From: Leucothrix mucor DSM 2157
GTDB taxonomy: Bacteria; Pseudomonadota; Gammaproteobacteria; Thiotrichales; Thiotrichaceae
Assembly (NCBI RefSeq): GCF_000419525.1
Contig: NZ_ATTE01000001.1
Location: 3,904,501-3,968,500 of the forward strand
Length of the DNA: 64,000 nt
Direction of reading: 5' to 3'
In this document: piece by piece, positions 1 to 64,000 of the stretch
Layout: each line of letters begins with the position of its first letter
Position numbering within the stretch: the stretch's first letter is position 1
Position numbers and translations under genes: made by a program
The notes under the pieces: model-generated
Told to the model about the DNA's origin: nothing
Database searches by the model: none
Seen by the model: only the letters and a program-made list of their open reading frames with translations

Positions 1-1149
1 GCTATTTATTTCCCCGGACCTCACTCCTTTACTGGCGAAGACGTGCTTGAGTTACAAGGACACGGCGGCAAAATTGTCTTGGATATGTTGCTGCAGGCTT
101 GCTTACAGTTTGGGGCCCGTTTAGCCCGCCCTGGTGAGTTTTCAGAACGCGCATTTCTAAATGACAAGTTGGACCTGGCTCAAGCCGAAGCCATTGCCGA
201 CTTGATTGATAGCAGTAGTGAACAAGCAGCACGCTCTGCACTGCGCTCCCTTCAAGGTGACTTCTCGGCTGCGATCAACTCCCTACTCACTCAAATCACT
301 GAGCTTCGAATGTATGTCGAGGCAGCTCTGGATTTTCCGGAAGAAGAGATAGATTTCCTCGCTGATCAACGAGTCTTAGATAGGCTCAGCAATATTCAAC
401 AGCAGCTAAAAACCATCTTCGATAAAGCTCGTCAAGGCAGCCTATTGCGCGAAGGTATGCAGCTAGTAATTGTTGGCAAACCCAATGCGGGTAAGTCTAG
501 TTTGCTCAATGCTTTAGCCGGTCAAGATACTGCCATTGTCACCGAGTACGCAGGTACTACCCGTGATGTGCTTCGTGAGTCAATTAACTTAGATGGCATG
601 CCTTTGCATGTGATTGATACGGCAGGCTTGCGAGATAGTGATGACCCCGTGGAACAAATCGGTATTCAGCGTGCTTGGCAAGCAGTCGAAAAAGCAGATC
701 TGATTTTGTTTTTAGTGGATGATACTGAAGCGGCTGATCAGAGCCATCATAGTCTGTTGGAAAGAATGCCCTCGCACCTACCTCGAATTACAGTACACAA
801 TAAGATCGATAAGAGCGGTCATGCTGTTGGACAGCATGGCGAACATCTTTATATCTCAGCTAAAGAGCAAATCGGAATTGATAACCTACGTGAGGCGTTG
901 AAACAGCGTATGGGCTATCAGGCTGATAGTGAAGATCTGTTTATCGCAAGGCGTCGACATCTACAAGCATTAGAGGATACGCAGCAGGCAGTTGATCGTG
1001 CCTCCGAGCAGCTACAAACATTTAATGCTGGCGAGTTAATGGCGGAAGAGCTTCGCTTGGCGCAAGACTCATTAGGACAGATTACAGGTCGATTTACTCC
1101 AGATGATTTGCTTGGGGAAATCTTTAGTTCGTTCTGTATTGGTAAGTAG
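1..1149 (+). CDS. mnmE: tRNA uridine-5-carboxymethylaminomethyl(34) GTPase MnmE, 5'-truncated by window edge
   Basis: MnmE is a cytosolic GTPase. With MnmG it installs the carboxymethylaminomethyl group on wobble uridine 34 of certain tRNAs. The frame is open from base 1, where it encodes the conserved segment [21 protein letters not shown], so the start lies outside the window. About 382 residues are present, against roughly 450 in the family, so about 70 N-terminal residues are missing. Seen in order: the helical domain, P-loop [17 protein letters not shown] (G3), NKID (G4), SAK (G5) and the C-terminal FCIGK, whose Cys is conserved in MnmE. In gammaproteobacteria this gene usually follows rpmH-rnpA-yidC near dnaA, which would place those genes just left of the window (inference). 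A bidirectional terminator follows. Confidence 0.97.
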
Positions 1150-1203
1150 TTCCACGTGAAACATTGCATGTTTCAGGAATAAAAAATCGTAAGAAATATT
1201 TCT

Positions 1204-1240
1204 AAAAGGCATTACACTGTCAAAGTGCGATGCCTTTTTT
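1204..1240. terminator. Bidirectional Rho-independent terminator
   Basis: AAAAGGCAT (1204-1212) pairs with ATGCCTTTT (1230-1238), with further inner pairs, and is followed by a T-run. The A-run on the other side makes it usable in both directions. It lies between the convergent mnmE and GH26 genes and can end both transcripts. Confidence 0.8.
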
Positions 1241-1250
1241 ATTGGGCTAT

Positions 1251-2555
1251 TTACTGGTTACGCTTATCTACATCCGCAGGAAGAATGCTCTCCAAGCGCC
1301 ATTTTTTAAGTAGCTTGCGATTCATTTTACGAAGACCAGCGGCTTCTTTTTTGAGCTTGGAAACACCTTTGATCTCAGGCCTTTTACTAAGACCGTAAGC
1401 ATTACCCTTAGAAGATGAGTCCGCAATTTTCACTGGTCTATTATTGTCTGACTTAGCTTGTAGAAGCTTTTCTGTTGTAGCTGTATCTCCAGCTCTTGCT
1501 TGCAAGCTTGGCTCAGACAGACTACTGGCTTCAGTTTCAATAAGCTCTGGATTCATTGTCCCTGCGAAATAAGGATCAGAGACTGCATGGTTATAAGCAG
1601 ATAAGCCTGTATTGCCTTCAAGATTTAAACCCCATTTCAGCTCCTTGTTTGTGTTAAACCAAACAATCGATTTAATTGCAGGATAGTAAGATTGAATGCT
1701 TTGCATCATGTTAGCAACCCATTCTTCTTTGCTTTCACCAGCATCGCTGTCATCGCCATTCTGGCCCCAGCTGGCATTAGGAAGATCGTGTGGTTCTGCT
1801 GAACTAACCTCACCCAACATAATTGGTTTGTTGGGGTAGTTGCTGATCATGTTCACATACTGCTGACTGAAGGTTTCATCAAATGACTTCCAGCTACTAA
1901 ACGAATAATTACTGCCCCAGTTATAACCATCCAATGACAGCCAGTCCACCACGTCATCGCCAGGATAGTACTGAGTAATATCATCATAACTGTCGACATC
2001 AACATTATTGGCACACCACACCCAGTCAACGGCATCACCAATTCCGGCAGCCACAAACTTGGCATGCAGGTAACGCCAAGCCGTTTTTAAGTCCTCGGGC
2101 TTATCTCCCCAAGGGTACCAAGTGCCATTAAACTCATGCGCAAAGCGCAGGGCAATTTTTGGCTGTTGGTCAGCTGGATACGTACTACGCCAATATTTAA
2201 AGCCATCAATCCAACTGTAAATATAGCCATCAAATTGACCGCTGCTAATTTCTTGCAGAATATTGGCATCAGGGCGGTCACGCTTATAAGGCATCCACGT
2301 GATTAGTGGGGTGGCATTGCGAGATACAATATTGGAAGCTTGGTAACGCAGATGTCCCCACCAGTTGTAGTTAAAACTTGAAAACAGGTTAATGGTAGCT
2401 GCAGTGCGAGTTGTGGAATCGTTGAGTTCATCGATAGTACGAGTCGTCCAACCATCATGATTCACATAAGCACCAATTGCGGTATCAGCAATAGCCGTTC
2501 CAGAAAATAGTAGGCAAGCGAGTGCGGCAGATAGTACGTTTTTTGTTGTATTCAT
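1251..2555 (-). CDS. Secreted glycoside hydrolase, GH26-like (mannanase/glucanase family)
   Basis: This is a 434-residue exported protein that looks like clan GH-A family 26, whose members are mostly endo-beta-mannanases with some xylanases and glucanases. A signal peptide (MNTTK..., cleavage after AIA near residue 23) precedes a TIM-barrel-type domain. The motif RFAHEFNGTWYPWG carries the likely acid/base Glu141, and LGEVSS carries the likely nucleophile Glu249. The frame is open upstream to 2639, but those 28 residues would precede the signal peptide, so ATG 2555 is chosen. Residues about 345-434, after the barrel, form a Ser/Lys/Arg-rich, probably disordered tail of unknown role. The gene lies 1 kb from a sugar-uptake operon and could supply it with sugars released from a polysaccharide (inference). 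The exact substrate cannot be read from the sequence. Confidence 0.75.
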   Translation of the reverse strand: MNTTKNVLSAALACLLFSGTAIADTAIGAYVNHDGWTTRTIDELNDSTTRTAATINLFSSFNYNWWGHLRYQASNIVSRNATPLITWMPYKRDRPDANILQEISSGQFDGYIYSWIDGFKYWRSTYPADQQPKIALRFAHEFNGTWYPWGDKPEDLKTAWRYLHAKFVAAGIGDAVDWVWCANNVDVDSYDDITQYYPGDDVVDWLSLDGYNWGSNYSFSSWKSFDETFSQQYVNMISNYPNKPIMLGEVSSAEPHDLPNASWGQNGDDSDAGESKEEWVANMMQSIQSYYPAIKSIVWFNTNKELKWGLNLEGNTGLSAYNHAVSDPYFAGTMNPELIETEASSLSEPSLQARAGDTATTEKLLQAKSDNNRPVKIADSSSKGNAYGLSKRPEIKGVSKLKKEAAGLRKMNRKLLKKWRLESILPADVDKRNQ

Positions 2556-2737
2556 TGAATTGTCTCTATAAATCGCCTGCTCAAAACAACTCTCAAAAAG
2601 TGAAAGCGAGCGGGACGGATTGGGGTTGTAAAAGAACAATCAATCGAACGGGCATGCACTATTGGGGGATAGGCAGCAGGAGCAATTATTGATTTTTTTG
2701 ATACTAGAGAGGGACAACTGAATCAAATGTGAATTAG

Positions 2738-2787
2738 CTCTGGTCTATCAGCTCTACCTGCTGAAGGGTAGAGCTGTCAGACCAGAG
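2738..2787. repeat. Long imperfect inverted repeat (hairpin) between two minus-strand genes
   Basis: CTCTGGTCT and CAGCTCTACC on the left arm (2738-2758) match the reverse complement of 2767-2787 with only two mismatches in 21 positions; the loop is 8 nt. It sits 24 bp after the peroxidase-like gene and upstream of the GH26 gene. No clear T-run follows on the minus strand, so it may be a processing or Rho-dependent signal rather than a classical terminator. Confidence 0.6.
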
Positions 2788-2810
2788 GGAGATAATATTG
2801 CGAGGTTGGT

Positions 2811-3392
2811 TTATTGACGAGGCTGTCTTCCCAGCATATAAAACTCATCATTAGGTCGGATGCTCGCCATATTCACCAATCGATTAGATAGGCCGAAAAA
2901 TGCCGTAATCGCTCCGATATCCCAAATATCATCATCATTAAAGCCATGCTCATAAAGCGTTGCATAATCAGTATCGGAGACAGTTTCGGCTTCTTTACAA
3001 ACCTTCTCTGCAAACGCCAGCATAGCCTTCTGACGTTCACTAATATCACCCTTGCGATAATTGACCGCTAGCTGATCGGCAATCAACGGGTTCTTGGCGC
3101 GGATTCTCAAAATGGCACCATGCGCCACAACACAATATTGGCATTGGTTTAATCCGGAGGTGGCGACCACAATCATCTCCCGTTCGGCCTTCGTTAAACC
3201 TTCGTCCTTCTCCATCAGTGCATCATGATAAGCAAAGAACGCTCTAAATTCGGCAGGACGGTGAGCCAACGCTAAAAAGATATTTGGCACAAAACCGGAC
3301 TTCTCTTGCACCTCTAAAATCAGTTCGCGCATATCATCAGGAAGGTTATTGAGTTCAGGAATTGGGTGGCGGCTAATTGCAGGTTCAGACAT
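2811..3392 (-). CDS. Peroxidase-related protein, AhpD/carboxymuconolactone-decarboxylase-like fold
   Basis: This 193-residue soluble all-helical protein resembles the 'uncharacterized peroxidase-related enzyme' group within the AhpD-like superfamily. The CxxC motif is visible as NQCQYCVVAHGA, followed by the conserved His, the arrangement used for thiol-based peroxide reduction in AhpD. The N-terminal ISRHPIPELNNLPDD and the C-terminal FFGLSNRLVNM segments are typical of this group. It is a single gene with no obvious operon partner. It faces the DUF1479 gene divergently across 224 bp, so the two might share a promoter region. The physiological reductant and substrate are unknown. Confidence 0.8.
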   Translation of the reverse strand: MSEPAISRHPIPELNNLPDDMRELILEVQEKSGFVPNIFLALAHRPAEFRAFFAYHDALMEKDEGLTKAEREMIVVATSGLNQCQYCVVAHGAILRIRAKNPLIADQLAVNYRKGDISERQKAMLAFAEKVCKEAETVSDTDYATLYEHGFNDDDIWDIGAITAFFGLSNRLVNMASIRPNDEFYMLGRQPRQ

Positions 3393-3573
3393 CGTAGGCT
3401 CTCAGTTGGGCAAAGCTTAAGTGTATAAGATGCGATTAATTTGCTTTACTGAGGAGGCGAACATTTTTGTAAAGCAGTGGTAAATTGAGCGTCAGCATAG
3501 GTGCCAGAGACTTAAAGATTGAGTTAAAAAATCAGCTTGGTTAGGATGAATTGATCTTTTCAAAGTGCGTCTT

Positions 3574-3585
3574 TGGAACCTTTCA
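3574..3585. promoter_or_regulatory. Candidate operator (copy 1) of the adjacent LacI regulator
   Basis: TGGAACCTTTCA matches the perfect palindrome TGGAACGTTCCA found upstream of the lacI gene (4894-4905) at 10 of 12 positions. It lies 32 bp before the ATG of the DUF1479 gene. LacI-family proteins bind such even-length palindromes with a central CG. The recurrence in front of two genes of the same locus is the evidence; binding is inferred. Confidence 0.5.
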
Positions 3586-3616
3586 GGTCGCACAGGTCAT
3601 TACAGGAGGAAGTAGC

Positions 3617-4867
3617 ATGAGCTTAAACGTGGAAAATATTCCGCAAGCGATTCGCGAAGCAAAGGCACAGCTGAAGCAGTCATGCGGAAATTTTAAAGAC
3701 AGCTTTGAAGGAATGACGGCATCCATCCAAGCAGAAATTGATGAGATAAAAGCGCTGCAAGCTAACGGCGATAATGTCATTCCTGAACTCAATTATGCCG
3801 ACTTACTCGAAGGTGGGGTCACTGAATCACAACAGGCCATGATTCGTAAACGTGGTTGCGTCATTGTGAGAAATACCTTTCCTGTAGAGCAAGCACAAAA
3901 GTGGAATCAGCAAATCGCAGATTATTTAGATACGCTTGATTACGTGAATACACCGGACAAAGGTCTCGATAAATACTTCTCATCCCTGCAACAGGGTAAG
4001 CCACAAATCTTCAGCGTGTACTGGTCAAAACCACAAATCATGGCACGCCAATCTGAGAATATGGCAATCACCCGCCGCCATCTCAATCGGGTTTGGAATT
4101 ACCAACACGAGGGTGAGCAGGTATTCGACCCTGACCGTGAATGTACTTATGCCGACCGGGTTCGGCGCAGAGAACCCGGCGATAATTCTTTAGGGCTCAA
4201 ACCGCATATCGATGGTGGCTCGGTTGAGCGTTGGATAGACGAGCAAGGTTTTCGAAAAGTATTCCGTCATTTGATTGATGGCAACTGGGAAGCCTATGAA
4301 CCTTTTGATGCGGCCTTCCGAAACCAGACTCAGGAAATCCCATCGCCAGCCGTCTGCAGTATGTTCCGAACCTATCAAGGCTGGGTCGCTTTAACGCCGC
4401 AAGGACCAGGTGATGGCACGCTCAATTTGGTCCCAGTTTCCAGAGCCTTGGCTTGGATGTTTTTACGTGCGTTGCAAGATGATGTGCCTGATGATGAGCT
4501 TTGCGGTGCGATGGCTTCACGAGCATTATTGTGCGATCCCAAGTGGCATGCTTTATTGTTGGAAGCGCTCATGCCCATTCCAATGATGCAACCAGGCGAT
4601 ACGGTTTGGTGGCATCCGGATGTGATTCATGCGGTAGAGGATCAACACCAAGGTCAGGGCTACAGCAATGTGATGTACATCGGTGCGGCTCCCTATTGCC
4701 AGAAAAATGCGGACTACCTGAAAGCTCAGGCAGATGCCTTTTTAGCCGGTAATAGTGCTCCTGATTTTGCCGCCGAAAATTACGAACTCAACTTCGATGC
4801 TCGAGCCACTGAGGATGACCTCTCCGAGTTGGGTAAAATTCAAATGGGCTTAGCGGATCAATCGTAG
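3617..4867 (+). CDS. DUF1479 (YbiU-like) putative Fe(II)/2-oxoglutarate-type dioxygenase
   Basis: This 416-residue protein belongs to the DUF1479/YbiU family, a double-stranded beta-helix (cupin-like) family predicted to be non-haem iron dioxygenases. A likely iron-binding HxD is visible in KPHIDGGS (about residue 199), and the distal His lies in the WWHPDVIHAVED segment near residue 335. ATG 3617 is chosen because AGGAGGA sits 7 bp upstream; the 22 codons upstream have no ribosome site. The gene is followed 91 bp later by a LacI regulator and then a sugar ABC importer. This suggests it oxidises an imported sugar or sugar derivative, or acts on a substituent such as a sulfonate (speculative). 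The substrate of this family is not settled to my knowledge. Confidence 0.8.
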   Translation: MSLNVENIPQAIREAKAQLKQSCGNFKDSFEGMTASIQAEIDEIKALQANGDNVIPELNYADLLEGGVTESQQAMIRKRGCVIVRNTFPVEQAQKWNQQIADYLDTLDYVNTPDKGLDKYFSSLQQGKPQIFSVYWSKPQIMARQSENMAITRRHLNRVWNYQHEGEQVFDPDRECTYADRVRRREPGDNSLGLKPHIDGGSVERWIDEQGFRKVFRHLIDGNWEAYEPFDAAFRNQTQEIPSPAVCSMFRTYQGWVALTPQGPGDGTLNLVPVSRALAWMFLRALQDDVPDDELCGAMASRALLCDPKWHALLLEALMPIPMMQPGDTVWWHPDVIHAVEDQHQGQGYSNVMYIGAAPYCQKNADYLKAQADAFLAGNSAPDFAAENYELNFDARATEDDLSELGKIQMGLADQS

Positions 4868-4893
4868 TCAATCAGTTCACTAAGACATTCGTT

Positions 4894-4905
4894 TGGAACG
4901 TTCCA
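4894..4905. promoter_or_regulatory. Candidate LacI autoregulatory operator (copy 2), perfect palindrome
   Basis: TGGAACGTTCCA is a perfect 12-bp palindrome with a central CG, 53 bp upstream of the lacI ATG. A near-copy precedes the DUF1479 gene. This is consistent with autoregulation and with control of the whole locus by the encoded LacI protein. Confidence 0.6.
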
Positions 4906-4958
4906 GATTTTGTGCTAGATTAAATAGAACAGCACAAAATCTTAGGAGGAATTTGTCG

Positions 4959-6002
4959 ATGCAAGACCTGCCAACCAAACCGGAAGGGCGCAGAGTGACC
5001 CTGCTGGATGTGGCAAAACACGTTGGCGTGTCGAAGTCGACCGTGTCTCTGGTTTTGAGGCGCAGTGCTGATGTTAATGAAAAAACCCGCGAACGTGTTC
5101 TCAAGGGTATCGAACAAACCGGCTATGTTTACAACCGTAAAGCAGCCGACCTCCGCCAAACCGCTACCAGTGATTTACTGGGTGTTATCGTCAATGTATT
5201 GAACACACCTTACAGCGGCGAGCTGCTCAATCATTTTGAGCAAGAAGCACTTAAGCTGGATTTAGTCCCGATGTTTGTCAGCAATGGCGAGCAGCTTAAG
5301 CAGCAAGAAACCCTCGTCAGAAAGTTAATGGAATACAATGTTAACGGTCTGCTGATCTGCCCCGCTCCCCTAACCTCCGCCGCTTGGCTGGAGCAAATAT
5401 TTCGTAACGGATTTCCCGTTGTGCAGATCATGCGAGAAGTGCCCTTTGGCAATTTTCCGACCGTGATCGCCGATAACCGTAATGGCGTGTATACCGCCAC
5501 CCAACACCTGATTCAGTTAGGCCATAAAAAAATCGCCTTCATTGGCGGCGTGGATCATACCTCGGATTATCACGAACGGCTTGCCGGTTATATGGATGCC
5601 ATGAGCGATGCTGGTTTAAATGTTCCAGCGGGATATGTGTACCAAGTGATGCAAGGTCGTGCAGCCGGCCGAGAGTCCCTAAAAGCCGTTTTAAACTACG
5701 ATCCTGAAATCACCGGCGTGATGTGTTTTTCAGATTTGATGGCATACGGTGCGCTGAGTGGGGCGCGCGAAATGGGACTGGAAGTAGGCAAAGATCTGGC
5801 CGTGGTTGGCTTTGATGATATTGCCGATTCCAGTTTGACGCACCCTGCTCTAACCACTGTAAAAGTGTCTGCAGCAGCCATCGCCGAAGCGGCCATCGAG
5901 CTGCTGCAAACTTATATTAAAGATCGCAATGCGCCACGCCAGCGAATTGTGATTCCGACCGAATTGATTGTTCGCGAGTCTTGTGGCGCGCCTCGATCAT
6001 AA
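4959..6002 (+). CDS. LacI-family transcriptional regulator of the sugar-uptake locus
   Basis: This 347-residue DNA-binding repressor has an N-terminal LacI helix-turn-helix at residues 15-65 (TLLDVAKHVGVSKSTVSLVL). A periplasmic-binding-protein-like effector domain from about residue 70 contains the typical segments HKKIAFIGG, CFSDLMAYGAL and VVGFDD. ATG 4959 is chosen over an upstream in-frame codon because AGGAGGA lies 8 bp before it. The gene lies 24 bp upstream of the sugar-binding-protein gene, so it is probably the local, sugar-responsive regulator. The two TGGAAC-type palindromes at 3574 and 4894 are its likely operators. The inducer is presumably the sugar imported by the adjacent transporter or a product of it. 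Confidence 0.9.
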   Translation: MQDLPTKPEGRRVTLLDVAKHVGVSKSTVSLVLRRSADVNEKTRERVLKGIEQTGYVYNRKAADLRQTATSDLLGVIVNVLNTPYSGELLNHFEQEALKLDLVPMFVSNGEQLKQQETLVRKLMEYNVNGLLICPAPLTSAAWLEQIFRNGFPVVQIMREVPFGNFPTVIADNRNGVYTATQHLIQLGHKKIAFIGGVDHTSDYHERLAGYMDAMSDAGLNVPAGYVYQVMQGRAAGRESLKAVLNYDPEITGVMCFSDLMAYGALSGAREMGLEVGKDLAVVGFDDIADSSLTHPALTTVKVSAAAIAEAAIELLQTYIKDRNAPRQRIVIPTELIVRESCGAPRS

Positions 6003-6026
6003 ACTGAAACCCTGAGGAGGGATGAA

Positions 6027-7283
6027 ATGAACGTGCGTAATTTTAAAGTGAAATTGTTAGCAGCCTCATTAGCATTTGGTCTAAGCGGTGGTGCGATGGC
6101 TGATGATGTCGAAGTACTGCATTGGTGGACATCAGGCGGGGAAGCAAAAGCGCTAACCGTACTGAAGGATGATTTGAAAACTCAGGGAATTGGTTGGAAG
6201 GATATGCCGGTTGCCGGCGGTGGTGGTTCCAATGCCATGACCGTATTGCGTGCGCGTGTACAAGCGAAGAACGCTCCGACTGCCGTTCAAATGCTCGGTT
6301 TTGATATCCAGGATTGGGCGGCAGAAGATGCCACTGCAAATTTAAATGAACTGGCCGAAGCCGAAGGCTGGGACAAAGTGGTTCCTGCTGCGCTACAGCG
6401 CTTCTCAAAATATGAAGGCAATTGGGTTGCTGCTCCGGTCAATGTGCACTCCACCAACTGGGTGTGGGCCAACAAAAAAGTCATGGATGAAGTCGGCGCA
6501 ACTGAGCTTCCAAAAGATTGGGATGAGTTCATTGCCGTATTGGAAAAGATCAAAGCCAAAGGCTATACCGCACTGGCACATGGTGGTCAGCCTTGGCAGG
6601 ATGCGACCCTATTTGATGGTGTTGTGATGACGACCGGCGGTATCGACTTCTACAACAAATCGATGGTCAACCTGGATGCTGAAGCACTTGGCTCTGAGAC
6701 TATGGTGAAGGTGTTTGATCGCATGCGTCAGCTGCGTGGTTTTGTCGATGACAACTTCTCCGGTCGTGATTGGAATCTAGCTTCTGGTATGGTCATCGAA
6801 GGTAAAGCCGGTGTACAGATCATGGGAGACTGGGCAAAAGGCGAATTCATCAAAGCCGAAAAAATACCGGGTGAAGACTTCCTCTGTTTTCGAGTACCGG
6901 GCACACAAGGCATGGTGTCATTCAACTCCGATCAGTTTGTGATGTTTGCCGGTGAAGAGGCTGGTAAAAAATCACAGCTGGCCATGGCCAAAGCCGTGAT
7001 GTCTCCGGGCTTCCAATCAGCGTTTAACGTGGTTAAAGGCTCTGCGCCAGCCCGTACCGATGTACCGAATGACGCCTTTGATGCCTGCGGTAAAAAAGCC
7101 ATGAAAGACTTGGCTGAAGCTGCCGCAAGCGATCAACTCGTCGGTTCAATGGCACACGGTCATGCAGCTCCGGCTTCCGTGAAAAATGCCTTGTACGATG
7201 TCGTGACCAAACACTTCAATAGTGACAACAGCTCCGCTGATGCCGTCAAAGAGTTGGTAGCAGCCATCGAAGGCGCGAAGTAA
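6027..7283 (+). CDS. Sugar ABC transporter periplasmic binding protein, GtsA-like (glucose/mannose type)
   Basis: This 418-residue periplasmic solute-binding protein belongs to the extracellular binding protein family 1. A signal peptide ends at GGAMA-DD (about residue 25). The mature chain begins [15 protein letters not shown], and later segments [32 protein letters not shown] and [13 protein letters not shown] closely match the GtsA glucose-binding proteins of pseudomonads. GAGGAGG stands just before the ATG. It is the first transporter gene of the gts-like operon. A stable hairpin after the stop probably raises its transcript level over the membrane subunits. Glucose, mannose or a related aldose is the likely ligand; the adjacent isomerase favours mannose. 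Confidence 0.9.
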
Positions 7284-7313
7284 GCGGGTGTAAATAAGAG
7301 GTAAAACCTGGAT

Positions 7314-7355
7314 AGCTTTTGCGGTGGTGTACTCCTCCCCAGCCACCGCAAAGCT
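7314..7355 (+). terminator. Intra-operon hairpin after the binding-protein gene (attenuator/mRNA stabiliser)
   Basis: AGCTTTTGCGGTGG (7314-7327) pairs with CCACCGCAAAGCT (7343-7355) with a single bulge and a 15-nt loop; only a short TTT follows. Hairpins at this place in sugar ABC operons commonly give partial termination or protect upstream mRNA, so that more binding protein than permease is made. Confidence 0.65.
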
Positions 7356-7377
7356 TTCCATTTCACAAGGCTTTTAT

Positions 7378-8274
7378 ATGAACGACAACACTTCCGGCTG
7401 GGCGGGTTGGTGGCGGCGTAACCTGCCAAAAATAGTCCTCTCGCCCTCCTTTGCCATCACCTTGTGTTTTGTCTACGGCTTCATTATCTACACCGGTTAT
7501 ATTTCTATGACTGCGTCGAGGATGTTGCCCAAGATGAAATACATCGGATTGGACAATTACGAGAAGCTCTGGAAAACGCTGAACTGGCAAGTTGCTCTGG
7601 ATAACCTCGCAATCTTCGGTATCTTGTATATCGGGATCTGCGGCATCCTAGGTTTGTTTCTGGCAATCCTGTTAGACCAGAAAATTCGCGGCGAAGGTTT
7701 CCTACGGCCCATTTATTTATACCCAATGGCTTTGTCGTTTATCGTTACTGGAACCGCTTGGAAGTGGTTCTTAAATCCAGGTCTCGGTCTGGAAAAAACC
7801 ATGCACGAATGGGGTTGGAGTAGTTTCAGTTTCGACTGGCTGGTCAATTCCGAAATGGCAATCTATACCGTGGTCATGGCGGGCGTCTGGCAAAGCTCCG
7901 GGTTTGTTATGGCAATGTTTCTGGCTGGCTTACGTGGAATTGATGGCGAACAAATTAAAGCAGCGCAGCTGGATGGAGCATCCACTTTTCAAACCTATCG
8001 ACGCGTGATCATTCCTCAGCTGGGTGCGGTGTTCCTAAGTGCCTTTGTCGTGCTGTCACATATGGCGATTAAATCCTACGATCTAGTTATTGCCTTGACT
8101 GGCGGTGGGCCGGGGAATGCCACCGAGCTTCCGGCGACCTTTATGTATTCCTATACTTTCACCCGTAACCAAATGGGTGTCGGTGCGGCTTCGGCAATGA
8201 TTATGCTAATGACCATTGCCGCGATTATGGTGCCGTATCTGTATGCTGAAACACGGAGTAAACGCCATGAGTAA
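7378..8274 (+). CDS. Sugar ABC transporter permease, GtsB/MalF-type
   Basis: This 298-residue inner-membrane protein has six predicted transmembrane segments. The EAA loop that contacts the ATPase is seen in IKAAQLDGASTFQTYRRVIIPQL, followed by the hallmark ALTGGGPGNATELPATFMY of MalF-type sugar permeases. ATG 7378 is preferred to an upstream in-frame codon because the latter would run through the intergenic hairpin. The next permease gene overlaps its end by 8 bp, showing translational coupling. It pairs with the following gene to form the transmembrane channel of the importer. Confidence 0.9.
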   Translation: MNDNTSGWAGWWRRNLPKIVLSPSFAITLCFVYGFIIYTGYISMTASRMLPKMKYIGLDNYEKLWKTLNWQVALDNLAIFGILYIGICGILGLFLAILLDQKIRGEGFLRPIYLYPMALSFIVTGTAWKWFLNPGLGLEKTMHEWGWSSFSFDWLVNSEMAIYTVVMAGVWQSSGFVMAMFLAGLRGIDGEQIKAAQLDGASTFQTYRRVIIPQLGAVFLSAFVVLSHMAIKSYDLVIALTGGGPGNATELPATFMYSYTFTRNQMGVGAASAMIMLMTIAAIMVPYLYAETRSKRHE

Positions 8275-9142
8275 TCAATCCGCTGGCGTAGAAAATGGAC
8301 GCTTCTGGCGAGTCGCTTTATATACGACCTTGCTGGTGTTCGCCGTATTTTATCTGTTGCCGCTGTTCGTGATGTTGGTCAGCAGCTTTAAGTCGCTGGA
8401 TGAAATTCGCCAAGGCAATATGATGATGTTGCCCGAAGTCTGGACGTTTGAGCCTTGGCTAAAAGCCTGGGGCAGCGCGTGTATCGGACTGACCTGTGAA
8501 GGCATCAATGGCTACTTCTGGAACTCGATTAAAATGGTCGTTCCCGCCGTGCTTATCGCAACAATTCTGGGCGCACTCAATGGCTATGTACTCACCAAGT
8601 GGCGCTTTCGAGGTCACCGCTGGGTATTCGCGTTAATGCTGTTTGGCTGCTTTATTCCGTTTCAGATTGTGCTCATCCCCATGTCGCAAGTACTCGGAAA
8701 TTTAGGTTTAGCAGGCAGCACAGCCGGTTTGGTGCTCGTGCATGTCACCTATGGTATTGGCTTTTCAACGCTGTTTTTCCGCAATTATTACGAAGCGTTT
8801 CCCAGTGAATTAGTGAAAGCAGCGATGATTGATGGCGCGAGTTTTTTCGGTATTTTCTGGCGCATCTTGTTGCCCAGTTCCGGCCCGATTATCGTCGTGA
8901 CCGTGATTTGGTTGTTTACCAATATCTGGAATGACTTTCTATTCGGCGCTTCATTTGCCGCTGGCGAAGGTGCACCGATGACTGTCGCGCTTAATAATTT
9001 GGTGAACAGCTCCACCGGCGTTAAAGAATATAACGTCGATATGGCAGCGGCAGTGATTGCCGCCTTACCTACCCTGTTTGTTTACATTGTGGCCGGACGA
9101 TATTTCGTGCGTGGATTAATGGCCGGCTCAGTTAAAGGATAA
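8267..9142 (+). CDS. Sugar ABC transporter permease, GtsC/MalG-type
   Basis: This 291-residue inner-membrane protein is the second, MalG-like half of the sugar channel. The EAA-type loop is seen in ELVKAAMIDGASFFGIFWRILLP, and about six hydrophobic segments are visible. The C-terminus ends GRYFVRGLMAGSVKG, typical of this family. ATG 8267 lies inside the 3' end of the preceding permease gene (8-bp overlap), which fixes the start. Seven bases separate it from the ATPase gene. Confidence 0.92.
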   Translation: MSNQSAGVENGRFWRVALYTTLLVFAVFYLLPLFVMLVSSFKSLDEIRQGNMMMLPEVWTFEPWLKAWGSACIGLTCEGINGYFWNSIKMVVPAVLIATILGALNGYVLTKWRFRGHRWVFALMLFGCFIPFQIVLIPMSQVLGNLGLAGSTAGLVLVHVTYGIGFSTLFFRNYYEAFPSELVKAAMIDGASFFGIFWRILLPSSGPIIVVTVIWLFTNIWNDFLFGASFAAGEGAPMTVALNNLVNSSTGVKEYNVDMAAAVIAALPTLFVYIVAGRYFVRGLMAGSVKG

Positions 9143-9149
9143 TCAGTGC

Positions 9150-10262
9150 ATGGCTTCTCTTGAAATAAAAAACGTCCGTAAAGCATTTGGCTCCGTTGAA
9201 GTACTGCATGGCATTGATATTGCGATTGATGATGGTGACTTTCTGGTGCTGGTCGGCCCTTCCGGTTGTGGTAAATCCACGCTGCTAAATATGATTGCAG
9301 GGCTGGATGATATTACTGCTGGTGAGATTGTGATTGGTGGAGAAACCATGAATAATCGCCACCCGTCGCAGCGTGATATTGCGATGGTGTTTCAGTCCTA
9401 TGCGCTGTACCCAAACATGACGGTCGAGAAAAATATCTCCTTCGGTTTGGAAATGCGCAAAGTCGATAAGGCCATTCGCAAACAGCGGGTTGCCGAAGTT
9501 GCGCAGATGTTGCAAATCGAACCGTTGCTAAAACGCAAACCGGGTCAGTTATCTGGCGGTCAACGCCAGCGTGTGGCCATGGGACGCGCCTTGGTTCGTG
9601 AGCCGAAAATCTTCCTGTTCGATGAGCCGCTCTCCAATCTGGATGCCAAGTTACGCGTGGATATGCGTACCGAAATTAAAAAATTGCATCAGCGTTTGGG
9701 AGCCACCATTGTCTATGTCACACATGACCAGATTGAAGCGATGACATTGGCTACTCGCATTGCGATTATGAAAGGCGGTGAATTGCAGCAACTCGGTACA
9801 CCACAAGAAGTCTACGATGATCCGAAAAACTTATTCGTCGCAGGCTTTATGGGATCGCCATCCATGAATTTACTGCCGGTGGAGTTGATCAAAACCGGAA
9901 CCGGCATTGCGGCAAAACTGATACAACCATCCGGTGATGTGATTCACCTGCCAATGAAAGCGGGGACTCATTATGATCAATGGGTCGGCAAAACCGTGAC
10001 CTTAGGTATTCGCCCTGAAGCCATCACCGACCCCGGTAGCGCCGAACATGACAATGCACTGGTGTATGAAATTGAGTGCATGGTGGAAGTCACCGAACCA
10101 ACCGGCGCGGATTTATTTGTATTTACGACGCTGTGTGGTGAAGAAATTGTGTCGCGTATGCGCTCAAACTGTGGCGCCGCTGTCGGACAAAAAGCACCGT
10201 TTTCTGTCAATATGAGCAAGGCCATTGTCTTTGATCAGGAAACTGGCGATCGCATTGACTAA
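9150..10262 (+). CDS. Sugar ABC transporter ATP-binding protein, MalK/UgpC family (GtsD-like)
   Basis: This 370-residue cytoplasmic ATPase powers the importer. Walker A GPSGCGKST (about residues 37-45), the Q-loop in MVFQSYALYP, the ABC signature LSGGQRQR, Walker B IFLFDEPLSNLDA and the H-loop VTHDQ are all intact. A C-terminal regulatory OB-type (TOBE) domain of about 130 residues marks the MalK subfamily. It completes a four-gene importer (binding protein, two permeases, ATPase) with the genes just upstream. Confidence 0.95.
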   Translation: MASLEIKNVRKAFGSVEVLHGIDIAIDDGDFLVLVGPSGCGKSTLLNMIAGLDDITAGEIVIGGETMNNRHPSQRDIAMVFQSYALYPNMTVEKNISFGLEMRKVDKAIRKQRVAEVAQMLQIEPLLKRKPGQLSGGQRQRVAMGRALVREPKIFLFDEPLSNLDAKLRVDMRTEIKKLHQRLGATIVYVTHDQIEAMTLATRIAIMKGGELQQLGTPQEVYDDPKNLFVAGFMGSPSMNLLPVELIKTGTGIAAKLIQPSGDVIHLPMKAGTHYDQWVGKTVTLGIRPEAITDPGSAEHDNALVYEIECMVEVTEPTGADLFVFTTLCGEEIVSRMRSNCGAAVGQKAPFSVNMSKAIVFDQETGDRID

Positions 10263-10312
10263 CGATTTAAGCAGCAAATATTCAACAACCCAACAACGAT
10301 TATTGGAGCAGT

Positions 10313-11506
10313 ATGCAGTTCCCAAACTTTAAATCCGCTGATGTTTTAACGCAGCACATTCAACAAACGCTGGCGTTTTATAAGCCCAATGTATTGGATG
10401 AAAACGGCGGTTTTTTTCAGCACTTCCGTGATGATGGCAGTATTTATGATGCGGACACTCGCCACTTGGTGAGCAGCACCCGTTATGTGTTTAACTATGC
10501 AATGGCTGCGCGTACTTTCAAAGACGACAGTTTATTACCATGGGTTGAGCACGGGCTAAAGTATCTGGAAACAGCCCATCGCCAACCAGAGCACAGTGCA
10601 GGTTATATCTGGCTGCTGGATGAAAATGGCGTGGCGGATAGTACGAACCATTGCTATGGATTAGCCTTCGTTATTGTCGCTGGAGCAACAGCTTTATTGG
10701 CTGGAGTAGAAGCCGGTCGCACATCGCTGGAATCTGCATGGGACTTAATGGAAGCACATTTCTGGGATGCTGAGGCTGGTTTGTATTGCGATGAAGCCAA
10801 TGCAGACTTCTCTGAGATCGGCACTTATCGCGGCCAAAATGCCAATATGCACAGCTGCGAAGCGATGCTGTGGGCTTATGAAGCAACCGGCGAAACGCGT
10901 TATCTGGATCGTGCTGCCCTGCTAGCCACCAATATCACACAACGCCAAGCATCGCGTGCGGGTGGTTTGGTGTGGGAGCATTATGATCAGGATTGGCTGG
11001 TCGATTGGGATTACAACAAAGATGACCCTAAGCACCTATTCCGTCCTTGGGGCTTTCAACCCGGTCATCAAACGGAGTGGTCTAAACTGCTGCTGATTTT
11101 AAATCGTCACCGTCCGATGGATTGGTTAATTCCAACCGCACAGGAGTTATTTGATCGTGCACTGGAAGCCTCTTGGGATGAGAAAAATGGCGGGATTTGC
11201 TACGGCTTTGCACCCGGCGGTGGCATTTGCGATGGCGATAAATACTTCTGGGTACAGGCAGAGAGCTTTGCGGCTGCGGCTTTATTAGCCGAAGCAACGA
11301 GCGATGCGCGTTATCAGGAATGGTATCAGAAGATCTGGGAGCACAGCTGGGAGCACATGATTGATCACAAGCACGGCGCTTGGTATCGCATTCTAACGCA
11401 GGATAATCAGAAATATGATGATCTGAAATCACCAGCGGGCAAGACGGACTATCACACGATGGGCGCTTGTTATGAAGTGTTACGCTCAGGCTTTCTAGAC
11501 AAGTAA
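10313..11506 (+). CDS. AGE-family sugar 2-epimerase/isomerase (mannose isomerase-like)
   Basis: This 397-residue cytosolic enzyme has the (alpha/alpha)6 barrel of the N-acylglucosamine 2-epimerase superfamily, which includes mannose isomerase, YihS and cellobiose 2-epimerase. Visible conserved parts are DTRHLVSSTRYVFNY, NHCYGLAFVI, RGQNANMHSCEAML, FRPWGFQPGHQTEWSKLL and DGDKYFWVQAE; the His residues in the last three segments are the usual catalytic ones. Placed 50 bp after the ATPase gene, it probably converts the imported aldose, for example mannose to fructose, for entry into central metabolism. The family alone does not fix the substrate. The operon ends here with a strong hairpin. Confidence 0.85.
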   Translation: MQFPNFKSADVLTQHIQQTLAFYKPNVLDENGGFFQHFRDDGSIYDADTRHLVSSTRYVFNYAMAARTFKDDSLLPWVEHGLKYLETAHRQPEHSAGYIWLLDENGVADSTNHCYGLAFVIVAGATALLAGVEAGRTSLESAWDLMEAHFWDAEAGLYCDEANADFSEIGTYRGQNANMHSCEAMLWAYEATGETRYLDRAALLATNITQRQASRAGGLVWEHYDQDWLVDWDYNKDDPKHLFRPWGFQPGHQTEWSKLLLILNRHRPMDWLIPTAQELFDRALEASWDEKNGGICYGFAPGGGICDGDKYFWVQAESFAAAALLAEATSDARYQEWYQKIWEHSWEHMIDHKHGAWYRILTQDNQKYDDLKSPAGKTDYHTMGACYEVLRSGFLDK

Positions 11507-11536
11507 CGGTCAGCTAGTCGCAAATAGAGTACTGCA

Positions 11537-11561
11537 GCAACGCCCTGACTCAGGGCGTTGC
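11537..11561. terminator. Perfect 12-bp palindromic hairpin, end of sugar operon
   Basis: GCAACGCCCTGA (11537-11548) and TCAGGGCGTTGC (11550-11561) are exact reverse complements around one C. It lies 30 bp after the isomerase stop and before a convergent gene, but lacks a clear T-run. A similar palindrome with the same CCTGA(N)TCAGG core occurs at 53204-53226. Confidence 0.6.
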
Positions 11562-11588
11562 GCATTTAGTTATAACGCAAAGTTAAAC

Positions 11589-11939
11589 TTATGACTCAGA
11601 TTCTGCTTCTGTTTCAGCAGGCTCTGGTGGATTGCCTTCATCATCACAAATCGGCAATGCCTCTTCTGTGTCTTCAGCATCATCCTCAACCGGCGCGTTT
11701 CCATCTGATGGAGCGGCTTCTTCGGCTTCGGCCTCATCACCTGGCTGTTCTTCAGTTGCCTCGGCAGCAGCTTCCGCTTCTGCTTTTGGAATACATAAGC
11801 GGGCAGGTGCTTCTTCGCTGGCTTCTGTTGGAGCGGCTGCTTCTGCTTCGGGGGTTGTAGTGCTGTCAGCCCAGGCAAAAGTTGCAAAAGCCAGAATAAC
11901 GGCAACGCTTGAGGTCAAAGCAATATTTTTAGTCATCAT
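11589..11939 (-). CDS. Small acidic Ala/Glu-rich exported protein, unknown function
   Basis: A 116-residue protein with a clear signal peptide (ALTSSVAVILAFATFAWA, cleavage near residue 25), followed by a very acidic, Ala/Glu/Pro-rich, probably disordered chain. Only two cysteines remain, in ARLCIPKAE and ALPICDDEG, and they could form one disulfide. AAGGATGG lies 7-14 bases upstream of the first ATG. A small stem (11971-11990, GCTGGAAA/TTTCCAGC) lies in the leader. The repetitive codons leave long open frames on the other strand and in another frame of the same strand, but only this frame has both a signal peptide and a ribosome site. I do not recognise a family. Confidence 0.55.
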   Translation of the reverse strand: MMTKNIALTSSVAVILAFATFAWADSTTTPEAEAAAPTEASEEAPARLCIPKAEAEAAAEATEEQPGDEAEAEEAAPSDGNAPVEDDAEDTEEALPICDDEGNPPEPAETEAESES

Positions 11940-12123
11940 AAAAATTCCATCCTTGGTTAAATTATGAAAAGCTGGAAATCATTTTCCAGCCTCATTACAG
12001 ACCAACGGAATGGCAATTAGTTTTAATAAATTGTAAAAATATTAAGCGAATTTTCTTATCTATCACTATAGCCAGCTTTGATTAGATTAATTTAGCTAAA
12101 AACTGCAAGCTAAGCGGTTGGCC

Positions 12124-12972
12124 TCAATCACGAGCAATCGGTAATTCTGGTCTTGCGCCCCACTCACTCCATGAGCCATCAAATACAGATAGTTTGGGGT
12201 AGCCGCTTAATGTCGCCGCCAAGGCTAAATGACACGCTGTTACTCCCGAGCCGCAGCTAAAAATCAGCTGCCGATCAGGGCTGGCGAGTGCTGATAAGCG
12301 GCTTTTGAGTTCTTCGGTGGGTCGCATATAGCCATTATCCAATAAATCTGTAAACGGCAGATTTTTCGCACCCGGCATATGGCCACTGCGTAAACCTTCG
12401 CGAGGCTCGGCTTCCTGACCTGAAAAACGACCTGCTCCGCGCGCATCCAGTACTTTGCTTGAATTATCCTGTAGCGCCATCAATACGGTTTCAGCATCGC
12501 AGAAAAGGTCTGCTTGGTAATTGGCAACAAAGTTACCGCGTGCTGGTGTTTCAGGCGCTGTCGTGGTGAGACTAAAACCTGCGGCTAACCAAGCTGGCAG
12601 CCCACCATTCAGAATGGTTATCTGCTCATGCCCCATCGCGCGAAACATCCACCAAACGCGTGGGCTGGCAAATAACCCTAGGCTGTCATAAACCACGATC
12701 TGGCTGTCTTGGTTCACACCGAGTGCCTGCACTGCTTCGCTAAATAGCTCAGGGCTTGGCATGGTGTGCGGATACTCAGCATCCGGATCGCAAATCTTGG
12801 TATCAAAATCAAAGTGCTGAGCATTGGCAATACGTTGTTCTTTCCACTCGGCTACACCATCGCGCTGCATTGCCGGCATAAAATAGCTCGCATCCAGAAT
12901 CACTAAATCAGGATCATTCAGGCGTGCTGAGAGTTGTTCAGCGCTAATGAGTGGCGTAGGCAATGCGGTCAT
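12124..12972 (-). CDS. sseA: 3-mercaptopyruvate sulfurtransferase (two-rhodanese-domain, SseA-like)
   Basis: This 282-residue enzyme transfers sulfur from 3-mercaptopyruvate to thiol or cyanide acceptors. There are two rhodanese domains: an inactive N-terminal one (residues about 5-130, with the CH2A-like ISAEQLSARL and WWMFRAMGH segments) and a catalytic C-terminal one. The active-site loop CGSGVTAC near residue 235 has the CG[S/A]GVT form typical of mercaptopyruvate rather than thiosulfate sulfurtransferases. It is a single gene, 74 bp downstream of the esterase gene on the same strand. Confidence 0.9.
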   Translation of the reverse strand: MTALPTPLISAEQLSARLNDPDLVILDASYFMPAMQRDGVAEWKEQRIANAQHFDFDTKICDPDAEYPHTMPSPELFSEAVQALGVNQDSQIVVYDSLGLFASPRVWWMFRAMGHEQITILNGGLPAWLAAGFSLTTTAPETPARGNFVANYQADLFCDAETVLMALQDNSSKVLDARGAGRFSGQEAEPREGLRSGHMPGAKNLPFTDLLDNGYMRPTEELKSRLSALASPDRQLIFSCGSGVTACHLALAATLSGYPKLSVFDGSWSEWGARPELPIARD

Positions 12973-13046
12973 AATGATTCCTTAAAGTTGGTTTGGATTA
13001 GGCAAAACTGAGCAAACCAGTTTACCCAGCCAAGGTCAGAAGTAGC

Positions 13047-14168
13047 TTAACGAGGATGACGCTTAAAGAATAACCAGATTATTTCAGAAATATTCGGCCC
13101 ACGCGACTCGCCATAATTACCGCCATTGGCACCAATCCAGGCATGTTTAAGCTGGTCAACCAACAGCGTTTCAACCGGTGTTACTTTGCGCCCTTGCTGG
13201 TAACGCTTATATTCCCATTTTATAGACTGGGTTTCGCCAGTAATAGGCGTTGGTTTTTGCTTACGAATACCTTTAACTTCCAACCAGCTATCGCGCAAAT
13301 TAATGGCGGATTGCGGCTCCACGGTTTGGTCATTGCTGGATTGAATCACGAGCAGCGGAGCTAAGTCGCCTTTGCCGCGTAATTGTGAGTTCATGCGCTG
13401 CACGGTGACTGCCAGGCGATGATATTTAATCTTCATAAACTGACTAATGCGCACAGCTCGCGCCGACTCGCCATAAGCCACACCCGCCACGCTGGCTCCG
13501 GAGGCAAAAAGTTTGCCATGAGCAACCAAAGCAGCGACAGTCATTCCCGCCCCTGAAGATAGCCCCGTAATGTGAATGCGACGGCTATCGACATTAAACT
13601 CGCTCTGCACCTGATCGATAATCCGACGCAAATCTTCAACCTCGCCGCTGCCCGCTCGAATATGAAAGCGTTGCCACCATGCCCAGCAATTAAGGTTCCG
13701 CATCCCTAGATAAGTCGTGACATAGGGATACACCACAATAAAGCGCTCACGATCGGCAATCGCATCAAAGCCGCTGATCGCACGAATATCATGATGATTT
13801 TGGCGACAACCATGCAGAACAACCACCATCGGCAGCTGCTCTTCCAGTTGATAGCCCGGCGGCGTGTAAACAATATAATCCCGCTGTTGTGATAGTAGAT
13901 ACAAACCAATCGGATTGACCATATCGTGCGTGCTGCCAAGCGGTAAATAGTCAGGGTTAGCCTGTCTTTTAGCGGCCGACATCAGCGACTTGGTGAAGAC
14001 TTCCAGTGAGTCATCAAGCGTCGGAAGTGGGCTGGTTTGAATCAGTGGCTCAACGACTTCAGGGACTTTACGAGGTCGGAAGCGTTGCAGTTTGGTGGTG
14101 GCTTTTTCAAGCAGGGTATCGATTACCGCATCGATACGGGTGCGAAATTTGCCGAAAAACTTTTTCAT
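13047..14168 (-). CDS. PHB-depolymerase-family esterase (alpha/beta hydrolase)
   Basis: A 373-residue alpha/beta hydrolase of the esterase/PHB depolymerase family. The oxyanion-hole segment VVLHGCRQN, the nucleophile elbow GLSSGAG and a late His in DQLKHAWIG are visible; the catalytic Asp is probably in SSNDQTVEP. The first ~85 residues are basic and polar with no signal peptide, so a cytoplasmic protein is likely, perhaps acting on polyhydroxyalkanoate granules or another polyester. ATG 14168 is used; a TTG ten codons upstream is possible, but its TGAGG is too close to serve as a ribosome site. The true substrate is unknown. Confidence 0.8.
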   Translation of the reverse strand: MKKFFGKFRTRIDAVIDTLLEKATTKLQRFRPRKVPEVVEPLIQTSPLPTLDDSLEVFTKSLMSAAKRQANPDYLPLGSTHDMVNPIGLYLLSQQRDYIVYTPPGYQLEEQLPMVVVLHGCRQNHHDIRAISGFDAIADRERFIVVYPYVTTYLGMRNLNCWAWWQRFHIRAGSGEVEDLRRIIDQVQSEFNVDSRRIHITGLSSGAGMTVAALVAHGKLFASGASVAGVAYGESARAVRISQFMKIKYHRLAVTVQRMNSQLRGKGDLAPLLVIQSSNDQTVEPQSAINLRDSWLEVKGIRKQKPTPITGETQSIKWEYKRYQQGRKVTPVETLLVDQLKHAWIGANGGNYGESRGPNISEIIWLFFKRHPR

Positions 14169-14309
14169 TTTAATAATCAACGGTCTCAGCACTTGCAACC
14201 TCAGTTACACTAATCGGATAATGTTATTATAACTTGGTAGATTATTAGTTAACTTATAGTTCACCAAGCCCTGTATTAAGTTCGAATCAATAGTTTAGGA
14301 ATATCCCTC

Positions 14310-14636
14310 ATGACCTTCGTTGTTACTGACAATTGTATCAAGTGTAAATACACGGATTGTGTAGAAGTATGCCCCGTGGATTGTTTTCACGAGGGTAACA
14401 ACTTCCTGGTCATTGATCCAGATGAGTGTATTGATTGCTCACTTTGCGTACCAGAGTGTCCGGCAGAAGCCATTTTTGCTGAAGATGACCTGCCCGAGGA
14501 TCAACTGCACTTTATCAAAATTAATGCTGACTTGTCGATCAAATGGCCTGTTATTAGTGAGATGAAAGATCATCCTGAAGATGCCGCGGAGTGGGATGGG
14601 GTTAAGGATAAGCTGCAGCACTTAGATCAGAGCTAA
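14310..14636 (+). CDS. fdxA: 7Fe-8S ferredoxin FdxA
   Basis: A 108-residue soluble electron carrier. The N-terminal cluster ligands form C9-x7-C17-x3-C21P (with an extra C12 and C25), and the second set is [12 protein letters not shown], the pattern of [3Fe-4S][4Fe-4S] ferredoxins. A C-terminal extension ending near [10 protein letters not shown] is characteristic of FdxA. Its last 35 bp overlap the end of the convergent SGNH hydrolase gene, so no terminator can separate them. The redox partner is unknown. Confidence 0.96.
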
Positions 14637-15378
14637 GCGCTTCAATCCAAAGCCGATAACCGTTTGTGCTTAAATGCAATCCATCCCCATTATGTAGGGT
14701 GGATTGCAGATTTCTGCTGCCATCCTTAAATTGTTCCCCAAGCGCTGAATAAGCATAGCCTTGGCTATCCGCTAGCCCTTTGATTCCTTCATTAAGCTCT
14801 GTGATTCGAGCATTAAACCCCGCAAACCCTAAGTGCTCATCCACCGGAAAAATGCCATGTACCAGCACCGGTACATCCTCCGGCAATGCCTCTAGTATCA
14901 ACTTATAAGTCTCTAAAATCTTTGAATTGCTTCGATTAGTTCGTATCAGATCATTAATGCCGATATTAACCACTATCTTCAATGCGCGAGATAGTGACTG
15001 ATATTGCGGTATCCGCTGCAATAATCCCTCCGTCGTATCCATGCCAATACCGTAATTAATAGCCGGATGCGCCACTGCTGCTACATTCAGCCCCTGCGTA
15101 ATGCTATCGCCTAAAAAAATTACCGAACCCGCCTCAACGCTGCCATCCATTTGCAGATGGCTGCCCAACATATTGTCGTAAAACTGCCCCATATTCTTTG
15201 GTGAAATCAGGTCTAAGCCTAATTTGCGATCAATACGATACGGCAAGTCGGTTTTCAAAAGCGCTAGTGCGGCAAAAGCATGCAAGCCAATCAGCCAGAT
15301 AACAATGAGAGTTTTAGTCATGTAACTATCATAAAGCCATTCCCTATTTGACGAAATATTCTGATACAGTTTCGACAT
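14602..15378 (-). CDS. Membrane-anchored SGNH/GDSL hydrolase
   Basis: A 258-residue SGNH-fold esterase-like protein. Block [11 protein letters not shown], the block III region [10 protein letters not shown] and the block [14 protein letters not shown] with Asp and His are intact; the block II Gly is probably in [11 protein letters not shown]. Residues about 20-42 ([19 protein letters not shown]) form one membrane anchor or uncleaved signal, so the catalytic part probably faces the periplasm. ATG 15378 is chosen because AGGA lies 7 bp upstream. The gene overlaps fdxA by 35 bp at its 3' end and stands back-to-back with mtnN. The substrate is unknown; envelope polysaccharide deacetylation is one possibility. 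Confidence 0.8.
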
Positions 15379-15410
15379 CTTAATTCCTGATTTGATAAGG
15401 AGCATGCCCG

Positions 15411-16163
15411 ATGACGATTGCTATTTTAAGCGCGATGGCGGAAGAAAACGCCTCACTAATGGCACATATGACTGATGTGCAAATTACTGAAGCCGGCCAG
15501 CGCACCTATTATCAGGGGCAGTTATGGGGCCAATCGGTCGTCGTCGTATTTTCGCATTGGGGCAAAGTGGCTGCGGCCAGTACAGTGACCTATCTAATCA
15601 GCTGCTTGGGCGTGGATGAAGTGATCTTCACCGGTGTAGCCGGTGGCATGGATCGCAGGCTAAAAGTCGGCGATATTGTGGTGGCGGATAAGCTCTATCA
15701 ACACGACATGGATGTGCGCCCGATTTTGCCACGCCATGAAATCCCGCTATTAGGCAAAGCGGCGATGGATAGTGATGATGCGCGGCGTCCGGCTCTGCTG
15801 CAGGCGGCTCAGGATTTTGTAAATCAGGATCTAAACAAATTACTCTCACCAGAGCTTATTGATGAATTCAATCTACGCCACCCCGATGTCATCACGGCGG
15901 ATATTGCCAGTGGCGATCAGTTTATTTCCAGCAATGAAGCGGTGCAGGATTTACGGGAGCGCTTGCCCAGCGTGGCTTGCGTAGAAATGGAAGGCGCTGC
16001 AGTGGCTCAAGTGTGTTCAGAGTTTGGCATTCCATTTTCAGTGGTACGAACCATTTCAGACTCAGCTGATCACTCCGCACACGTTGATTTCCCCAAATTT
16101 ATACAAGAAGTGGCACAAGTTTACTCCTTGGGAATAGTGCGTAATTTATTATCAAAAATGTAG
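15411..16163 (+). CDS. mtnN: 5'-methylthioadenosine/S-adenosylhomocysteine nucleosidase
   Basis: A 250-residue purine-nucleoside-phosphorylase-fold hydrolase. It cleaves adenine from MTA, SAH or 5'-deoxyadenosine and so recycles by-products of SAM use, including polyamine synthesis. The N-terminal IAILSAMAEE, the GVAGG motif, the catalytic segment CVEMEGAAVAQV and RTISDSAD are all family hallmarks. AAGGAGCATGCCCG precedes the ATG. It is about 20 residues longer than E. coli MtnN because of an insertion around residues 105-145. It is a single gene that converges on the RpiR regulator. Confidence 0.92.
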   Translation: MTIAILSAMAEENASLMAHMTDVQITEAGQRTYYQGQLWGQSVVVVFSHWGKVAAASTVTYLISCLGVDEVIFTGVAGGMDRRLKVGDIVVADKLYQHDMDVRPILPRHEIPLLGKAAMDSDDARRPALLQAAQDFVNQDLNKLLSPELIDEFNLRHPDVITADIASGDQFISSNEAVQDLRERLPSVACVEMEGAAVAQVCSEFGIPFSVVRTISDSADHSAHVDFPKFIQEVAQVYSLGIVRNLLSKM

Positions 16164-16246
16164 TACTTACAAAGCTATTAAATACTGGTTAACCTTTTAG
16201 GAATCAAAGGCTAAGCCTCAAAACGCGAGCAGCAAAAAAACGGTGC

Positions 16247-17134
16247 TTAGCCACGATCTACCCGCTTTTTAAAGCGCTCAGTCAGGTCAAACATTCCCTC
16301 CAACTCCCGCATACGCTTGGAAGTCTGCGGCCACAGCTTCTCTTCCAGCGCCACAATCAACGCTTCAACAAAAAACATAATCGTCACGCCAGAATCCCAA
16401 CCAGAGCGCCCTTCAATCTTAATCGGCAGAATATGCGTGGCTTGCGCCGCAATTGGCGATAGCCACTGATCAGTAAACAAAATGATCTTCGCCCCACGCT
16501 CCGCTGCCAGTTGGCTTACGGTCAGCAAATCCGGCTCATAACGCCGCACATCAAACATCACCAATACATCATCCTGCTTAATTTTCAGCAAATGATGTGG
16601 CCACAGCGCAACCGAGGGTGGGAAGTTGTAAATATTTTCCCGCATGACCTCAAGGTGAGTATTCAGGTAGTGCGCAAAAGAAGTAGTAATGCGACCACCA
16701 ACAATATGTACCGCGTGGTCCTCAGTAACAAGCAATTCAATCACCTGATCAAATAGCTCATGGCTGATCTGATTGAGCGAGTGGCGCAGGTTAGTGGTCA
16801 CGGTATCGGCAACCGTGTTGAGCACGTGAGTACTCGGGGCTTCAGCCGCCCATTGATCATGCTTGGTAATTGGGTCAGAAAGCGTCTTTTGCAGCTCTTC
16901 TTTAAGCGCCTTCTGCAAGGTGGTAAAGCTGGTGTGGCCTAGCTTTTTCAGGGTGCGCATTACGGTTGGAGTAGAGACGCCGCTAGCGTCTGAAAGCTCA
17001 GTAATCGAGACCAACCCTGCCATCGGATAGTTGCCCAGCAAGTGGTTCGCCAAACGAATCTCCGCCGGTGTGAAATTTTTCATCTGCTGGCGGATGAGTT
17101 CGGCAATAGTCGAGGATTGCTCTTTTTTTGACAT
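16247..17134 (-). CDS. RpiR/MurR-family transcriptional regulator with SIS domain
   Basis: A 295-residue regulator with an N-terminal HTH_6 domain (residues 1-80; SITELSDASGVSTPTVMRTLKKLG) and a C-terminal SIS domain (about 125-265; HIVGGRITTSFAHYL, VLVMFDVRRYEPD). RpiR proteins sense phosphosugars or related small molecules. The gene is divergent from the TRAP-transporter operon with 206 bp between, and is almost certainly its local regulator. An AT-rich near-palindrome at 17202-17217 touches the -35 of the operon promoter and is the obvious operator candidate. Repression or activation cannot be told from sequence. Confidence 0.9.
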   Translation of the reverse strand: MSKKEQSSTIAELIRQQMKNFTPAEIRLANHLLGNYPMAGLVSITELSDASGVSTPTVMRTLKKLGHTSFTTLQKALKEELQKTLSDPITKHDQWAAEAPSTHVLNTVADTVTTNLRHSLNQISHELFDQVIELLVTEDHAVHIVGGRITTSFAHYLNTHLEVMRENIYNFPPSVALWPHHLLKIKQDDVLVMFDVRRYEPDLLTVSQLAAERGAKIILFTDQWLSPIAAQATHILPIKIEGRSGWDSGVTIMFFVEALIVALEEKLWPQTSKRMRELEGMFDLTERFKKRVDRG

Positions 17135-17201
17135 AAGTTCGGGCCTATTTTGGCGCTTGGTGTGATTACTTAATATGCTGATTTTTATGACTATTTCAAT
17201 T

Positions 17202-17245
17202 AAATATTAAAATATTTGACATAATATTTGTAAGCTGTGTATATT
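17202..17245 (+). promoter_or_regulatory. Sigma70 promoter of the TRAP operon with overlapping AT-rich palindrome
   Basis: TTGACA (17216-17221) and TATATT (17240-17245) are 18 bp apart, about 95 bp before the dctP ATG. The near-palindrome AAATATTAAAATATTT (17202-17217) overlaps the -35 and may be the RpiR-protein operator. The promoter call rests on sequence match only. Confidence 0.5.
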
Positions 17246-17340
17246 TTTACAGGACTTTGACGGAGAAATCAAAAATAAGAAAGCCGCTCAGTATTTGGAT
17301 ACGTTTTGTTGCTTGATGACCTCACCATTGGAGAATTAAC

Positions 17341-18390
17341 ATGAATAAACGCCAGTTCCTGAAGACCGCAGTTACCACCGGAGGTGCAGTCGCCGCTGCA
17401 GCGGTGGCCCCACACGTTCACGCCGCTTCCAAAACTAAAATCAAATGGCGCTTACAAACTTATGCTGGCCCTGCGCTGGCAGAACACGTTATCAAGCCAT
17501 CGATTGATGCATTCAACAAAGCCGCCAATGGCGAAATGGAAATCGAGCTGTACTATGCGGATCAGCTAGTGCCAACCGGTGAATTGTTCCGTGCCATGCA
17601 AAAAGGAACCATTGATGCGGTACAAAGTGATGATGATTCAATCGCTTCCCCCGTCGATATCTCCGTATTTGGGGGTTACTTCCCGTTCGCAACCCGTTAC
17701 AGCTTAGATATTCCCGTACTGTTCAACCAATACGGCCTGAATGAAATTTGGGAAGAAGCTTACAGCGAAGTCAAAGGTGTGACCTGGCTAGGCGCTGGTG
17801 CCTGGGACCCTTGCCACTTCGCCACTAAAGACCCCATTACCAGCCTGGCTGACCTCAAAGGCAAGCGCGTATTTACCTTCCCAACCGCGGGCCGTTTCCT
17901 GAAGCGTTTCGGCGTGGTACCCGTCACTTTGCCTTGGGAAGATATTGAAGTAGCTATGCAAACCGGTGAGCTTGATGGTATCGCATGGTCGGGTATTACC
18001 GAGGATTACACGGTCGGTTGGGCGGATGTCACCAAATACTTCCTGACTAATAATATTTCCGGCGCATGGTGTGGTTCCTACTTCGCCAATGAAGACGCTT
18101 GGGCTAAAGTGCCAGAGCATCTGAAAGTACTGTTTAAGCTGTGCATGGATAGCTCGCACTACTACCGTCAGCACTGGTACTGGGGTGGTGAAGCTAAGCT
18201 GCGTACCGAAGGCACTAAGCTGGAGCTGACGTCAATTCCCGATGCAGAGTGGGCAACGGTTGAAGCCGAAGCGCACAAGTTCTGGGATGAAATTGCCGAA
18301 GTAAGCCCACGCACCAAAAAGGTCGTGGAAATCTTCAAAGCATATAACGAGACCATGTCCAAAGCAGGACGTCCGTACCGTTATGGTTAA
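17341..18390 (+). CDS. dctP: TRAP transporter substrate-binding protein DctP
   Basis: This 349-residue periplasmic binding protein feeds a TRAP transporter. The export signal NKRQFLKTAVTTGGAVAAAAVAP resembles a twin-arginine signal with KR in place of RR; cleavage is probably at HVHA-AS near residue 28. The mature part opens IKWRLQTYAGPALAEH, as in the TakP-like branch of DctP. It has the central segment LADLKGKRVFTFPTAGRFLK and the conserved Arg region contacting organic acids. Here the downstream enzymes suggest an amino-alcohol or other nitrogen compound rather than a plain carboxylate. A hairpin follows the gene. It is the first gene of the 17.3-25.5 kb operon. Confidence 0.9.
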   Translation: MNKRQFLKTAVTTGGAVAAAAVAPHVHAASKTKIKWRLQTYAGPALAEHVIKPSIDAFNKAANGEMEIELYYADQLVPTGELFRAMQKGTIDAVQSDDDSIASPVDISVFGGYFPFATRYSLDIPVLFNQYGLNEIWEEAYSEVKGVTWLGAGAWDPCHFATKDPITSLADLKGKRVFTFPTAGRFLKRFGVVPVTLPWEDIEVAMQTGELDGIAWSGITEDYTVGWADVTKYFLTNNISGAWCGSYFANEDAWAKVPEHLKVLFKLCMDSSHYYRQHWYWGGEAKLRTEGTKLELTSIPDAEWATVEAEAHKFWDEIAEVSPRTKKVVEIFKAYNETMSKAGRPYRYG

Positions 18391-18412
18391 TCCGCTAGAC
18401 GTTTGACCTTAG

Positions 18413-18437
18413 CGCCTCCCTTGTTCTGAGGGAGGCG
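18413..18437 (+). terminator. Hairpin between dctP and dctQ (partial terminator/stabiliser)
   Basis: CGCCTCCCT (18413-18421) pairs with AGGGAGGCG (18429-18437) around a 7-nt loop, followed by ACTCTTTC. It stands right after the binding-protein gene, like the hairpin at 7314, and would favour excess binding protein. Confidence 0.6.
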
Positions 18438-18466
18438 ACTCTTTCAACAATTTCTGGGTTGTCACC

Positions 18467-19006
18467 GTGTATAACGCTATTCAGTCATACGTGCGTTTCA
18501 TCAGCAAATTCAATCGTGGCGTTGGGATTATTGCCATGTATCTGGTGCTGATGATGATGGGAATACTCCTATTTTCCTCGATCTCCAAAGGCCTTGGCTC
18601 ACCGCAATATTGGGTCATTGAAATGGCGCAGTTCACCATGGCAGCCTACTATTTGTTGGGTGGCGCTTACACCATGCAAATGGACTCGCATGTGCGCATG
18701 GATGTGTTCTACGGCACCTGGACGCCGAAGCGACAAGCCACCATCGACGCGATTACCGTATTGTGTCTGATTACCTATCTGGTGTTATTGCTGTATGGCG
18801 GAATCTCCAGCACCACCTACGCGCTTGAGTATGGCCAGAAGAACTACTCCTCTTGGGCACCTTATATGGCACCCATCAAAATCATTATGACGTTTGGAAT
18901 CTTTATGATGTTGCTGCAAGTGCTGGCAACTTTTTTCCAAAATGTCGCAGCCGCCAAAGGCATTCCCTTTGATATCAAGCAACACCCTGAGGATATTGTC
19001 GTATGA
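18467..19006 (+). CDS. dctQ: TRAP transporter small permease DctQ
   Basis: A 179-residue inner-membrane protein with four hydrophobic helices; IEMAQFTMAAYYLLGGAYTMQMDSHVRMDVFY is the conserved DctQ core (H, R, D near residue 80). The start is GTG 18467, the first usable codon after the intergenic hairpin; no strong ribosome site is seen. Its stop overlaps the dctM start by 4 bp. It pairs with DctM to form the sodium-driven uptake unit. Confidence 0.88.
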   Translation: MYNAIQSYVRFISKFNRGVGIIAMYLVLMMMGILLFSSISKGLGSPQYWVIEMAQFTMAAYYLLGGAYTMQMDSHVRMDVFYGTWTPKRQATIDAITVLCLITYLVLLLYGGISSTTYALEYGQKNYSSWAPYMAPIKIIMTFGIFMMLLQVLATFFQNVAAAKGIPFDIKQHPEDIVV

Positions 19007-20331
19007 GCCATGAAATGATTGCCATCATGATGTTTTCAATGCTCATGCTGATGCTATTAACCGGGCAGCGAGTATTTGGAGCCGTCGGCTTTGTCGCAGT
19101 GGTTGCCGGATTGTTTTTATGGGGCGATGGCGGCTCCGAAATGGCCTTTAACGCCAGTATCAAACTACTAAACTGGTATCCATTACTGACATTGCCATTG
19201 TTTGTCTTTATGGGCTATATGCTCTCAGAATCCGGTATCGCCAGCGATTTGTATCGAATGTTACATGTCTGGATGGGCTCGTTAAAAGGCGGCTTGGGAA
19301 TTGGAACCATTATCTTGATGGTGGCGATTTCAGCCATGAACGGGCTCAGCGTGGCGGGGATGGCGATTGGTACCAGTATCGCACTACCCGAAATGCTCAA
19401 ACGAGGTTATGACAAGCGCATGGTAACCGGCGTCATTCAAGCCGGTAGCTCGCTAGGAATCCTCGTACCACCCAGTATTGTACTCGTCCTCTATGGCATG
19501 ATCGCGCGCCAACCCGTCAGTCAGTTATGGCTAGCTGGCGTAGTTCCGGGGCTAATGCTGGCAACCATGTTTATCGGCTACATCGTGATTCGCTGTAAGT
19601 TACAGCCTGAGTTAGGTCCGGCTTTGCCTTTGGAAGAGCGCCAAGCCATTACGCGGCAGGAAAAAATCCGCTTATTGGGTGCGGGTGTGCTGCCATTGTT
19701 CATTATCTTCTCGGTAATTGGTTTGTTCCTGATGGGCTATACCAGCTTGGTTGAGTCCTCAGCCGTTGGTGCCTTAGTTGCCATGCTGGCCGCACTGGTT
19801 AAAGGCCGCATGAGCTTTAAAGTGCTACACACCACACTGCGTAAAACCTTAAGCATCAGTGGTATGTTCATGTGGATTATTATGGCGGCACTGTGTTTTG
19901 GTGCGGTATTTGATGGCTTGGGTGCCGTTAAAGCCATCGAAAGCTTATTCTTAGAAAAGTGGGGCCTCACGCCTTGGGAAGTGCTGCTACTGATGCAGCT
20001 GACCTACATCATTATGGGCATGTTCTTAGATGATACAGCCATGTTGGTTATCGTGGCCCCTCTGTATATCCCGCTAATTATTGCGTTGGACTTTAATCCG
20101 ATTTGGTACGGTGTGCTATACACTGTGACCTGTCAGATCGCTTATATGACACCGCCCTTTGGCTACAATCTGTTCTTGATGAAAGCCATGGCCCCCAAAG
20201 AAATTGGGTTGGTGGATATCTATAAGTCGATCATTCCCTTTGTCGCGATTATGCTCGTGGCTTTATTCATACTGATGTTGTTCCCGCAGCTGACATTGTG
20301 GTTGCCTGAGCTCGTCTACGGAAGTAGGTAG
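19003..20331 (+). CDS. dctM: TRAP transporter large permease DctM
   Basis: A 442-residue inner-membrane transporter of the DctM/ion-transporter superfamily with about 12 hydrophobic segments. Typical segments are LPLFVFMGYMLSESGIA, VAISAMNGLSVAGMAIGTSIALPEM, AGSSLGILVPPSIVLVLYG, GMFLDDTAMLVIVAPLYIPL and MTPPFGYNLFLMKA. ATG 19003 overlaps the dctQ stop (ATGA). It uses the sodium gradient to move the ligand delivered by DctP. Confidence 0.95.
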   Translation: MSHEMIAIMMFSMLMLMLLTGQRVFGAVGFVAVVAGLFLWGDGGSEMAFNASIKLLNWYPLLTLPLFVFMGYMLSESGIASDLYRMLHVWMGSLKGGLGIGTIILMVAISAMNGLSVAGMAIGTSIALPEMLKRGYDKRMVTGVIQAGSSLGILVPPSIVLVLYGMIARQPVSQLWLAGVVPGLMLATMFIGYIVIRCKLQPELGPALPLEERQAITRQEKIRLLGAGVLPLFIIFSVIGLFLMGYTSLVESSAVGALVAMLAALVKGRMSFKVLHTTLRKTLSISGMFMWIIMAALCFGAVFDGLGAVKAIESLFLEKWGLTPWEVLLLMQLTYIIMGMFLDDTAMLVIVAPLYIPLIIALDFNPIWYGVLYTVTCQIAYMTPPFGYNLFLMKAMAPKEIGLVDIYKSIIPFVAIMLVALFILMLFPQLTLWLPELVYGSR

Positions 20332-20338
20332 GTGCATC

Positions 20339-21115
20339 ATGGAACGGAGTGAACAAGTAGCCGCCTTGAGCGGTCTGGAACAGGCATCTGCGGTGGTTCA
20401 TAACCCGCAAGGTGCCTCTGAAATCATCTTGGTCTGCGAACATGCCAGCCATTATATTCCCGCCGTGTTTGGCAATCTGGGCTTGTCGGATGATGAGCGC
20501 CTAAGCCATATCGGCTGGGATCCCGGAGCGGCAGCCACCGCTAAAAAGCTGAGTAAGCTATTGGACGCACCACTGGTGCTCCAGCAATACTCGCGCTTAT
20601 TGTATGACTGTAATCGACCACCAGAAGTGTTGAGTGCCATCCCGCAGCGCAGTGAATACACGGAAATTCCGGGAAATATTGAGCTTAGCGCTGAGGAACG
20701 TGACTATCGGATTAAGCAGATTTATGATCCGTTTCATGCAGCAATAGATGGCTTAATTCGCGAGCACGTTGCGGCCGATAAACCCTATATCATCGTCACC
20801 ATTCACAGCTTTACGCCGGTGTTTTTAGGCGCACAGCGGGCGGTTGAGTTAGGGGTAATCTATGCGCCAGAAAATCGCTTTGCCGAACGCTTTTATCAGC
20901 GCAGTAAAGCCATGTCTCCACGAGATATTCGAAGTAATGAACCCTATGGCCCGTCCGATCCGGTATTACACACGATCGGGCGACACAGCTCACCAAAGCA
21001 TGGCGCGGTGATGCTGGAAATTCGTAACGACCTGCTCAGCAGCGATGCAGATCAGCAATACTGGGCTGGCTTTATCGCCAAAGCCTTGCACGCGACAATT
21101 AACGAGGAAAAATAA
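20339..21115 (+). CDS. N-formylglutamate amidohydrolase-family hydrolase
   Basis: A 258-residue member of the N-formylglutamate amidohydrolase (HutG-type) family. ILVCEHASHYIP, the HIGWDPGA segment, YSRLLYDCNRPPE, TIHSFTPVF and AVMLEIRNDLL are family blocks with likely metal-binding Glu/His. No other histidine-degradation gene is present. The gene starts 7 bp after dctM and touches the glutamine-synthetase-like gene by one base. In this setting it is a good candidate to hydrolyse a gamma-glutamyl amide, or another N-acyl-glutamate, at the end of the pathway (inference). Substrate is not provable here. Confidence 0.85.
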   Translation: MERSEQVAALSGLEQASAVVHNPQGASEIILVCEHASHYIPAVFGNLGLSDDERLSHIGWDPGAAATAKKLSKLLDAPLVLQQYSRLLYDCNRPPEVLSAIPQRSEYTEIPGNIELSAEERDYRIKQIYDPFHAAIDGLIREHVAADKPYIIVTIHSFTPVFLGAQRAVELGVIYAPENRFAERFYQRSKAMSPRDIRSNEPYGPSDPVLHTIGRHSSPKHGAVMLEIRNDLLSSDADQQYWAGFIAKALHATINEEK

Positions 21116-22485
21116 TGACACCTGCCCTAACCCTGGATCAATTAAAAAACGAATTTGCAGAAGGCCTGATTGATACCGTGCTGGTGTGTCAGGTTGATAT
21201 GCAGGGACGCCTGATGGGTAAGCGTTTTCATGCCGACTTCTTCCTGAAAAGTGGCTACGAGGAAACCCATTCCTGTAACTATTTGCTGGCAACTGACTTG
21301 GAAATGGAAACGGTTGAAGGCTACAAAGCCACCAGCTGGGATGCAGGCTACGGCGATTACATCATGAAGCCGGATTTAAGTACGTTGCGTCGCGTTCCTT
21401 GGTTGGAAGGCACAGCGATGGTGCTCTGCGATATTCTGGATCATCACACGCACAAGGAAGTCCCTCATTCGCCCCGTGCCATTTTGAAAAAGCAGATCGC
21501 TAGGCTTGAAGAGATGGGCATGCGCCCGATGATGGCAACTGAGCTGGAGTTTTTCCTGTTTGATCAGACCTTTGAAAGCGCCCAGGAGTCCGGCTACCGC
21601 AATATGAAGCTGGCCAGCGCTTACAATGAGGATTACCACATCTTCCAGACCACCAAGGAAGAAGATACCATTCGCGCTATGCGTAATGGCTTGTACGGTG
21701 CGGGCATCGAGGTGGAGTGTTCCAAAGGTGAAGCCTCAGCCGGTCAGGAAGAGATCAATGTAAAATACAATGATGCGCTGACGACGGCTGATCATCACAC
21801 CATCGTTAAAAATGGCTGTAAGGAAATTGCTTGGGCCAAAGGTAAGTCCATTACCTTTATGGCGAAATGGAATTATTCTGCGGCGGGTAGCTCTTCCCAT
21901 GTGCATCAGTCGCTGTGGGATTTGGAAGGCAAAACCCCACTATTCTTTGATGAAAATGCCGAATATGGCATGTCGGATCTGATGAAACATTACATGGCAG
22001 GCCTGCTGGAATATGCCGATGAAGCCACCTGTTTCTTAGCGCCTTACATTAACTCCTATAAACGTTTCCAGTCTGGTACCTTTGCACCCACTAAAGCGGT
22101 TTGGAGCCCTGATAATCGCACGGCGGCCTATCGCATGTGTGGCGAAAACAGCAAAGCAGTACGCGTGGAGTGTCGGGTTGGCGGGGCCGATTTAAACCCC
22201 TATCTGGCACTGGCAGCACAACTGGCTTGCGGGATTGCGGGAATTAATCAGAAACTGGAGCTGGCACCGGCTTATACTGGTGATGCTTATCTGGATGACT
22301 CTTTGAAAATCATCCCGAGCACCCTGCGTGACGCCACTGAGATGCTGGATAAATCGTCGATGTTCCGCGCCGCCTTTGGTGATGATGTGATTAACCATTA
22401 TGTCCATGCTGCCCGTTGGGAGCAGACTGAATATGATCGCCGCGTAACCGACTGGGAAGTCGCCCGTGGCTTTGAGCGAGCTTAA
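21115..22485 (+). CDS. Glutamine synthetase-family gamma-glutamyl-amine ligase
   Basis: A 456-residue protein of the GlnA/PuuA superfamily, which joins glutamate's gamma-carboxyl to ammonia or an amine using ATP. Visible catalytic parts are the metal-binding ATELEFF, GQEEINV and SSHVHQSL, and the Arg segments NSYKRFQSGTFAP, DNRTAAYR and VECRVGGADLNPYLALA. The NLYDLPPE-type adenylylation loop of housekeeping GlnA is absent. Context (uptake genes, alcohol and aldehyde dehydrogenases, an amidohydrolase) points to a gamma-glutamyl-X synthetase such as PuuA, IpuC or ethanolamide synthetases, not nitrogen assimilation. Confidence 0.85.
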   Translation: MTPALTLDQLKNEFAEGLIDTVLVCQVDMQGRLMGKRFHADFFLKSGYEETHSCNYLLATDLEMETVEGYKATSWDAGYGDYIMKPDLSTLRRVPWLEGTAMVLCDILDHHTHKEVPHSPRAILKKQIARLEEMGMRPMMATELEFFLFDQTFESAQESGYRNMKLASAYNEDYHIFQTTKEEDTIRAMRNGLYGAGIEVECSKGEASAGQEEINVKYNDALTTADHHTIVKNGCKEIAWAKGKSITFMAKWNYSAAGSSSHVHQSLWDLEGKTPLFFDENAEYGMSDLMKHYMAGLLEYADEATCFLAPYINSYKRFQSGTFAPTKAVWSPDNRTAAYRMCGENSKAVRVECRVGGADLNPYLALAAQLACGIAGINQKLELAPAYTGDAYLDDSLKIIPSTLRDATEMLDKSSMFRAAFGDDVINHYVHAARWEQTEYDRRVTDWEVARGFERA

Positions 22486-22489
22486 ACCC

Positions 22490-23881
22490 ATGAAAATGAT
22501 TCAATGTGTGTCGCCGGTAGATGGCAGTGTGTATGCGGAACGTCCGGTTGCTAGTGAGCAGGCCATTCGCGAAGCCTTTGCCGAAAGCCGCGCGGTACAG
22601 CAGGAATGGAAACTACTGAGTATTGCCGAGCGTGCTGTCTATTGTAATGCCGCAGTGGATGCGCTGATCGCCATGAAACCACGCATTGTGGAAGAGCTGG
22701 CATGGCAGATGGGGCGTCCGGTTGCATTTGGCGCAGGCGAAGTCGGCGGGCTGGAAGAGCGGGCGCGTTATATGATTTCGATTGCGGAATCCTCTCTGGC
22801 CGACCTTGATCCTGGTGAAAAGCCCGGCTTTGTGCGACGCGTTTCACGTGAAGCATTGGGCGTGGTACTGACCATTGCGCCCTGGAATTTCCCGTATATG
22901 ACGGCGGTTAACTCCATTATTCCAGCGTTAATGGCAGGTAACACCTTAGTCCTAAAGCATGCGGCGCATACCTTGCTGGTTGCCGAGCGCTTTCAGGAAG
23001 CGTTTGATCAAGCCGGTGTACCAAAAGGCGTATTCCAACATTTAGTCATGGATCATGAGCAAACCGCTGAGGTGATTAGTGGCGGTATGGTCGATATGGT
23101 GTGCTTCACTGGCTCTGTTGGCGGTGGTAAAGCCATGGAAGCAGCTGCTTCTGGTGCCTTTATTCCGGTTGGTTTGGAGTTGGGCGGTAAAGACCCTGCT
23201 TATGTTCGTGCTGACTGTAATCTGCAACATGCCATTGAAAATCTGGCGGATGGAGCATTCTTTAACAGCGGCCAATCCTGTTGTGCGATTGAGCGAATTT
23301 ATGTGCATGAAAGCATCCACGATGAGTTTGTAGCGGGTTTAGCAGCCGTTGCCAGCACCTATGTGCTTGGAAACCCTTTAGAGTCTGAAACAACGCTGGG
23401 GCCAATGATTAAACCCGCTGCAGCAGACTTTGTTCGTGGGCAAATTAAAGAGGCACTCGCCGCTGGCGCAACAGCGCATGTGGATACCAGCGCCTTTGAG
23501 CGTGAGCAGGAAGGTTCTGCCTATATGGCTCCGCAAGTATTGAGCGATGTGACGCACTCTATGTCCGTAATGCGCGATGAAAGCTTTGGTCCAGTTGTTG
23601 GCGTGATGAAGGTCAGCAGCGATGAAGAGGCCATTACGCTCATGAATGATTCAGAGTTTGGCTTAACTGCGGCAATTTGGACGGAAGATGTTGCCGCCGC
23701 AGAGCGTATCGGCGCACAATTAGACACCGGTACGGTGTTTATGAATCGCTGTGACTATCTTGACCCTGCGCTGGCATGGACTGGCGTTAAAAACACCGGT
23801 CGTGGATGTACGCTTTCAGCGATGGGCTATGAATCACTCACGCGGCCTAAGAGCTATCATTTCAGAACGCAAACCAGCTAA
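22490..23881 (+). CDS. NAD(P)-dependent aldehyde dehydrogenase
   Basis: A 463-residue ALDH-superfamily enzyme that oxidises an aldehyde to the acid. IAPWNFPY, FTGSVGGG (cofactor loop), LELGGKDPAYV (general-base Glu) and NSGQSCCAIERIYV (catalytic Cys) are intact, and the NRCDYLDPALAW segment resembles succinate-semialdehyde/gamma-glutamyl-aldehyde enzymes. ATG 22490 begins 4 bp after the ligase stop; a GTG at 22466 would overlap the ligase gene and is less likely. In the proposed route it oxidises a gamma-glutamyl-amino-aldehyde formed by the next enzyme. Confidence 0.9.
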   Translation: MKMIQCVSPVDGSVYAERPVASEQAIREAFAESRAVQQEWKLLSIAERAVYCNAAVDALIAMKPRIVEELAWQMGRPVAFGAGEVGGLEERARYMISIAESSLADLDPGEKPGFVRRVSREALGVVLTIAPWNFPYMTAVNSIIPALMAGNTLVLKHAAHTLLVAERFQEAFDQAGVPKGVFQHLVMDHEQTAEVISGGMVDMVCFTGSVGGGKAMEAAASGAFIPVGLELGGKDPAYVRADCNLQHAIENLADGAFFNSGQSCCAIERIYVHESIHDEFVAGLAAVASTYVLGNPLESETTLGPMIKPAAADFVRGQIKEALAAGATAHVDTSAFEREQEGSAYMAPQVLSDVTHSMSVMRDESFGPVVGVMKVSSDEEAITLMNDSEFGLTAAIWTEDVAAAERIGAQLDTGTVFMNRCDYLDPALAWTGVKNTGRGCTLSAMGYESLTRPKSYHFRTQTS

Positions 23882-23914
23882 TTTTTATTACATTATTGAC
23901 CAAAGGAAACCCTG

Positions 23915-25531
23915 ATGACCGCGTATGACTACATTGTGATTGGTGCCGGTTCGGCTGGCTGCGTAGTCGCAAACCGTTTAAGTGCCGACCCTAAAGTCTC
24001 GGTGTGCCTGATTGAAGCCGGTGGCCCAAATCAGAACCCGTGGGTGTCGGTGCCAGCGGGTGCCTTTGTGCTCTATGGCAATAAAAAATACGACTATACC
24101 TATCAGGGTGCGCCACAAAAGCATTTGGCCAATCGGGTGATTACAGTCAACCGTGGCAAAGGGCTTGGCGGCTCCAGTGCGATTAACAGCATGGTGTATA
24201 TCCGTGGAAACCGTAAAGATTATGACACGTGGGAAGCTTTAGGCTGTCGCGGTTGGTCGTATGATGATGTGTTGCCTATTTTCAAAAAGCTGGAAAACAA
24301 TCAGGTCGATCAATCATCGGAGTTTCATGGTTTCGAGGGTGAGTTAAGCGTTGTTCAGCCACAGGAAACCAATGAAGTTGGTCATATGTTTGTGGCAGCT
24401 GGTAAGCATGCCGGATTACCAAAAAATGATGATTTTAATGCCGAATCGCAGCTGGGTCTTGGCGTATACAATGTTAAGCAGCAACGCGGCGAGCGGGTGA
24501 GTAGCTATACGGCGTTTATCAAGCCAGTGCTTAAACAGCGCCCGAACCTGACTGTATTGACGCAAACCGAAGTGCTCTCGCTTAATATCGAAGGCGATCG
24601 GGTAGTCAGTGTCAATATCGAGCAGCAAGGTCAGGCATCCGTGCTGACCTGTAATAAAGAAGTAGTCCTAAGTGCCGGTGTGATTGCCTCGCCACGTATT
24701 TTGCTGGCTTCCGGCATTGGTAATAAGTCTGAGCTTGAAGCCTTGGGCATTGAATGCAAACACGATGTGCCGGGCGTTGGTGAAAACCTGCAAGATCATA
24801 TCGACAGCATGGTTACCGTGCGCTCCAGCAGTGCCAAATCCATTGGTGTATCGCTGCGAACTCTACTACCTCATGTGCTCCCTGCCCCATTTAAATATTG
24901 GCTACAGCGCAAAGGCTGGTGGACGACTAACTACGTTGAAGTGGGCGGCTTTGCAAAAACCAAATTCGCCGAAGCCACGGGCGATGACCCGGATATTCAA
25001 TTCCATTTTACGCCCTTATTCCGCAGTCATCGTGGCCGCAAGTTTGAGTTTGGGCATGGCTATTCCTTATTCACCTGTGTGCTGCGCCCCAATAGTACTG
25101 GCTCGGTAAAAATGGTGAATGATGGCATGCATCGCAATATGCTGATCGATCACAACTTCTTTGCCGATGAGCAAGATCGCAAAGTGCTGGTTGAGGCGGT
25201 TAAAAAAGCCCGTGAAGTACTAGCCTCGCCAGTGTTTGATGAGATCCGTGGCGAAGAAATGGCACCCGGCAAACACATTCAAACCGATGAGCAGATTTTG
25301 CAGTACCTGAGAGAGACGGCTTCGACGGTTTATCATCCGGTTGGTACCTGCAAAATGGGTGTGGATGAGATGGCGGTGGTCAGTCCAGCTGATCTGAAAG
25401 TCCGTGGTATGCAGAACCTGCGAGTCATTGATGCGTCGACTATGCCCAAGCTGATTAGCGGCAATACCTCCGCACCGTCTATGATGATTGGTGACAAGGG
25501 TGCGTCGATGATCTTAGCGGATCAGGCGTAG
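23915..25531 (+). CDS. GMC-family FAD alcohol dehydrogenase (choline dehydrogenase-like)
   Basis: A 538-residue flavoprotein of the glucose-methanol-choline oxidoreductase family. The FAD-binding DYIVIGAGSAGCVVANRLS opens the protein. GKGLGGSSAINSMVYIRG is GMC signature 1 and LSAGVIASPRILLASGIG is signature 2. The C-terminal active-site His is in STVYHPVGTCKMG, followed by LRVIDASTMPKLISGNTSAPS. It resembles choline and other alcohol dehydrogenases. In this operon it probably oxidises the hydroxyl of a glutamylated amino-alcohol to the aldehyde. AAGGAAACCCTG precedes the ATG. It is the last gene of the cluster. Confidence 0.9.
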   Translation: MTAYDYIVIGAGSAGCVVANRLSADPKVSVCLIEAGGPNQNPWVSVPAGAFVLYGNKKYDYTYQGAPQKHLANRVITVNRGKGLGGSSAINSMVYIRGNRKDYDTWEALGCRGWSYDDVLPIFKKLENNQVDQSSEFHGFEGELSVVQPQETNEVGHMFVAAGKHAGLPKNDDFNAESQLGLGVYNVKQQRGERVSSYTAFIKPVLKQRPNLTVLTQTEVLSLNIEGDRVVSVNIEQQGQASVLTCNKEVVLSAGVIASPRILLASGIGNKSELEALGIECKHDVPGVGENLQDHIDSMVTVRSSSAKSIGVSLRTLLPHVLPAPFKYWLQRKGWWTTNYVEVGGFAKTKFAEATGDDPDIQFHFTPLFRSHRGRKFEFGHGYSLFTCVLRPNSTGSVKMVNDGMHRNMLIDHNFFADEQDRKVLVEAVKKAREVLASPVFDEIRGEEMAPGKHIQTDEQILQYLRETASTVYHPVGTCKMGVDEMAVVSPADLKVRGMQNLRVIDASTMPKLISGNTSAPSMMIGDKGASMILADQA

Positions 25532-25675
25532 TGTCCTGATTTTTAGCGCTTCTCTGAACAGTTTTCGTAAGCGCTGAAATAATGGCAGATGGCTATATTG
25601 CTGGTGCTGAATAATATCGATATTGGCATGCCAAGCAACTTCCTCGAACTCAATAGGCACACGACTTATAAACAT
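25514..25675 (-). CDS. Possible 53-residue small protein or gene remnant
   Basis: A short open frame begins MFISRVPIEFEEVAWHANID and continues to a basic, helical C-terminus rich in Leu/Arg (LPLFQRLRKLFREAL). The composition looks coding rather than random. The same frame stays open 14 codons upstream of the ATG to a TAA, so this may be the 3' end of a decayed larger gene. It overlaps the end of the GMC gene by 18 bp. No convincing ribosome site is present and I do not recognise the family. Confidence 0.3.
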   Translation of the reverse strand: MFISRVPIEFEEVAWHANIDIIQHQQYSHLPLFQRLRKLFREALKIRTLRLIR

Positions 25676-25766
25676 ATCGCTTTTACCGATGGTATCTAAT
25701 TGGTAGGTATCCTGATATTAGATGAAAATGGTCACTCTGTCCTATTAACGCTTGGAGTTGTTAATT

Positions 25767-26192
25767 ATGAAAAACAGAGAACGCGTTTTTCATGCCGTGT
25801 CATTTGAAATTATATTGCTGGCTATTTTTATTCCCATGTCAGCCTTGGTCACGCAAAAACCGTCGGGTGATTTAGCCATTGTTGGCGTCTCGCTAAGCCT
25901 GTTGGCCGTTGCTTGGAACTATGTCTACAACATTGGCTTCGACAAACTGTTTGGTGCAGAACGCATTCAGCGGGGCATGAAGTTGCGGGTGTTGCATGCG
26001 GTATGCTTTGAAGCGGGAATGGTGGTGCTGGGTGTGCCATTAATTGCCTGGATGCTGCAAATCAGTTTGCTGGCGGCAATTATTCTGGAAGCGGGCTTTT
26101 TGGTGTTTATTCTGATCTATACCCTGCTGTTTAATTGGCTGTATGACCATTACCAACCTTATAAAAACTGGTTTGGCGAGCAGAAAGCCTAA
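25767..26192 (+). CDS. PACE-family (AceI-like) multidrug efflux protein
   Basis: A 141-residue inner-membrane protein with four transmembrane helices in two BTP repeats. Both repeats have the PACE motif RxxHxxxFE (RVFHAVSFE and RVLHAVCFE). The loop motifs WNYVYNIGFDKLF and YTLLFNWLYD are also present. The first Glu (residue 14) corresponds to the proton-coupling Glu15 of AceI. Members export biguanides such as chlorhexidine and some short diamines; the natural substrate here is unknown. GGAG lies 10 bp before ATG 25767. The stop overlaps the convergent MOSC gene by 4 bp. Confidence 0.93.
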   Translation: MKNRERVFHAVSFEIILLAIFIPMSALVTQKPSGDLAIVGVSLSLLAVAWNYVYNIGFDKLFGAERIQRGMKLRVLHAVCFEAGMVVLGVPLIAWMLQISLLAAIILEAGFLVFILIYTLLFNWLYDHYQPYKNWFGEQKA

Positions 26193-26704
26193 AGTAGAGA
26201 AAGCTGTGGGGTGGTTTCAGTGTCTTTTGGAATCGCCCGCACCGTGTCATTCAAACGGATGATACCGGATTGAATCACGCTGGCCGTAATACCACCATGG
26301 CCACGCACTGCGTTATAACCGCCATCACCAAAGACTGTTTCCATAAAGGAACAAGGGTGGCATAAGCCGGTGAATTCTAAGATTGCATCGCCGATTTGAA
26401 AGCGCCGACCTTTAAGTGCCAACAGGTTTAACCCACTCACACAGATATTGCGGCGTAGTAAGGCAGGATCAACCGAGTCGCGCGCTAATAACGATGCCAT
26501 AACCGGTAAATGCTCAGCTTGAATCAGTGTAACTTGGCGTTTTCCGGCGGTGCCTGCGTAACGATCACCAGCTAAGCCCATGTCTTTGATGGCTTCTACT
26601 TGTTGAACGATATCAATAGTGGCACGGCGATATGGGCGTAAGCCAATCCAAGTGACGGTACCAGTTTGTGGGAGCATGTTGAGTAGGGTTTGGATGGTTA
26701 TCAT
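26189..26704 (-). CDS. MOSC-domain protein
   Basis: A 171-residue MOSC (molybdenum cofactor sulfurase C-terminal) domain protein. The domain spans nearly the whole chain: GLAGDRYAG, RQVTLIQAEHL, LRRNICVSGLNLLALKGRRFQIG and the Cys-containing TGLCHPCSFME, which carries the conserved Cys proposed to bind sulfur or molybdopterin. Such stand-alone proteins are thought to serve molybdenum-enzyme maturation or N-hydroxylated compound reduction. A GAGGAGA ribosome site fixes the ATG. No partner gene is adjacent. Confidence 0.88.
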   Translation of the reverse strand: MITIQTLLNMLPQTGTVTWIGLRPYRRATIDIVQQVEAIKDMGLAGDRYAGTAGKRQVTLIQAEHLPVMASLLARDSVDPALLRRNICVSGLNLLALKGRRFQIGDAILEFTGLCHPCSFMETVFGDGGYNAVRGHGGITASVIQSGIIRLNDTVRAIPKDTETTPQLSLL

Positions 26705-26817
26705 TATTTTCTCCTCATCCGATAATATGCAATTAGAAACCTATGACTATCGATTTCGTAAAATTATCGGTCAGTATTATAAGTAATCTGACCCTAGTAT
26801 GGCTTTGAGGCGAGTGT

Positions 26818-26857
26818 TTTACACATTTATTCATAACCAGTATGATTGAGTATGAAT
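26818..26857 (+). promoter_or_regulatory. parDE promoter with overlapping inverted-repeat operator
   Basis: TTTACA (26818-26823) and TATGAT (26841-26846) are 17 bp apart, a good sigma70 promoter. ATTCATA (26829-26835) and TATGAAT (26851-26857) form an inverted repeat across the -10, the position expected for autorepression by ParD or the ParDE complex. Confidence 0.55.
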
Positions 26858-26876
26858 TTTAACTAGGGAAGCAATC

Positions 26877-27119
26877 ATGATTAGACACACTATTTCCGTT
26901 CCTGAGCCGATGAGCCATTATATCGAGAGTCAAATCACTTCGGGAAAATACGGCAATATCAGTGAGTTCTTTCGCGATCTTATTCGTCGAGATCAAGAGC
27001 GCCATCAACTCGCTATTCAGGAGCTTCGCAAGATGGTTGATGCAGCCGAAGCAAGTGGCATAAGTACGCTATCTATGAGCGATATCAAGGCTGAAGCATT
27101 GCGTGATATGGGCATATGA
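26877..27119 (+). CDS. parD: ParD-family antitoxin (ribbon-helix-helix)
   Basis: An 80-residue antitoxin. The N-terminal MIRHTISVPEPMSHYIESQI is a ribbon-helix-helix DNA-binding strand and helix, SGKYGNISEFFRDLIRRDQER is the second helix, and the C-terminal part wraps the toxin. AGGGAAGC precedes the ATG. It overlaps the toxin gene by 4 bp (ATGA), as is normal in type II modules. It neutralises ParE and should repress its own promoter. Confidence 0.93.
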   Translation: MIRHTISVPEPMSHYIESQITSGKYGNISEFFRDLIRRDQERHQLAIQELRKMVDAAEASGISTLSMSDIKAEALRDMGI

Positions 27120-27415
27120 CGGTTAGGTTTACTGAGGATGCAAAGTCCGATATTAAAGCAATCTACATCTACTCTTATCAAAACTTCGGACGACAGCAAG
27201 CCGACAAATATTTTGATGCACTTAGTGAGAAAATGGAAACCCTGTCAGATGTCGTTATCTGCTCGGACTATAGCTTTGTAAGAGAGGGGTTGAAGCGTCT
27301 AAACCATCAGAGTCATGCGATTTATTATCGGGAAGATGAGGATGATGTATTGGTGCTGATAGTGTTACATCAGCGGATGGACCCTGCTCTGCATATGAGA
27401 GATGAACCGACTTAG
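27116..27415 (+). CDS. parE: ParE-family toxin (RelE/ParE superfamily)
   Basis: A 99-residue toxin of the RelE/ParE superfamily. The pattern VRFTEDAKSDIKAIYIYSYQNFGRQQ, the central YSFVREGLKRLNHQSHAIYYRE and the terminal VLVLIVLHQRMDP are characteristic of ParE, which poisons DNA gyrase in studied members. The chain appears complete. The pair sits alone between metabolic genes, so it is a small chromosomal addiction or stress module, possibly acquired horizontally. Confidence 0.92.
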   Translation: MTVRFTEDAKSDIKAIYIYSYQNFGRQQADKYFDALSEKMETLSDVVICSDYSFVREGLKRLNHQSHAIYYREDEDDVLVLIVLHQRMDPALHMRDEPT

Positions 27416-27420
27416 GGTCG

Positions 27421-28131
27421 CTACAAATCCGCTAAATAATCAACGCCACCCAGTTGCCGCATTTGCTTTTGAATCGCTTTACGCCGCTTAAGAAGATACC
27501 GAGTGGGTTTAGTTACGCTATAAGTCGCTGGTGACGGCAGTACGGCTGCCAGAGCGGCTGCATTTTCAGTAGTAATCTTATCAACCGGCTTCTTCAATAA
27601 GTTCGCCGCTGCCGCACCCACGCCATAGTCCGCGGCGCTAAACTGAGCAATATTCAAATACACTTCTAAAATACGGCGTTTGCTCCACAAAGCATCAATC
27701 AAGATCGCTAAGCCCCACTCGAGACCTTTGCGCACATAGCTGCGGCCACTCCAGAGGAACATGTTTTTTGCGACTTGTTGAGTAATGGTGCTACCGCCTT
27801 TTGCGGATTCGCCATTGAGAGAGGCTAGTATTGCGGTTTTAGTTGCTTCACGATCTATTCCCCAGTGCTCAGGAAACAGCTGATCTTCAGAGCTCACCAC
27901 AGCCAATGCGACTTCAGGTGGTATCCGCTCCATGCTTACCCAGTGATGGCGAACGGCAGGAACGTCTTTATCCAACCAGCTAGAGACTGTTTGTTGCATC
28001 ATAAATGATGAACTAGGCAATGGCACCCAACGGAAAATGATGATCAACAAGATTGCGACCATCAACAAGCCGAGAGGTAGGCGCCATAACCAATGTAGCC
28101 AAGCGGTTTTGAACCGCTTAGGCTTATTCAA
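27421..28131 (-). CDS. mtgA: Monofunctional biosynthetic peptidoglycan transglycosylase
   Basis: A 236-residue GT51 enzyme that polymerises lipid II into glycan strands. One N-terminal transmembrane helix (residues 13-34) is followed by the transglycosylase domain with VVSSEDQLFPEHWGID (catalytic Glu), KGGSTITQQVAKN and RKGLEWGLA / KRRILEVYLNIAQF. Only a TTG at 28131 gives the full membrane anchor; it has no ribosome site of its own but lies 13 bp after the nrdB stop, suggesting translational coupling. Its stop is 6 bp from the convergent parE end. Confidence 0.93.
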   Translation of the reverse strand: MNKPKRFKTAWLHWLWRLPLGLLMVAILLIIIFRWVPLPSSSFMMQQTVSSWLDKDVPAVRHHWVSMERIPPEVALAVVSSEDQLFPEHWGIDREATKTAILASLNGESAKGGSTITQQVAKNMFLWSGRSYVRKGLEWGLAILIDALWSKRRILEVYLNIAQFSAADYGVGAAAANLLKKPVDKITTENAAALAAVLPSPATYSVTKPTRYLLKRRKAIQKQMRQLGGVDYLADL

Positions 28132-28144
28132 GGGGGCTACTAAA

Positions 28145-29395
28145 TCAGTCCCACTTCAACGCCCCACCCGTTTGGTATTCTGTCACACGCGTTTCAAAGA
28201 AGTTTTTCTCCTTCTTCATATTCGCTTGCTCATCCAACCAAGGAGTGCGGCTTTGTGCGCCCGGGAACGGCTCTTCTAAGCCCAGCTGACGTGCACGGCG
28301 GTTCGCAATAAAGCGGAACTGCTCGATATGATCATCCGCGCTATAACCCAGAATCGGATCACGCAGAATGTAACGTGCGTAACCAGCTTCAGCAGCTTCA
28401 GACTCATCCCACATCTTGCGGATTTCTTTAGGATCAAGACGAACGTCATTCTCCAGCAGAATCTGCTTCACCACACGAATACCAAAGGATGCATGCATCA
28501 CTTCGTCACGCATAATGTACTGCAGCTGCTCGGAGGTGCCTTTCATCAAACCACGACGTTGCAATGAGAAGATTGGAGTAAAGCCGTTGTAGAACCAGCT
28601 GCCTTCGAAGATGCCAGAGAAGAACATGTAAGACATCACAAAGCTGTTCAGATCGTCCTGATTTTTCAGGTCCATATCTGAGCGCATTACATCTTCCAGA
28701 CGGCGGTTAGCCAGCTGAATCTTCTGGTTGATCTGTGGCACTACGCGGTAGCGATTGTAGATCTCGGCCTGATCCAGACCTAAAGTCTCGATGCAGTGCT
28801 GATAAGTCCAGGTATGCAGTGCCTCTTCATACACCTGACGTGCCTGATAAATTTGCAACTCCGGCGCAGTCATCTTTTCCATGACGGCTAAACCGATATT
28901 GCGCATTGCCAGAATGTCAGACGTCGTCAGATAAGCCAGTACGTTTTCATATACGTGCTTCTCTGCATCCGTCAGGGTGTGATTGTAGTCATGCACATCC
29001 TGCGCCATATTGATATCAAGCGGCGTCCAGTGATTCTTGTTGGCATTCAGGAAGTATTCCCAAGCCCAAGGGTACTTGAACGGTGCCAATTGATTGACAT
29101 CGCCTTCACCATTAATCACACGCTTATCATTGGCGTTGAATGCGGTCATTACCTTGCCGGTAACGCCCATTTGCTCTTGCAGCATGCCAGTCTTAGCCTC
29201 AGTAGCGACTGCGGGTGCAGCAACCACAGGCTTCGGCTCTGCGATGACCGGCTTAACGGGCTCCGGAGTAGCAGTGCGTGCCTCGCTCAGCGCATTGCTG
29301 ACCGAGTAAGACTGTAGAACAGGGGCAGCCGGCTTGGCTGCCTCCGTAGACTTATTCGCCGTTGCTGGCGATAGTGGGTTGTCCCAATTTAGCAT
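28145..29395 (-). CDS. nrdB: Class Ia ribonucleoside-diphosphate reductase, beta subunit
   Basis: The 416-residue radical-generating subunit. Metal ligands are seen in TTSDILA (Asp), YEEALHTWTY (Glu and His, with the radical Tyr at the last position), FFSGIFEGSW (Glu) and RDEVMHASFG (Glu and His), so it is a Tyr-radical enzyme and not a Phe variant. Residues about 8-70 are Ala/Pro/Glu-rich and probably disordered, preceding the ferritin-like core; a similar low-complexity leader occurs in Pseudomonas-type NrdB. The C-terminus TEYQTGGALKWD is the tail that docks in NrdA. It lies 93 bp after nrdA with AAGGAG before the ATG. Confidence 0.96.
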   Translation of the reverse strand: MLNWDNPLSPATANKSTEAAKPAAPVLQSYSVSNALSEARTATPEPVKPVIAEPKPVVAAPAVATEAKTGMLQEQMGVTGKVMTAFNANDKRVINGEGDVNQLAPFKYPWAWEYFLNANKNHWTPLDINMAQDVHDYNHTLTDAEKHVYENVLAYLTTSDILAMRNIGLAVMEKMTAPELQIYQARQVYEEALHTWTYQHCIETLGLDQAEIYNRYRVVPQINQKIQLANRRLEDVMRSDMDLKNQDDLNSFVMSYMFFSGIFEGSWFYNGFTPIFSLQRRGLMKGTSEQLQYIMRDEVMHASFGIRVVKQILLENDVRLDPKEIRKMWDESEAAEAGYARYILRDPILGYSADDHIEQFRFIANRRARQLGLEEPFPGAQSRTPWLDEQANMKKEKNFFETRVTEYQTGGALKWD

Positions 29396-29488
29396 GGTGC
29401 GTTGTTCTCCTTTTCTGCCGCGTAGTATTCAGTCGCGCGGTTGTCTTTTTCATACGGTTTGCGGTACTACGGGATGCAAATTTACGTT

Positions 29489-32362
29489 TTACTGACATGC
29501 TTCACACTCTGGGTCTAGGATTGAACAAGCACTAGGTGCCGCTTTTGGCGCGGCATTATCAGGCAGTTCGCGACTAGATGCAACTGGTTCGTCACCAGAA
29601 GTTTTCTCCATGTGAGTAGCGCCCATAGAACGCAGATAATAGGTAGTTTTCAGGCCGCGTACCCAAGCCAGCTTATACAGATTATCCATTTTAGAACCGG
29701 ATGGCTCAGCCATGTACAGGTTCAATGATTGACCTTGGTCGATCCATTTTTGACGACGGCTGCCCGCTTCAACCAACCAACGAGGGTCGATTTCAAAGGC
29801 GCTCGCGTACTTTTCACGAACATTTGCCGGAATGCGATCGATCTGCTGCAAGCTACCATCGAAGTATTTCAGGTCGTTGATCATCACGTCATCCCACAAA
29901 TCCAAGCTCTTCAGCTCTTCAACCATGTAAGGATTCACAACCGTGAACTCACCCGACAGATTCGATTTAACATACAGATTCTGATAAGTCGGTTCGATCG
30001 ACTGACTTACACCACAGATGTTAGAAATCGTCGCGGTAGGAGCAATCGCCATCACGTTCGAGTTACGCATGCCGTCAGCTTGTACTGATTTACGCAGCGT
30101 GTCCCAATCCAAAGTGCTGGACTTGTCGATTTGCAGGTAATCACCACGCTCTTTTTGCAGCAGTTCCAGAGAGTCGATTGGCAAAATACCGCGATCCCAT
30201 AAAGAACCTTTGAAGCTTGGGTATGCGCCACGCTCTTTAGCCAGCTCGTTCGATGCATTGATCGCAAAGTAAGACACTGCTTCCATACTGGTATCAGCAA
30301 ACTGCACGGCACCTTGTGAGGCATACACTAAGTCCTGCTTGTACAGCGCATCGTGGAAGCCCATCAGACCCAAACCAACCGGGCGATGTTGCAGGTTAGA
30401 ACGACGCGCTTGTGGCACGCTGTAGTAGTTGTAGTCGATGACGTTATCCAGCATACGCATCGCAGTCGTTACTGTTTTCTTCAGTAACTTCATGTCCAGA
30501 CCATTCTTAGTGGTATGCGCTGGCAGGTTGATTGAGCCTAGGTTACAAACCGCAATCTCATCTTCGTTAGTGTGCAAGGTGATCTCAGTACACAGGTTTG
30601 AGCTGTGAACCACGCCAGCGTGCTGGTTGGTGTAACGAATGTTGCAAGGATCTTTAAAGGTGATCCAAGGATGGCCTGTTTCAAACAACATGCCCAACAT
30701 CTTACGCCACAAGTCTAGCGCCTTGAGTTTCTTGAATAATTTGATCTCGCCGCGTGCTGCTTTTGCTTCATATTCAACATAACGCGCTTCAAAGGCAGAA
30801 CCAAACAGATCATGCAGATCTGGGGTGTCATCGGGTGAGAATAGGGTCCATTCGCCCTCTTCTGCAACACGCTTCATGAACAAGTCAGGAATCCAGTTCG
30901 CGCTGTTCATATCGTGCGTACGGCGACGATCATCACCGGTATTTTTACGCAGCTCGATGAACTCTTCGATGTCTAAGTGCCAAGTTTCCAGGTACGCACA
31001 TACTGCACCCTTACGCTTGCCGCCTTGGTTGACTGCAACAGCGGTATCGTTAGCCACTTTCAGGAATGGAACCACTCCCTGTGATTTTCCATTAGTGCCT
31101 TTGATGTGTGAGCCTAAGCCACGCACTGGCGTCCAGTCGTTACCCAAGCCGCCTGCGTATTTAGATAACAGTGCGTTATCTTTAATCGCATCGTAAATGC
31201 CGCTCAAGTGATCTGGAATCGTCGTCAGGTAGCAAGAAGACAACTGAGGGCGCAAGGTACCTGAGTTGAACAACGTTGGCGTACTGCTCATGAAGTAGAA
31301 GCTAGACAGCAGATCGTAAAACTCGATCGCACGCTCTTCACGCTGAACTTCATTGATCGCCAGACCCATTGCCACACGCATAAAGAAAATCTGTGGCAGC
31401 TCAAAGCGCACGCCATCGGTATGGATGAAATAACGGTCGTACAGTGTCTGCAGGCCAAGGTAAGTAAACTGCTGATCGCGCTGTGGCTTAATCGCATTAC
31501 CCAGCTTTACTAGGTCATAACGGCTTAGTTCGTCATCAACTAATTCCAGCTCAACCGCTTTGCGGATGTATTTAGCCAGCATTTCAGGGTAGATGCCCTT
31601 CATCTCAGCCTGAGTCGCGTCAGTTGGGCGACCGTTTAGCAGTGTAAGCCCTTCAGTGCGGATGGTATCCATCAGTAAACGTGCGGCAACCTGAGAGTAG
31701 TTAGGATCTTTTTCGATCATCACGCGAGCAGACATGACCAGTGCAGATCCAACGTCTTTCTCTTTGATGCCATCAAACAGATTGCGAGTTACATCAGTCA
31801 TCAGTACGTCAGCGCTAACGCCTTCTAAACCAGAAACGGCTTCATTGATGATTTTCTTCAGACGCTTCATATCCAAAGGCTTAGTGTCGCCATTCAGAGA
31901 CACAACGTTGATAACGTTTGCCACGGCTTTCTTGCCTTTGCCAGTTGGCTTAACTTCTTTCTCAGCACGTAAACGTGAACGCTCTTCGCGGTATAACACG
32001 TAGCTACGAGCAACTTTTTGCTCGCCAGAACGCATCAGCGCCAGCTCAACTTGGTCCTGAACATCTTCGATATGCACCACGCCGCCATCTGGCATGCGAC
32101 GGAACAATGAATCGCCAACTTGAGCGGCTAATTCTTTAACTTCCTTATGAACGCGGGAAGAGGCTGCAACCACGCCACCTTCAACTTCCAGGAATGCTTT
32201 GGTCAAAGCGACTTCAATTTTGCTTTGATCAAACGGCGTTACACTGCCATTACGGCGAATAACTTTATAGTTACTGTCAACTGCCTGAGGCTTGTTGGCG
32301 GTGTTTGCTGCAGGCACGAGTGCCTCTTGTGGAAACTTAAGATTGTCGCTTGCTGCGCTCAT
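29489..32362 (-). CDS. nrdA: Class Ia ribonucleoside-diphosphate reductase, alpha subunit with two ATP-cones
   Basis: The 957-residue catalytic subunit reduces ribonucleoside diphosphates to deoxy forms. Two successive ATP-cone regulatory domains occupy residues about 32-130 (YKVIRRNGSVTPFDQSKI) and 140-235 (VINVVSLNGDTKPLDM), as in Pseudomonas aeruginosa NrdA. In the barrel, QLSSCYL has the first redox Cys, SSNLCTEITL has Asn/Cys/Glu, and EIAVCNLGSINL has the partner Cys. TTYYLRSMGATHMEKT has the tyrosine pair, and the tail ends SILDPECEACQ with the shuttle cysteines. The 5' region carries two NrdR-like boxes and a DnaA box. Confidence 0.97.
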   Translation of the reverse strand: MSAASDNLKFPQEALVPAANTANKPQAVDSNYKVIRRNGSVTPFDQSKIEVALTKAFLEVEGGVVAASSRVHKEVKELAAQVGDSLFRRMPDGGVVHIEDVQDQVELALMRSGEQKVARSYVLYREERSRLRAEKEVKPTGKGKKAVANVINVVSLNGDTKPLDMKRLKKIINEAVSGLEGVSADVLMTDVTRNLFDGIKEKDVGSALVMSARVMIEKDPNYSQVAARLLMDTIRTEGLTLLNGRPTDATQAEMKGIYPEMLAKYIRKAVELELVDDELSRYDLVKLGNAIKPQRDQQFTYLGLQTLYDRYFIHTDGVRFELPQIFFMRVAMGLAINEVQREERAIEFYDLLSSFYFMSSTPTLFNSGTLRPQLSSCYLTTIPDHLSGIYDAIKDNALLSKYAGGLGNDWTPVRGLGSHIKGTNGKSQGVVPFLKVANDTAVAVNQGGKRKGAVCAYLETWHLDIEEFIELRKNTGDDRRRTHDMNSANWIPDLFMKRVAEEGEWTLFSPDDTPDLHDLFGSAFEARYVEYEAKAARGEIKLFKKLKALDLWRKMLGMLFETGHPWITFKDPCNIRYTNQHAGVVHSSNLCTEITLHTNEDEIAVCNLGSINLPAHTTKNGLDMKLLKKTVTTAMRMLDNVIDYNYYSVPQARRSNLQHRPVGLGLMGFHDALYKQDLVYASQGAVQFADTSMEAVSYFAINASNELAKERGAYPSFKGSLWDRGILPIDSLELLQKERGDYLQIDKSSTLDWDTLRKSVQADGMRNSNVMAIAPTATISNICGVSQSIEPTYQNLYVKSNLSGEFTVVNPYMVEELKSLDLWDDVMINDLKYFDGSLQQIDRIPANVREKYASAFEIDPRWLVEAGSRRQKWIDQGQSLNLYMAEPSGSKMDNLYKLAWVRGLKTTYYLRSMGATHMEKTSGDEPVASSRELPDNAAPKAAPSACSILDPECEACQ

Positions 32363-32535
32363 CGATTATGCCCTTTATGCCTTTGATCTAGCAGGTTTTA
32401 GCCTGCATTTAAAAACTGTGTTGTAGATTATTGCCGATGATTAAGAATAAGACCAACGACAAACAGATTGTCGGTCACTATATCATGGCCCAGTTGTGAC
32501 TAAAACTACAATTTGTGCTCGCAAAGGGCCTTGGA

Positions 32536-32583
32536 AAACTATAGAGTGTGTTGAATCGACGTATGAACTACTACATGTAGTGT
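32536..32583 (-). promoter_or_regulatory. Tandem NrdR-like boxes upstream of nrdA
   Basis: AAACTATAGAGTGTGT (32536-32551) and CTACTACATGTAGTGT (32568-32583) each match the NrdR consensus ACACTATATATAGTGT at 12 of 16 positions. Their centres are 32 bp apart, three helical turns, the standard spacing of paired NrdR boxes. They lie about 175-220 bp before the nrdA start and predict repression by NrdR when dNTPs or ATP/dATP are high. Confidence 0.6.
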
Positions 32584-32612
32584 TTACTCTTGCAGGCAAG
32601 CTGTGAGTAAGT

Positions 32613-32621
32613 TGTGGATAA
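32613..32621 (-). promoter_or_regulatory. DnaA box upstream of nrdA
   Basis: TGTGGATAA is the exact complement of TTATCCACA; TGTGAGTAA at 32602-32610 is a one-mismatch neighbour. DnaA boxes in the nrdAB regulatory region are known in E. coli, where they tie dNTP supply to replication. Confidence 0.55.
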
Positions 32622-32919
32622 CCGCTGTAAAACAATCGTATAACTCTATTCTCCAATAAGTTAATATCAAGCCATTAAAGTGCTGAAGCAAAGGGTTTTA
32701 AAAGCTTTCAGGATTTGTTTTTAGATAATTTTTCCCGTCGTCAATATTCGTTCTGACTGAGCTTATCGGTTTTGACGTTGGCGGAGTCTAGTTGTGGTGG
32801 TGATTAGTGTCTATTTTATTTGATTAAATTTTTGAATAGCGTCATCAATCAGCACAAAAAATACCGGAGAATAAACCGGCCTCAAGTAAAGACTCAAGAC
32901 CGGCTCATGCATTCAGGAT
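32622..32919. other. Noncoding stretch with no recognised feature
   Basis: About 300 bp between the nrdA regulatory region and the 3' end of the lipoprotein gene. It is AT-rich with stops in all frames. Near 32837-32907 CCGG occurs three times with repeats of CTCAAG, but no clean terminator stem can be drawn. Confidence 0.5.
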
Positions 32920-33876
32920 TTATTTCTTAAAGCCCCGAACCAGATTGGTTCCGATCACCTTAAACCAAGTCACATGCGGTGGGCCTTCCCAGCCGCGCTT
33001 CACGCCAGCGACTAACAACGCCACTCGCTCTTGGTCTGAACCGCGCAGATAACCGATGACTTCAACATCCATAATCCCGCTCATTTTTTCGTACTTTTCA
33101 CTGTGTACGGTTTTGCTGCCACGTTGAGCCGACTGCACAATCACCTGATATTCACTCACCATCGCAACATTGCCAAAATCTGGCTCCGCGCGCAGTTTCT
33201 TAGTGACGTTATATTCCAGTGAATCATCACCCTGACTGATCGGGCCAGCATACAAAGCGCTATTCTCTGCTTTGCTAATCTTGAACTTCGCTAGCTGCTC
33301 ATTAATGGTTTTCTCATTCGCCATCCAATACGCTGCAAAACTTTGTGGACCTTGGTTCGACTCCGGCGCACTTTGGTAGTTATCTTTCCAAAGAATCTTA
33401 TCCGTCACCAAGTCTTGAATGTAAACATTCAGAAAGTAACTACCAACCGCCTCATCAGGTGGCTCAATGGCATAAGCCAATTTTCCGTCAGATGACCAAC
33501 CCAAAGGATAAAACACTGAATCTAAAATCGGTGCGCCACTGGGGCCTTCCAGCAAACCACTAAAGCGTGAATGCACCACATCGCTTAGGATCAACGGGCG
33601 TGGAATATCCATTGTAGGAACAGGCTGTCCGGGGACTAATGCTTCCTCAGCGACTTGGCCAGGTGCAGGAATGACATCGTCCTCTGCTGGCATAAGGGTA
33701 ACGTCGGTGTCGCCATCGACGCCCGGAATTTTTAGCTCAACCGGTGGTAAACGGTCGGCACTCTCTTCAATAACGAGTGGTGCCTGGGCTTGTGTTTCAC
33801 TTGAATCTGGCTCATCGCTACAGGCGGTTAGTAGCAATAAGGTCAGGCATGCGGCACTGATTTGGATCGATCTCAT
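32920..33876 (-). CDS. Outer- or inner-membrane lipoprotein of unknown function
   Basis: A 318-residue lipoprotein: the signal peptide ends at the lipobox LLTAC (Cys about residue 19), followed by an acidic, Pro/Glu-rich linker to about residue 95 and a folded region. That region has WSSDGKLAYAIEPPDEAVG, VYIQDLVTDKILWKDNY and VEVIGYLRGSDQERVALLVAG, reminiscent of beta-propeller or WD-type repeats but not enough to assign. The Ser-Asp after Cys hints at possible inner-membrane retention, because Asp at +2 or +3 influences sorting. ATG 33876 with AAGGAG 6 bp upstream is preferred to a TTG one codon earlier. No family is recognised. Confidence 0.75.
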   Translation of the reverse strand: MRSIQISAACLTLLLLTACSDEPDSSETQAQAPLVIEESADRLPPVELKIPGVDGDTDVTLMPAEDDVIPAPGQVAEEALVPGQPVPTMDIPRPLILSDVVHSRFSGLLEGPSGAPILDSVFYPLGWSSDGKLAYAIEPPDEAVGSYFLNVYIQDLVTDKILWKDNYQSAPESNQGPQSFAAYWMANEKTINEQLAKFKISKAENSALYAGPISQGDDSLEYNVTKKLRAEPDFGNVAMVSEYQVIVQSAQRGSKTVHSEKYEKMSGIMDVEVIGYLRGSDQERVALLVAGVKRGWEGPPHVTWFKVIGTNLVRGFKK

Positions 33877-33975
33877 CAAACGCTCCTTGATATGATGGTT
33901 TTGCAGATTTTAACTGATCTATTGGGTAAGATTGTGCAAATTTGAAATAATTCTCCGAGCTAGGAAAAAAGTCTA

Positions 33976-34989
33976 ATGACATATCAGGTAACGATTCAGC
34001 CGAGCGGACACCAATTTAATATTGAGGAAGGCGAGTCGATACTGGATGGCGCGTTAAAACATGGCATTTTATTCCCCTATGGCTGCCGTGGTGGCTCTTG
34101 TGGAACCTGCTTTGGCAAAGTGTTGGAAGGCAAGATTGAATTTCCGGATGGCTTGCCGCTGGGCTTGATGGAAAGCGAGCGCGAGGAGGGTAAAGCCTTA
34201 TTTTGTGTCGCCGAGGCGCGCTCTGATCTGATTCTTGATGTGCGGGAAATTCGCAGTCGTGAAGAAATCCGAGTTAAAACGCTTCCAGCGAAAGTGATCT
34301 CACTCAAAAAGCTAGCGCCAGATGTTATGCAAATGCGCTTGGTATTGCCTGCAACCGAGCGCCTGATGTTTCGTGCCGGACAATATCTGGACTTTCTGCT
34401 ACGCAATCGACGTCGTCGTTCATTCTCCATTGCCAATGCGCCGGTACATGATGAGTTTCTGGAGCTACACATTCGACATGTGCCTGATGGCGAGTTTACG
34501 GAAATGGTATTTTCGAAGCTTAAGGAAAACTCCTTAGTGCGGCTGGAAGCGCCCTTGGGAAATTTTTATGTGCGTGCAGAATCCAACCGACCATTGCTGA
34601 TGATTGCAGGTGGTACTGGCTTTGCGCCCATCAAAGGCATGGTTGAGCAATTGCAGGCAGAGGGAGACACGCGCCCTATTCTGTTTTACTGGGGAGCGCT
34701 GGCTGAGCAGGACTTGTACATGCGAGAGCTGGCTGAGCGATGGGTAAAGCCGGGCGTGTTCAAATTTATTCCTGTGCTTTCAGCGGCTAAGCCTGGTGAT
34801 CATTGGGCTGGCAGAACCGGTTATGTGCACGAAGCGGTCGCCAATGATATCCCTAACCTTGCGGCTTACGATGTGTATATGGCAGGCCCTCCGGCCATGA
34901 TAGTGGCGGCGCGTAAGCAGTTTTTACAGCAAGGCTTGCCCAGCGAGCAGCTGTTTTCAGATTCCTTTGAGTACAGTCAGGACGACTGA
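33976..34989 (+). CDS. 2Fe-2S/FAD NAD(P)H oxidoreductase (CDP-glucoseen reductase/Fre-like)
   Basis: A 337-residue electron-transfer protein. The N-terminal plant-type 2Fe-2S ferredoxin domain (residues 1-95) has CRGGSCGTC and a final Cys in ALFCVAEA. It is followed by a ferredoxin-reductase FAD domain (RRRSFSIANAP, residues about 145-155) and an NAD(P) domain (LLMIAGGTGFAPIKGM; VYMAGPPAMI). Architecture matches AscD/CDP-6-deoxy-glucoseen-reductase-like proteins and phenol-hydroxylase reductases. The partner oxygenase or dehydratase is not adjacent. It is a single gene with its own promoter region between the lipoprotein and prkB genes. Confidence 0.85.
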   Translation: MTYQVTIQPSGHQFNIEEGESILDGALKHGILFPYGCRGGSCGTCFGKVLEGKIEFPDGLPLGLMESEREEGKALFCVAEARSDLILDVREIRSREEIRVKTLPAKVISLKKLAPDVMQMRLVLPATERLMFRAGQYLDFLLRNRRRRSFSIANAPVHDEFLELHIRHVPDGEFTEMVFSKLKENSLVRLEAPLGNFYVRAESNRPLLMIAGGTGFAPIKGMVEQLQAEGDTRPILFYWGALAEQDLYMRELAERWVKPGVFKFIPVLSAAKPGDHWAGRTGYVHEAVANDIPNLAAYDVYMAGPPAMIVAARKQFLQQGLPSEQLFSDSFEYSQDD

Positions 34990-35006
34990 AAGCAGGGCGC
35001 TTGCAC

Positions 35007-35912
35007 TTATTGCAGGCGCTTACTTTGTGACAGCAGCTTTTCCAAAATCGGCGTGAGAATGGTCTCCATGGCCAGCGACATTTTATTGCCGGGCACGACA
35101 ATCGTATTGCGGCGTGACATAAACGAATGCTCAATCATGCTCAGCAGAAACGGAAAGTCGATATTGTATTTGGATGGCGACTTAAAGCGGATTACTACTT
35201 TGCTCTCGTCCAGCGAGGGAATATCTCTGGACACAAAGGGATTTGAGGTATCCACCATGGGTACACGCTGAAAGTTGACGTCAGTTAATGAGAATTGCGG
35301 TGTGATGTAATGCACATAATCCGGCATTCGACGCAAAATCGTTTCAATCACCTGTTTTTCATCATAGCCGCGATGTGAGTGATCGCGATGGATCTTCTGA
35401 ATCCATTCCAGGTTGACACTTGGCACGACGCCAATTCCCAAATCCACAAACTTCGAAGTGTCTACGCCTTGCGCTTCGTCAACTACATTGCCATGCAGAC
35501 CTTCATATAGCAGTAAGTCAGAGCCTGTTGGTACATCTTCCCACGGCGTAAAATTGCCGGCATCTAATTCGAGGCCTAGTCGCTTGCTGTGTTCTCTAAC
35601 GCGCAACTCATTATGTAGGTAGTAGCGACGGCGCGTTTCGCCGGTTTCGCCATATTGCCGATAGGTTTCTTGCAGCGCTTTAAAGTCATTGGCTTCGGGG
35701 CCGAAGTGACTGTAGTGGTTGTTGCCTTGCTGGGCTTCTTCAACAACGCGCTGTTTAAACTCTTCGCGAGTGACGCTGTGAAAGCTGTCGCCTTCAATAA
35801 TGGCCGCCTTGATGCCTTCGCGGCGAAAGATGTTGATAAAGGCATCTCGCACATAAGTGGTTCCAGCACCAGACGAGCCGGTGACTGCAACAATGGGGTG
35901 TTTCGCTGACAT
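35007..35912 (-). CDS. prkB: Phosphoribulokinase (proteobacterial type I, PrkB-like)
   Basis: A 301-residue kinase that phosphorylates ribulose-5-phosphate with ATP. The P-loop reads GSSGAGTT, followed by EGDSFHSVTREEF (catalytic/base Asp), HFGPEANDF, LLLYEGLHG and the IHRDHSHRGYDEKQVIETILRRMPDYVHYI segment typical of proteobacterial PRK. ATG 35912 is chosen for GGAGAG 8 bp upstream; the open frame extends further but without support. No RuBisCO or other Calvin gene is in the window. PRK homologues are known in non-autotrophic gammaproteobacteria, so carbon fixation should not be concluded. Confidence 0.9.
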   Translation of the reverse strand: MSAKHPIVAVTGSSGAGTTYVRDAFINIFRREGIKAAIIEGDSFHSVTREEFKQRVVEEAQQGNNHYSHFGPEANDFKALQETYRQYGETGETRRRYYLHNELRVREHSKRLGLELDAGNFTPWEDVPTGSDLLLYEGLHGNVVDEAQGVDTSKFVDLGIGVVPSVNLEWIQKIHRDHSHRGYDEKQVIETILRRMPDYVHYITPQFSLTDVNFQRVPMVDTSNPFVSRDIPSLDESKVVIRFKSPSKYNIDFPFLLSMIEHSFMSRRNTIVVPGNKMSLAMETILTPILEKLLSQSKRLQ

Positions 35913-36140
35913 GGTTGGGCTCTCCGGCGGGCTGACGCGGGTAGTCGAAGTAAGTGCTATTAGAACACTAAAGCAGACTACCGCAAAAGGGGAACATCTC
36001 ACCAATACCTTGTTTTTCGGTATTTTTAGAGTAATAAATGAACACTTTACATGACTCAGTGCAAGACAAACTAACCCGAATGAGTGATAAAACTAATACT
36101 TAAATGTTTATTTCAGTCTGAACAAACTTGACAGAAGCGT

Positions 36141-36948
36141 TTATCCCCATTTTTGATAACTCTGTGGATAACTCTGTTGATACACTTTAGCTAACTGGGA
36201 TAGACCCCTATAAAAGCCTGTTTTCGGGTATTTGACTGGTTTTTAGTATTTATTCATAAGTTTAATTTAAACAATCACTTATAAAAATAATTTGGCTAAT
36301 TTTTAGTATCCAATCCGTTATTTTAGAAGATTATGAACAAAATATGAATGATGTGCATAACTGTGCAAGCTTCGGATTAGAGGTAACTTGCTGTAGTGTC
36401 TCGTTCAGTTTCGATTAAGCAGAAATTCAGCTAATTAACGCGTCGATCTGAGCCAATTAACCGGTTTAACACCGTTTAGACGAAAGGCGGTATTTAGAGC
36501 CACAACAAAGCTAAGCTATTGTTTGTGTTTGAAATATCTAATTCAACTGATTTATCCACGGCATCCTGTGGATAACTTTGTGGATGACTTTGATAAGTGT
36601 TTACTGGGCTTAGGGTTTTGTCGTTTGGCCGGATTTCTAACGTGTTCGTTTGAATTCTGGTAATTCTTATTAAATCAATGGCTTATAAATTTAAATGAAC
36701 GTCTATTAATGTTTATCCACGCTATGTTAAAAAAATATTACAAAAAACAATACTTGTGAATAAGTCAATATGGTCTGTGTGAATGTTAAAACACTATATA
36801 TTGTGTTTGTCCACTCATTGCGCACCGCACATTACCAGATCTTAAGCGCAGTGATGTGAGCCAGTTGCTAACATCATTCACACGTCGATGCCCTACTCTC
36901 TGATTCATACGAGGAAAGTTTGGTGTACAATGACCCGATTTATCCCCA
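36141..36948. other. Cluster of DnaA boxes in a long AT-rich noncoding region (origin- or datA-like)
   Basis: No credible gene lies between the prkB start (35912) and rimO (36963). Exact TTATNCACA boxes: 36163-36171, 36352-36360, 36567-36575 and 36755-36763. One-mismatch boxes: 36141-36149, 36552-36560, 36579-36587, 36713-36721 and 36940-36948. Very AT-rich tracts lie at 36241-36305 and 36661-36760. Three boxes are packed in 36 bp at 36552-36587. This arrangement resembles a replication origin or DnaA-titrating locus. No dnaA gene is adjacent, and mnmE at the window's left edge suggests the usual dnaA/oriC region lies outside. Confidence 0.6.
36791..36806. promoter_or_regulatory. Perfect NrdR-type palindrome, orphan
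   Basis: ACACTATATATTGTGT matches the NrdR consensus ACACWATATATWGTGT at all positions. It lies 157 bp before rimO and within the DnaA-box cluster. A partner box one or three helical turns away is not evident; TCAATATGGTCTGTGT at 36765-36780 is a weak half-match. Confidence 0.55.
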
Positions 36949-36962
36949 GAGCGTCCAGATTC

Positions 36963-38303
36963 ATGATTAAAGCAACACAAGATCAACCTAAAAATAACCG
37001 CGTAGGCATGATAAGTCTGGGGTGCCCTAAGGCTCTGGTGGATTCGGAGCGGATTCTGACACAGTTGCGCACCGAAGGGTACGAAATTAGCCCTGATTAT
37101 GACGGCGCAGATGTCGTTATTGTAAATACCTGTGGTTTTATCGATGCAGCGGTTGAAGAATCACTGGATGCGATCGGTGAAGCCCTGCAAGAAAACGGTA
37201 AAGTCATCGTGACTGGCTGCTTAGGTGCAGACTCTCAAAAAGTATTGGATGCGCATCCTGGTGTTTTGGCAGTGAGTGGCCCTCATGCTTATGAAGAAGT
37301 AATGACTGCTGTTCGTTCCACCATTAAACCACCACAAAATCATAATCCGTTTATTGATCTGGTTCCGCCGCAAGGTATCAAGCTGACACCTCGTCATTAT
37401 GCTTACCTGAAAATTTCTGAAGGCTGTAACCACCGCTGTTCTTTCTGCATTATCCCTTCAATGCGCGGGGATTTAGTCACCCGTCCGGTGGGCGATGTAA
37501 TGCAAGAAGCTGAGAATCTGGTTAAGGCCGGTGTTAAAGAATTGTTAGTGGTGTCACAAGATACCAGTGCTTATGGTGTTGATGTGAAATATCAGACGGG
37601 CTTCTACAATGGCCGTCCGATGAAATCCCACATTCAGCAGTTGTCTGAAGCATTGGGTGAGTTGGGTGTTTGGGTGCGCTTACATTATGTATACCCTTAC
37701 CCACACGTTGATAAGCTGATTCCATTAATGGCTGAAGGCAAAATTTTGCCGTACTTGGATATTCCATTCCAGCATGCCAGCCCACGTATTCTGAAAGATA
37801 TGCGTCGCCCGGCTCACGCTGAGAAAGTATTGGATCGTTTACGCGTATGGCGTGAGATCTGCCCGGATATTACGGTGCGCAGTACCTTTATCACGGGATT
37901 CCCCGGCGAGACAGAAGAAGATTTCCAGATGTTGTTGGACTTCATTCAGGAAGCCAAGCTGAGCCGTGTTGGTTGCTTTACGTACTCTCCAGTGGATGGC
38001 GCGACAGCCAATGATTTACCGAATCATGTTCCGGAAGACGTCAAACAAGATCGTCTGGAGCGCTTTATGGAAGTGCAGGCTGAAATCAGTGCCAGTATTT
38101 TGTCATCACGAGTAGGCCAGCGTATGACGGTACTCACGGATGACGTTGGGGAAGATCTGACGATTGCCCGCAGTAAGATGGATGCACCGGAAATTGATGG
38201 CGTGGTTCACATTGAAGGCGAAATGTTGGAACCGGGCCAGTTTGTCGAAGTCGATATTACACATGCCGATGAGCATGACTTGTGGGGCACGCTAGTAGAG
38301 TAG
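36963..38303 (+). CDS. rimO: Ribosomal protein S12 methylthiotransferase RimO
   Basis: A 446-residue radical-SAM enzyme that methylthiolates an Asp of ribosomal protein S12. The N-terminal UPF0004 domain supplies three cluster cysteines ([27 protein letters not shown]). The radical-SAM motif is CNHRCSFC, with IIPSMRG after it. A C-terminal TRAM domain covers about the last 65 residues. ATG 36963 gives the usual family N-terminus; ATG 36930, with GAGGAAAG 15 bp upstream, is an alternative that adds 11 residues. Confidence 0.96.
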
Positions 38304-38377
38304 TGCTTCATTGAAAATTTGCACTATACTGTGCGTATCTGTATTGAAAATCATCAAAAAATAGATAGGATTATTAC

Positions 38378-39067
38378 ATGAAAAAGACGCTGATTGCCGC
38401 CGCGCTGAGTTTATCAATGACTGCAGGTTTAGTGCAGGCTGAAGACTTAAAGCTGACCAATGATGATGACCGCCTAAGCTATAGTTTGGGTATGTTGATT
38501 GGTGACCGCATTCTTAAGCAATACTCTGAAAACATTAACTATTTTGTATTGTTGGAAGGTATCCGTGCTCAACATAAAGGCGAAACCACTGTCTTGACGA
38601 TGGATGAAGCACATCAAGCCATGCAGCAGAGCGAAGACCGTGCTTTAGCCGCTTCTTCCTCGAAAGCAAAAGAAGCCGGTGCAGCTTACTTGGCTGAAAA
38701 TAAAAAGCGTGAAGGCGTTAAAGAAACTGACAGCGGCATCCAGTACGAAGTATTGACTGCGGCAGAAGGTGATAAGCCTGTTGCGACTGATCAGGTTAAA
38801 GTACATTACAAAGGCAGTTTGCTGGATGGCACTGTGTTTGACAGCTCATATGACCGTGGTGAGCCAGCGCAGTTTGGTTTGAATCAAGTGATTCCAGGCT
38901 GGACTGAAGGTGTGCAATTAATGAGCGTTGGTAGTAAATATCGCTTTGTGATTCCTTCTGAACTGGCTTATGGTGATCAGGGCGCAGGTGGCAATATCGG
39001 ACCAGGCGAGACACTGATTTTTGAAGTGGAGCTGCTGGATATCGTAAAACCAGACGCGGATAAATAA
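38378..39067 (+). CDS. Periplasmic FKBP-type peptidyl-prolyl isomerase (FkpA/Mip-like)
   Basis: A 229-residue exported folding catalyst. A signal peptide (cleavage at VQA-ED, about residue 22) is followed by a helical dimerisation domain (residues 25-115) and a C-terminal FKBP domain. That domain shows VHYKGSLLDGTVFDSSYDRGEPAQF, VIPGWTEGVQLM, YGDQGAGGNIGPGETLIFEVELLD. All core FKBP active-site residues appear present. The gene stands 15 bp before the hemF-like gene and probably shares its transcript. It presumably assists envelope protein folding. Confidence 0.93.
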   Translation: MKKTLIAAALSLSMTAGLVQAEDLKLTNDDDRLSYSLGMLIGDRILKQYSENINYFVLLEGIRAQHKGETTVLTMDEAHQAMQQSEDRALAASSSKAKEAGAAYLAENKKREGVKETDSGIQYEVLTAAEGDKPVATDQVKVHYKGSLLDGTVFDSSYDRGEPAQFGLNQVIPGWTEGVQLMSVGSKYRFVIPSELAYGDQGAGGNIGPGETLIFEVELLDIVKPDADK

Positions 39068-39082
39068 ACAACGGAGGCAGCC

Positions 39083-40132
39083 ATGCAACGGCTCGAGGCA
39101 AAATCATCTTCAGCACAGCGCGCGAATGAGTTAGTGGTTCGTTTGCAGCAACAACTTGTTGCTCGAATGGAAGCAATTAGTCAGGCAGCGGGCACTAACA
39201 GTGCTTTCGAGCCAGTGGAATGGTTTCGCAACGAGGGCCGGCATGGCGGCGGAATGCGATATGTCGCCAATGATGCGGCGGTGTTTAACCGTGGCTCAGT
39301 GAATGTATCGCAAATCCAGTACGATGATGATCCGGCAAAGTCACTGGCTTCGGCCACGGCTTTGTCGAGTATCATTCATCCGCAAAACCCGCTGGCACCT
39401 TCCATGCATTTGCATGTGAGCTGGACTGAAATGAAGTCTGGCGAAGGCTATTGGCGAATCATGGCGGATTTAAACCCTGCCATTGAAGATCCGATTGCCA
39501 CGGCGCGCTTTAAACAAGTCCTGCACGATGCCGCACCGCATCAGTTAGATGAAGCCTGTGCGCAGGGCGATCGTTATTTCTTTATTCCAGCCTTGCAGCG
39601 CCATCGCGGTGTTTGTCATTTCTATCTGGAAAACTATGCAACCGATGATGCTGAAGCAGATTTTGCTTTAGCCGAGCAAGTCATTAGCAAAGTGATTGAT
39701 GGCTATGCGGATATACTGGAAGCGGCGATTAATAACAATCCGGTTCCTAAAGAAGCGGATTACCGTAAGCAGTTGGAATACCACACTTTATACTTCCTGC
39801 AAGTATTGACCTTAGACCGTGGAACGACCTCTGGATTGCTGATTCATGATCAAAATGATATCGGTATTTTGGGCTCATTACCGGCGCGTATTGATAAGGC
39901 ACTGCTGGCATCATGGCGCAATAAAATGCCATCGCCGCAAGATGCATTGTTGGATCGCTTGCTGAAGTTTACGCCGGAGCCAGAAGGTGAGTTGGGTGCG
40001 AGTAAAATTGATAGCTTTGTAAAAGAGTCATTGGCTATTGAAATGCGCGAACACTACCGGAAACATCCCGCTGCGCTGGACTTACAAGCAACGGCAAATG
40101 TTATTCCGCCAACTGTGGCTAATCACAGCTAA
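39083..40132 (+). CDS. hemF: Divergent aerobic coproporphyrinogen-III oxidase (HemF family)
   Basis: A 349-residue protein resembling oxygen-dependent coproporphyrinogen III oxidase, which makes protoporphyrinogen IX. Recognisable HemF blocks are HGGGMRYVAND, VFNRGSVNVS, SIIHPQNPLAPSMHLHVSW (the metal-region His residues), CHFYLENYAT and EYHTLYFLQVLTLDRGTTSGL. The match is weaker than for E. coli HemF. The usual GGGFDLTP stretch is replaced by RIMADLNPAI, and the C-terminus is about 40 residues longer. It may be a HemF paralogue with altered activity. The stop is 54 bp from the convergent histidine kinase end. Confidence 0.75.
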   Translation: MQRLEAKSSSAQRANELVVRLQQQLVARMEAISQAAGTNSAFEPVEWFRNEGRHGGGMRYVANDAAVFNRGSVNVSQIQYDDDPAKSLASATALSSIIHPQNPLAPSMHLHVSWTEMKSGEGYWRIMADLNPAIEDPIATARFKQVLHDAAPHQLDEACAQGDRYFFIPALQRHRGVCHFYLENYATDDAEADFALAEQVISKVIDGYADILEAAINNNPVPKEADYRKQLEYHTLYFLQVLTLDRGTTSGLLIHDQNDIGILGSLPARIDKALLASWRNKMPSPQDALLDRLLKFTPEPEGELGASKIDSFVKESLAIEMREHYRKHPAALDLQATANVIPPTVANHS

Positions 40133-40186
40133 CAGCGTTTAAATCTATTTAATTGTGCTTAATTGAATGGATTGTCAGAGATAATG

Positions 40187-41791
40187 TTAACCCTGAACCA
40201 GCTTCAGGGTTATTTCAAAGCGGACGCCCCGTTCGCTTTCCAGTAGTCGGATAGACCCCTTCCAGGTTTGTAGTAAAGACTGCACGATTCCCAATCCTAA
40301 GCCCGTACCACCTTGCTCACGTTGCGTGGTAAAAAATGGTGTGAACACCTTGTCCTGATTGGCTTTTGAAATACCTCTGCCATTGTCTTGCACGATAATG
40401 CGGCAGACTGATTGATCGGTTTCCCAGCTGATATCCACCTGATTAGCGCCATGTTGCAGGCTGTTCTCAAATAGGTTTCCTAAAACCGTTTCTAAGGCCA
40501 CTGGTGCGATGTTTAGGCATGGCCCGACTGATGATGTCTGTTTCTCTGAAATGGCCTGTGTGCTTGATTTGATGACGAGTGAGCGCTCGATATAACGCGA
40601 CCGTAGCATGATGAGTATCGGGTACAGCCGTGTGCCTTCCGCAGAGGGTTGCAAGGCATCTGCCCTCGCCTGCTCTAATAAGCGACTGACGAGTCGGCGT
40701 AAGCGCTGGGTATCTTCATATAAATTGTTTAAAAAAAGCTTCCGCTGTTCGGGGGGCATGTCATCCGCATGTTCCTGTAGTAATTCCAGCGCCCCTTGCA
40801 TGGCGGTTAACGGTGTTTTGAATTCGTGCGAGACATGTGAGGCAAAGCGGTCAATATAGAGCGAGCGCTCATGCAGCGCTTCGGACATTTCAGCAAAGCT
40901 TTGTGAGAGTTGTGCCAGCTCATACGTACCGGGCTGCTTTAACACCGCAATGGTATTGCGCTCGCCACGGGCAATATGTTGTGTTTGCTCAATCAGCTCA
41001 CGAATCGGTCGTGACAAGCGCGAGGAAATAAATAACACCAGTAAGCCGGTCACAAATAGCAGCAACAAGCCCAGCAGTGTGAGTTTGCCGCGAATCTGAT
41101 ACATGTGCTTGAGGATATTTTGTGGTGTGCGTGAGAGGTAAATCACGCCCAGTATTTCACCTTGCTCAATCACTGGAAAAGCGGTGAATACCCGAATGCC
41201 CGTGCCGCGACTGATCGAGGCGAGCGGCGGCGGAGGCTCATCTGAAACCCGCTCACGAATCACTGCACGGTAGTTTCCGGATAAGGCATTACGTACTTCC
41301 AGCACATGGCTTAAGGATTGGCCGACTTCTGCGCGTCCTGCAATCACAATGCCTTTAGCATCCAGCACTCTCATACCCGCCAAGGTATAACGCTGGGTGT
41401 TTAATAGGATATTTTGCATGCGCAAGCCAACTTGCCAGTCTTTCGCGGCAATCGCTTGTTGTGTGGCTCTGGCGATATCGCGCCGTGGTAATACAGTTTG
41501 GGTGGAAAGCTCTAGTATTGGATTAATCGGTGTGTAGAAGTCCTGATTATATTGGCGTTGGGAGTGTGTTAGTAGAGCGCTTGGTTCTCGCCTCAATTCA
41601 CGGAAAATAGCCGCCAGTGCCGCAGATTGGTCGATTAATTGCGCTTCGGTGCGCCGGACTAATTCATTCTCATAAAAACGAAACAGATACACGCTGGCAA
41701 CCGGCAGTAGTAACACCGACAGCATCACCACTAATAAAATAGTACGTAAACGAAATAGTCGCCGGCTGCTAGGTTTGGCGTTTATTCGCAT
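40187..41791 (-). CDS. Sensor histidine kinase of a two-component system
   Basis: A 534-residue inner-membrane kinase. A transmembrane helix (about residues 17-38), a large periplasmic sensor region to about residue 240, a second helix (LTLLGLLLLFVTGLLVLFIS) and a HAMP segment (RLSRPIRELIEQTQ) are visible. After these come HisKA with the phospho-His in ASHVSHEFKTPLTAM and a HATPase with NLFENSLQHG, DNGRGIS and GTGLGLGIV. The start at 41791 overlaps the end of the response-regulator gene by 10 bp, so the two are translationally coupled. The signal is unknown; the linked M23 peptidase suggests cell-wall or envelope sensing. Confidence 0.92.
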   Translation of the reverse strand: MRINAKPSSRRLFRLRTILLVVMLSVLLLPVASVYLFRFYENELVRRTEAQLIDQSAALAAIFRELRREPSALLTHSQRQYNQDFYTPINPILELSTQTVLPRRDIARATQQAIAAKDWQVGLRMQNILLNTQRYTLAGMRVLDAKGIVIAGRAEVGQSLSHVLEVRNALSGNYRAVIRERVSDEPPPPLASISRGTGIRVFTAFPVIEQGEILGVIYLSRTPQNILKHMYQIRGKLTLLGLLLLFVTGLLVLFISSRLSRPIRELIEQTQHIARGERNTIAVLKQPGTYELAQLSQSFAEMSEALHERSLYIDRFASHVSHEFKTPLTAMQGALELLQEHADDMPPEQRKLFLNNLYEDTQRLRRLVSRLLEQARADALQPSAEGTRLYPILIMLRSRYIERSLVIKSSTQAISEKQTSSVGPCLNIAPVALETVLGNLFENSLQHGANQVDISWETDQSVCRIIVQDNGRGISKANQDKVFTPFFTTQREQGGTGLGLGIVQSLLQTWKGSIRLLESERGVRFEITLKLVQG

Positions 41792-42483
41792 GACGCAAGC
41801 TTGTAGCCGACACTGTGCAAGGTTTCGATAATGCTCTCGCAACCGGCGGCATTAAATTTGCTGCGAATATGTCGGATATGGCTGTCGATCGTGCGGTCGC
41901 TCACATGGATATTAAACTGGTACGCGCCACTCATAATGCTGTCGCGACTAAACACCTTGTTAGGATGGCGCATAAATTGTTCCAGAATCGCAAATTCGGT
42001 CGCAGTGAGGCTGATTGGCTTGTCCTGCCAGCTCACCGCATGTTGTTCGGTATCCAGTTGTACTTGGCCGTGGTTTAAACAGTGCGCTTGTGTCGTTGGT
42101 GCTTGCGGGGCTGCAGTTTGAGTGCGTTTTAAAATGGCATTGATACGCGCCACCAATTCACGGGGGCTAAAGGGCTTGGTCACATAATCATCGCCACCAA
42201 TCTCAAGGCCTAAAATGCGGTCAATCTCATCATCACGGGATGATAAAAACAAAATTGGCACATCGGAGGTTTTGCGAATTTCACGGCAACAAGCCAGCCC
42301 ATCCATCTCTGGCATATTGATATCCAGCACAATGAGGTCGCAGTCCGTTTGCGGGAATATATCCACCGCTTGCTGGCCATTTTCAGCATTAACTACCTGC
42401 ATTCCCGCTTTTTCCAGTGCGAAACGAATGACTTCACGAATGTGTGAGTCATCATCGACCACCAGAATTGTTTTATCCGTCAT
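41782..42483 (-). CDS. OmpR/PhoB-family response regulator
   Basis: A 233-residue regulator. The receiver domain has the acidic pocket VVDDD, the phospho-acceptor Asp in LIVLDINMPEMDG and Lys in YVTKPFSPREL. The C-terminal winged helix has LTATEFAILEQFMRHPNKVFSRD and RTIDSHIRHIRSK. ATG 42483 (GGAG 8 bp upstream) overlaps the end of the M23 peptidase gene by 4 bp; the longer upstream reading frame lies inside that gene and is rejected. It pairs with the following kinase. Confidence 0.94.
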   Translation of the reverse strand: MTDKTILVVDDDSHIREVIRFALEKAGMQVVNAENGQQAVDIFPQTDCDLIVLDINMPEMDGLACCREIRKTSDVPILFLSSRDDEIDRILGLEIGGDDYVTKPFSPRELVARINAILKRTQTAAPQAPTTQAHCLNHGQVQLDTEQHAVSWQDKPISLTATEFAILEQFMRHPNKVFSRDSIMSGAYQFNIHVSDRTIDSHIRHIRSKFNAAGCESIIETLHSVGYKLASCE

Positions 42484-42995
42484 TGGGGTGCTCCAGTTAA
42501 GAATTTTCCGGGGTCTAAAAAGAAGGTTCGCTTCCACGGTGCAACGTAGCGATTATCGTAGGTCCAAACGCGTGGGAAAGCACTGCGAATGGTGTAGTGC
42601 AGATGTGGTGACTTTCCCTGTGCATTGCCACTGGTGCCGACAGAGCCGATTTGTTCACCCGCTGATACCGGCGTAAAGGCAGAGACATTCACGCTTTCAA
42701 GGTGCGCGTAATAGTGGAAACGCCAGTTAGCGCCGAGCATGTAAACGACATTGCCGCCAATGCCATAATAACCGCTGTAGAGCACTATGGCATCGGTGGT
42801 GGCATAAACGGGTGTACTGCGCCTGGCGAAAATATCAATCCCTTTATGCATGCCTGAAACGCCCCAAGGGCTGTACCAAAATGATTGTGGATTCCAGTCG
42901 CGTTCGGTCGCGCCGGATACCGGCATAACGCGCTGCTCATTGGGCAAAAAGCCCAGCAGAAATATTAGGATGGCGAATAGGATTAAAGCTCTCAT
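42480..42995 (-). CDS. M23-family (LytM-type) metallopeptidase
   Basis: A 171-residue exported or anchored peptidase. The N-terminal hydrophobic stretch RALILFAILIFLLGFLP is a signal anchor. The M23 domain has the zinc ligands in GMHKGIDIF (H and D) and SPHLHYTI (HxH), with GNVVYMLGANWRFHYYAHLES between. All ligands are present, so it is probably an active peptidoglycan endopeptidase rather than an EnvC-like activator. ATG 42995 is used; a TTG nine codons upstream lacks a ribosome site. It is the first gene of an overlapping trio with the response regulator and kinase. Confidence 0.88.
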   Translation of the reverse strand: MRALILFAILIFLLGFLPNEQRVMPVSGATERDWNPQSFWYSPWGVSGMHKGIDIFARRSTPVYATTDAIVLYSGYYGIGGNVVYMLGANWRFHYYAHLESVNVSAFTPVSAGEQIGSVGTSGNAQGKSPHLHYTIRSAFPRVWTYDNRYVAPWKRTFFLDPGKFLTGAPQ

Positions 42996-43108
42996 GGGTC
43001 TGATTGTCCTTGATTGGGACAAAAAGACAACCGGAGGGCTTTGTTAATTCAGCGTATTTAATTTGCAGGTTTTGTGCAGACAGCGGCCCGTAAGCCGCTG
43101 CTGTACGC

Positions 43109-45094
43109 TTACTTTGCAGAGCTGATGGGCTGGGAGAGCAAATTGGATTGCTTGGAAGATGAGTCATAAAACTCAACCCGGTTACGGCCATTATGCTTAG
43201 CACGGTAGAGTGCCTGATCCGCATGCTCAACAATGATTCGCTCGCAATTGGCGTCAGCACAGGAGGCAACCCCTAAGCTGATCGTAATCGGACTACCTAG
43301 GCCAAAGTCAGTTTCTGCGACTAAGAGTCTAAGCTTGTCAGCCTGTTTGGTGGCATTTTCAAGCGAGGTATTGGGGAATAAAATCAAAAACTCTTCACCA
43401 CCCCAGCGGCCTAGAATGTCCGTTTTTCGGATATGACTGAGCAGTAGTTTGGAGACTTTAATCAGGACGTTATCACCCACTTGGTGGCCAAAATTGTCGT
43501 TGACCAGTTTGAATTTATCGATATCCAGCAGGGTGACTGACATCGGGTTTTTATCCCGTTTGGCACGCGCCAGCTCGTAGCCTAGTACTTCGTCTAGTTT
43601 CAGGCGGTTATAGACCTGGGTTAATTGATCGGTGATTGCTAAGCGTTCCAGCTGTTTGTTTTTATGCTTCATTTCCCGATTCATGCCGCGGTACTTATCT
43701 TTGGCAATTTGGATTTCAACATTCAGATCCAGCAGGTCATCCAGCTCTTTGATATTCACATGCATGCTATCCAGTTCTTTATGATCGCTCTTGTTAAAGC
43801 GAGAAATGTACTGGGAGATCTTATTAATCGGTCGGGTAATACGATTCGACAGCTCTTTAGAAGCAATCAGCAAGTAGATAAAGAACACCACGTAAAAGTT
43901 GAGAATTAGCAGCACCAGCAGTAGGCCTAAGTCGGTGTACTCTTGTTGCTGTTGGTAAATGGGTGCGTAAACATTGTCCAGTGGCGTGAGCACCATCAGG
44001 CGCCAGCCCGTCTCATTAATGGTTTGCTGTGTGGCCAGAAACTTTTTACCGTTGATTACAAACTCGCTGGATTTCTGTTCGCCCTTAAATAGCTTGGCAA
44101 AATTAGGAGCAAACGAGTCTTTCGCCTCGAATATATTGTAGTGCTTTCGTTCGTTAGAGGCGTCTGATGATTCTTGCTGTGCAATATTGGAATCCTTATC
44201 CGATACCAAAATGTTCTTGAACGCATCAGACATCGCCAGGACGGTTCCCTTGTCATCCAGCACAAAAGGACCACTTTCCCATGGCAGCTCTTTGGACATA
44301 ATCTGCTGAGTGAAGCTTTTGATCGTAATATCTAAGCCAGTCACACCTTCCAGAAAGTCACCATTGTAGATCGGAACAATGGCCGAGGTGATCCATCCAC
44401 TGCCGGCAGGATCAAAGTATGCACTAGTCCAGACAGGCTTGCGGCTGGGGTTATGTTCTGCATCTGCTTCCAGATAAAAAGGCGCATCATCAATCCGTAA
44501 AGTCGGTTCAAAGGCCTCGTAAACATTGTCTATGAATGGGTAAAAGCGGCTGAAACTATCCCAGGAGTTGAAATAGGCGCTGGTAATACTGGGGTTGTTG
44601 TCGGAGATACTGGCAAAGCTGCTATCCATCGCCTCTGTCAGGCGAATACGATTAATCACCGAGGGAGTTACTTTGGTCCCCCTCGAAACGAAAATGCTAG
44701 AGCCTTGCTGGTTCGTCTTATAGGTGACGCCATTGTGAGCGACCGTTAAAGCCGGTGCATCAATATTAGGTAGTAGTCGATCGGCATGTTGGAACAAGTC
44801 TTGTTGTTCTTTTTGTAGCTGTAGGGCGTCGCGGTTAACTTCTTTAAGCTGGTGTCCCAAATTTCGCGCTTCGGCGAAGGACAGATTTTCGAGGCTTTCT
44901 TTAGCATTTGTATACAAAATGTCCAAACTTTTTTCTGTCGTGTAATAAATGCTAGTGAAGTAAAGAACGATAAGCAGCACCTCTACACCTAGGATAGGAA
45001 TAAGGGACGCCTTTAGAAATTGTTTGTAAACGACTGACTTCAACGAGTTGCGCTTAGAGCCGCTTTTATCCATATTGGTACTTTTATTATTCAT
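43109..45094 (-). CDS. Cache-domain diguanylate cyclase (GGDEF)
   Basis: A 661-residue membrane sensor that makes c-di-GMP. A transmembrane helix (PILGVEVLLIVLYFTSIYY) precedes a periplasmic dCache-like region of about 340 residues. A second helix (LVLLILNFYVVFFIYLLIA), a HAMP-like coil and a GGDEF domain follow. The active-site motif is GGEEF. The inhibitory I-site RKTD lies five residues before it, so product inhibition is expected. No EAL domain is present. Start choice is uncertain: ATG 45094 is used, but 45073 and 45112 are possible. A small stem (CAGCGGC/GCCGCTG near 43081-43100) follows the stop. Confidence 0.9.
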   Translation of the reverse strand: MNNKSTNMDKSGSKRNSLKSVVYKQFLKASLIPILGVEVLLIVLYFTSIYYTTEKSLDILYTNAKESLENLSFAEARNLGHQLKEVNRDALQLQKEQQDLFQHADRLLPNIDAPALTVAHNGVTYKTNQQGSSIFVSRGTKVTPSVINRIRLTEAMDSSFASISDNNPSITSAYFNSWDSFSRFYPFIDNVYEAFEPTLRIDDAPFYLEADAEHNPSRKPVWTSAYFDPAGSGWITSAIVPIYNGDFLEGVTGLDITIKSFTQQIMSKELPWESGPFVLDDKGTVLAMSDAFKNILVSDKDSNIAQQESSDASNERKHYNIFEAKDSFAPNFAKLFKGEQKSSEFVINGKKFLATQQTINETGWRLMVLTPLDNVYAPIYQQQQEYTDLGLLLVLLILNFYVVFFIYLLIASKELSNRITRPINKISQYISRFNKSDHKELDSMHVNIKELDDLLDLNVEIQIAKDKYRGMNREMKHKNKQLERLAITDQLTQVYNRLKLDEVLGYELARAKRDKNPMSVTLLDIDKFKLVNDNFGHQVGDNVLIKVSKLLLSHIRKTDILGRWGGEEFLILFPNTSLENATKQADKLRLLVAETDFGLGSPITISLGVASCADANCERIIVEHADQALYRAKHNGRNRVEFYDSSSKQSNLLSQPISSAK

Positions 45095-45300
45095 GCCACC
45101 AAAAACCCACATCGATTCGGCACATTGATCATCCAAGGTTAATTTGGAACTGATTTTGACGCAGAGTTAATGCTAATCCCCACCGTCGTCAACATTACCA
45201 TATTTTTTATAATTGCGATCATTATGTGTTATGGAATGTAATTATTGACTGAACAAATTCGGCCGCCCGCCGAAGGGTAGTGATTGGTGTTGTGGGTGGT

Positions 45301-45330
45301 GGTATAAGCGCGATAGATGGCGCTTATACC
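45301..45330. terminator. Perfect 11-bp inverted repeat after decarboxylase gene
   Basis: GGTATAAGCGC (45301-45311) and GCGCTTATACC (45320-45330) are exact reverse complements with an 8-nt loop, 15 bp past the decarboxylase stop. There is no long T-run, so efficiency as an intrinsic terminator is doubtful. Confidence 0.55.
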
Positions 45331-45344
45331 TAGGTTGGCTAAAC

Positions 45345-46796
45345 TTACAGCAAGTTATTTTCGAGCGTTGCGCCCCAATTTGCTGACTGCTTCACGATGT
45401 CGTTCAGCATTGCCTGAGTTGTCCTGAAGTTGACGCTACAGGCCCGCATAACCACACTGCCATCCAGTAGCTCCGCCCTGGAAATCAGCGTTTGCTCATG
45501 CTGGCTAAGCTTTTCAACAATGGCTAACTGCAGTTTGCTAAGTTGTTCCTTATCCAAGGTTTCGCGTGGATTATAGCGCCAGCAAACCACGGATAACTCC
45601 GGCTCCATAATTAACTCAAGCGAGGGTGTCGCTTTAATTAATTCAGCCGCTTCATGGATGATGGCGATGTCGTGTTCCATCATTTCCCGATAAGCATCCA
45701 AGCCGTGATATTGGATTCCCAGCCAGATTTTTAGCGCCCTGAAAGGTCGTGAATTCTCCGGCGTGTAATCAATAAAATCGATGATTTCACTTTCCGGATT
45801 CTTCTGCACATAGCTAGGCTGCGCACTAAAGGTATTGACCAGATCACGCCCGCGCTTCAGCAAGGTAACCCCTGCGCCCACTGGCGAGTAAAACCACTTG
45901 TGTGGGTCAAATGCAATCGAGTCTGCTTGGCTAATCGCCTTCAAATCATCGCTGGCATAGCGGGTAATGACTGCCGGTGCGCCATAAGCCCCATCGGCGT
46001 GTAACCAGATGTCATAGCGCTTGGCGAGCTCGACCATTTTAACGATCGGATCGACCATTCCGCAGCCCACTGAACCGGCATTGGCGATAATGGCAATCGG
46101 AATCACACCGTTGGCGATATCTTCTTCAATTAAAGCCTCTAAAACCTCAATATTAATCAGGTAATCTGGCGTAACTGGCACCGAACGCAGGCTATTACTG
46201 CCAAATCCGAGCATTTCCAGCGCTTGTTTATGACAATAGTGCGCTTGGTTGCTGACATAAAATGCGTACTTTTGCCCGGCTGGCAGGCCTTCGCTGCGCA
46301 CATTCGGAATCTTGTGATTGCGCGCGGCGCTAAGCGCCAGAATATTGGCAAACTGGCCGCCACTGGAGTAGATGCCGGAAGCCTCTTTATCGTAGCCCAT
46401 CATGTCTTTAAACCAGCTCAGTGTTTGCATTTCGATGGCTGAGGCAGCGGGTGCGATTTGGCTAATGCCGGGATTTTGATTAATAGCAGCGGCTAAAAAG
46501 TCACCCATCACGCCGATAGGATCAGCGGCAGCGGTAATATAGGCTAGAAACTTTGGATGATTGTTGTAGCCGCTGTTTTCCACCAAGTGCTCTAGCTTGG
46601 GCAGTAAGCTATCCAGCGATTGACCGCTGGCAGGCACCTCGCTTTGATAGTGGCTGAGTATGTCGGTATGTGAATCGATTGTTGGAATCGGGTCGCGAGA
46701 TTCCCAGTTACCGGAGGCTTCTTTGACTAGTTTTCCAAATACCCCTAAGGCCTCATCCCATTGTTGGTTGTTCCAGTCGAATGGTTGTTGTGACAT
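45345..46796 (-). CDS. Group II PLP-dependent amino-acid decarboxylase
   Basis: A 483-residue pyridoxal-phosphate enzyme of the aromatic-amino-acid/glutamate decarboxylase group. HPKFLAYITAAADPIG (residues 80-95), HYCHKQALEM (stacking His187), HADGAYG (Asp268) and FDPHKWFY with the PLP Lys300 are visible. The sequence is closer to AADC-type than to the diaminobutyrate decarboxylase form, but the substrate cannot be assigned. GGAGG precedes the ATG. It follows the MetX-like acyltransferase by 20 bp, so the two are probably one operon, perhaps making an acylated amine. The nearby polyamine genes end at a strong terminator upstream of this pair. Confidence 0.85.
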   Translation of the reverse strand: MSQQPFDWNNQQWDEALGVFGKLVKEASGNWESRDPIPTIDSHTDILSHYQSEVPASGQSLDSLLPKLEHLVENSGYNNHPKFLAYITAAADPIGVMGDFLAAAINQNPGISQIAPAASAIEMQTLSWFKDMMGYDKEASGIYSSGGQFANILALSAARNHKIPNVRSEGLPAGQKYAFYVSNQAHYCHKQALEMLGFGSNSLRSVPVTPDYLINIEVLEALIEEDIANGVIPIAIIANAGSVGCGMVDPIVKMVELAKRYDIWLHADGAYGAPAVITRYASDDLKAISQADSIAFDPHKWFYSPVGAGVTLLKRGRDLVNTFSAQPSYVQKNPESEIIDFIDYTPENSRPFRALKIWLGIQYHGLDAYREMMEHDIAIIHEAAELIKATPSLELIMEPELSVVCWRYNPRETLDKEQLSKLQLAIVEKLSQHEQTLISRAELLDGSVVMRACSVNFRTTQAMLNDIVKQSANWGATLENNLL

Positions 46797-46816
46797 TGAT
46801 TTTCCCCTCCTTTGGA

Positions 46817-47863
46817 TTAATGACTCAGAAAATTACTGATCGTTGACTGGTATAAGTGGGCTTCCTGAAGGCAGGAATCATGACCACTTAAGGAGGTTGC
46901 GGTATGGTGCTGGTAGTCCACCACATGCGGCTTCAGGTAGTTAATCAGTGCCTCTTGCTCGCTTTTCGGGAAGCAACGGTCATCATCAATCGACAAAATC
47001 AACCAGCGCTGATGTTGTAAGCTGGCAGGCTTTGGTCCTTCCAGCTGGTATTGATTCATGGCTTTGAGTAGTGCCATATACGAGTGCTCAGAGAAGCGCT
47101 TGTGGAATGAGAGGGTATTCCAATGCAGGAATTTCTCCAGCGGGTGCTTCAGCGTGTAGCCACTGCAGGATAAGTCCTTTTTAGGAATGGCATTGGTATT
47201 GGTGTCGATATTTTCCGGTACCAGAAAGGTCTTCATGGAAATCATGCGTGCGATCGCCATTCTTAGCTTGTCATCGCAGCCCGCCTCTTTCAGCGTGTTA
47301 AGCACTAAAATCTGTTCGAAGTTAATCGCAATTTGAGTGGGTGGAATCCGGTGGCTGGAGGCAATGGAGATCACCCGTTGCGTACGGTTCGGTGCTTGGC
47401 AGACAAATTCCAACGCCAGCAGGCCACCTAAAGAAGGGCCAACCACGGCATACAGGTTCTCAATACCCAGTACATCCAAGACCGCAATCTGTGAGCTTAC
47501 GATGTCTTTCAGGCAAATGTCCGGAAAGTGTTCGCCATAAGCCTGACCGGTATCCGCATCAATGCTGAGTGGTCCGAAACTGCCATTGCAGCCGCCGAGG
47601 TAGTTTATGCAAATAATGCAGAATTGATTGGTATCTAAGGTTTTGCCCGGCCCGATAAAGGCATCCCACCAGCCTTCACTCAATGCGCCGGCCTTATTGC
47701 CGTTTTGCTCTCTCACCGCTTGGTGGGAGCTGGTAAGTACATGAAACAGTAAAATGACATTGCTTTTATCATGATTCATTTCGCCATACGTGCTGTATGA
47801 CATGGTGACATTCTTTAATTCCTGTCCTGAATGTAGCGTCAACTTCCCTATAGTCGCATCCAT
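46817..47863 (-). CDS. MetX-like alpha/beta-hydrolase-fold O/N-acyltransferase
   Basis: A 348-residue protein of the homoserine/serine O-acetyltransferase (MetX) family. INYLGGCNGSFGPLSID and the nucleophile elbow VVGPSLGGLLALEF (Ser144) are seen, with a late Asp (LSIDDDRCFP) and His (SGHDSCLQ) completing the triad. The elbow is GPSLGG instead of the GGSMGG usual in methionine-synthesis MetX, and it is paired with an amino-acid decarboxylase rather than met genes. A biosynthetic acyltransferase for another hydroxyl or amino compound is therefore likely. AGGAG lies 11 bp before ATG 47863; a TATAAT-like -10 lies just upstream. Confidence 0.78.
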   Translation of the reverse strand: MDATIGKLTLHSGQELKNVTMSYSTYGEMNHDKSNVILLFHVLTSSHQAVREQNGNKAGALSEGWWDAFIGPGKTLDTNQFCIICINYLGGCNGSFGPLSIDADTGQAYGEHFPDICLKDIVSSQIAVLDVLGIENLYAVVGPSLGGLLALEFVCQAPNRTQRVISIASSHRIPPTQIAINFEQILVLNTLKEAGCDDKLRMAIARMISMKTFLVPENIDTNTNAIPKKDLSCSGYTLKHPLEKFLHWNTLSFHKRFSEHSYMALLKAMNQYQLEGPKPASLQHQRWLILSIDDDRCFPKSEQEALINYLKPHVVDYQHHTATSLSGHDSCLQEAHLYQSTISNFLSH

Positions 47864-47947
47864 TAGTTAAACACTCCTGTGTTGTATAAGTATTATAAGG
47901 GGATAGCCCCTAAACCATCATTAGCCGAACGATGGCCTTATACAAGC

Positions 47948-47979
47948 AAAAAACCACTGCGCTAACAGTGGTTTTTTTT
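47948..47979. terminator. Strong bidirectional Rho-independent terminator
   Basis: AAAAAACCACTG, loop CGCTAA, CAGTGG and then eight T. It ends the speA-dehydrogenase-nspC transcript on the minus strand (68 bp past nspC) and insulates the MetX/decarboxylase pair. Confidence 0.9.
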
Positions 47980-48045
47980 ATGGATATGATTAGCTAAGTT
48001 GTTGATAGTACGGAATTTAAGCAGCACCATAACGAAAGGGTTAAT

Positions 48046-49212
48046 CTATGATAAGCGTTGCTTAAAATCAAGATAACCAAACTCACGGACCGTCTTGAAG
48101 TTATTGGTATTAGAATTCCATATAACTAAGGCCGGTAAGCGTGTGCCATTGAAGGTTGTGGTCTTTACCATGGTGTAATGTGCCATATCTTCGAATATCA
48201 GGCGTTGGCCAACCTGTAATGGCTCGGCAAAACTGTAATCCGAGATCACATCACCAGCTAAACACGTCAAACCACCTAAACGGTAGGTGTGAGCCAACTC
48301 TCCGGCCTCACCTGAATCGCTGATATCGGGCCGGTATGGCATTTCCAGCGTATCCGGCATGTGGCAGGTGGCCGAGATGTCTAAAATCGCCTGATCGACC
48401 TGATTCCAAGTAATATCTAAGACTTCAGCCACTAACACGCCGGTGCCAATAGCCACCGCTTCACCTGGCTCCAGATACACTTGCACATCGTATTTTGCTG
48501 AGAATGCTTTAATCCGCTCAATCAATTCATGCAGCTGGTAGCCTGGCGCAGTAATGTGATGACCACCACCAAAATTCACCCATTGCATTTGTGGCAGCAA
48601 ATGACCGAACTTCTCTTCAACCGCATCCAGTGTACGCGATAACGGCTCAAAACCTTGCTCGCACAAAGTGTGAAAATGCAGTCCGCTAATGCCATCTAGC
48701 TGCGTTTCATCCAGCTGCGATAAGGGAATACCTAAGCGAGAGCCTGGAGCGCAAGGGTCATAAATTGGTACCGCGCCTTCAGAATGCTCAGGGTTAATCC
48801 GCAAGCCAAATTGCATGGAAGGGCGCTCAGCAAGTGCTTCTTTAATCATGGGCTGAAAGCGTTGCCACTGTCTCATGGAGTTAAAGACGACATGGTCTGC
48901 AAAGCCTAATAGCTCTTGTAAGTCCGCCGCACTGTAGGCCGCCGAAAATACATGCACTTCCCCGCCGTATTCTTCATGGCCCAGCCGTGCTTCGTGTAAG
49001 CCACTGGCGCAAGTGCCGTTTAAATACTGGCCAGTCAGTGGTGCAAGATGCCACATGGAAAAGGCTTTGAGCGCCGCGAGCACTTTGGCTCCCGACGCAT
49101 CGGCCACCTGCTTTAAGATCGCCAGATTGCGCTCAACAGCCACCTCATCCACTACAAAGCAGGGAGAAGGCAGGCTGTTGAGATCCAGCTTGCTAAAGTC
49201 GGTAAACTGCAC
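48046..49212 (-). CDS. nspC: Carboxynorspermidine/carboxyspermidine decarboxylase
   Basis: A 388-residue PLP enzyme of the alanine-racemase-fold decarboxylase family. It decarboxylates carboxy(nor)spermidine to (nor)spermidine. SPCFVVDEVAVERNL, the PLP-lysine region KVLAALKAFSMW, INPEHSEG, GISGLHFHTLCEQ, WVNFGGGHHIT and LEPGEAVAIGTG are diagnostic of NspC. It starts 2 bp after the dehydrogenase gene. A strong terminator follows. Together with the two upstream genes it forms the carboxyspermidine route used by Vibrio and many gut and marine bacteria instead of the SAM-decarboxylase route. Confidence 0.95.
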   Translation of the reverse strand: MQFTDFSKLDLNSLPSPCFVVDEVAVERNLAILKQVADASGAKVLAALKAFSMWHLAPLTGQYLNGTCASGLHEARLGHEEYGGEVHVFSAAYSAADLQELLGFADHVVFNSMRQWQRFQPMIKEALAERPSMQFGLRINPEHSEGAVPIYDPCAPGSRLGIPLSQLDETQLDGISGLHFHTLCEQGFEPLSRTLDAVEEKFGHLLPQMQWVNFGGGHHITAPGYQLHELIERIKAFSAKYDVQVYLEPGEAVAIGTGVLVAEVLDITWNQVDQAILDISATCHMPDTLEMPYRPDISDSGEAGELAHTYRLGGLTCLAGDVISDYSFAEPLQVGQRLIFEDMAHYTMVKTTTFNGTRLPALVIWNSNTNNFKTVREFGYLDFKQRLS

Positions 49213-49214
49213 GA

Positions 49215-50423
49215 TTAAGCGTCCTGATCCAGATTGAACTCATCCAGCTCAATCACTTTCCATGGCAGGCCGTACTTGTTCATGTCTTCCATGAATGGGT
49301 CTGGATCGAACTCCTCGATATTCCAAACGCCCGGCGCTTTCCATTTTTCTTCAAGAATCATCTTGGCGCCAATCATGGCAGGTACACCGGTAGTGTAAGA
49401 AATCGCCTGAGACTGGACTTCTTTATAGCACTCTTGGTGATCGCAGGTGTTGTACAGGTACACGACCTTCTCTTTGCCATCTTTCACGCCGCGCACCACA
49501 CAACCAATGCAGGTTCTGCCTTTAGTGCGAGGGCCAAGGCTGGATGGGTCTGGTAGCATTTTTGCCAAGAATTGAATCGGTACAATTTCCTGACCGTTGT
49601 ACATCACCGGCTCAATGCCTGTCATGCCCACATTGCCCAGTACTTCCAAGTGCTTCAGGTAGCTGTCACCAAAGCTCATCCAGAACTGCGCACGCTTCAG
49701 TGATGGGAAGTGCTTGCTAAGTGATTCCAGCTCTTCGTGGTACATGCGGTAAATATTGTAAGTACCCACATCTTCCGGACAGGTAAAGCTCGCTTTTTTG
49801 GACATCGCAGGCGTAGTAACAAACTCACCGTTTTCCCAATGGCGACACTCTGCGGTGACTTCACGGATGTTAATTTCCGGATTGAAGTTAGTCGCAAATG
49901 GATAGCCATGATCGCCGCCGTTGACATCAATGATATCCAACTCGTGAATTTCATCGAAGTAATGCTTAGCCAAGTAAGCTGTAAAGACATTCGTCGCGCC
50001 AGGGTCAAAACCACTACCCAGCAATGCCGTTAAGCCTGCCTCTTTAAAGCGCTCCTGATACTCCCACTGCCATTTGTATTCAAACTTGGCGGTATCCAAC
50101 GGCTCGTAGTTAGCCGTATCCATATAATCGATACCGGCTGCCAGACAGGCATCCATAATGGTCAGATCCTGATATGGCAGTGCCACATTGATCACCAAGT
50201 CGGGGCGCTCTTTTTTTAACAATGCAGTCAACTCGGGAACGTTATCCGCATCCACTTGCGCGGTTGCAATTTCACGGCTTAGTTGAGCGGCAATCGCTTT
50301 ACACTTAGCTTCGGTACGGCTGGCAAGAATAATCTCACCAAAAACTTCCGGCAGCTGCGCACATTTGTGTGCAACCACTCCGCCAACACCACCGGCGCCA
50401 ATAATCATGACTTTTTTAGACAT
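49215..50423 (-). CDS. Carboxynorspermidine/carboxyspermidine dehydrogenase (saccharopine-dehydrogenase-like)
   Basis: A 402-residue NADPH-dependent enzyme that condenses aspartate-semialdehyde with putrescine or diaminopropane, giving carboxyspermidine or carboxynorspermidine. The N-terminal Rossmann motif VMIIGAGGVGGVVAHKCA, LLGSGFDPGATNVFTAYLAKHYFDEIHELDIIDVN and GDHGYPFATNFNPEINIREV are typical of this subgroup of saccharopine dehydrogenases. It lies 47 bp downstream of speA and 2 bp before nspC, giving a full three-step module. Confidence 0.93.
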   Translation of the reverse strand: MSKKVMIIGAGGVGGVVAHKCAQLPEVFGEIILASRTEAKCKAIAAQLSREIATAQVDADNVPELTALLKKERPDLVINVALPYQDLTIMDACLAAGIDYMDTANYEPLDTAKFEYKWQWEYQERFKEAGLTALLGSGFDPGATNVFTAYLAKHYFDEIHELDIIDVNGGDHGYPFATNFNPEINIREVTAECRHWENGEFVTTPAMSKKASFTCPEDVGTYNIYRMYHEELESLSKHFPSLKRAQFWMSFGDSYLKHLEVLGNVGMTGIEPVMYNGQEIVPIQFLAKMLPDPSSLGPRTKGRTCIGCVVRGVKDGKEKVVYLYNTCDHQECYKEVQSQAISYTTGVPAMIGAKMILEEKWKAPGVWNIEEFDPDPFMEDMNKYGLPWKVIELDEFNLDQDA

Positions 50424-50470
50424 ATAAAATTCCTGAATTATGAGTTTATCGTCGGGAGCTACTTCGGCGC

Positions 50471-52393
50471 TTAGCGCTCGAAATAGGTGTAGCCTTGCAA
50501 GCTCTCACGGAAAGCTTTCATCATTTGTTTGCGCATGGCGACTGTAATCTTGCCGTCACGCACTGCCGCTTCTGCTTTCTTGCGGAATTGTTCCTGCATG
50601 GTTGTTGGGTTGTACTCCACATAGCTGAGTACATCAGAAATGCTGTCACCCTCAAACTCACGCTGGAAGTTGTAGCCACCATCTTCTTCTTCGATCTTGA
50701 CGCTGACCACGTTGGTGTCGCCAAACAGATTGTGTAAATCGCCCAGTGTTTCCTGATAGGCACCGACTAAGAATACGCCCATGTAATACTCTTCATCCTT
50801 CTTGATTTCATGAAGTGGCAAGGTATTAGCATGGCCGGTTGGCAATGAGAATTTGTCGATCTTGCCGTCGCAGTCGCAGGTAATATCCGCGATGGTCGCC
50901 TGACGCGTTGGCTCTTCATTTAAGCGATGAATTGGCATAATCGGGAATAGCTGATCAATCGCCCACACATCTGGTAGCGACTGGAACAGACTGAAGTTGC
51001 CGTAGTAAATATCGGACAGCAGCTCCGGTAAATTTTCCAGCTCAGAAGGAATTCGCGTCATCTCTGGCAATAGCTTGGCGATATCGCCGAGTACTGAGAG
51101 ATTAATGTTTTCAGCCAGCGCACGATCACGCAAAGTGGCATGACCACGATGGAATAATTCACGCACTTCATCGCGGTAATAAATGGAGTCGTTGTAGCAC
51201 TCCTGAAAGTTATCGATATTAATCGTGCCTTTCAGCGCAAATAAGCTGTGCAGGACTTCCGGGCTGTCTTCATTAATTTCAGCAGGAATTGGCGCAGGCG
51301 TTTGATTGCGCACATCCAAAATATTAAATAGCAGCATGGACGAGTACGCCACGGTGGCGCGGCCAGATTCGGAAACTAATACCGGATGCGCAACCTCTTC
51401 GCTGTTCATGGCTTCCGCCACGGTTTCAACGATATTCACGCAGTACTCGTCCAGCTGATAGTTCATGCTGTGAGTGCTGTTACTGCTGCTTCCTTCATAG
51501 TCCACGGCTAATCCGCCACCGAGGTCAAGATAGCCCATTGGCGCGCCTTCTTTCACCAAACCGCAGTAGAAACGGCAGACTTCCGCCACACCGGTCCGTA
51601 CATTGCGAATGTTCGGAATTTGCGAGCCAAGGTGGCTGTGCAGTAATTGCAGGCAATGCAACATATCATGCTTTTTTAGCTCATCAACCACATCCAGTAG
51701 TGCGGAGGTTGAAAGGCCGAAAATAGAGCGGTCGCCACTGTCATCTTTCCAGTGGCCATCAACCGTGGTCGATAAGCGCAAGCGCACACCAATTAGTGGC
51801 TCGATGCCCAGCGCTTTACTGCGCTCGATAATGATTGGCAGCTCGGTTGGCGTTTCTAGCACGAAGAAGCAGCGAATGCCGATCTGACGGGCATACAGGC
51901 CTAGCTCAATGAATTCGGCATCTTTGTAGCCGTTACAAATGATCAGGCTTTCGTGATCGGTGAGCTGCGATAGGGCGATAATTAGCTCGGCTTTACTGCC
52001 GGCTTCTAAACCGTGGTTATAGCGACTACCGAAGTTGGCGATCTCCTCAACCACATGGCATTGCTGATTCACCTTAATCGGGAATACGCCGCGATAATGG
52101 TTTTGGTAGCCCACTAACTCAATAGCTGCTGCAAAGGCTTCATTAAGCTCGGTAATCCGGAAATCCAGCAAGTTTTCAATCCGCAATATGCACGGCATTT
52201 CCATGCCACGATCTTGCATACCCTGAACGATATCCATAATCGCCACGGTAATTGTCTTGCCATTAATCTCAACCGTGACGGCAGCGTTGCCATCTTCTGT
52301 CAGATCAAAATAACCCGCGCCCCACTCCCGGATGCCATACAGGTCGGCACTATCTTCTACGGTCCAGTCTTGAGGCTGTTGCAAATTAGTCAT
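50471..52393 (-). CDS. speA: Biosynthetic arginine decarboxylase
   Basis: A 640-residue PLP enzyme that converts arginine to agmatine, the first step towards putrescine. VFPIKVNQQCHVVEEI carries the PLP Lys, and LLHSHLGSQIPNIRNV, YLDLGGGLAVDYEGS and SESGRATVAYSS are alanine-racemase-type fold-III motifs. Length and order match the biosynthetic SpeA. It heads the polyamine operon. The enzymes converting agmatine to putrescine (SpeB or AguAB) are not in the window and must be elsewhere. Confidence 0.96.
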   Translation of the reverse strand: MTNLQQPQDWTVEDSADLYGIREWGAGYFDLTEDGNAAVTVEINGKTITVAIMDIVQGMQDRGMEMPCILRIENLLDFRITELNEAFAAAIELVGYQNHYRGVFPIKVNQQCHVVEEIANFGSRYNHGLEAGSKAELIIALSQLTDHESLIICNGYKDAEFIELGLYARQIGIRCFFVLETPTELPIIIERSKALGIEPLIGVRLRLSTTVDGHWKDDSGDRSIFGLSTSALLDVVDELKKHDMLHCLQLLHSHLGSQIPNIRNVRTGVAEVCRFYCGLVKEGAPMGYLDLGGGLAVDYEGSSSNSTHSMNYQLDEYCVNIVETVAEAMNSEEVAHPVLVSESGRATVAYSSMLLFNILDVRNQTPAPIPAEINEDSPEVLHSLFALKGTINIDNFQECYNDSIYYRDEVRELFHRGHATLRDRALAENINLSVLGDIAKLLPEMTRIPSELENLPELLSDIYYGNFSLFQSLPDVWAIDQLFPIMPIHRLNEEPTRQATIADITCDCDGKIDKFSLPTGHANTLPLHEIKKDEEYYMGVFLVGAYQETLGDLHNLFGDTNVVSVKIEEEDGGYNFQREFEGDSISDVLSYVEYNPTTMQEQFRKKAEAAVRDGKITVAMRKQMMKAFRESLQGYTYFER

Positions 52394-52573
52394 TAAGGAA
52401 AGTTTCCACGGTTCAGAAAATTAGAGACAAAGATTGTAACACTTATTGTCTTAGGCGCTACCACAAAGCCCCTGGCATCAATTTATTTAACACCAGTGAA
52501 ACATTAATGATAATTGTTCAAATTACGGCAGGTCTCCTATAATCGGATTTAAGCAACCAAAAAGGTGAGTGGC

Positions 52574-53188
52574 ATGACCCGGATTTTACGCACGATGACC
52601 GCTCTGATTGCCAGTGGGGCGCTACTGTTTCCACCCGCATTTGCAGAGGACTCGATCGAATATGCCACGAAACCAAATCGTGGTCTGAACGCGATCCAGC
52701 ACAACCAATTAGATACCCTGTTTGATGCCTTGCGTCATTCTAAAAGCAAGCAGGAAGCGCAGGACCATGAGCAGGAAATTTGGCGCATTTGGATGACGCC
52801 CGATGACACTGAAATCGGCGCGTTAATGGATCGGGCCATGCTGGAAATACAAGAACAGCGCTACAGCGAATCTTTGCAGACACTGGATACCATTGTTAGT
52901 CGCTCGCCCAAGTATGCGGAAGCGTGGAATCAGCGAGCTTTGGTGCATTTTCAGTTGAAACAATATGATACCTCGCTGGAAGATATTGCGGCCACACTCA
53001 AGCTTGAGCCGAGACATTTCGGCGCATTGATCGGGCGTAGTAAGATTTATCTGGAGCTGGGAAAAAGTAAATTGGCTGAGGAAAGTTTATTGAAAGCCTT
53101 GCGCTATCATCCTTATTTGCCAGGTCGGGGGCTGTTGTTAATGATCCCCGCAGAGCCGATTGCAGAAGAAGATCTCCCCTTTATTTGA
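52574..53188 (+). CDS. Exported TPR-repeat protein
   Basis: A 204-residue protein with a signal peptide (RILRTMTALIASGALLFPPAFA, cleavage at AFA-ED) and two to three tetratricopeptide repeats around residues 85-190 (ALMDRAMLEIQEQRYSESLQ; AEAWNQRALVHFQLKQYDTS; ALIGRSKIYLELGKSKLAEE). TPR domains mediate protein binding, so a periplasmic assembly or scaffolding role is plausible. ATG 52574 has AGGTGAG just before it. It is divergent from speA. No specific family is recognised. Confidence 0.8.
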   Translation: MTRILRTMTALIASGALLFPPAFAEDSIEYATKPNRGLNAIQHNQLDTLFDALRHSKSKQEAQDHEQEIWRIWMTPDDTEIGALMDRAMLEIQEQRYSESLQTLDTIVSRSPKYAEAWNQRALVHFQLKQYDTSLEDIAATLKLEPRHFGALIGRSKIYLELGKSKLAEESLLKALRYHPYLPGRGLLLMIPAEPIAEEDLPFI

Positions 53189-53203
53189 GGAGACCCCTTC
53201 GAG

Positions 53204-53226
53204 GCGTTGCCTGAGTCAGGCAACGC
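53204..53226. terminator. Perfect 11-bp palindrome between convergent genes
   Basis: GCGTTGCCTGA (53204-53214) and TCAGGCAACGC (53216-53226) are exact reverse complements around a single G. It is placed 16 bp after the TPR gene and 8 bp from the end of the convergent transaminase gene, so it probably ends both. It shares its core with the hairpin at 11537. Confidence 0.6.
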
Positions 53227-53233
53227 TGATCAA

Positions 53234-54094
53234 TCAGGCTGACTCAACTTCAGCCAATGCCATGCCGATGTATAGCTCACGCAATTGCTGAGCAACCAGA
53301 CCCGGACGGCCATCGCCAATTTGCTTGTCATCAATTTTCACAACCGGCTGTACGAACAAAGTCGCAGAGGTTACAAAAGCTTCTGCAGCGTTGTAGCACT
53401 CTTCAACCGTGAACAAACGCTCTTCAACTTTGTAAGAATGCTTCTCTGCCAGTGCCAATACCGCACGGCGTGTAATGCCATTTAAGATTTCATGGCCGAT
53501 TTGACGCGTTACAATCGTGCCATTGTCAGTCACGATGTAGGCATTGTTTGAGCTGCCTTCTGTGATGTAGCCATCTTCAACCATCCACGCATCATCTGCG
53601 CCAGCGGCTTTAGCCTGCATTTTTGCCATACATGGCGCTAGCAAACCAACGGTTTTAATGTCGCGACGTCCCCAACGGATATCTTCAACCGTGATGACAG
53701 AAATACCGGTTTCAGAAATTGGGTTGCCTAATACGTTCTTAGCTTGCGTGAACATCACTAAAGTCGGAGCAACGCCTTTCGGATAAGCAAAGTCACGGTC
53801 CGCTGCGCCACGAGTGACTTGCAGGTAAACCAGACCTTCATCCAGATTATTGCGCTTGATCAGCTCTTTTTGGATTGCTTCGATTTCTTCGTCAGTTGCC
53901 GGTGATGGCATTTCTAACTCAGATAAAGAGCGACGTAGGCGCACCATGTGGCCATTGTTTTCAATCAGCTTGCCGCGCAATACAGAAGATACTTCATAGA
54001 CTCCGTCTGCAAACATAAAGCCACGATCAAATACTGATACTTTGGCGTCCGCTTCTGGAACAAATTCACCATTTACATAAACGATTCTGCTCAT
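53234..54094 (-). CDS. Class IV aminotransferase, D-amino-acid transaminase-like
   Basis: A 286-residue PLP fold-type IV enzyme. FDRGFMFADGVYEV, the PLP lysine in RRDIKTVGLLAPCMAK, ITEGSSNNAYIV and NGITRRAVLALA match D-alanine transaminases, with the related branched-chain aminotransferase as an alternative. D-amino-acid transaminase supplies D-glutamate/D-alanine interconversion for cell wall and recycling. ATG 54094 (GAGGG 6 bp upstream) is preferred over GTG 54097. It is a single gene that converges on the TPR gene. Confidence 0.88.
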   Translation of the reverse strand: MSRIVYVNGEFVPEADAKVSVFDRGFMFADGVYEVSSVLRGKLIENNGHMVRLRRSLSELEMPSPATDEEIEAIQKELIKRNNLDEGLVYLQVTRGAADRDFAYPKGVAPTLVMFTQAKNVLGNPISETGISVITVEDIRWGRRDIKTVGLLAPCMAKMQAKAAGADDAWMVEDGYITEGSSNNAYIVTDNGTIVTRQIGHEILNGITRRAVLALAEKHSYKVEERLFTVEECYNAAEAFVTSATLFVQPVVKIDDKQIGDGRPGLVAQQLRELYIGMALAEVESA

Positions 54095-54204
54095 CACAAT
54101 CCCTCAAAAATAATAATTTCACTGTACAAGTAAAGAAACGGCCGGACAACTGAAGACTGTTGTTAAACCTCGGCTGGTACTATCAATAGTCAGTAACTGC
54201 ATCC

Positions 54205-54245
54205 AAAAAAAATAAGCAGATCTCCAATTAAGGGGATCTGCTTAT
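54205..54245 (-). terminator. Strong Rho-independent terminator of the BMP-transporter operon
   Basis: ATAAGCAGATC (54212-54222) and GATCTGCTTAT (54235-54245) form an 11-bp perfect stem. On the minus strand it is followed by eight T (54205-54212). It lies 30 bp past the binding-protein stop. Confidence 0.9.
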
Positions 54246-54274
54246 GGGTTTAGCTTAGTGTAGCAGGTGTTTGT

Positions 54275-55357
54275 TTATTTTGGCAGAGAGCCCTGAACGC
54301 CTTCGACGTACCAGTCCATGCCTAATAAATCACCATCACTAATGGTTTCGCCTTCTTTAACCACGACTTCGCCAGCCTGGTTTTTGATTGGGCCTGCAAA
54401 TGGGTGCAGCGTGCCTTCGACGATTGCATTTTTAACCGCATCGGCTGAGGCTTTTACATCGTCAGGAACCAAGTCGCTGTAAGGTGCGACTTCAACCATA
54501 CCGGCTTTAATGCCATCCCAAGTGTCATCTGACTCCCAAGTGCCATCCATTGCCGCTTTAACGCGAGCCGTGTAATACGGTGCCCAGTTATCAATGATCG
54601 CGGTCAGCTGTGACTTAGGTGCAAATTTAGACATGTCAGACGCTTGGCCAAAACCAAACACGCCACGCTTCTCAGCAACCTGTAGCGGTGCAGGAGAGTC
54701 CGTGTGCTGAGTGATAATGTCTGCGCCCTGATCGATCAATGCCTTAGCCGCATCGCCTTCTTTACCAGGATCGTACCAAGAGTTTACCCAGATCACTTTC
54801 ACTTCAGCTTTTGGGTTTACTTTGCGCATGGCAATGGTGAATGCATTGATACCACGAACGACTTCAGGAATGGGCACAGACGCAATGTAGCCTACGATGT
54901 TAGACTTAGTCATGTGACCAGCCATATTACCGAGTACCGCACGACCTTCATAAAAACGGCCGGAATACGTGCCGACATTCTTTGAGCGCTTGTAGCCAGT
55001 TGCGTGCTCAAATTTTACTTTAGGGAATGCTTTAGCCACTTTCAGAGTCGGGTTCATATAACCGAATGAGGTGGTGAAAATCATGTCACTGCCAGTGCTG
55101 GCCAGTTTGCGGATAACACGCTCGGAATCCGCACCTTCGGCAACGCTTTCAACAAAGGTAGTGGTTACACCGTCCATTGCTTCCAGTACTTTACGGCCTT
55201 CATCGTGGCGGTAAGTCCAGCCATGGTCGCCGGTTGGGCCAACATAAACGAAGCCTATTTTGAAATCATCAGCACTGGCTGAGTTTGCGGCGAATGCGAG
55301 TCCGGCAGACAGCAGCACGGTGCTTAAGGCTTGCTTCATAGTATGCTTTTTGATCAT
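54275..55357 (-). CDS. BMP/PnrA-family ABC transporter periplasmic binding protein
   Basis: A 360-residue solute-binding protein of the basic membrane protein (PnrA-like) family, whose studied members bind purine nucleosides or bases. A signal peptide (cleavage near SASA-DD) has no lipobox. KIGFVYVGPTGDHGWTYRHDEGR, the SFGYMNPTLKVA segment and NSWYDPGKEGDAAKALIDQGADIITQHTDSPAP are family blocks. ATG 55357 with AAGGAG 10 bp upstream is chosen; an upstream frame lacks support. It is the last gene of the operon, with a 152-bp gap to the permease, so it may also have its own promoter. Confidence 0.9.
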   Translation of the reverse strand: MIKKHTMKQALSTVLLSAGLAFAANSASADDFKIGFVYVGPTGDHGWTYRHDEGRKVLEAMDGVTTTFVESVAEGADSERVIRKLASTGSDMIFTTSFGYMNPTLKVAKAFPKVKFEHATGYKRSKNVGTYSGRFYEGRAVLGNMAGHMTKSNIVGYIASVPIPEVVRGINAFTIAMRKVNPKAEVKVIWVNSWYDPGKEGDAAKALIDQGADIITQHTDSPAPLQVAEKRGVFGFGQASDMSKFAPKSQLTAIIDNWAPYYTARVKAAMDGTWESDDTWDGIKAGMVEVAPYSDLVPDDVKASADAVKNAIVEGTLHPFAGPIKNQAGEVVVKEGETISDGDLLGMDWYVEGVQGSLPK

Positions 55358-55509
55358 CCTGGTTTTCTCCTTGGAATTTGGGATAAAGCGGTGACATGAT
55401 ATTTTTGATAACGCCAAAAATAAGTATTACATGTATCTTAATATTCCCCAAAAATTGTTTTCGGGGAATGTATAACGTTGCGGCACAGGCTAGTAAAATC
55501 TGCAGCTGC

Positions 55510-56430
55510 TTATGAAGTTGGGTGGAACGGCTTGCCAATACAGGCTGGCGAGTTCAGTTTAATCTTGTTTTGATCGCGGGAAATCACGACCAATACCACA
55601 ATGGTTGCCAAGTATGGCAGCATCGACATCACCTGTGATGGAATGGCAATACCGATTGCTTGCGCATGTAGCTGTAGGATTGAGATACCGCCAAATAGAT
55701 AGGCACCCAGTAGCACACGCCCTGGTCGCCAAGTGGCAAACACTACCAGCGCCAGTGCAATCCAACCACGGCCTGCACTCATATTCTCAATCCACATCGG
55801 TGAGTAAGCCAGCGACAGATAAGCCCCTGCAATCCCTGACATCGCACCGCCAAATAGAATGGCGAGCAGGCGAATGCGAATGACTGGATAACCGATAGCA
55901 TGAGCTGCGTCGTGTGAGTCGCCAACCGCGCGTAAAATGAGTCCTGCGCGGCTGTATTTGAGGAACCACCAGACTAAAAAGACCATCAGGATGGAGCCGT
56001 AAACCAGAATATCCTGCTGAAATAACAGGGTACCAAGCACTGGAATATCCGATAAATAAGGGATGACCAACTTAGGCAAGCCATCGTAGGCAACACCGAC
56101 CATATCCTGACCAATCAGCGCACTTAAGCCGACGCCGAAGATGGTTAGCGCTAAACCGGTTGCAACTTGGCTGGCTTGAAAGCCAAGCACTAGCGCTGCA
56201 AACATTAGCGATAGCAAAGCACCTGCGCCAGCGCCCGCAATTACGCCAAGTGTAGCGCTGCCGGAATAATGCACGACTGAGAAGCCGCAGACGGCACCCA
56301 CTAAGATCATGCCTTCCACACCGAGGTTTAACACGCCTGACTTCTCGGTGATTAGCTCACCTAATGCCGCGTAAAGTAGCGGTGTGGCCGCCGTAATAAT
56401 GGTCAGAAGGATTGGAATTAATATGTCCAT
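55510..56430 (-). CDS. BMP-type ABC transporter permease (NupQ/YufQ-like)
   Basis: A 306-residue inner-membrane permease of the branched-chain/ribose permease superfamily with 8-9 hydrophobic segments. ALGELITEKSGVLNLGVEGMILVGA opens the protein and is diagnostic for this subunit. AVGDSHDAAHAIGYPVIRIR is the coupling loop. It overlaps the preceding permease gene by one base. It forms the channel with the next larger permease. Confidence 0.9.
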   Translation of the reverse strand: MDILIPILLTIITAATPLLYAALGELITEKSGVLNLGVEGMILVGAVCGFSVVHYSGSATLGVIAGAGAGALLSLMFAALVLGFQASQVATGLALTIFGVGLSALIGQDMVGVAYDGLPKLVIPYLSDIPVLGTLLFQQDILVYGSILMVFLVWWFLKYSRAGLILRAVGDSHDAAHAIGYPVIRIRLLAILFGGAMSGIAGAYLSLAYSPMWIENMSAGRGWIALALVVFATWRPGRVLLGAYLFGGISILQLHAQAIGIAIPSQVMSMLPYLATIVVLVVISRDQNKIKLNSPACIGKPFHPTS

Positions 56431-57485
56431 TATTTACGCACCACCCGATAATGAATTAAGACATCGCAACCTAGCAGGAAGAACAACAGCATTCCCTGAA
56501 ATACTCCAGTAACGGCTAGTGGGAGATTCAAACTAATCTGTGCCGATTCGCCACCTAGGTAGGATAATGCTAGCAATAAGCCTGCCAGTAGTACGCCAAA
56601 AGGATGCAAGCGCCCTACAAATGCCACAATAATGGCTGTAAAGCCATAGCCCGGTGAAATGCTCGGCAGCACCTGCCCAATGGGGCCGGAGACTTCGATC
56701 ATCCCTGCTAAACCGGCAGCGCCACCGCTCAGTAATAAGCTAAACCAGATGATATTCTTTTGGCTAAAGCCTGCGTAACGACCCGCTGCTGGGGCTTGGC
56801 CGAGTACTTTAACTTCAAAGCCGATTAAGGTGCGGGAGATCATCAACCATGCGGCAACCACGGCAGCCAGTGCAAAAATCCAGCCCAAGTGTAAGCGGGT
56901 GCCCTCCAAGATAATCGGGAGAATCGCCGAATCGCTAAATAAGCGTGATTCCGGGAAGTTGTAGCCGTCCGGGTCGCGCATTGCGCCATGCACTAATAAG
57001 CTCAGTAAAAAGCCTGCGACATAGGTCAGCATGAGGCTGGTGAGGATTTCATTGGCATTAAAGCGAGTGCGCAGGAAGGCTGGAATGGCGCCCCATAGCA
57101 TGCCGCCAAGAATACCGGCGATCACCATCAACGGGATCACCCAGACTGAATCGACCTCGTAAAACCAGAGCGCGACCGCACCGCCGCAGATGCCACCTAA
57201 AGTGAGTTGGCCTTCTGCGCCGATATTCCAGACACCCGCCCGAAAACCAATCGATAGGGTGACGGCAATCAGCACCAGTGGCGTCGCCTTAACCGCTAAC
57301 TCCGCCCAACCATAGGTTGTGGTCAGTGGCTCAACAAAAAAGGCATACAGCGCCTCGGATGGCGACACGCCCATAATCAAAAACAGGAAAACACCAAAGA
57401 CTAAAGTGAGTGCAAGCGCCAACAGTGGCGATACTAAAACCATCTGGCGCGATGGCTCAGGGCGTTTGCTAAGCTTAAACAGCAT
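56430..57485 (-). CDS. BMP-type ABC transporter permease (NupP/YufP-like)
   Basis: A 351-residue inner-membrane permease. FRAGVWNIGAEGQLTLGGICGG and FNANEILTSLMLTYVAGFLLS are typical of the larger permease in nucleoside-type BMP importers, and KVLGQAPAAGRYAGFS is the ATPase-contact loop. ATG 57485 lies within the ATPase gene's end (11-bp overlap) with GGAGG about 6 bp upstream; the longer frame is rejected. Confidence 0.9.
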   Translation of the reverse strand: MLFKLSKRPEPSRQMVLVSPLLALALTLVFGVFLFLIMGVSPSEALYAFFVEPLTTTYGWAELAVKATPLVLIAVTLSIGFRAGVWNIGAEGQLTLGGICGGAVALWFYEVDSVWVIPLMVIAGILGGMLWGAIPAFLRTRFNANEILTSLMLTYVAGFLLSLLVHGAMRDPDGYNFPESRLFSDSAILPIILEGTRLHLGWIFALAAVVAAWLMISRTLIGFEVKVLGQAPAAGRYAGFSQKNIIWFSLLLSGGAAGLAGMIEVSGPIGQVLPSISPGYGFTAIIVAFVGRLHPFGVLLAGLLLALSYLGGESAQISLNLPLAVTGVFQGMLLFFLLGCDVLIHYRVVRK

Positions 57486-59031
57486 GGGCAACCTCCGCCG
57501 GTGAACTGGTTCGCTCAAGTTTAGTGCCGGCCATTAGCAGGCCAACGTCTTCGATAGTGACAGAGTCAGTATTGTAAATTTCTGAAACGCGGCCGGCACA
57601 AATTGCACCAATGCGATCTGTGGTTGCCATTAACTCATCCAAATCCTGTGAAATAACCAATACCGCTGCACCATTATTCGCCAACTCGCGTAAGGCTTTG
57701 TGAATGGTTTGGGCCGCGCCCGCATCCACTCCCCAAGTCGGTTGTGACACGATTAGCAGGCCGGGGTTTTGTAAAATTTCCCGTCCCACAATAAATTTTT
57801 GAAGATTACCACCAGATAAGCTGGAAGCCACTGCGCCACTGCCATTGGTTTTTACATTGAAATCGGTGATGATTTTTTCTGCAAAATTGCGGGTAGCGGC
57901 TTTTTTAATAAAGCCATTACCGATTAGCTTCAGGCGTCGAAAGGCCGTTAGAAAACTGTTATCAACCAAGCTCATTTCGGGGACTGCGCCATGACCCAAA
58001 CGCTGCTCTGGGATGGCAGCTACACCTAAAGCACGGCGTTGGTTAGGGCCAAGCTGGCCGCAAGGTGTGCCATCAATTTTCAGGCTATCTTGTTGGCGGC
58101 TTAGCGACTCACCACTTAAGGCGAGCAGTAATTCATCCTGCCCATTTCCGGCAACGCCCGCAATGCCGACGACTTCGCCGCAATGCACACTCAGGTCAAT
58201 ATCTAATAGTGGAATGCCGAACTCATCGGCAGCTTGCAGGCTGAGTTTACTTACCGCTAAGCGCACATCGCCCGCTTGATTACCACTGCGCGGCGTCATG
58301 GACTCCAGCGCTTCGCCCATCATCAGGGCGGCTAGTGATTGAGCGCTTTCGTCACTCACGCTCACGCTGGCAACGCCTTCGCCATTCCGCAGCACGGTGG
58401 CGCGATGGCATAAGGCTTTAATTTCATCCAGCTTGTGGCTGATATACAGAATGGCTAAGCCTTCTTCGGATAAGCGCTTAAGGGTTTCAAATAAGCGTGA
58501 AACCTCCTGTGGCGTGAGTACCGAAGTTGGCTCATCCATAATCAGAAGCTTTGGGTTTTGCAGCAAACAGCGAATGATTTCAATGCGTTGACGCTCACCG
58601 ACCGATAGCGTGTAGACATGGCGCTCCGGATCAAGTGGCAAGCCATAGCGGCTTGAAATATCGCTAATACGGGCTTTAAGCTCGGTAAGATCAACGCGCT
58701 TATCCATGCCTAGTGCAATATTTTCTAACACTGAAAGCGAATCAAATAAGGAGAAGTGTTGAAACACCATCGCTACGCCAAGCTCACGCGCAAAGGCAGG
58801 ATTTAGAATGCTGACCGATTTGCCTTCCCATTGAATATCACCGGAGTCGGGGGCCAGAATGCCGTAGATCATTTTGACTAGCGTGGATTTTCCCGCGCCA
58901 TTTTCGCCCAGCAAAGCGTGGATTTCGCCGGTCGCAATGGACAGGTTCACGTTTTGATTAGCAATTACGCCGGGAAAGGTACGGGTCATACCAGTGAGTG
59001 TTAGCAGGGTGGCAGCAGTCGGTTCAGTCAT
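57475..59031 (-). CDS. BMP-type ABC transporter ATPase with two ABC domains
   Basis: A 518-residue ATPase with tandem nucleotide-binding domains. Domain 1 has Walker A GENGAGKST, LSVGERQRIEI as signature and LLIMDEPTSVL as Walker B. Domain 2 (from about residue 265) has the degenerate AGNGQDELL P-loop and a normal LSGGNLQKFIVGRE signature, the asymmetry usual for RbsA/NupO-type proteins. It is the first gene of the four-gene importer (ATPase, two permeases, binding protein). Likely ligands are nucleosides or purine derivatives by family, though no purine-metabolism gene is nearby. Confidence 0.92.
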   Translation of the reverse strand: MTEPTAATLLTLTGMTRTFPGVIANQNVNLSIATGEIHALLGENGAGKSTLVKMIYGILAPDSGDIQWEGKSVSILNPAFARELGVAMVFQHFSLFDSLSVLENIALGMDKRVDLTELKARISDISSRYGLPLDPERHVYTLSVGERQRIEIIRCLLQNPKLLIMDEPTSVLTPQEVSRLFETLKRLSEEGLAILYISHKLDEIKALCHRATVLRNGEGVASVSVSDESAQSLAALMMGEALESMTPRSGNQAGDVRLAVSKLSLQAADEFGIPLLDIDLSVHCGEVVGIAGVAGNGQDELLLALSGESLSRQQDSLKIDGTPCGQLGPNQRRALGVAAIPEQRLGHGAVPEMSLVDNSFLTAFRRLKLIGNGFIKKAATRNFAEKIITDFNVKTNGSGAVASSLSGGNLQKFIVGREILQNPGLLIVSQPTWGVDAGAAQTIHKALRELANNGAAVLVISQDLDELMATTDRIGAICAGRVSEIYNTDSVTIEDVGLLMAGTKLERTSSPAEVAHAV

Positions 59032-59218
59032 AGGCTCACTTTATGAAGATAGGGATCACAGTGATGAATGGAGTCGCGCAAAAATGATTATTGCATGAAT
59101 TATTTAATTTCCCAATGCTTTCTGAAGGTGAGTTTTATTTGGCTTATATTGGTGCGCAAGAATGCCGTTTGGCGCGCCTTTGCACTACCTTTGAGCATGT
59201 TTAAGGCAGAAGTTGGCG

Positions 59219-59335
59219 ATGAAATTATCTAAAAACTTCGACGGTAGATACGCTAATATAGCCGCAATTTTAGCCTTATTGATATCAGTCAGTATTTTCG
59301 TCAACCTGTTCTGGTATTTGCTATGTTCGTTATAA
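59219..59335 (+). CDS. Possible 38-residue single-pass membrane peptide
   Basis: In the 387-bp gap between the BMP ATPase start and the GT39 gene, a short frame MKLSKNFDGRYANIAAILAL... has a basic, polar N-terminus followed by a hydrophobic segment (about residues 14-38) and a stop. This is the layout of small membrane proteins. The ribosome site is weak (AGGCAG about 10 bp upstream). No family is recognised. The rest of the gap shows nothing clear. Confidence 0.35.
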   Translation: MKLSKNFDGRYANIAAILALLISVSIFVNLFWYLLCSL

Positions 59336-59418
59336 CTAATGCCGCAACAAGGCTTTATTTGGGCTGTTATCACTCTATAAATCAGGTTTCAGCAGGTCTG
59401 AGACAATGAGAATTCTTC

Positions 59419-60891
59419 ATGAATGAACAACAGAAGTCGCTGCAAAATCATCATAACTCACGCGATATTTGGCTGTTATTGGGCTTTTTAGCAATCACCA
59501 CGTTGTGGCGCTTTAGTGTATTGGCGGGAATGGATGTCAGCCTGTATATTGATGAGGCACAGTATTGGTATTGGGCAAATCATTTAGATTTTGGCTATTA
59601 TTCCAAGCCGCCTGTGGTGTCGTTACTGATTGCGGCGACCACTGGAGTATTTGGTGATGGCGAAGTGGCGGTGCGCTTGGCTAGCATTATCTGCTACCCG
59701 CTGACTAGCTTGCTGATCTATCTGATTGGGCAGCGGCTATACTCCTCACGAGTTGGTTTAGTTAGCGCCATGCTGTTTATGTTGATGCCTGCCGTCAGTA
59801 TTTCCTCCTTAGTGATTTCCACTGATGTGGCTTTCTTTTTCTTCTGGGCGCTGGGGCTGTATGCCTTGATTCGCGCACTGGAAAGCAATGAGTGGACTTG
59901 GTGGGTACTGCTGGGTATTGCTGGTGGCTTAGGTATGCAAACCAAATACACTATGGGTGTATTTGTGATCTCGGCGCTGATTTATTTCGTGATTAGTGGG
60001 CAATGGCGAGTGTTTCTAAATGGTCGCTTGTGGAGTGCTGGCATACTGGCATTTCTGATCTGGCTGCCAAATCTGATTTGGAATTATTATAACGATTTCA
60101 TTACCTTCCAGCACACCTATGAAATCTCCGAAGGTAATCAGAAACTCTTTCGTTGGGATGAGTTTGGCGGGTTTATCGGCGGTCAGTTCGGTGTGTTTGG
60201 CATTATTAGCTTTGCCCTGCTGATCTATGTAACGCTCAGAACGCAGTTTGCTCATAAAAAACTATTACTGACATTTGCCTGGACATTTGTGGTGATTATT
60301 TCATTACAGGCTTTGTTTGGGCGTGCTAATGCGAACTGGGCAGCTCCGGCCTTTGTGTCGGCTAGTATTGCCGTTGCGGTTTGGCTGGTGAATTTTAAGC
60401 ACCCTAAATGGTTGAGTGCGGCGTTGAGTTTGAACTTGGTAATGGCCGCTGGTGTGTATTATTTCAATCCGATTGTTGATGTCTTAGGTATTGAGAAAAC
60501 CAGTCGCAACGATATTTATAAACGCCTGCGAGGCTGGCCGGAGATTGGTCAGCAGTTCTCGGTAATTCGCCAGCAATACCCTGAAGCCATCTTACTGGGT
60601 TCGGGTGATCGAACCATTTTGTCGCATTTGGCTTATCAGGCACGGCCGCTGAAGGTTTCAACCTGGAATGACAGTGGCCATATTCGCCATCATTACGATA
60701 TCAACGACCGCCTTGAAGCCTTAAGCGAGACCCAGTTTTTGTTCGTGAGTAAAGGTGAGTTGAGTGATGCCATGCGCAGTACTTTTGGCTCGGCTAAGTC
60801 ATTAGGTGTGCTGGAAGCGGATATTTACCCTAAGTACCAGCTTCGCTACTACGTGTATTTGCTAACTGACTTTAAAGGCTATTCAAAATGA
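59419..60891 (+). CDS. GT39/ArnT-like membrane glycosyltransferase
   Basis: A 490-residue polytopic membrane protein of the dolichyl-phosphate-mannose (PMT)/ArnT superfamily. The first periplasmic loop has the catalytic-type acidic motif IDEAQYWYWANHLDFGYYSKPPVVS, and about ten hydrophobic helices follow. A soluble C-terminal part starts near residue 350. Such enzymes move a sugar from a polyprenyl-phosphate donor to lipid A, protein or another acceptor in the periplasm. The nearby GT2 could make the donor. Its stop overlaps the PAP2 gene start (ATGA). Confidence 0.85.
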   Translation: MNEQQKSLQNHHNSRDIWLLLGFLAITTLWRFSVLAGMDVSLYIDEAQYWYWANHLDFGYYSKPPVVSLLIAATTGVFGDGEVAVRLASIICYPLTSLLIYLIGQRLYSSRVGLVSAMLFMLMPAVSISSLVISTDVAFFFFWALGLYALIRALESNEWTWWVLLGIAGGLGMQTKYTMGVFVISALIYFVISGQWRVFLNGRLWSAGILAFLIWLPNLIWNYYNDFITFQHTYEISEGNQKLFRWDEFGGFIGGQFGVFGIISFALLIYVTLRTQFAHKKLLLTFAWTFVVIISLQALFGRANANWAAPAFVSASIAVAVWLVNFKHPKWLSAALSLNLVMAAGVYYFNPIVDVLGIEKTSRNDIYKRLRGWPEIGQQFSVIRQQYPEAILLGSGDRTILSHLAYQARPLKVSTWNDSGHIRHHYDINDRLEALSETQFLFVSKGELSDAMRSTFGSAKSLGVLEADIYPKYQLRYYVYLLTDFKGYSK

Positions 60892-61961
60892 GTTTATTGT
60901 TATCAAAACGCGGGCTATTACTGAGTCTTGTGGTGATGTTACTGGTCACTACCGTATTTTGGGTGACTGATCTGGATTTGCAGGCGGCAGCTCGATTTTA
61001 TCACCCTGAAGCGGCCAATCCTTGGTATGAGGGTGACTCCCCACTGTGGTCGTTTATGTATCAGATGGGGCCGGTGATAAGCATTACGATTGCCGTGGGT
61101 TCGATTTTAGTTATTTTCCTGTCAGGCCTTAAAGCGGCGTGGAATGGCTATCGGATTCAAGCAGTCTTTGTACTTTTGTGCTTTGTAATTGGGCCGGGCT
61201 TACTGGTCAATGCCGTCTTTAAAGATCACTGGGGGCGGCCAAGGCCTGAGCAGGTTCAGAACTTTGGCGGCGCTGAGCAATACGTTCCGCCAGCACAATA
61301 TAATGCAGCGGGTAATGGTAAATCATTTCCATCTGGCCATAGTTCAGTTGGCTTTGCCTTGATTGCGTTCTTCTTTATCTGGCGTAAAAAGCATCAAACA
61401 TTAGCAAAGTTAGCCATTGTCGTTTCCCTGATTATGGGGGGCTTATTGGGCGCAGCTAGAATGGCTGCCGGAGGGCATTTTTTATCGGATGTTATCTGGT
61501 CGATGTTTATTCCGTTTTTGGTGTGTGCGGGTTTGTACAAGCTCTATGAGGCCAAGTTGGATAAAGAGCCTGAGGTCACCGCTTTCTCGCGAAAAGCGGG
61601 CTTTTTCTACAGCGCGATTGCCTTTGCAGTGTTCTCATTTGGATTATTTAACTGGCCTGTGAAAATTAGCCAGAGCTACCAAATCCCCTATCAGTCTTAT
61701 CAAGTGATTACAGTAAATGCAGGGCACTTAGAAGTTGAAATGAAAGCATCTGATGCGGGTAGTGAGCTACAAGCCGATTTTTATATGAAAGGCTTTGGTT
61801 TGCCGGGTAGCAAATTGGTATTCAATCAACAGGAAACTGGCGATACTTTAGAGCTCAGTGTCGATGAAAAAGGCCTGCTGACGGAAGTTGAAGGTAAACT
61901 CACTATTCAGGCACCAGCTGAGGCGTTAAAACGCATTCAGCTGATTTCAGTGGTTAACTAA
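60888..61961 (+). CDS. PAP2-family membrane phosphatase with extra C-terminal domain
   Basis: A 357-residue membrane phosphatase. The PAP2 signature is complete: FKDHWGRPRP (KxxxxxxRP), FPSGHSS (PSGH) and ARMAAGGHFLSD (Arg, His197, Asp). Residues 1-235 carry the membrane domain. Residues about 235-357 add another helix and a beta-rich tail (VITVNAGHLEVEMKASD...) that is not part of ordinary PAP2 proteins. Substrates may be undecaprenyl diphosphate, lipid A phosphate or phosphatidate. It is coupled to the GT39 gene and its stop overlaps the convergent UPF0104 gene by 4 bp. Confidence 0.88.
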   Translation: MSLLLSKRGLLLSLVVMLLVTTVFWVTDLDLQAAARFYHPEAANPWYEGDSPLWSFMYQMGPVISITIAVGSILVIFLSGLKAAWNGYRIQAVFVLLCFVIGPGLLVNAVFKDHWGRPRPEQVQNFGGAEQYVPPAQYNAAGNGKSFPSGHSSVGFALIAFFFIWRKKHQTLAKLAIVVSLIMGGLLGAARMAAGGHFLSDVIWSMFIPFLVCAGLYKLYEAKLDKEPEVTAFSRKAGFFYSAIAFAVFSFGLFNWPVKISQSYQIPYQSYQVITVNAGHLEVEMKASDAGSELQADFYMKGFGLPGSKLVFNQQETGDTLELSVDEKGLLTEVEGKLTIQAPAEALKRIQLISVVN

Positions 61962-62887
61962 ACCTTCTCGGGTGCAACGTTACCTTTAGGGATTAGGTAA
62001 CCAATAATCCCACCAATCACTGATACGCTTAGAATAAACAGATGCAAATTGATAGCTGCCGGTGTCGCCAGTTCGGCTGTGGTGTGCGGCAGCAAGGCGG
62101 CGGCAATGCCGACTTCATAAGTCCCTACGCCACCTGGCGCGTGAAATGGCAGCACGCTGGTTAGCTCGCCCGCGATCGCGCCGGATAGTCTGCTCATAAA
62201 ATCCAGCGCAATAAACTGGCCCAAAATCCAAACCAGTACCAGTAACTTCAGCACCCAATTCATCCACGTCAGCGCCCAGCAACTAATGAAGCGCCAGTGG
62301 GAGTCAGGTAGGCCGCTCAGCCCTTTTTTGGCCAACCTTTTCCAGCCTTTTTCATCCTCGGAATTGCCCAGTTTACCCAGTAGAAAATTCCGTAAAATAT
62401 AGACTGCCACCGGCATCGCCAGCCAGCCAATTAATACTAAGGCAGATAGCCATATCGAAAACCCATCCGGCACCAGTGATAACATCCCAAGCGCCAAAAT
62501 AGTGTGCAAATCCAGCAGGCGAAACCACAATAAGGCGGGCAGGGAGCGGCTGTAATCAATGGCGAAATAGCGCTTCATGAGGAGTGGAAAACTGACTTCG
62601 CCACTGCGCATTGGCATGATGTTATTTAAGATATTATGGATTAACACCAACTTCACACAGAGCCACCATCTACCTCGGATATCTTGCAAAAAGTAGTCAT
62701 AAATACGCAAGGTACGTAACTGATAAGACACAATAATAAGACAGGCCGCCAGTAGAATGGCCGGCCATGATAATTGTGTCCAAGGACGCAGTATTTCGCC
62801 CCATCCCCAGAACCACTGGACTCCCAAAATAAATGCTACTAAAACCAGCAGGGAGAGTAACTTTTTAGTTGTATCAGCTTTAAGCAT
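61958..62887 (-). CDS. UPF0104/LPG-synthase-TM-like membrane protein
   Basis: A 309-residue inner-membrane protein with about eight helices, resembling the transmembrane flippase-like part of lysylphosphatidylglycerol synthases (UPF0104 family). Recognisable parts are LIHNILNNIMPMRSGEVSFPLLM and LTSVLPFHAPGGVGTYEVGIAAALLP. There is no aminoacyl-transferase domain. ATG 62887 is chosen since the longer frame crosses the promoter region and part of the GT2 gene; no ribosome site is seen, so a short-leader or leaderless mRNA is possible. A lipid or polyprenyl-glycan transport role is inferred from the neighbours. Confidence 0.82.
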   Translation of the reverse strand: MLKADTTKKLLSLLVLVAFILGVQWFWGWGEILRPWTQLSWPAILLAACLIIVSYQLRTLRIYDYFLQDIRGRWWLCVKLVLIHNILNNIMPMRSGEVSFPLLMKRYFAIDYSRSLPALLWFRLLDLHTILALGMLSLVPDGFSIWLSALVLIGWLAMPVAVYILRNFLLGKLGNSEDEKGWKRLAKKGLSGLPDSHWRFISCWALTWMNWVLKLLVLVWILGQFIALDFMSRLSGAIAGELTSVLPFHAPGGVGTYEVGIAAALLPHTTAELATPAAINLHLFILSVSVIGGIIGYLIPKGNVAPEKV

Positions 62888-62930
62888 ATAGGGATATAAT
62901 GAGCTATTTATTTTTTTGGGGGCAAAAACA

Positions 62931-63929
62931 TTGCATAAGAACAGTGTAAGTATTATCGCACCGCTGTACAACGAAGAAGGCAATGTTAAGCCGTTAATTG
63001 ATGCGGTCGAAGCAGCTTTGGCCAATTACGACTTGCCGTGGGAGCTATTGATTGTTGATGATGGCAGTACCGACAGCACTCTCGACATCATGCGTGAATG
63101 CGCTGAGAAAGCTGGCCCACATGTACACGTGGTTGAGCTGCAGCGTAATTACGGCCAGACCGCTGCAATGCAAGCTGGTATTGATGCCGCTCAAGGTAGT
63201 TTGTTAGTCACGTTGGATGGTGATTTACAGAATGACCCCGCTGATATCCCCGCCATGATTGATGACCTGCTAGCCCGCGATCTGGATTTACTACAGGGCT
63301 GGCGCAAGAACCGCAAAGATACCCTGATCATGCGCAAAATTCCGTCGCGCATTGCCAATAAACTGATTCGAAAAGTCACCGGTGTAGACCTTCACGACTA
63401 CGGCTGCAGCCTGAAAGTGTACCGCGCATCGGCCATGAAAAATGTTCGTCTATACGGCGAAATGCACCGCTTTATTCCGGCTTGGGTCGTGATGTCTGTT
63501 GCACCGAAGCGAATCGGCGAAATCGTCGTCAATCATCGCGAACGTAATAGCGGCGAATCCAAATACGGTATTTCTCGCACTTTCCGCGTGGTGCTGGATT
63601 TATTATTCGTCTGGTTCTTTATGAAGTACCGCACGCGCCCTGGTCACTTCTTCGGAAGCATCGGTTTGTTCGTTGGAGCACTCGGCACTCTGCTATTTAT
63701 GTGGCTGGGCTTTGATAAGCTGGTACTGGGTAATGACATTGGCGGGCGCCCATTACTGATGATCGCCGTATTGTTGATGATTGGCTCGGTGCAGTTCCTA
63801 ACCACCGGTTTGCTCAGTGAGCTACTCACGCGTATCTACTTTGAGTCCTCCAGCAAACGTTCTTATGAAACCCGCAAAGAAGCTGATGATATGCCTCGGG
63901 GCTGGTTTAAAAGCGAGACAGAAAAATGA
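62931..63929 (+). CDS. GT2 polyprenyl-phosphate glycosyltransferase (DPM/ArnC/GtrB-like)
   Basis: A 332-residue glycosyltransferase. The GT-A domain has [38 protein letters not shown]-like [15 protein letters not shown], and the DxD-type [10 protein letters not shown]. Two C-terminal membrane helices (residues about 230-310) mark the polyprenyl-phosphate transferases such as ArnC and GtrB. No ATG is available; TTG 62931 follows a GGGGG at 8 bp and gives the normal family N-terminus. It probably makes the lipid-linked sugar used by the GT39 enzyme. The next gene overlaps it by 4 bp. Confidence 0.9.
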
Positions 63930-64000
63930 AAATATTAGTGACAGGTTCGGCCGGGTTTATCGGCTTCCATTTGGTTAAAGCGCTACTCAAGCGTGGTGAT
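63926..64000 (+). CDS. NAD-dependent sugar epimerase/dehydratase, 3'-truncated by window edge
   Basis: Only 25 codons are present. They read [20 protein letters not shown], the nucleotide-binding start of the extended SDR family (TGxxGFIG), as in UDP-glucuronate epimerases and related enzymes. ATG 63926 overlaps the GT2 stop, so it continues the same operon, presumably supplying the nucleotide sugar. Confidence 0.85.

Follow-up and report, generated by a model that had tools for sequence, protein, structure and literature searches.

Introduction

Ethanolamine is a building block of membrane lipids. The EutBC route deaminates it to acetaldehyde and involves no glutamylation. By the accessible portion of PMC6529630, the GlnA4 pathway of Streptomyces coelicolor uses a glutamine synthetase (GS)-like ligase that makes gamma-glutamylethanolamide. 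An operon of Phaeobacter sp. MED193, published in 2023, holds an RpiR regulator, GGAH (gamma-glutamylglycine amidohydrolase), EtoVWX (a TRAP transporter), ETAGA (ethanolamine gamma-glutamylase), GAADDH (gamma-glutamylacetaldehyde-amide dehydrogenase) and GETADH (gamma-glutamylethanolamide dehydrogenase), as given in the accessible part of PMC10132767. According to the same part, five of the operon proteins were raised on phosphorylethanolamine (its Table 2) and EtoX bound ethanolamine with a Kd of 7.9 uM; the catabolic scheme is titled 'Predicted' (legend to its Fig. 5), and no assay of the ligase, the dehydrogenases or the amidohydrolase appears there. It also cites Vetting et al. 2015 for the route in C. 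salexigens and A. tumefaciens. The available parts of three further papers state that Csal_0678 is without the carboxylate-binding arginine (PMC4646407), that structure 4uab is its ethanolamine complex, in which Glu220 holds both the amine and the hydroxyl (PMC12410723), and that Csal0679 is among the putative glutamine synthetases of C. salexigens (PMC5299690).

Here we describe an operon within a window of 64,000 nucleotides from Leucothrix mucor DSM 2157 (contig NZ_ATTE01000001.1, positions 3,904,501 to 3,968,500), an organism for which we found no published biochemistry. The operon very probably serves ethanolamine utilisation by gamma-glutamylation, converting ethanolamine to glycine. It is a member of an already described pathway with a modest enzyme swap.

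Results

Organisation of the operon

The ORF list, together with NCBIfam and Pfam scans, gave seven same-strand genes, DctP-DctQ-DctM-FGase-GS-like-ALDH-GMC, with an RpiR gene divergent from them (Table 1); all the enzyme and importer genes that an earlier sequence-only reading had placed here are present. The starting point used in that reading, 17202, falls within the RpiR-DctP intergenic region; the RpiR gene lies outside the range given there. The ORF coordinates leave gaps of 76 nucleotides between DctP and DctQ, 7 between DctM and FGase and 33 between ALDH and GMC, and overlaps of 4 for DctQ/DctM, 1 for FGase/GS and 20 for GS/ALDH, the last with the called GTG start.

Table 1 Features of the Leucothrix mucor operon, in window coordinates
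Feature	Position	Strand	Basis
RpiR-family regulator (HTH_6 + SIS)	16247-17134	-	Pfam HTH_6 and SIS above cut-off
RpiR-DctP intergenic region, presumed promoter/operator	17135-17340		sequence
DctP/EtoX-like solute-binding protein, predicted ethanolamine binder	17341-18390	+	PDB 4uab/4xf5 match
DctQ small TRAP permease	18467-19006	+	PF04290
DctM large TRAP permease	19003-20331	+	PF06808; TIGR00786
FGase-family amidohydrolase, predicted gamma-glutamylglycine hydrolase	20339-21115	+	PF05013; PDB 2odf
GS-like ligase, predicted ethanolamine gamma-glutamylase	21115-22485	+	PDB 5dm3, 11zs matches
Aldehyde dehydrogenase (ALDH), predicted gamma-glutamyl-aldehyde oxidiser	22466-23881 (GTG start)	+	PF00171
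GMC flavoprotein, predicted gamma-glutamylethanolamide dehydrogenase	23915-25531	+	PF00732 + PF05199

Related loci were sampled as the best 80 of 563 relatives by DctP similarity, some of which end at contig ends. The full layout of the window recurs in three of these 80, L060 and L066 (Neptunomonas, L066 being N. japonica) and L073 (Marinomonas). Since the same block stands in the same order in these genomes, the co-location of the genes is more than chance. Searches at E 1e-10 in 83 related loci, which included the 3-4 kb stubs L003-L005 left out of the 80 and of which several were short or ended by contig ends, gave no match for the flanking nucleosidase gene (15411-16163) or PACE efflux gene (25752-26192), and the genes between these two recur among the 83 loci; the unit therefore appears to close with the GMC gene. 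The PACE-family efflux gene follows the operon directly, in the same orientation.

The divergent RpiR gene is also found in L060, L066 and L073 at 70-74% identity, and RpiR is present in the annotated Ruegeria and Paracoccus operons; it is probably the local regulator of the operon. No 10-mer of the RpiR-DctP stretch recurred in the corresponding upstream DNA of L060, L066, L073 or L022, and an operator search within it returned only AT-rich imperfect palindromes and no conserved operator.

The importer is predicted to bind ethanolamine

Searched against the PDB, DctP matched Csal_0678 (4uab, 4xf5) at E=3.3e-168, with the next match at 1e-15. The predicted structure of DctP, modelled from a 49-row alignment (pLDDT 81.9; a single-sequence model of pLDDT 36.8 was left aside), retrieved the 4uab/4xf5 chains first, at 75% identity, and all others among the 50 rows listed were at most 20% identical. 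F178 aligns with the carboxylate-binding Arg of SmoM, which is thus replaced by Phe, and E221 aligns with Glu220 of Csal_0678, by alignment and on the assumption of an equal N-terminus. Both residues are kept in 87 of 87 locus rows, which overlap in places (L004/L090, L005/L092, L087/L111), and the model alignment has them in all of its 49 rows; L091 (same as L007), L094, L104, L110, L001 and L002 were left out of the comparison. Lacking the carboxylate Arg and having the platform Glu, DctP is predicted to be of the ethanolamine-binding type. Its likeness to Csal_0678 and the conservation of F178 and E221 make a plain carboxylate, which the sequence-only reading had named as the ligand that would speak against it, unlikely. 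DctM scored 259.5 bits against TIGR00786, just below the cut-off of 268.45.

Among the best 80 of 563 relatives, the same TRAP genes stand beside ethanolamine ammonia-lyase genes in two: they are followed by EutB/EutC in L084 (9926-15170, Desulfosediminicola, by Pfam) and in L072 (9199-13756, a Zoogloeaceae MAG, by tblastn). This pairing supports ethanolamine as the substrate and points to another role for this importer; no EutB match was found in the L. mucor genome.

A different short amino alcohol as the main substrate, for instance L-alaninol (2-amino-1-propanol), which the same steps would take to alanine, is improbable, though it is the best placed of the alternatives. The solute-binding protein from C. 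salexigens has two PDB entries, 4uab and 4xf5, and we take the latter to hold (S)-2-amino-1-propanol. The ligand of 4uab, however, is ethanolamine (PMC12410723, available part), the Phaeobacter EtoX bound ethanolamine, with no mention of alaninol as an analogue in the accessible part of PMC10132767, and the two loci with ammonia-lyase genes, out of the best 80 of 563, argue against alaninol. Ethanolamine, the first substrate named in the sequence-only reading, agrees with both the homology and the gene-context evidence.

The ligase and the hydrolase

The GS-like ligase scored 252 bits against the NCBIfam GlnA model (cut-off 429). Aligned with the genome's own GlnA, the ligase is without the stretch that carries the adenylylation tyrosine, in keeping with the initial description of a GS-family ligase lacking the adenylylation loop. 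The closest solved structures are 5dm3 (E=2.5e-194), which we take to be C. salexigens Csal_0679, and 11zs (E=2.8e-191). F323 of the ligase sits where the genome's own GlnA has Glu. In the ligase/GlnA alignment, from which row own_L095 was left out, this position is Phe in 32 of 32 rows of at least 55% identity (type A, window-like) and Trp in 40 of 43 lower-identity rows, own paralogues included (type B, about 32% identical). By its score and this residue, the enzyme is a GS-like protein other than GlnA and is without the ammonia-site Glu.

The FGase, the sole PF05013 match in the genome, scored 120.7 bits against that family and matched PDB entry 2odf, 'Atu2144', at E=3.5e-62; we presume this tag to denote Agrobacterium. 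A tblastn search with it against plasmids returned 142 records. Two further GS-like genes lie about 5 kb apart at G000:C1 4529382-4536362 (about 4.53 Mb) and are possibly a polyamine gamma-glutamylation cluster.

Distribution and variation of the operon

Within the best 80 of 563 relatives, a GS-like gene of either type was found in 66 loci, an iron-containing alcohol dehydrogenase (Fe-ADH) with ALDH in 57, FGase in 22, a class-I glutamine amidotransferase in 18 and GMC of at least 60% identity in four (L007, L060, L066 and L073), with one further GMC of 37% identity in L076; in nine loci the TRAP genes stood without any of the searched enzymes. L007 combines TRAP, GS-like and GMC genes, with GGDEF-EAL and solute-binding genes between GS and GMC and no FGase or ALDH match. 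Type B ligase, Fe-ADH and class-I glutamine amidotransferase stand beside the same TRAP genes in L025 (11306-16252, Thalassospira), L022 (12870-17661, a gammaproteobacterial MAG) and L048 (3185-7982, Veronia). In Kiloniella (L006, L012, L014, L015), the fetched stretch holds TRAP, FGase and GS-like genes together but gave no match for ALDH, Fe-ADH or GMC, and the oxidation enzymes may be located elsewhere.

The operon is patchily distributed, which, like the nine loci without the searched enzymes, counts against the ethanolamine reading. Counting L. mucor itself throughout, DctP was found in four of the 63 genomes of its family (E 1e-60) and in 15 of the 377 of its class (E 1e-130), and a close GMC in seven of the 47 family genomes at least 90% complete and in two of the 377 class genomes, the latter at an E limit that differs from that of the DctP search. 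In its own family, G001 and G042 have DctP with GMC about 7 kb away, the GMC of G001 (L090) lying on the opposite strand behind RpiR; G003 has DctP but no close GMC, and the other enzymes are absent from the fetched stretch (L092).

Close GMC genes are present, too, in stretches whose search gave no TRAP gene. L086 carries GS, GMC, FGase and ALDH, and L088 GS and GMC, both reaching a contig end; L089 has GMC alone. In L087 (5893-10933), an isochorismatase-family gene comes after the GS-like, ALDH and GMC genes, and the 18 kb fetched gave no match for TRAP or FGase; this cluster may be a further route for gamma-glutamyl amino alcohols that relies on another hydrolase. The L087 cluster lies downstream of PhoB/PhoR-like and BrkB-like genes.

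The aldehyde dehydrogenase and the proposed GMC alcohol step

The ALDH, whose Cys272 is presumed to be catalytic, had 45 NCBIfam matches and reached the cut-off in none of the 25 listed, BetB among them. In the GMC protein, His474 and Asn517 are presumably the active-site residues, and both are present in all 17 rows compared, among which are own paralogues and one pair that overlaps.

That the operon oxidises choline or methylated amines, with GMC as choline dehydrogenase, ALDH as betaine aldehyde dehydrogenase and GS and FGase incidental, is very improbable. Both proteins match the BetA and BetB models, GMC misses the cut-off of the PRK02106 'choline dehydrogenase' subfamily by 52 bits (553 against 605) and its closest solved structure carries the name choline dehydrogenase; yet the scores against BetA (491 bits, cut-off 732) and BetB (284 bits, cut-off 669) are far under these equivalog cut-offs, and on these scores a BetBA assignment was rejected. 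Choline, moreover, has no free amine to glutamylate. The joint presence of GS, ALDH and GMC even with no TRAP found (L087), and of Fe-ADH with ALDH in place of GMC in 57 of the best 80 of 563 relatives, likewise argue against choline. A polyamine pathway of the Puu type, which shares the ligase-oxidation-hydrolysis logic, is the least probable of all and was set aside, given that the ligase reaches 196 bits against a gamma-glutamylputrescine synthetase cut-off of 650, that the alcohol oxidoreductase is of the GMC family and that the GS-like pair at about 4.53 Mb could serve polyamines instead.

Within the ethanolamine reading, no Fe-ADH was found by Pfam in the operon, where the GMC gene takes its place, and one Fe-ADH match above cut-off lies elsewhere in the genome (about 4.265 Mb). 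As PMC10132767, in its accessible part, names the activity at this step and not an enzyme family, we regard GMC instead of an iron-containing ADH as a variant of the Eto-type operon. We infer that GMC oxidises gamma-glutamylethanolamide from its position and family, from its recurrence next to the GS-like ligase, and because other loci have an Fe-ADH in its stead. The genome holds nine GMC matches, so that having one is nothing unusual for it, and together with the Fe-ADH elsewhere this means that the alcohol step could be another enzyme's; the close GMC genes where no TRAP was found (L086-L089) imply that GMC may serve other alcohols. We lean towards the idea that this distinct GMC clade is a dedicated dehydrogenase of gamma-glutamylethanolamide, or of gamma-glutamyl amino alcohols, that replaces the NAD-linked iron ADH and would make the first oxidation irreversible and pass electrons to a quinone or oxygen. 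If so, the GMC family would gain a new activity, and the ethanolamine-to-glycine route a flavin-dependent form.

A search of the accessible literature found no paper on a GMC enzyme in an ethanolamine/GS/TRAP context and no assay of the GMC step, and 'gmc' is absent from the main text of PMC10132767 as far as accessible. With the 2015 C. salexigens/A. tumefaciens study outside the literature covered, we do not claim novelty for the exchange of the iron ADH for GMC.

Discussion

Proposed pathway

In the pathway that we propose, DctP would capture ethanolamine for import by DctQM; the GS-like ligase would use ATP to couple it to glutamate, forming gamma-glutamylethanolamide; the GMC flavoprotein would oxidise the alcohol to the aldehyde, and ALDH the gamma-glutamyl aldehyde to gamma-glutamylglycine; and the FGase-family hydrolase would release glycine and return glutamate, with RpiR probably regulating the operon. 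Our reading is based on the content and order of the genes, on their homology and residue conservation and on their surroundings in other genomes, and from these we infer every catalytic step, above all that of GMC. Ethanolamine binding and induction of operon proteins were shown by others in relatives. The sequence of gamma-glutamylation, oxidation from CH2OH through CHO to COOH and hydrolysis, already proposed from the sequence, agrees with homology and gene context and is well supported.

This is another bacterium that may recycle phosphatidylethanolamine headgroups. The route is modular: the ligase type, the alcohol dehydrogenase family and the hydrolase family vary between loci that have the ethanolamine TRAP importer in common. 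The GMC step offers an activity that can be assayed.

Comparison with known ethanolamine systems

The sequence-only reading had considered the pathway undescribed. This is ruled out by the Phaeobacter operon, since a route with TRAP importer, amidohydrolase and RpiR is already set out in the accessible part of PMC10132767 (2023). As far as that part goes, the Phaeobacter MED193 operon and the window have the same functions, a TRAP importer, an adjoining RpiR gene and the same proposed chemistry; the gene order differs, with RpiR, GGAH, EtoVWX and then the other enzymes in Phaeobacter, and DctPQM first, then FGase, in the window.

The S. coelicolor GlnA4 and the window ligase are alike in having Phe at the position of the reference-GS Glu (E327), whereas that cluster has a short-chain dehydrogenase and a glutamine amidotransferase where the window has GMC and FGase; it also has a transporter, putatively for ethanolamine, with no TRAP named in the accessible text of PMC6529630. 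The C. salexigens pair Csal_0678/Csal_0679 has its counterparts in DctP, 75% identical to Csal_0678, and, if 5dm3 is Csal_0679, in the ligase, whose closest solved structure this is. The EutBC ammonia-lyase route shares the substrate with the window operon and, in L084 and L072, stands beside the same TRAP genes.

Close DctP genes occur in 17 plasmid records, of which two were compared, from Ruegeria sp. B32 and Paracoccus denitrificans PD1222. Both operons follow the published Phaeobacter order and contain RpiR, FGase, TRAP, GS-family, ALDH and iron-containing ADH genes, and thus, as in the window, an FGase-family amidohydrolase, an ALDH and an RpiR gene stand in one cluster. At the alcohol step, the Ruegeria operon of Phaeobacter-type layout has an iron-containing ADH, whereas the window has a GMC flavoprotein. 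The set of GMC, FGase-like hydrolase and TRAP, which the sequence-only reading could match to no described pathway, has the functions of the Phaeobacter operon (PMC10132767, accessible part), and GMC at the alcohol step is the only departure of the window operon from the two Rhodobacterales operons.
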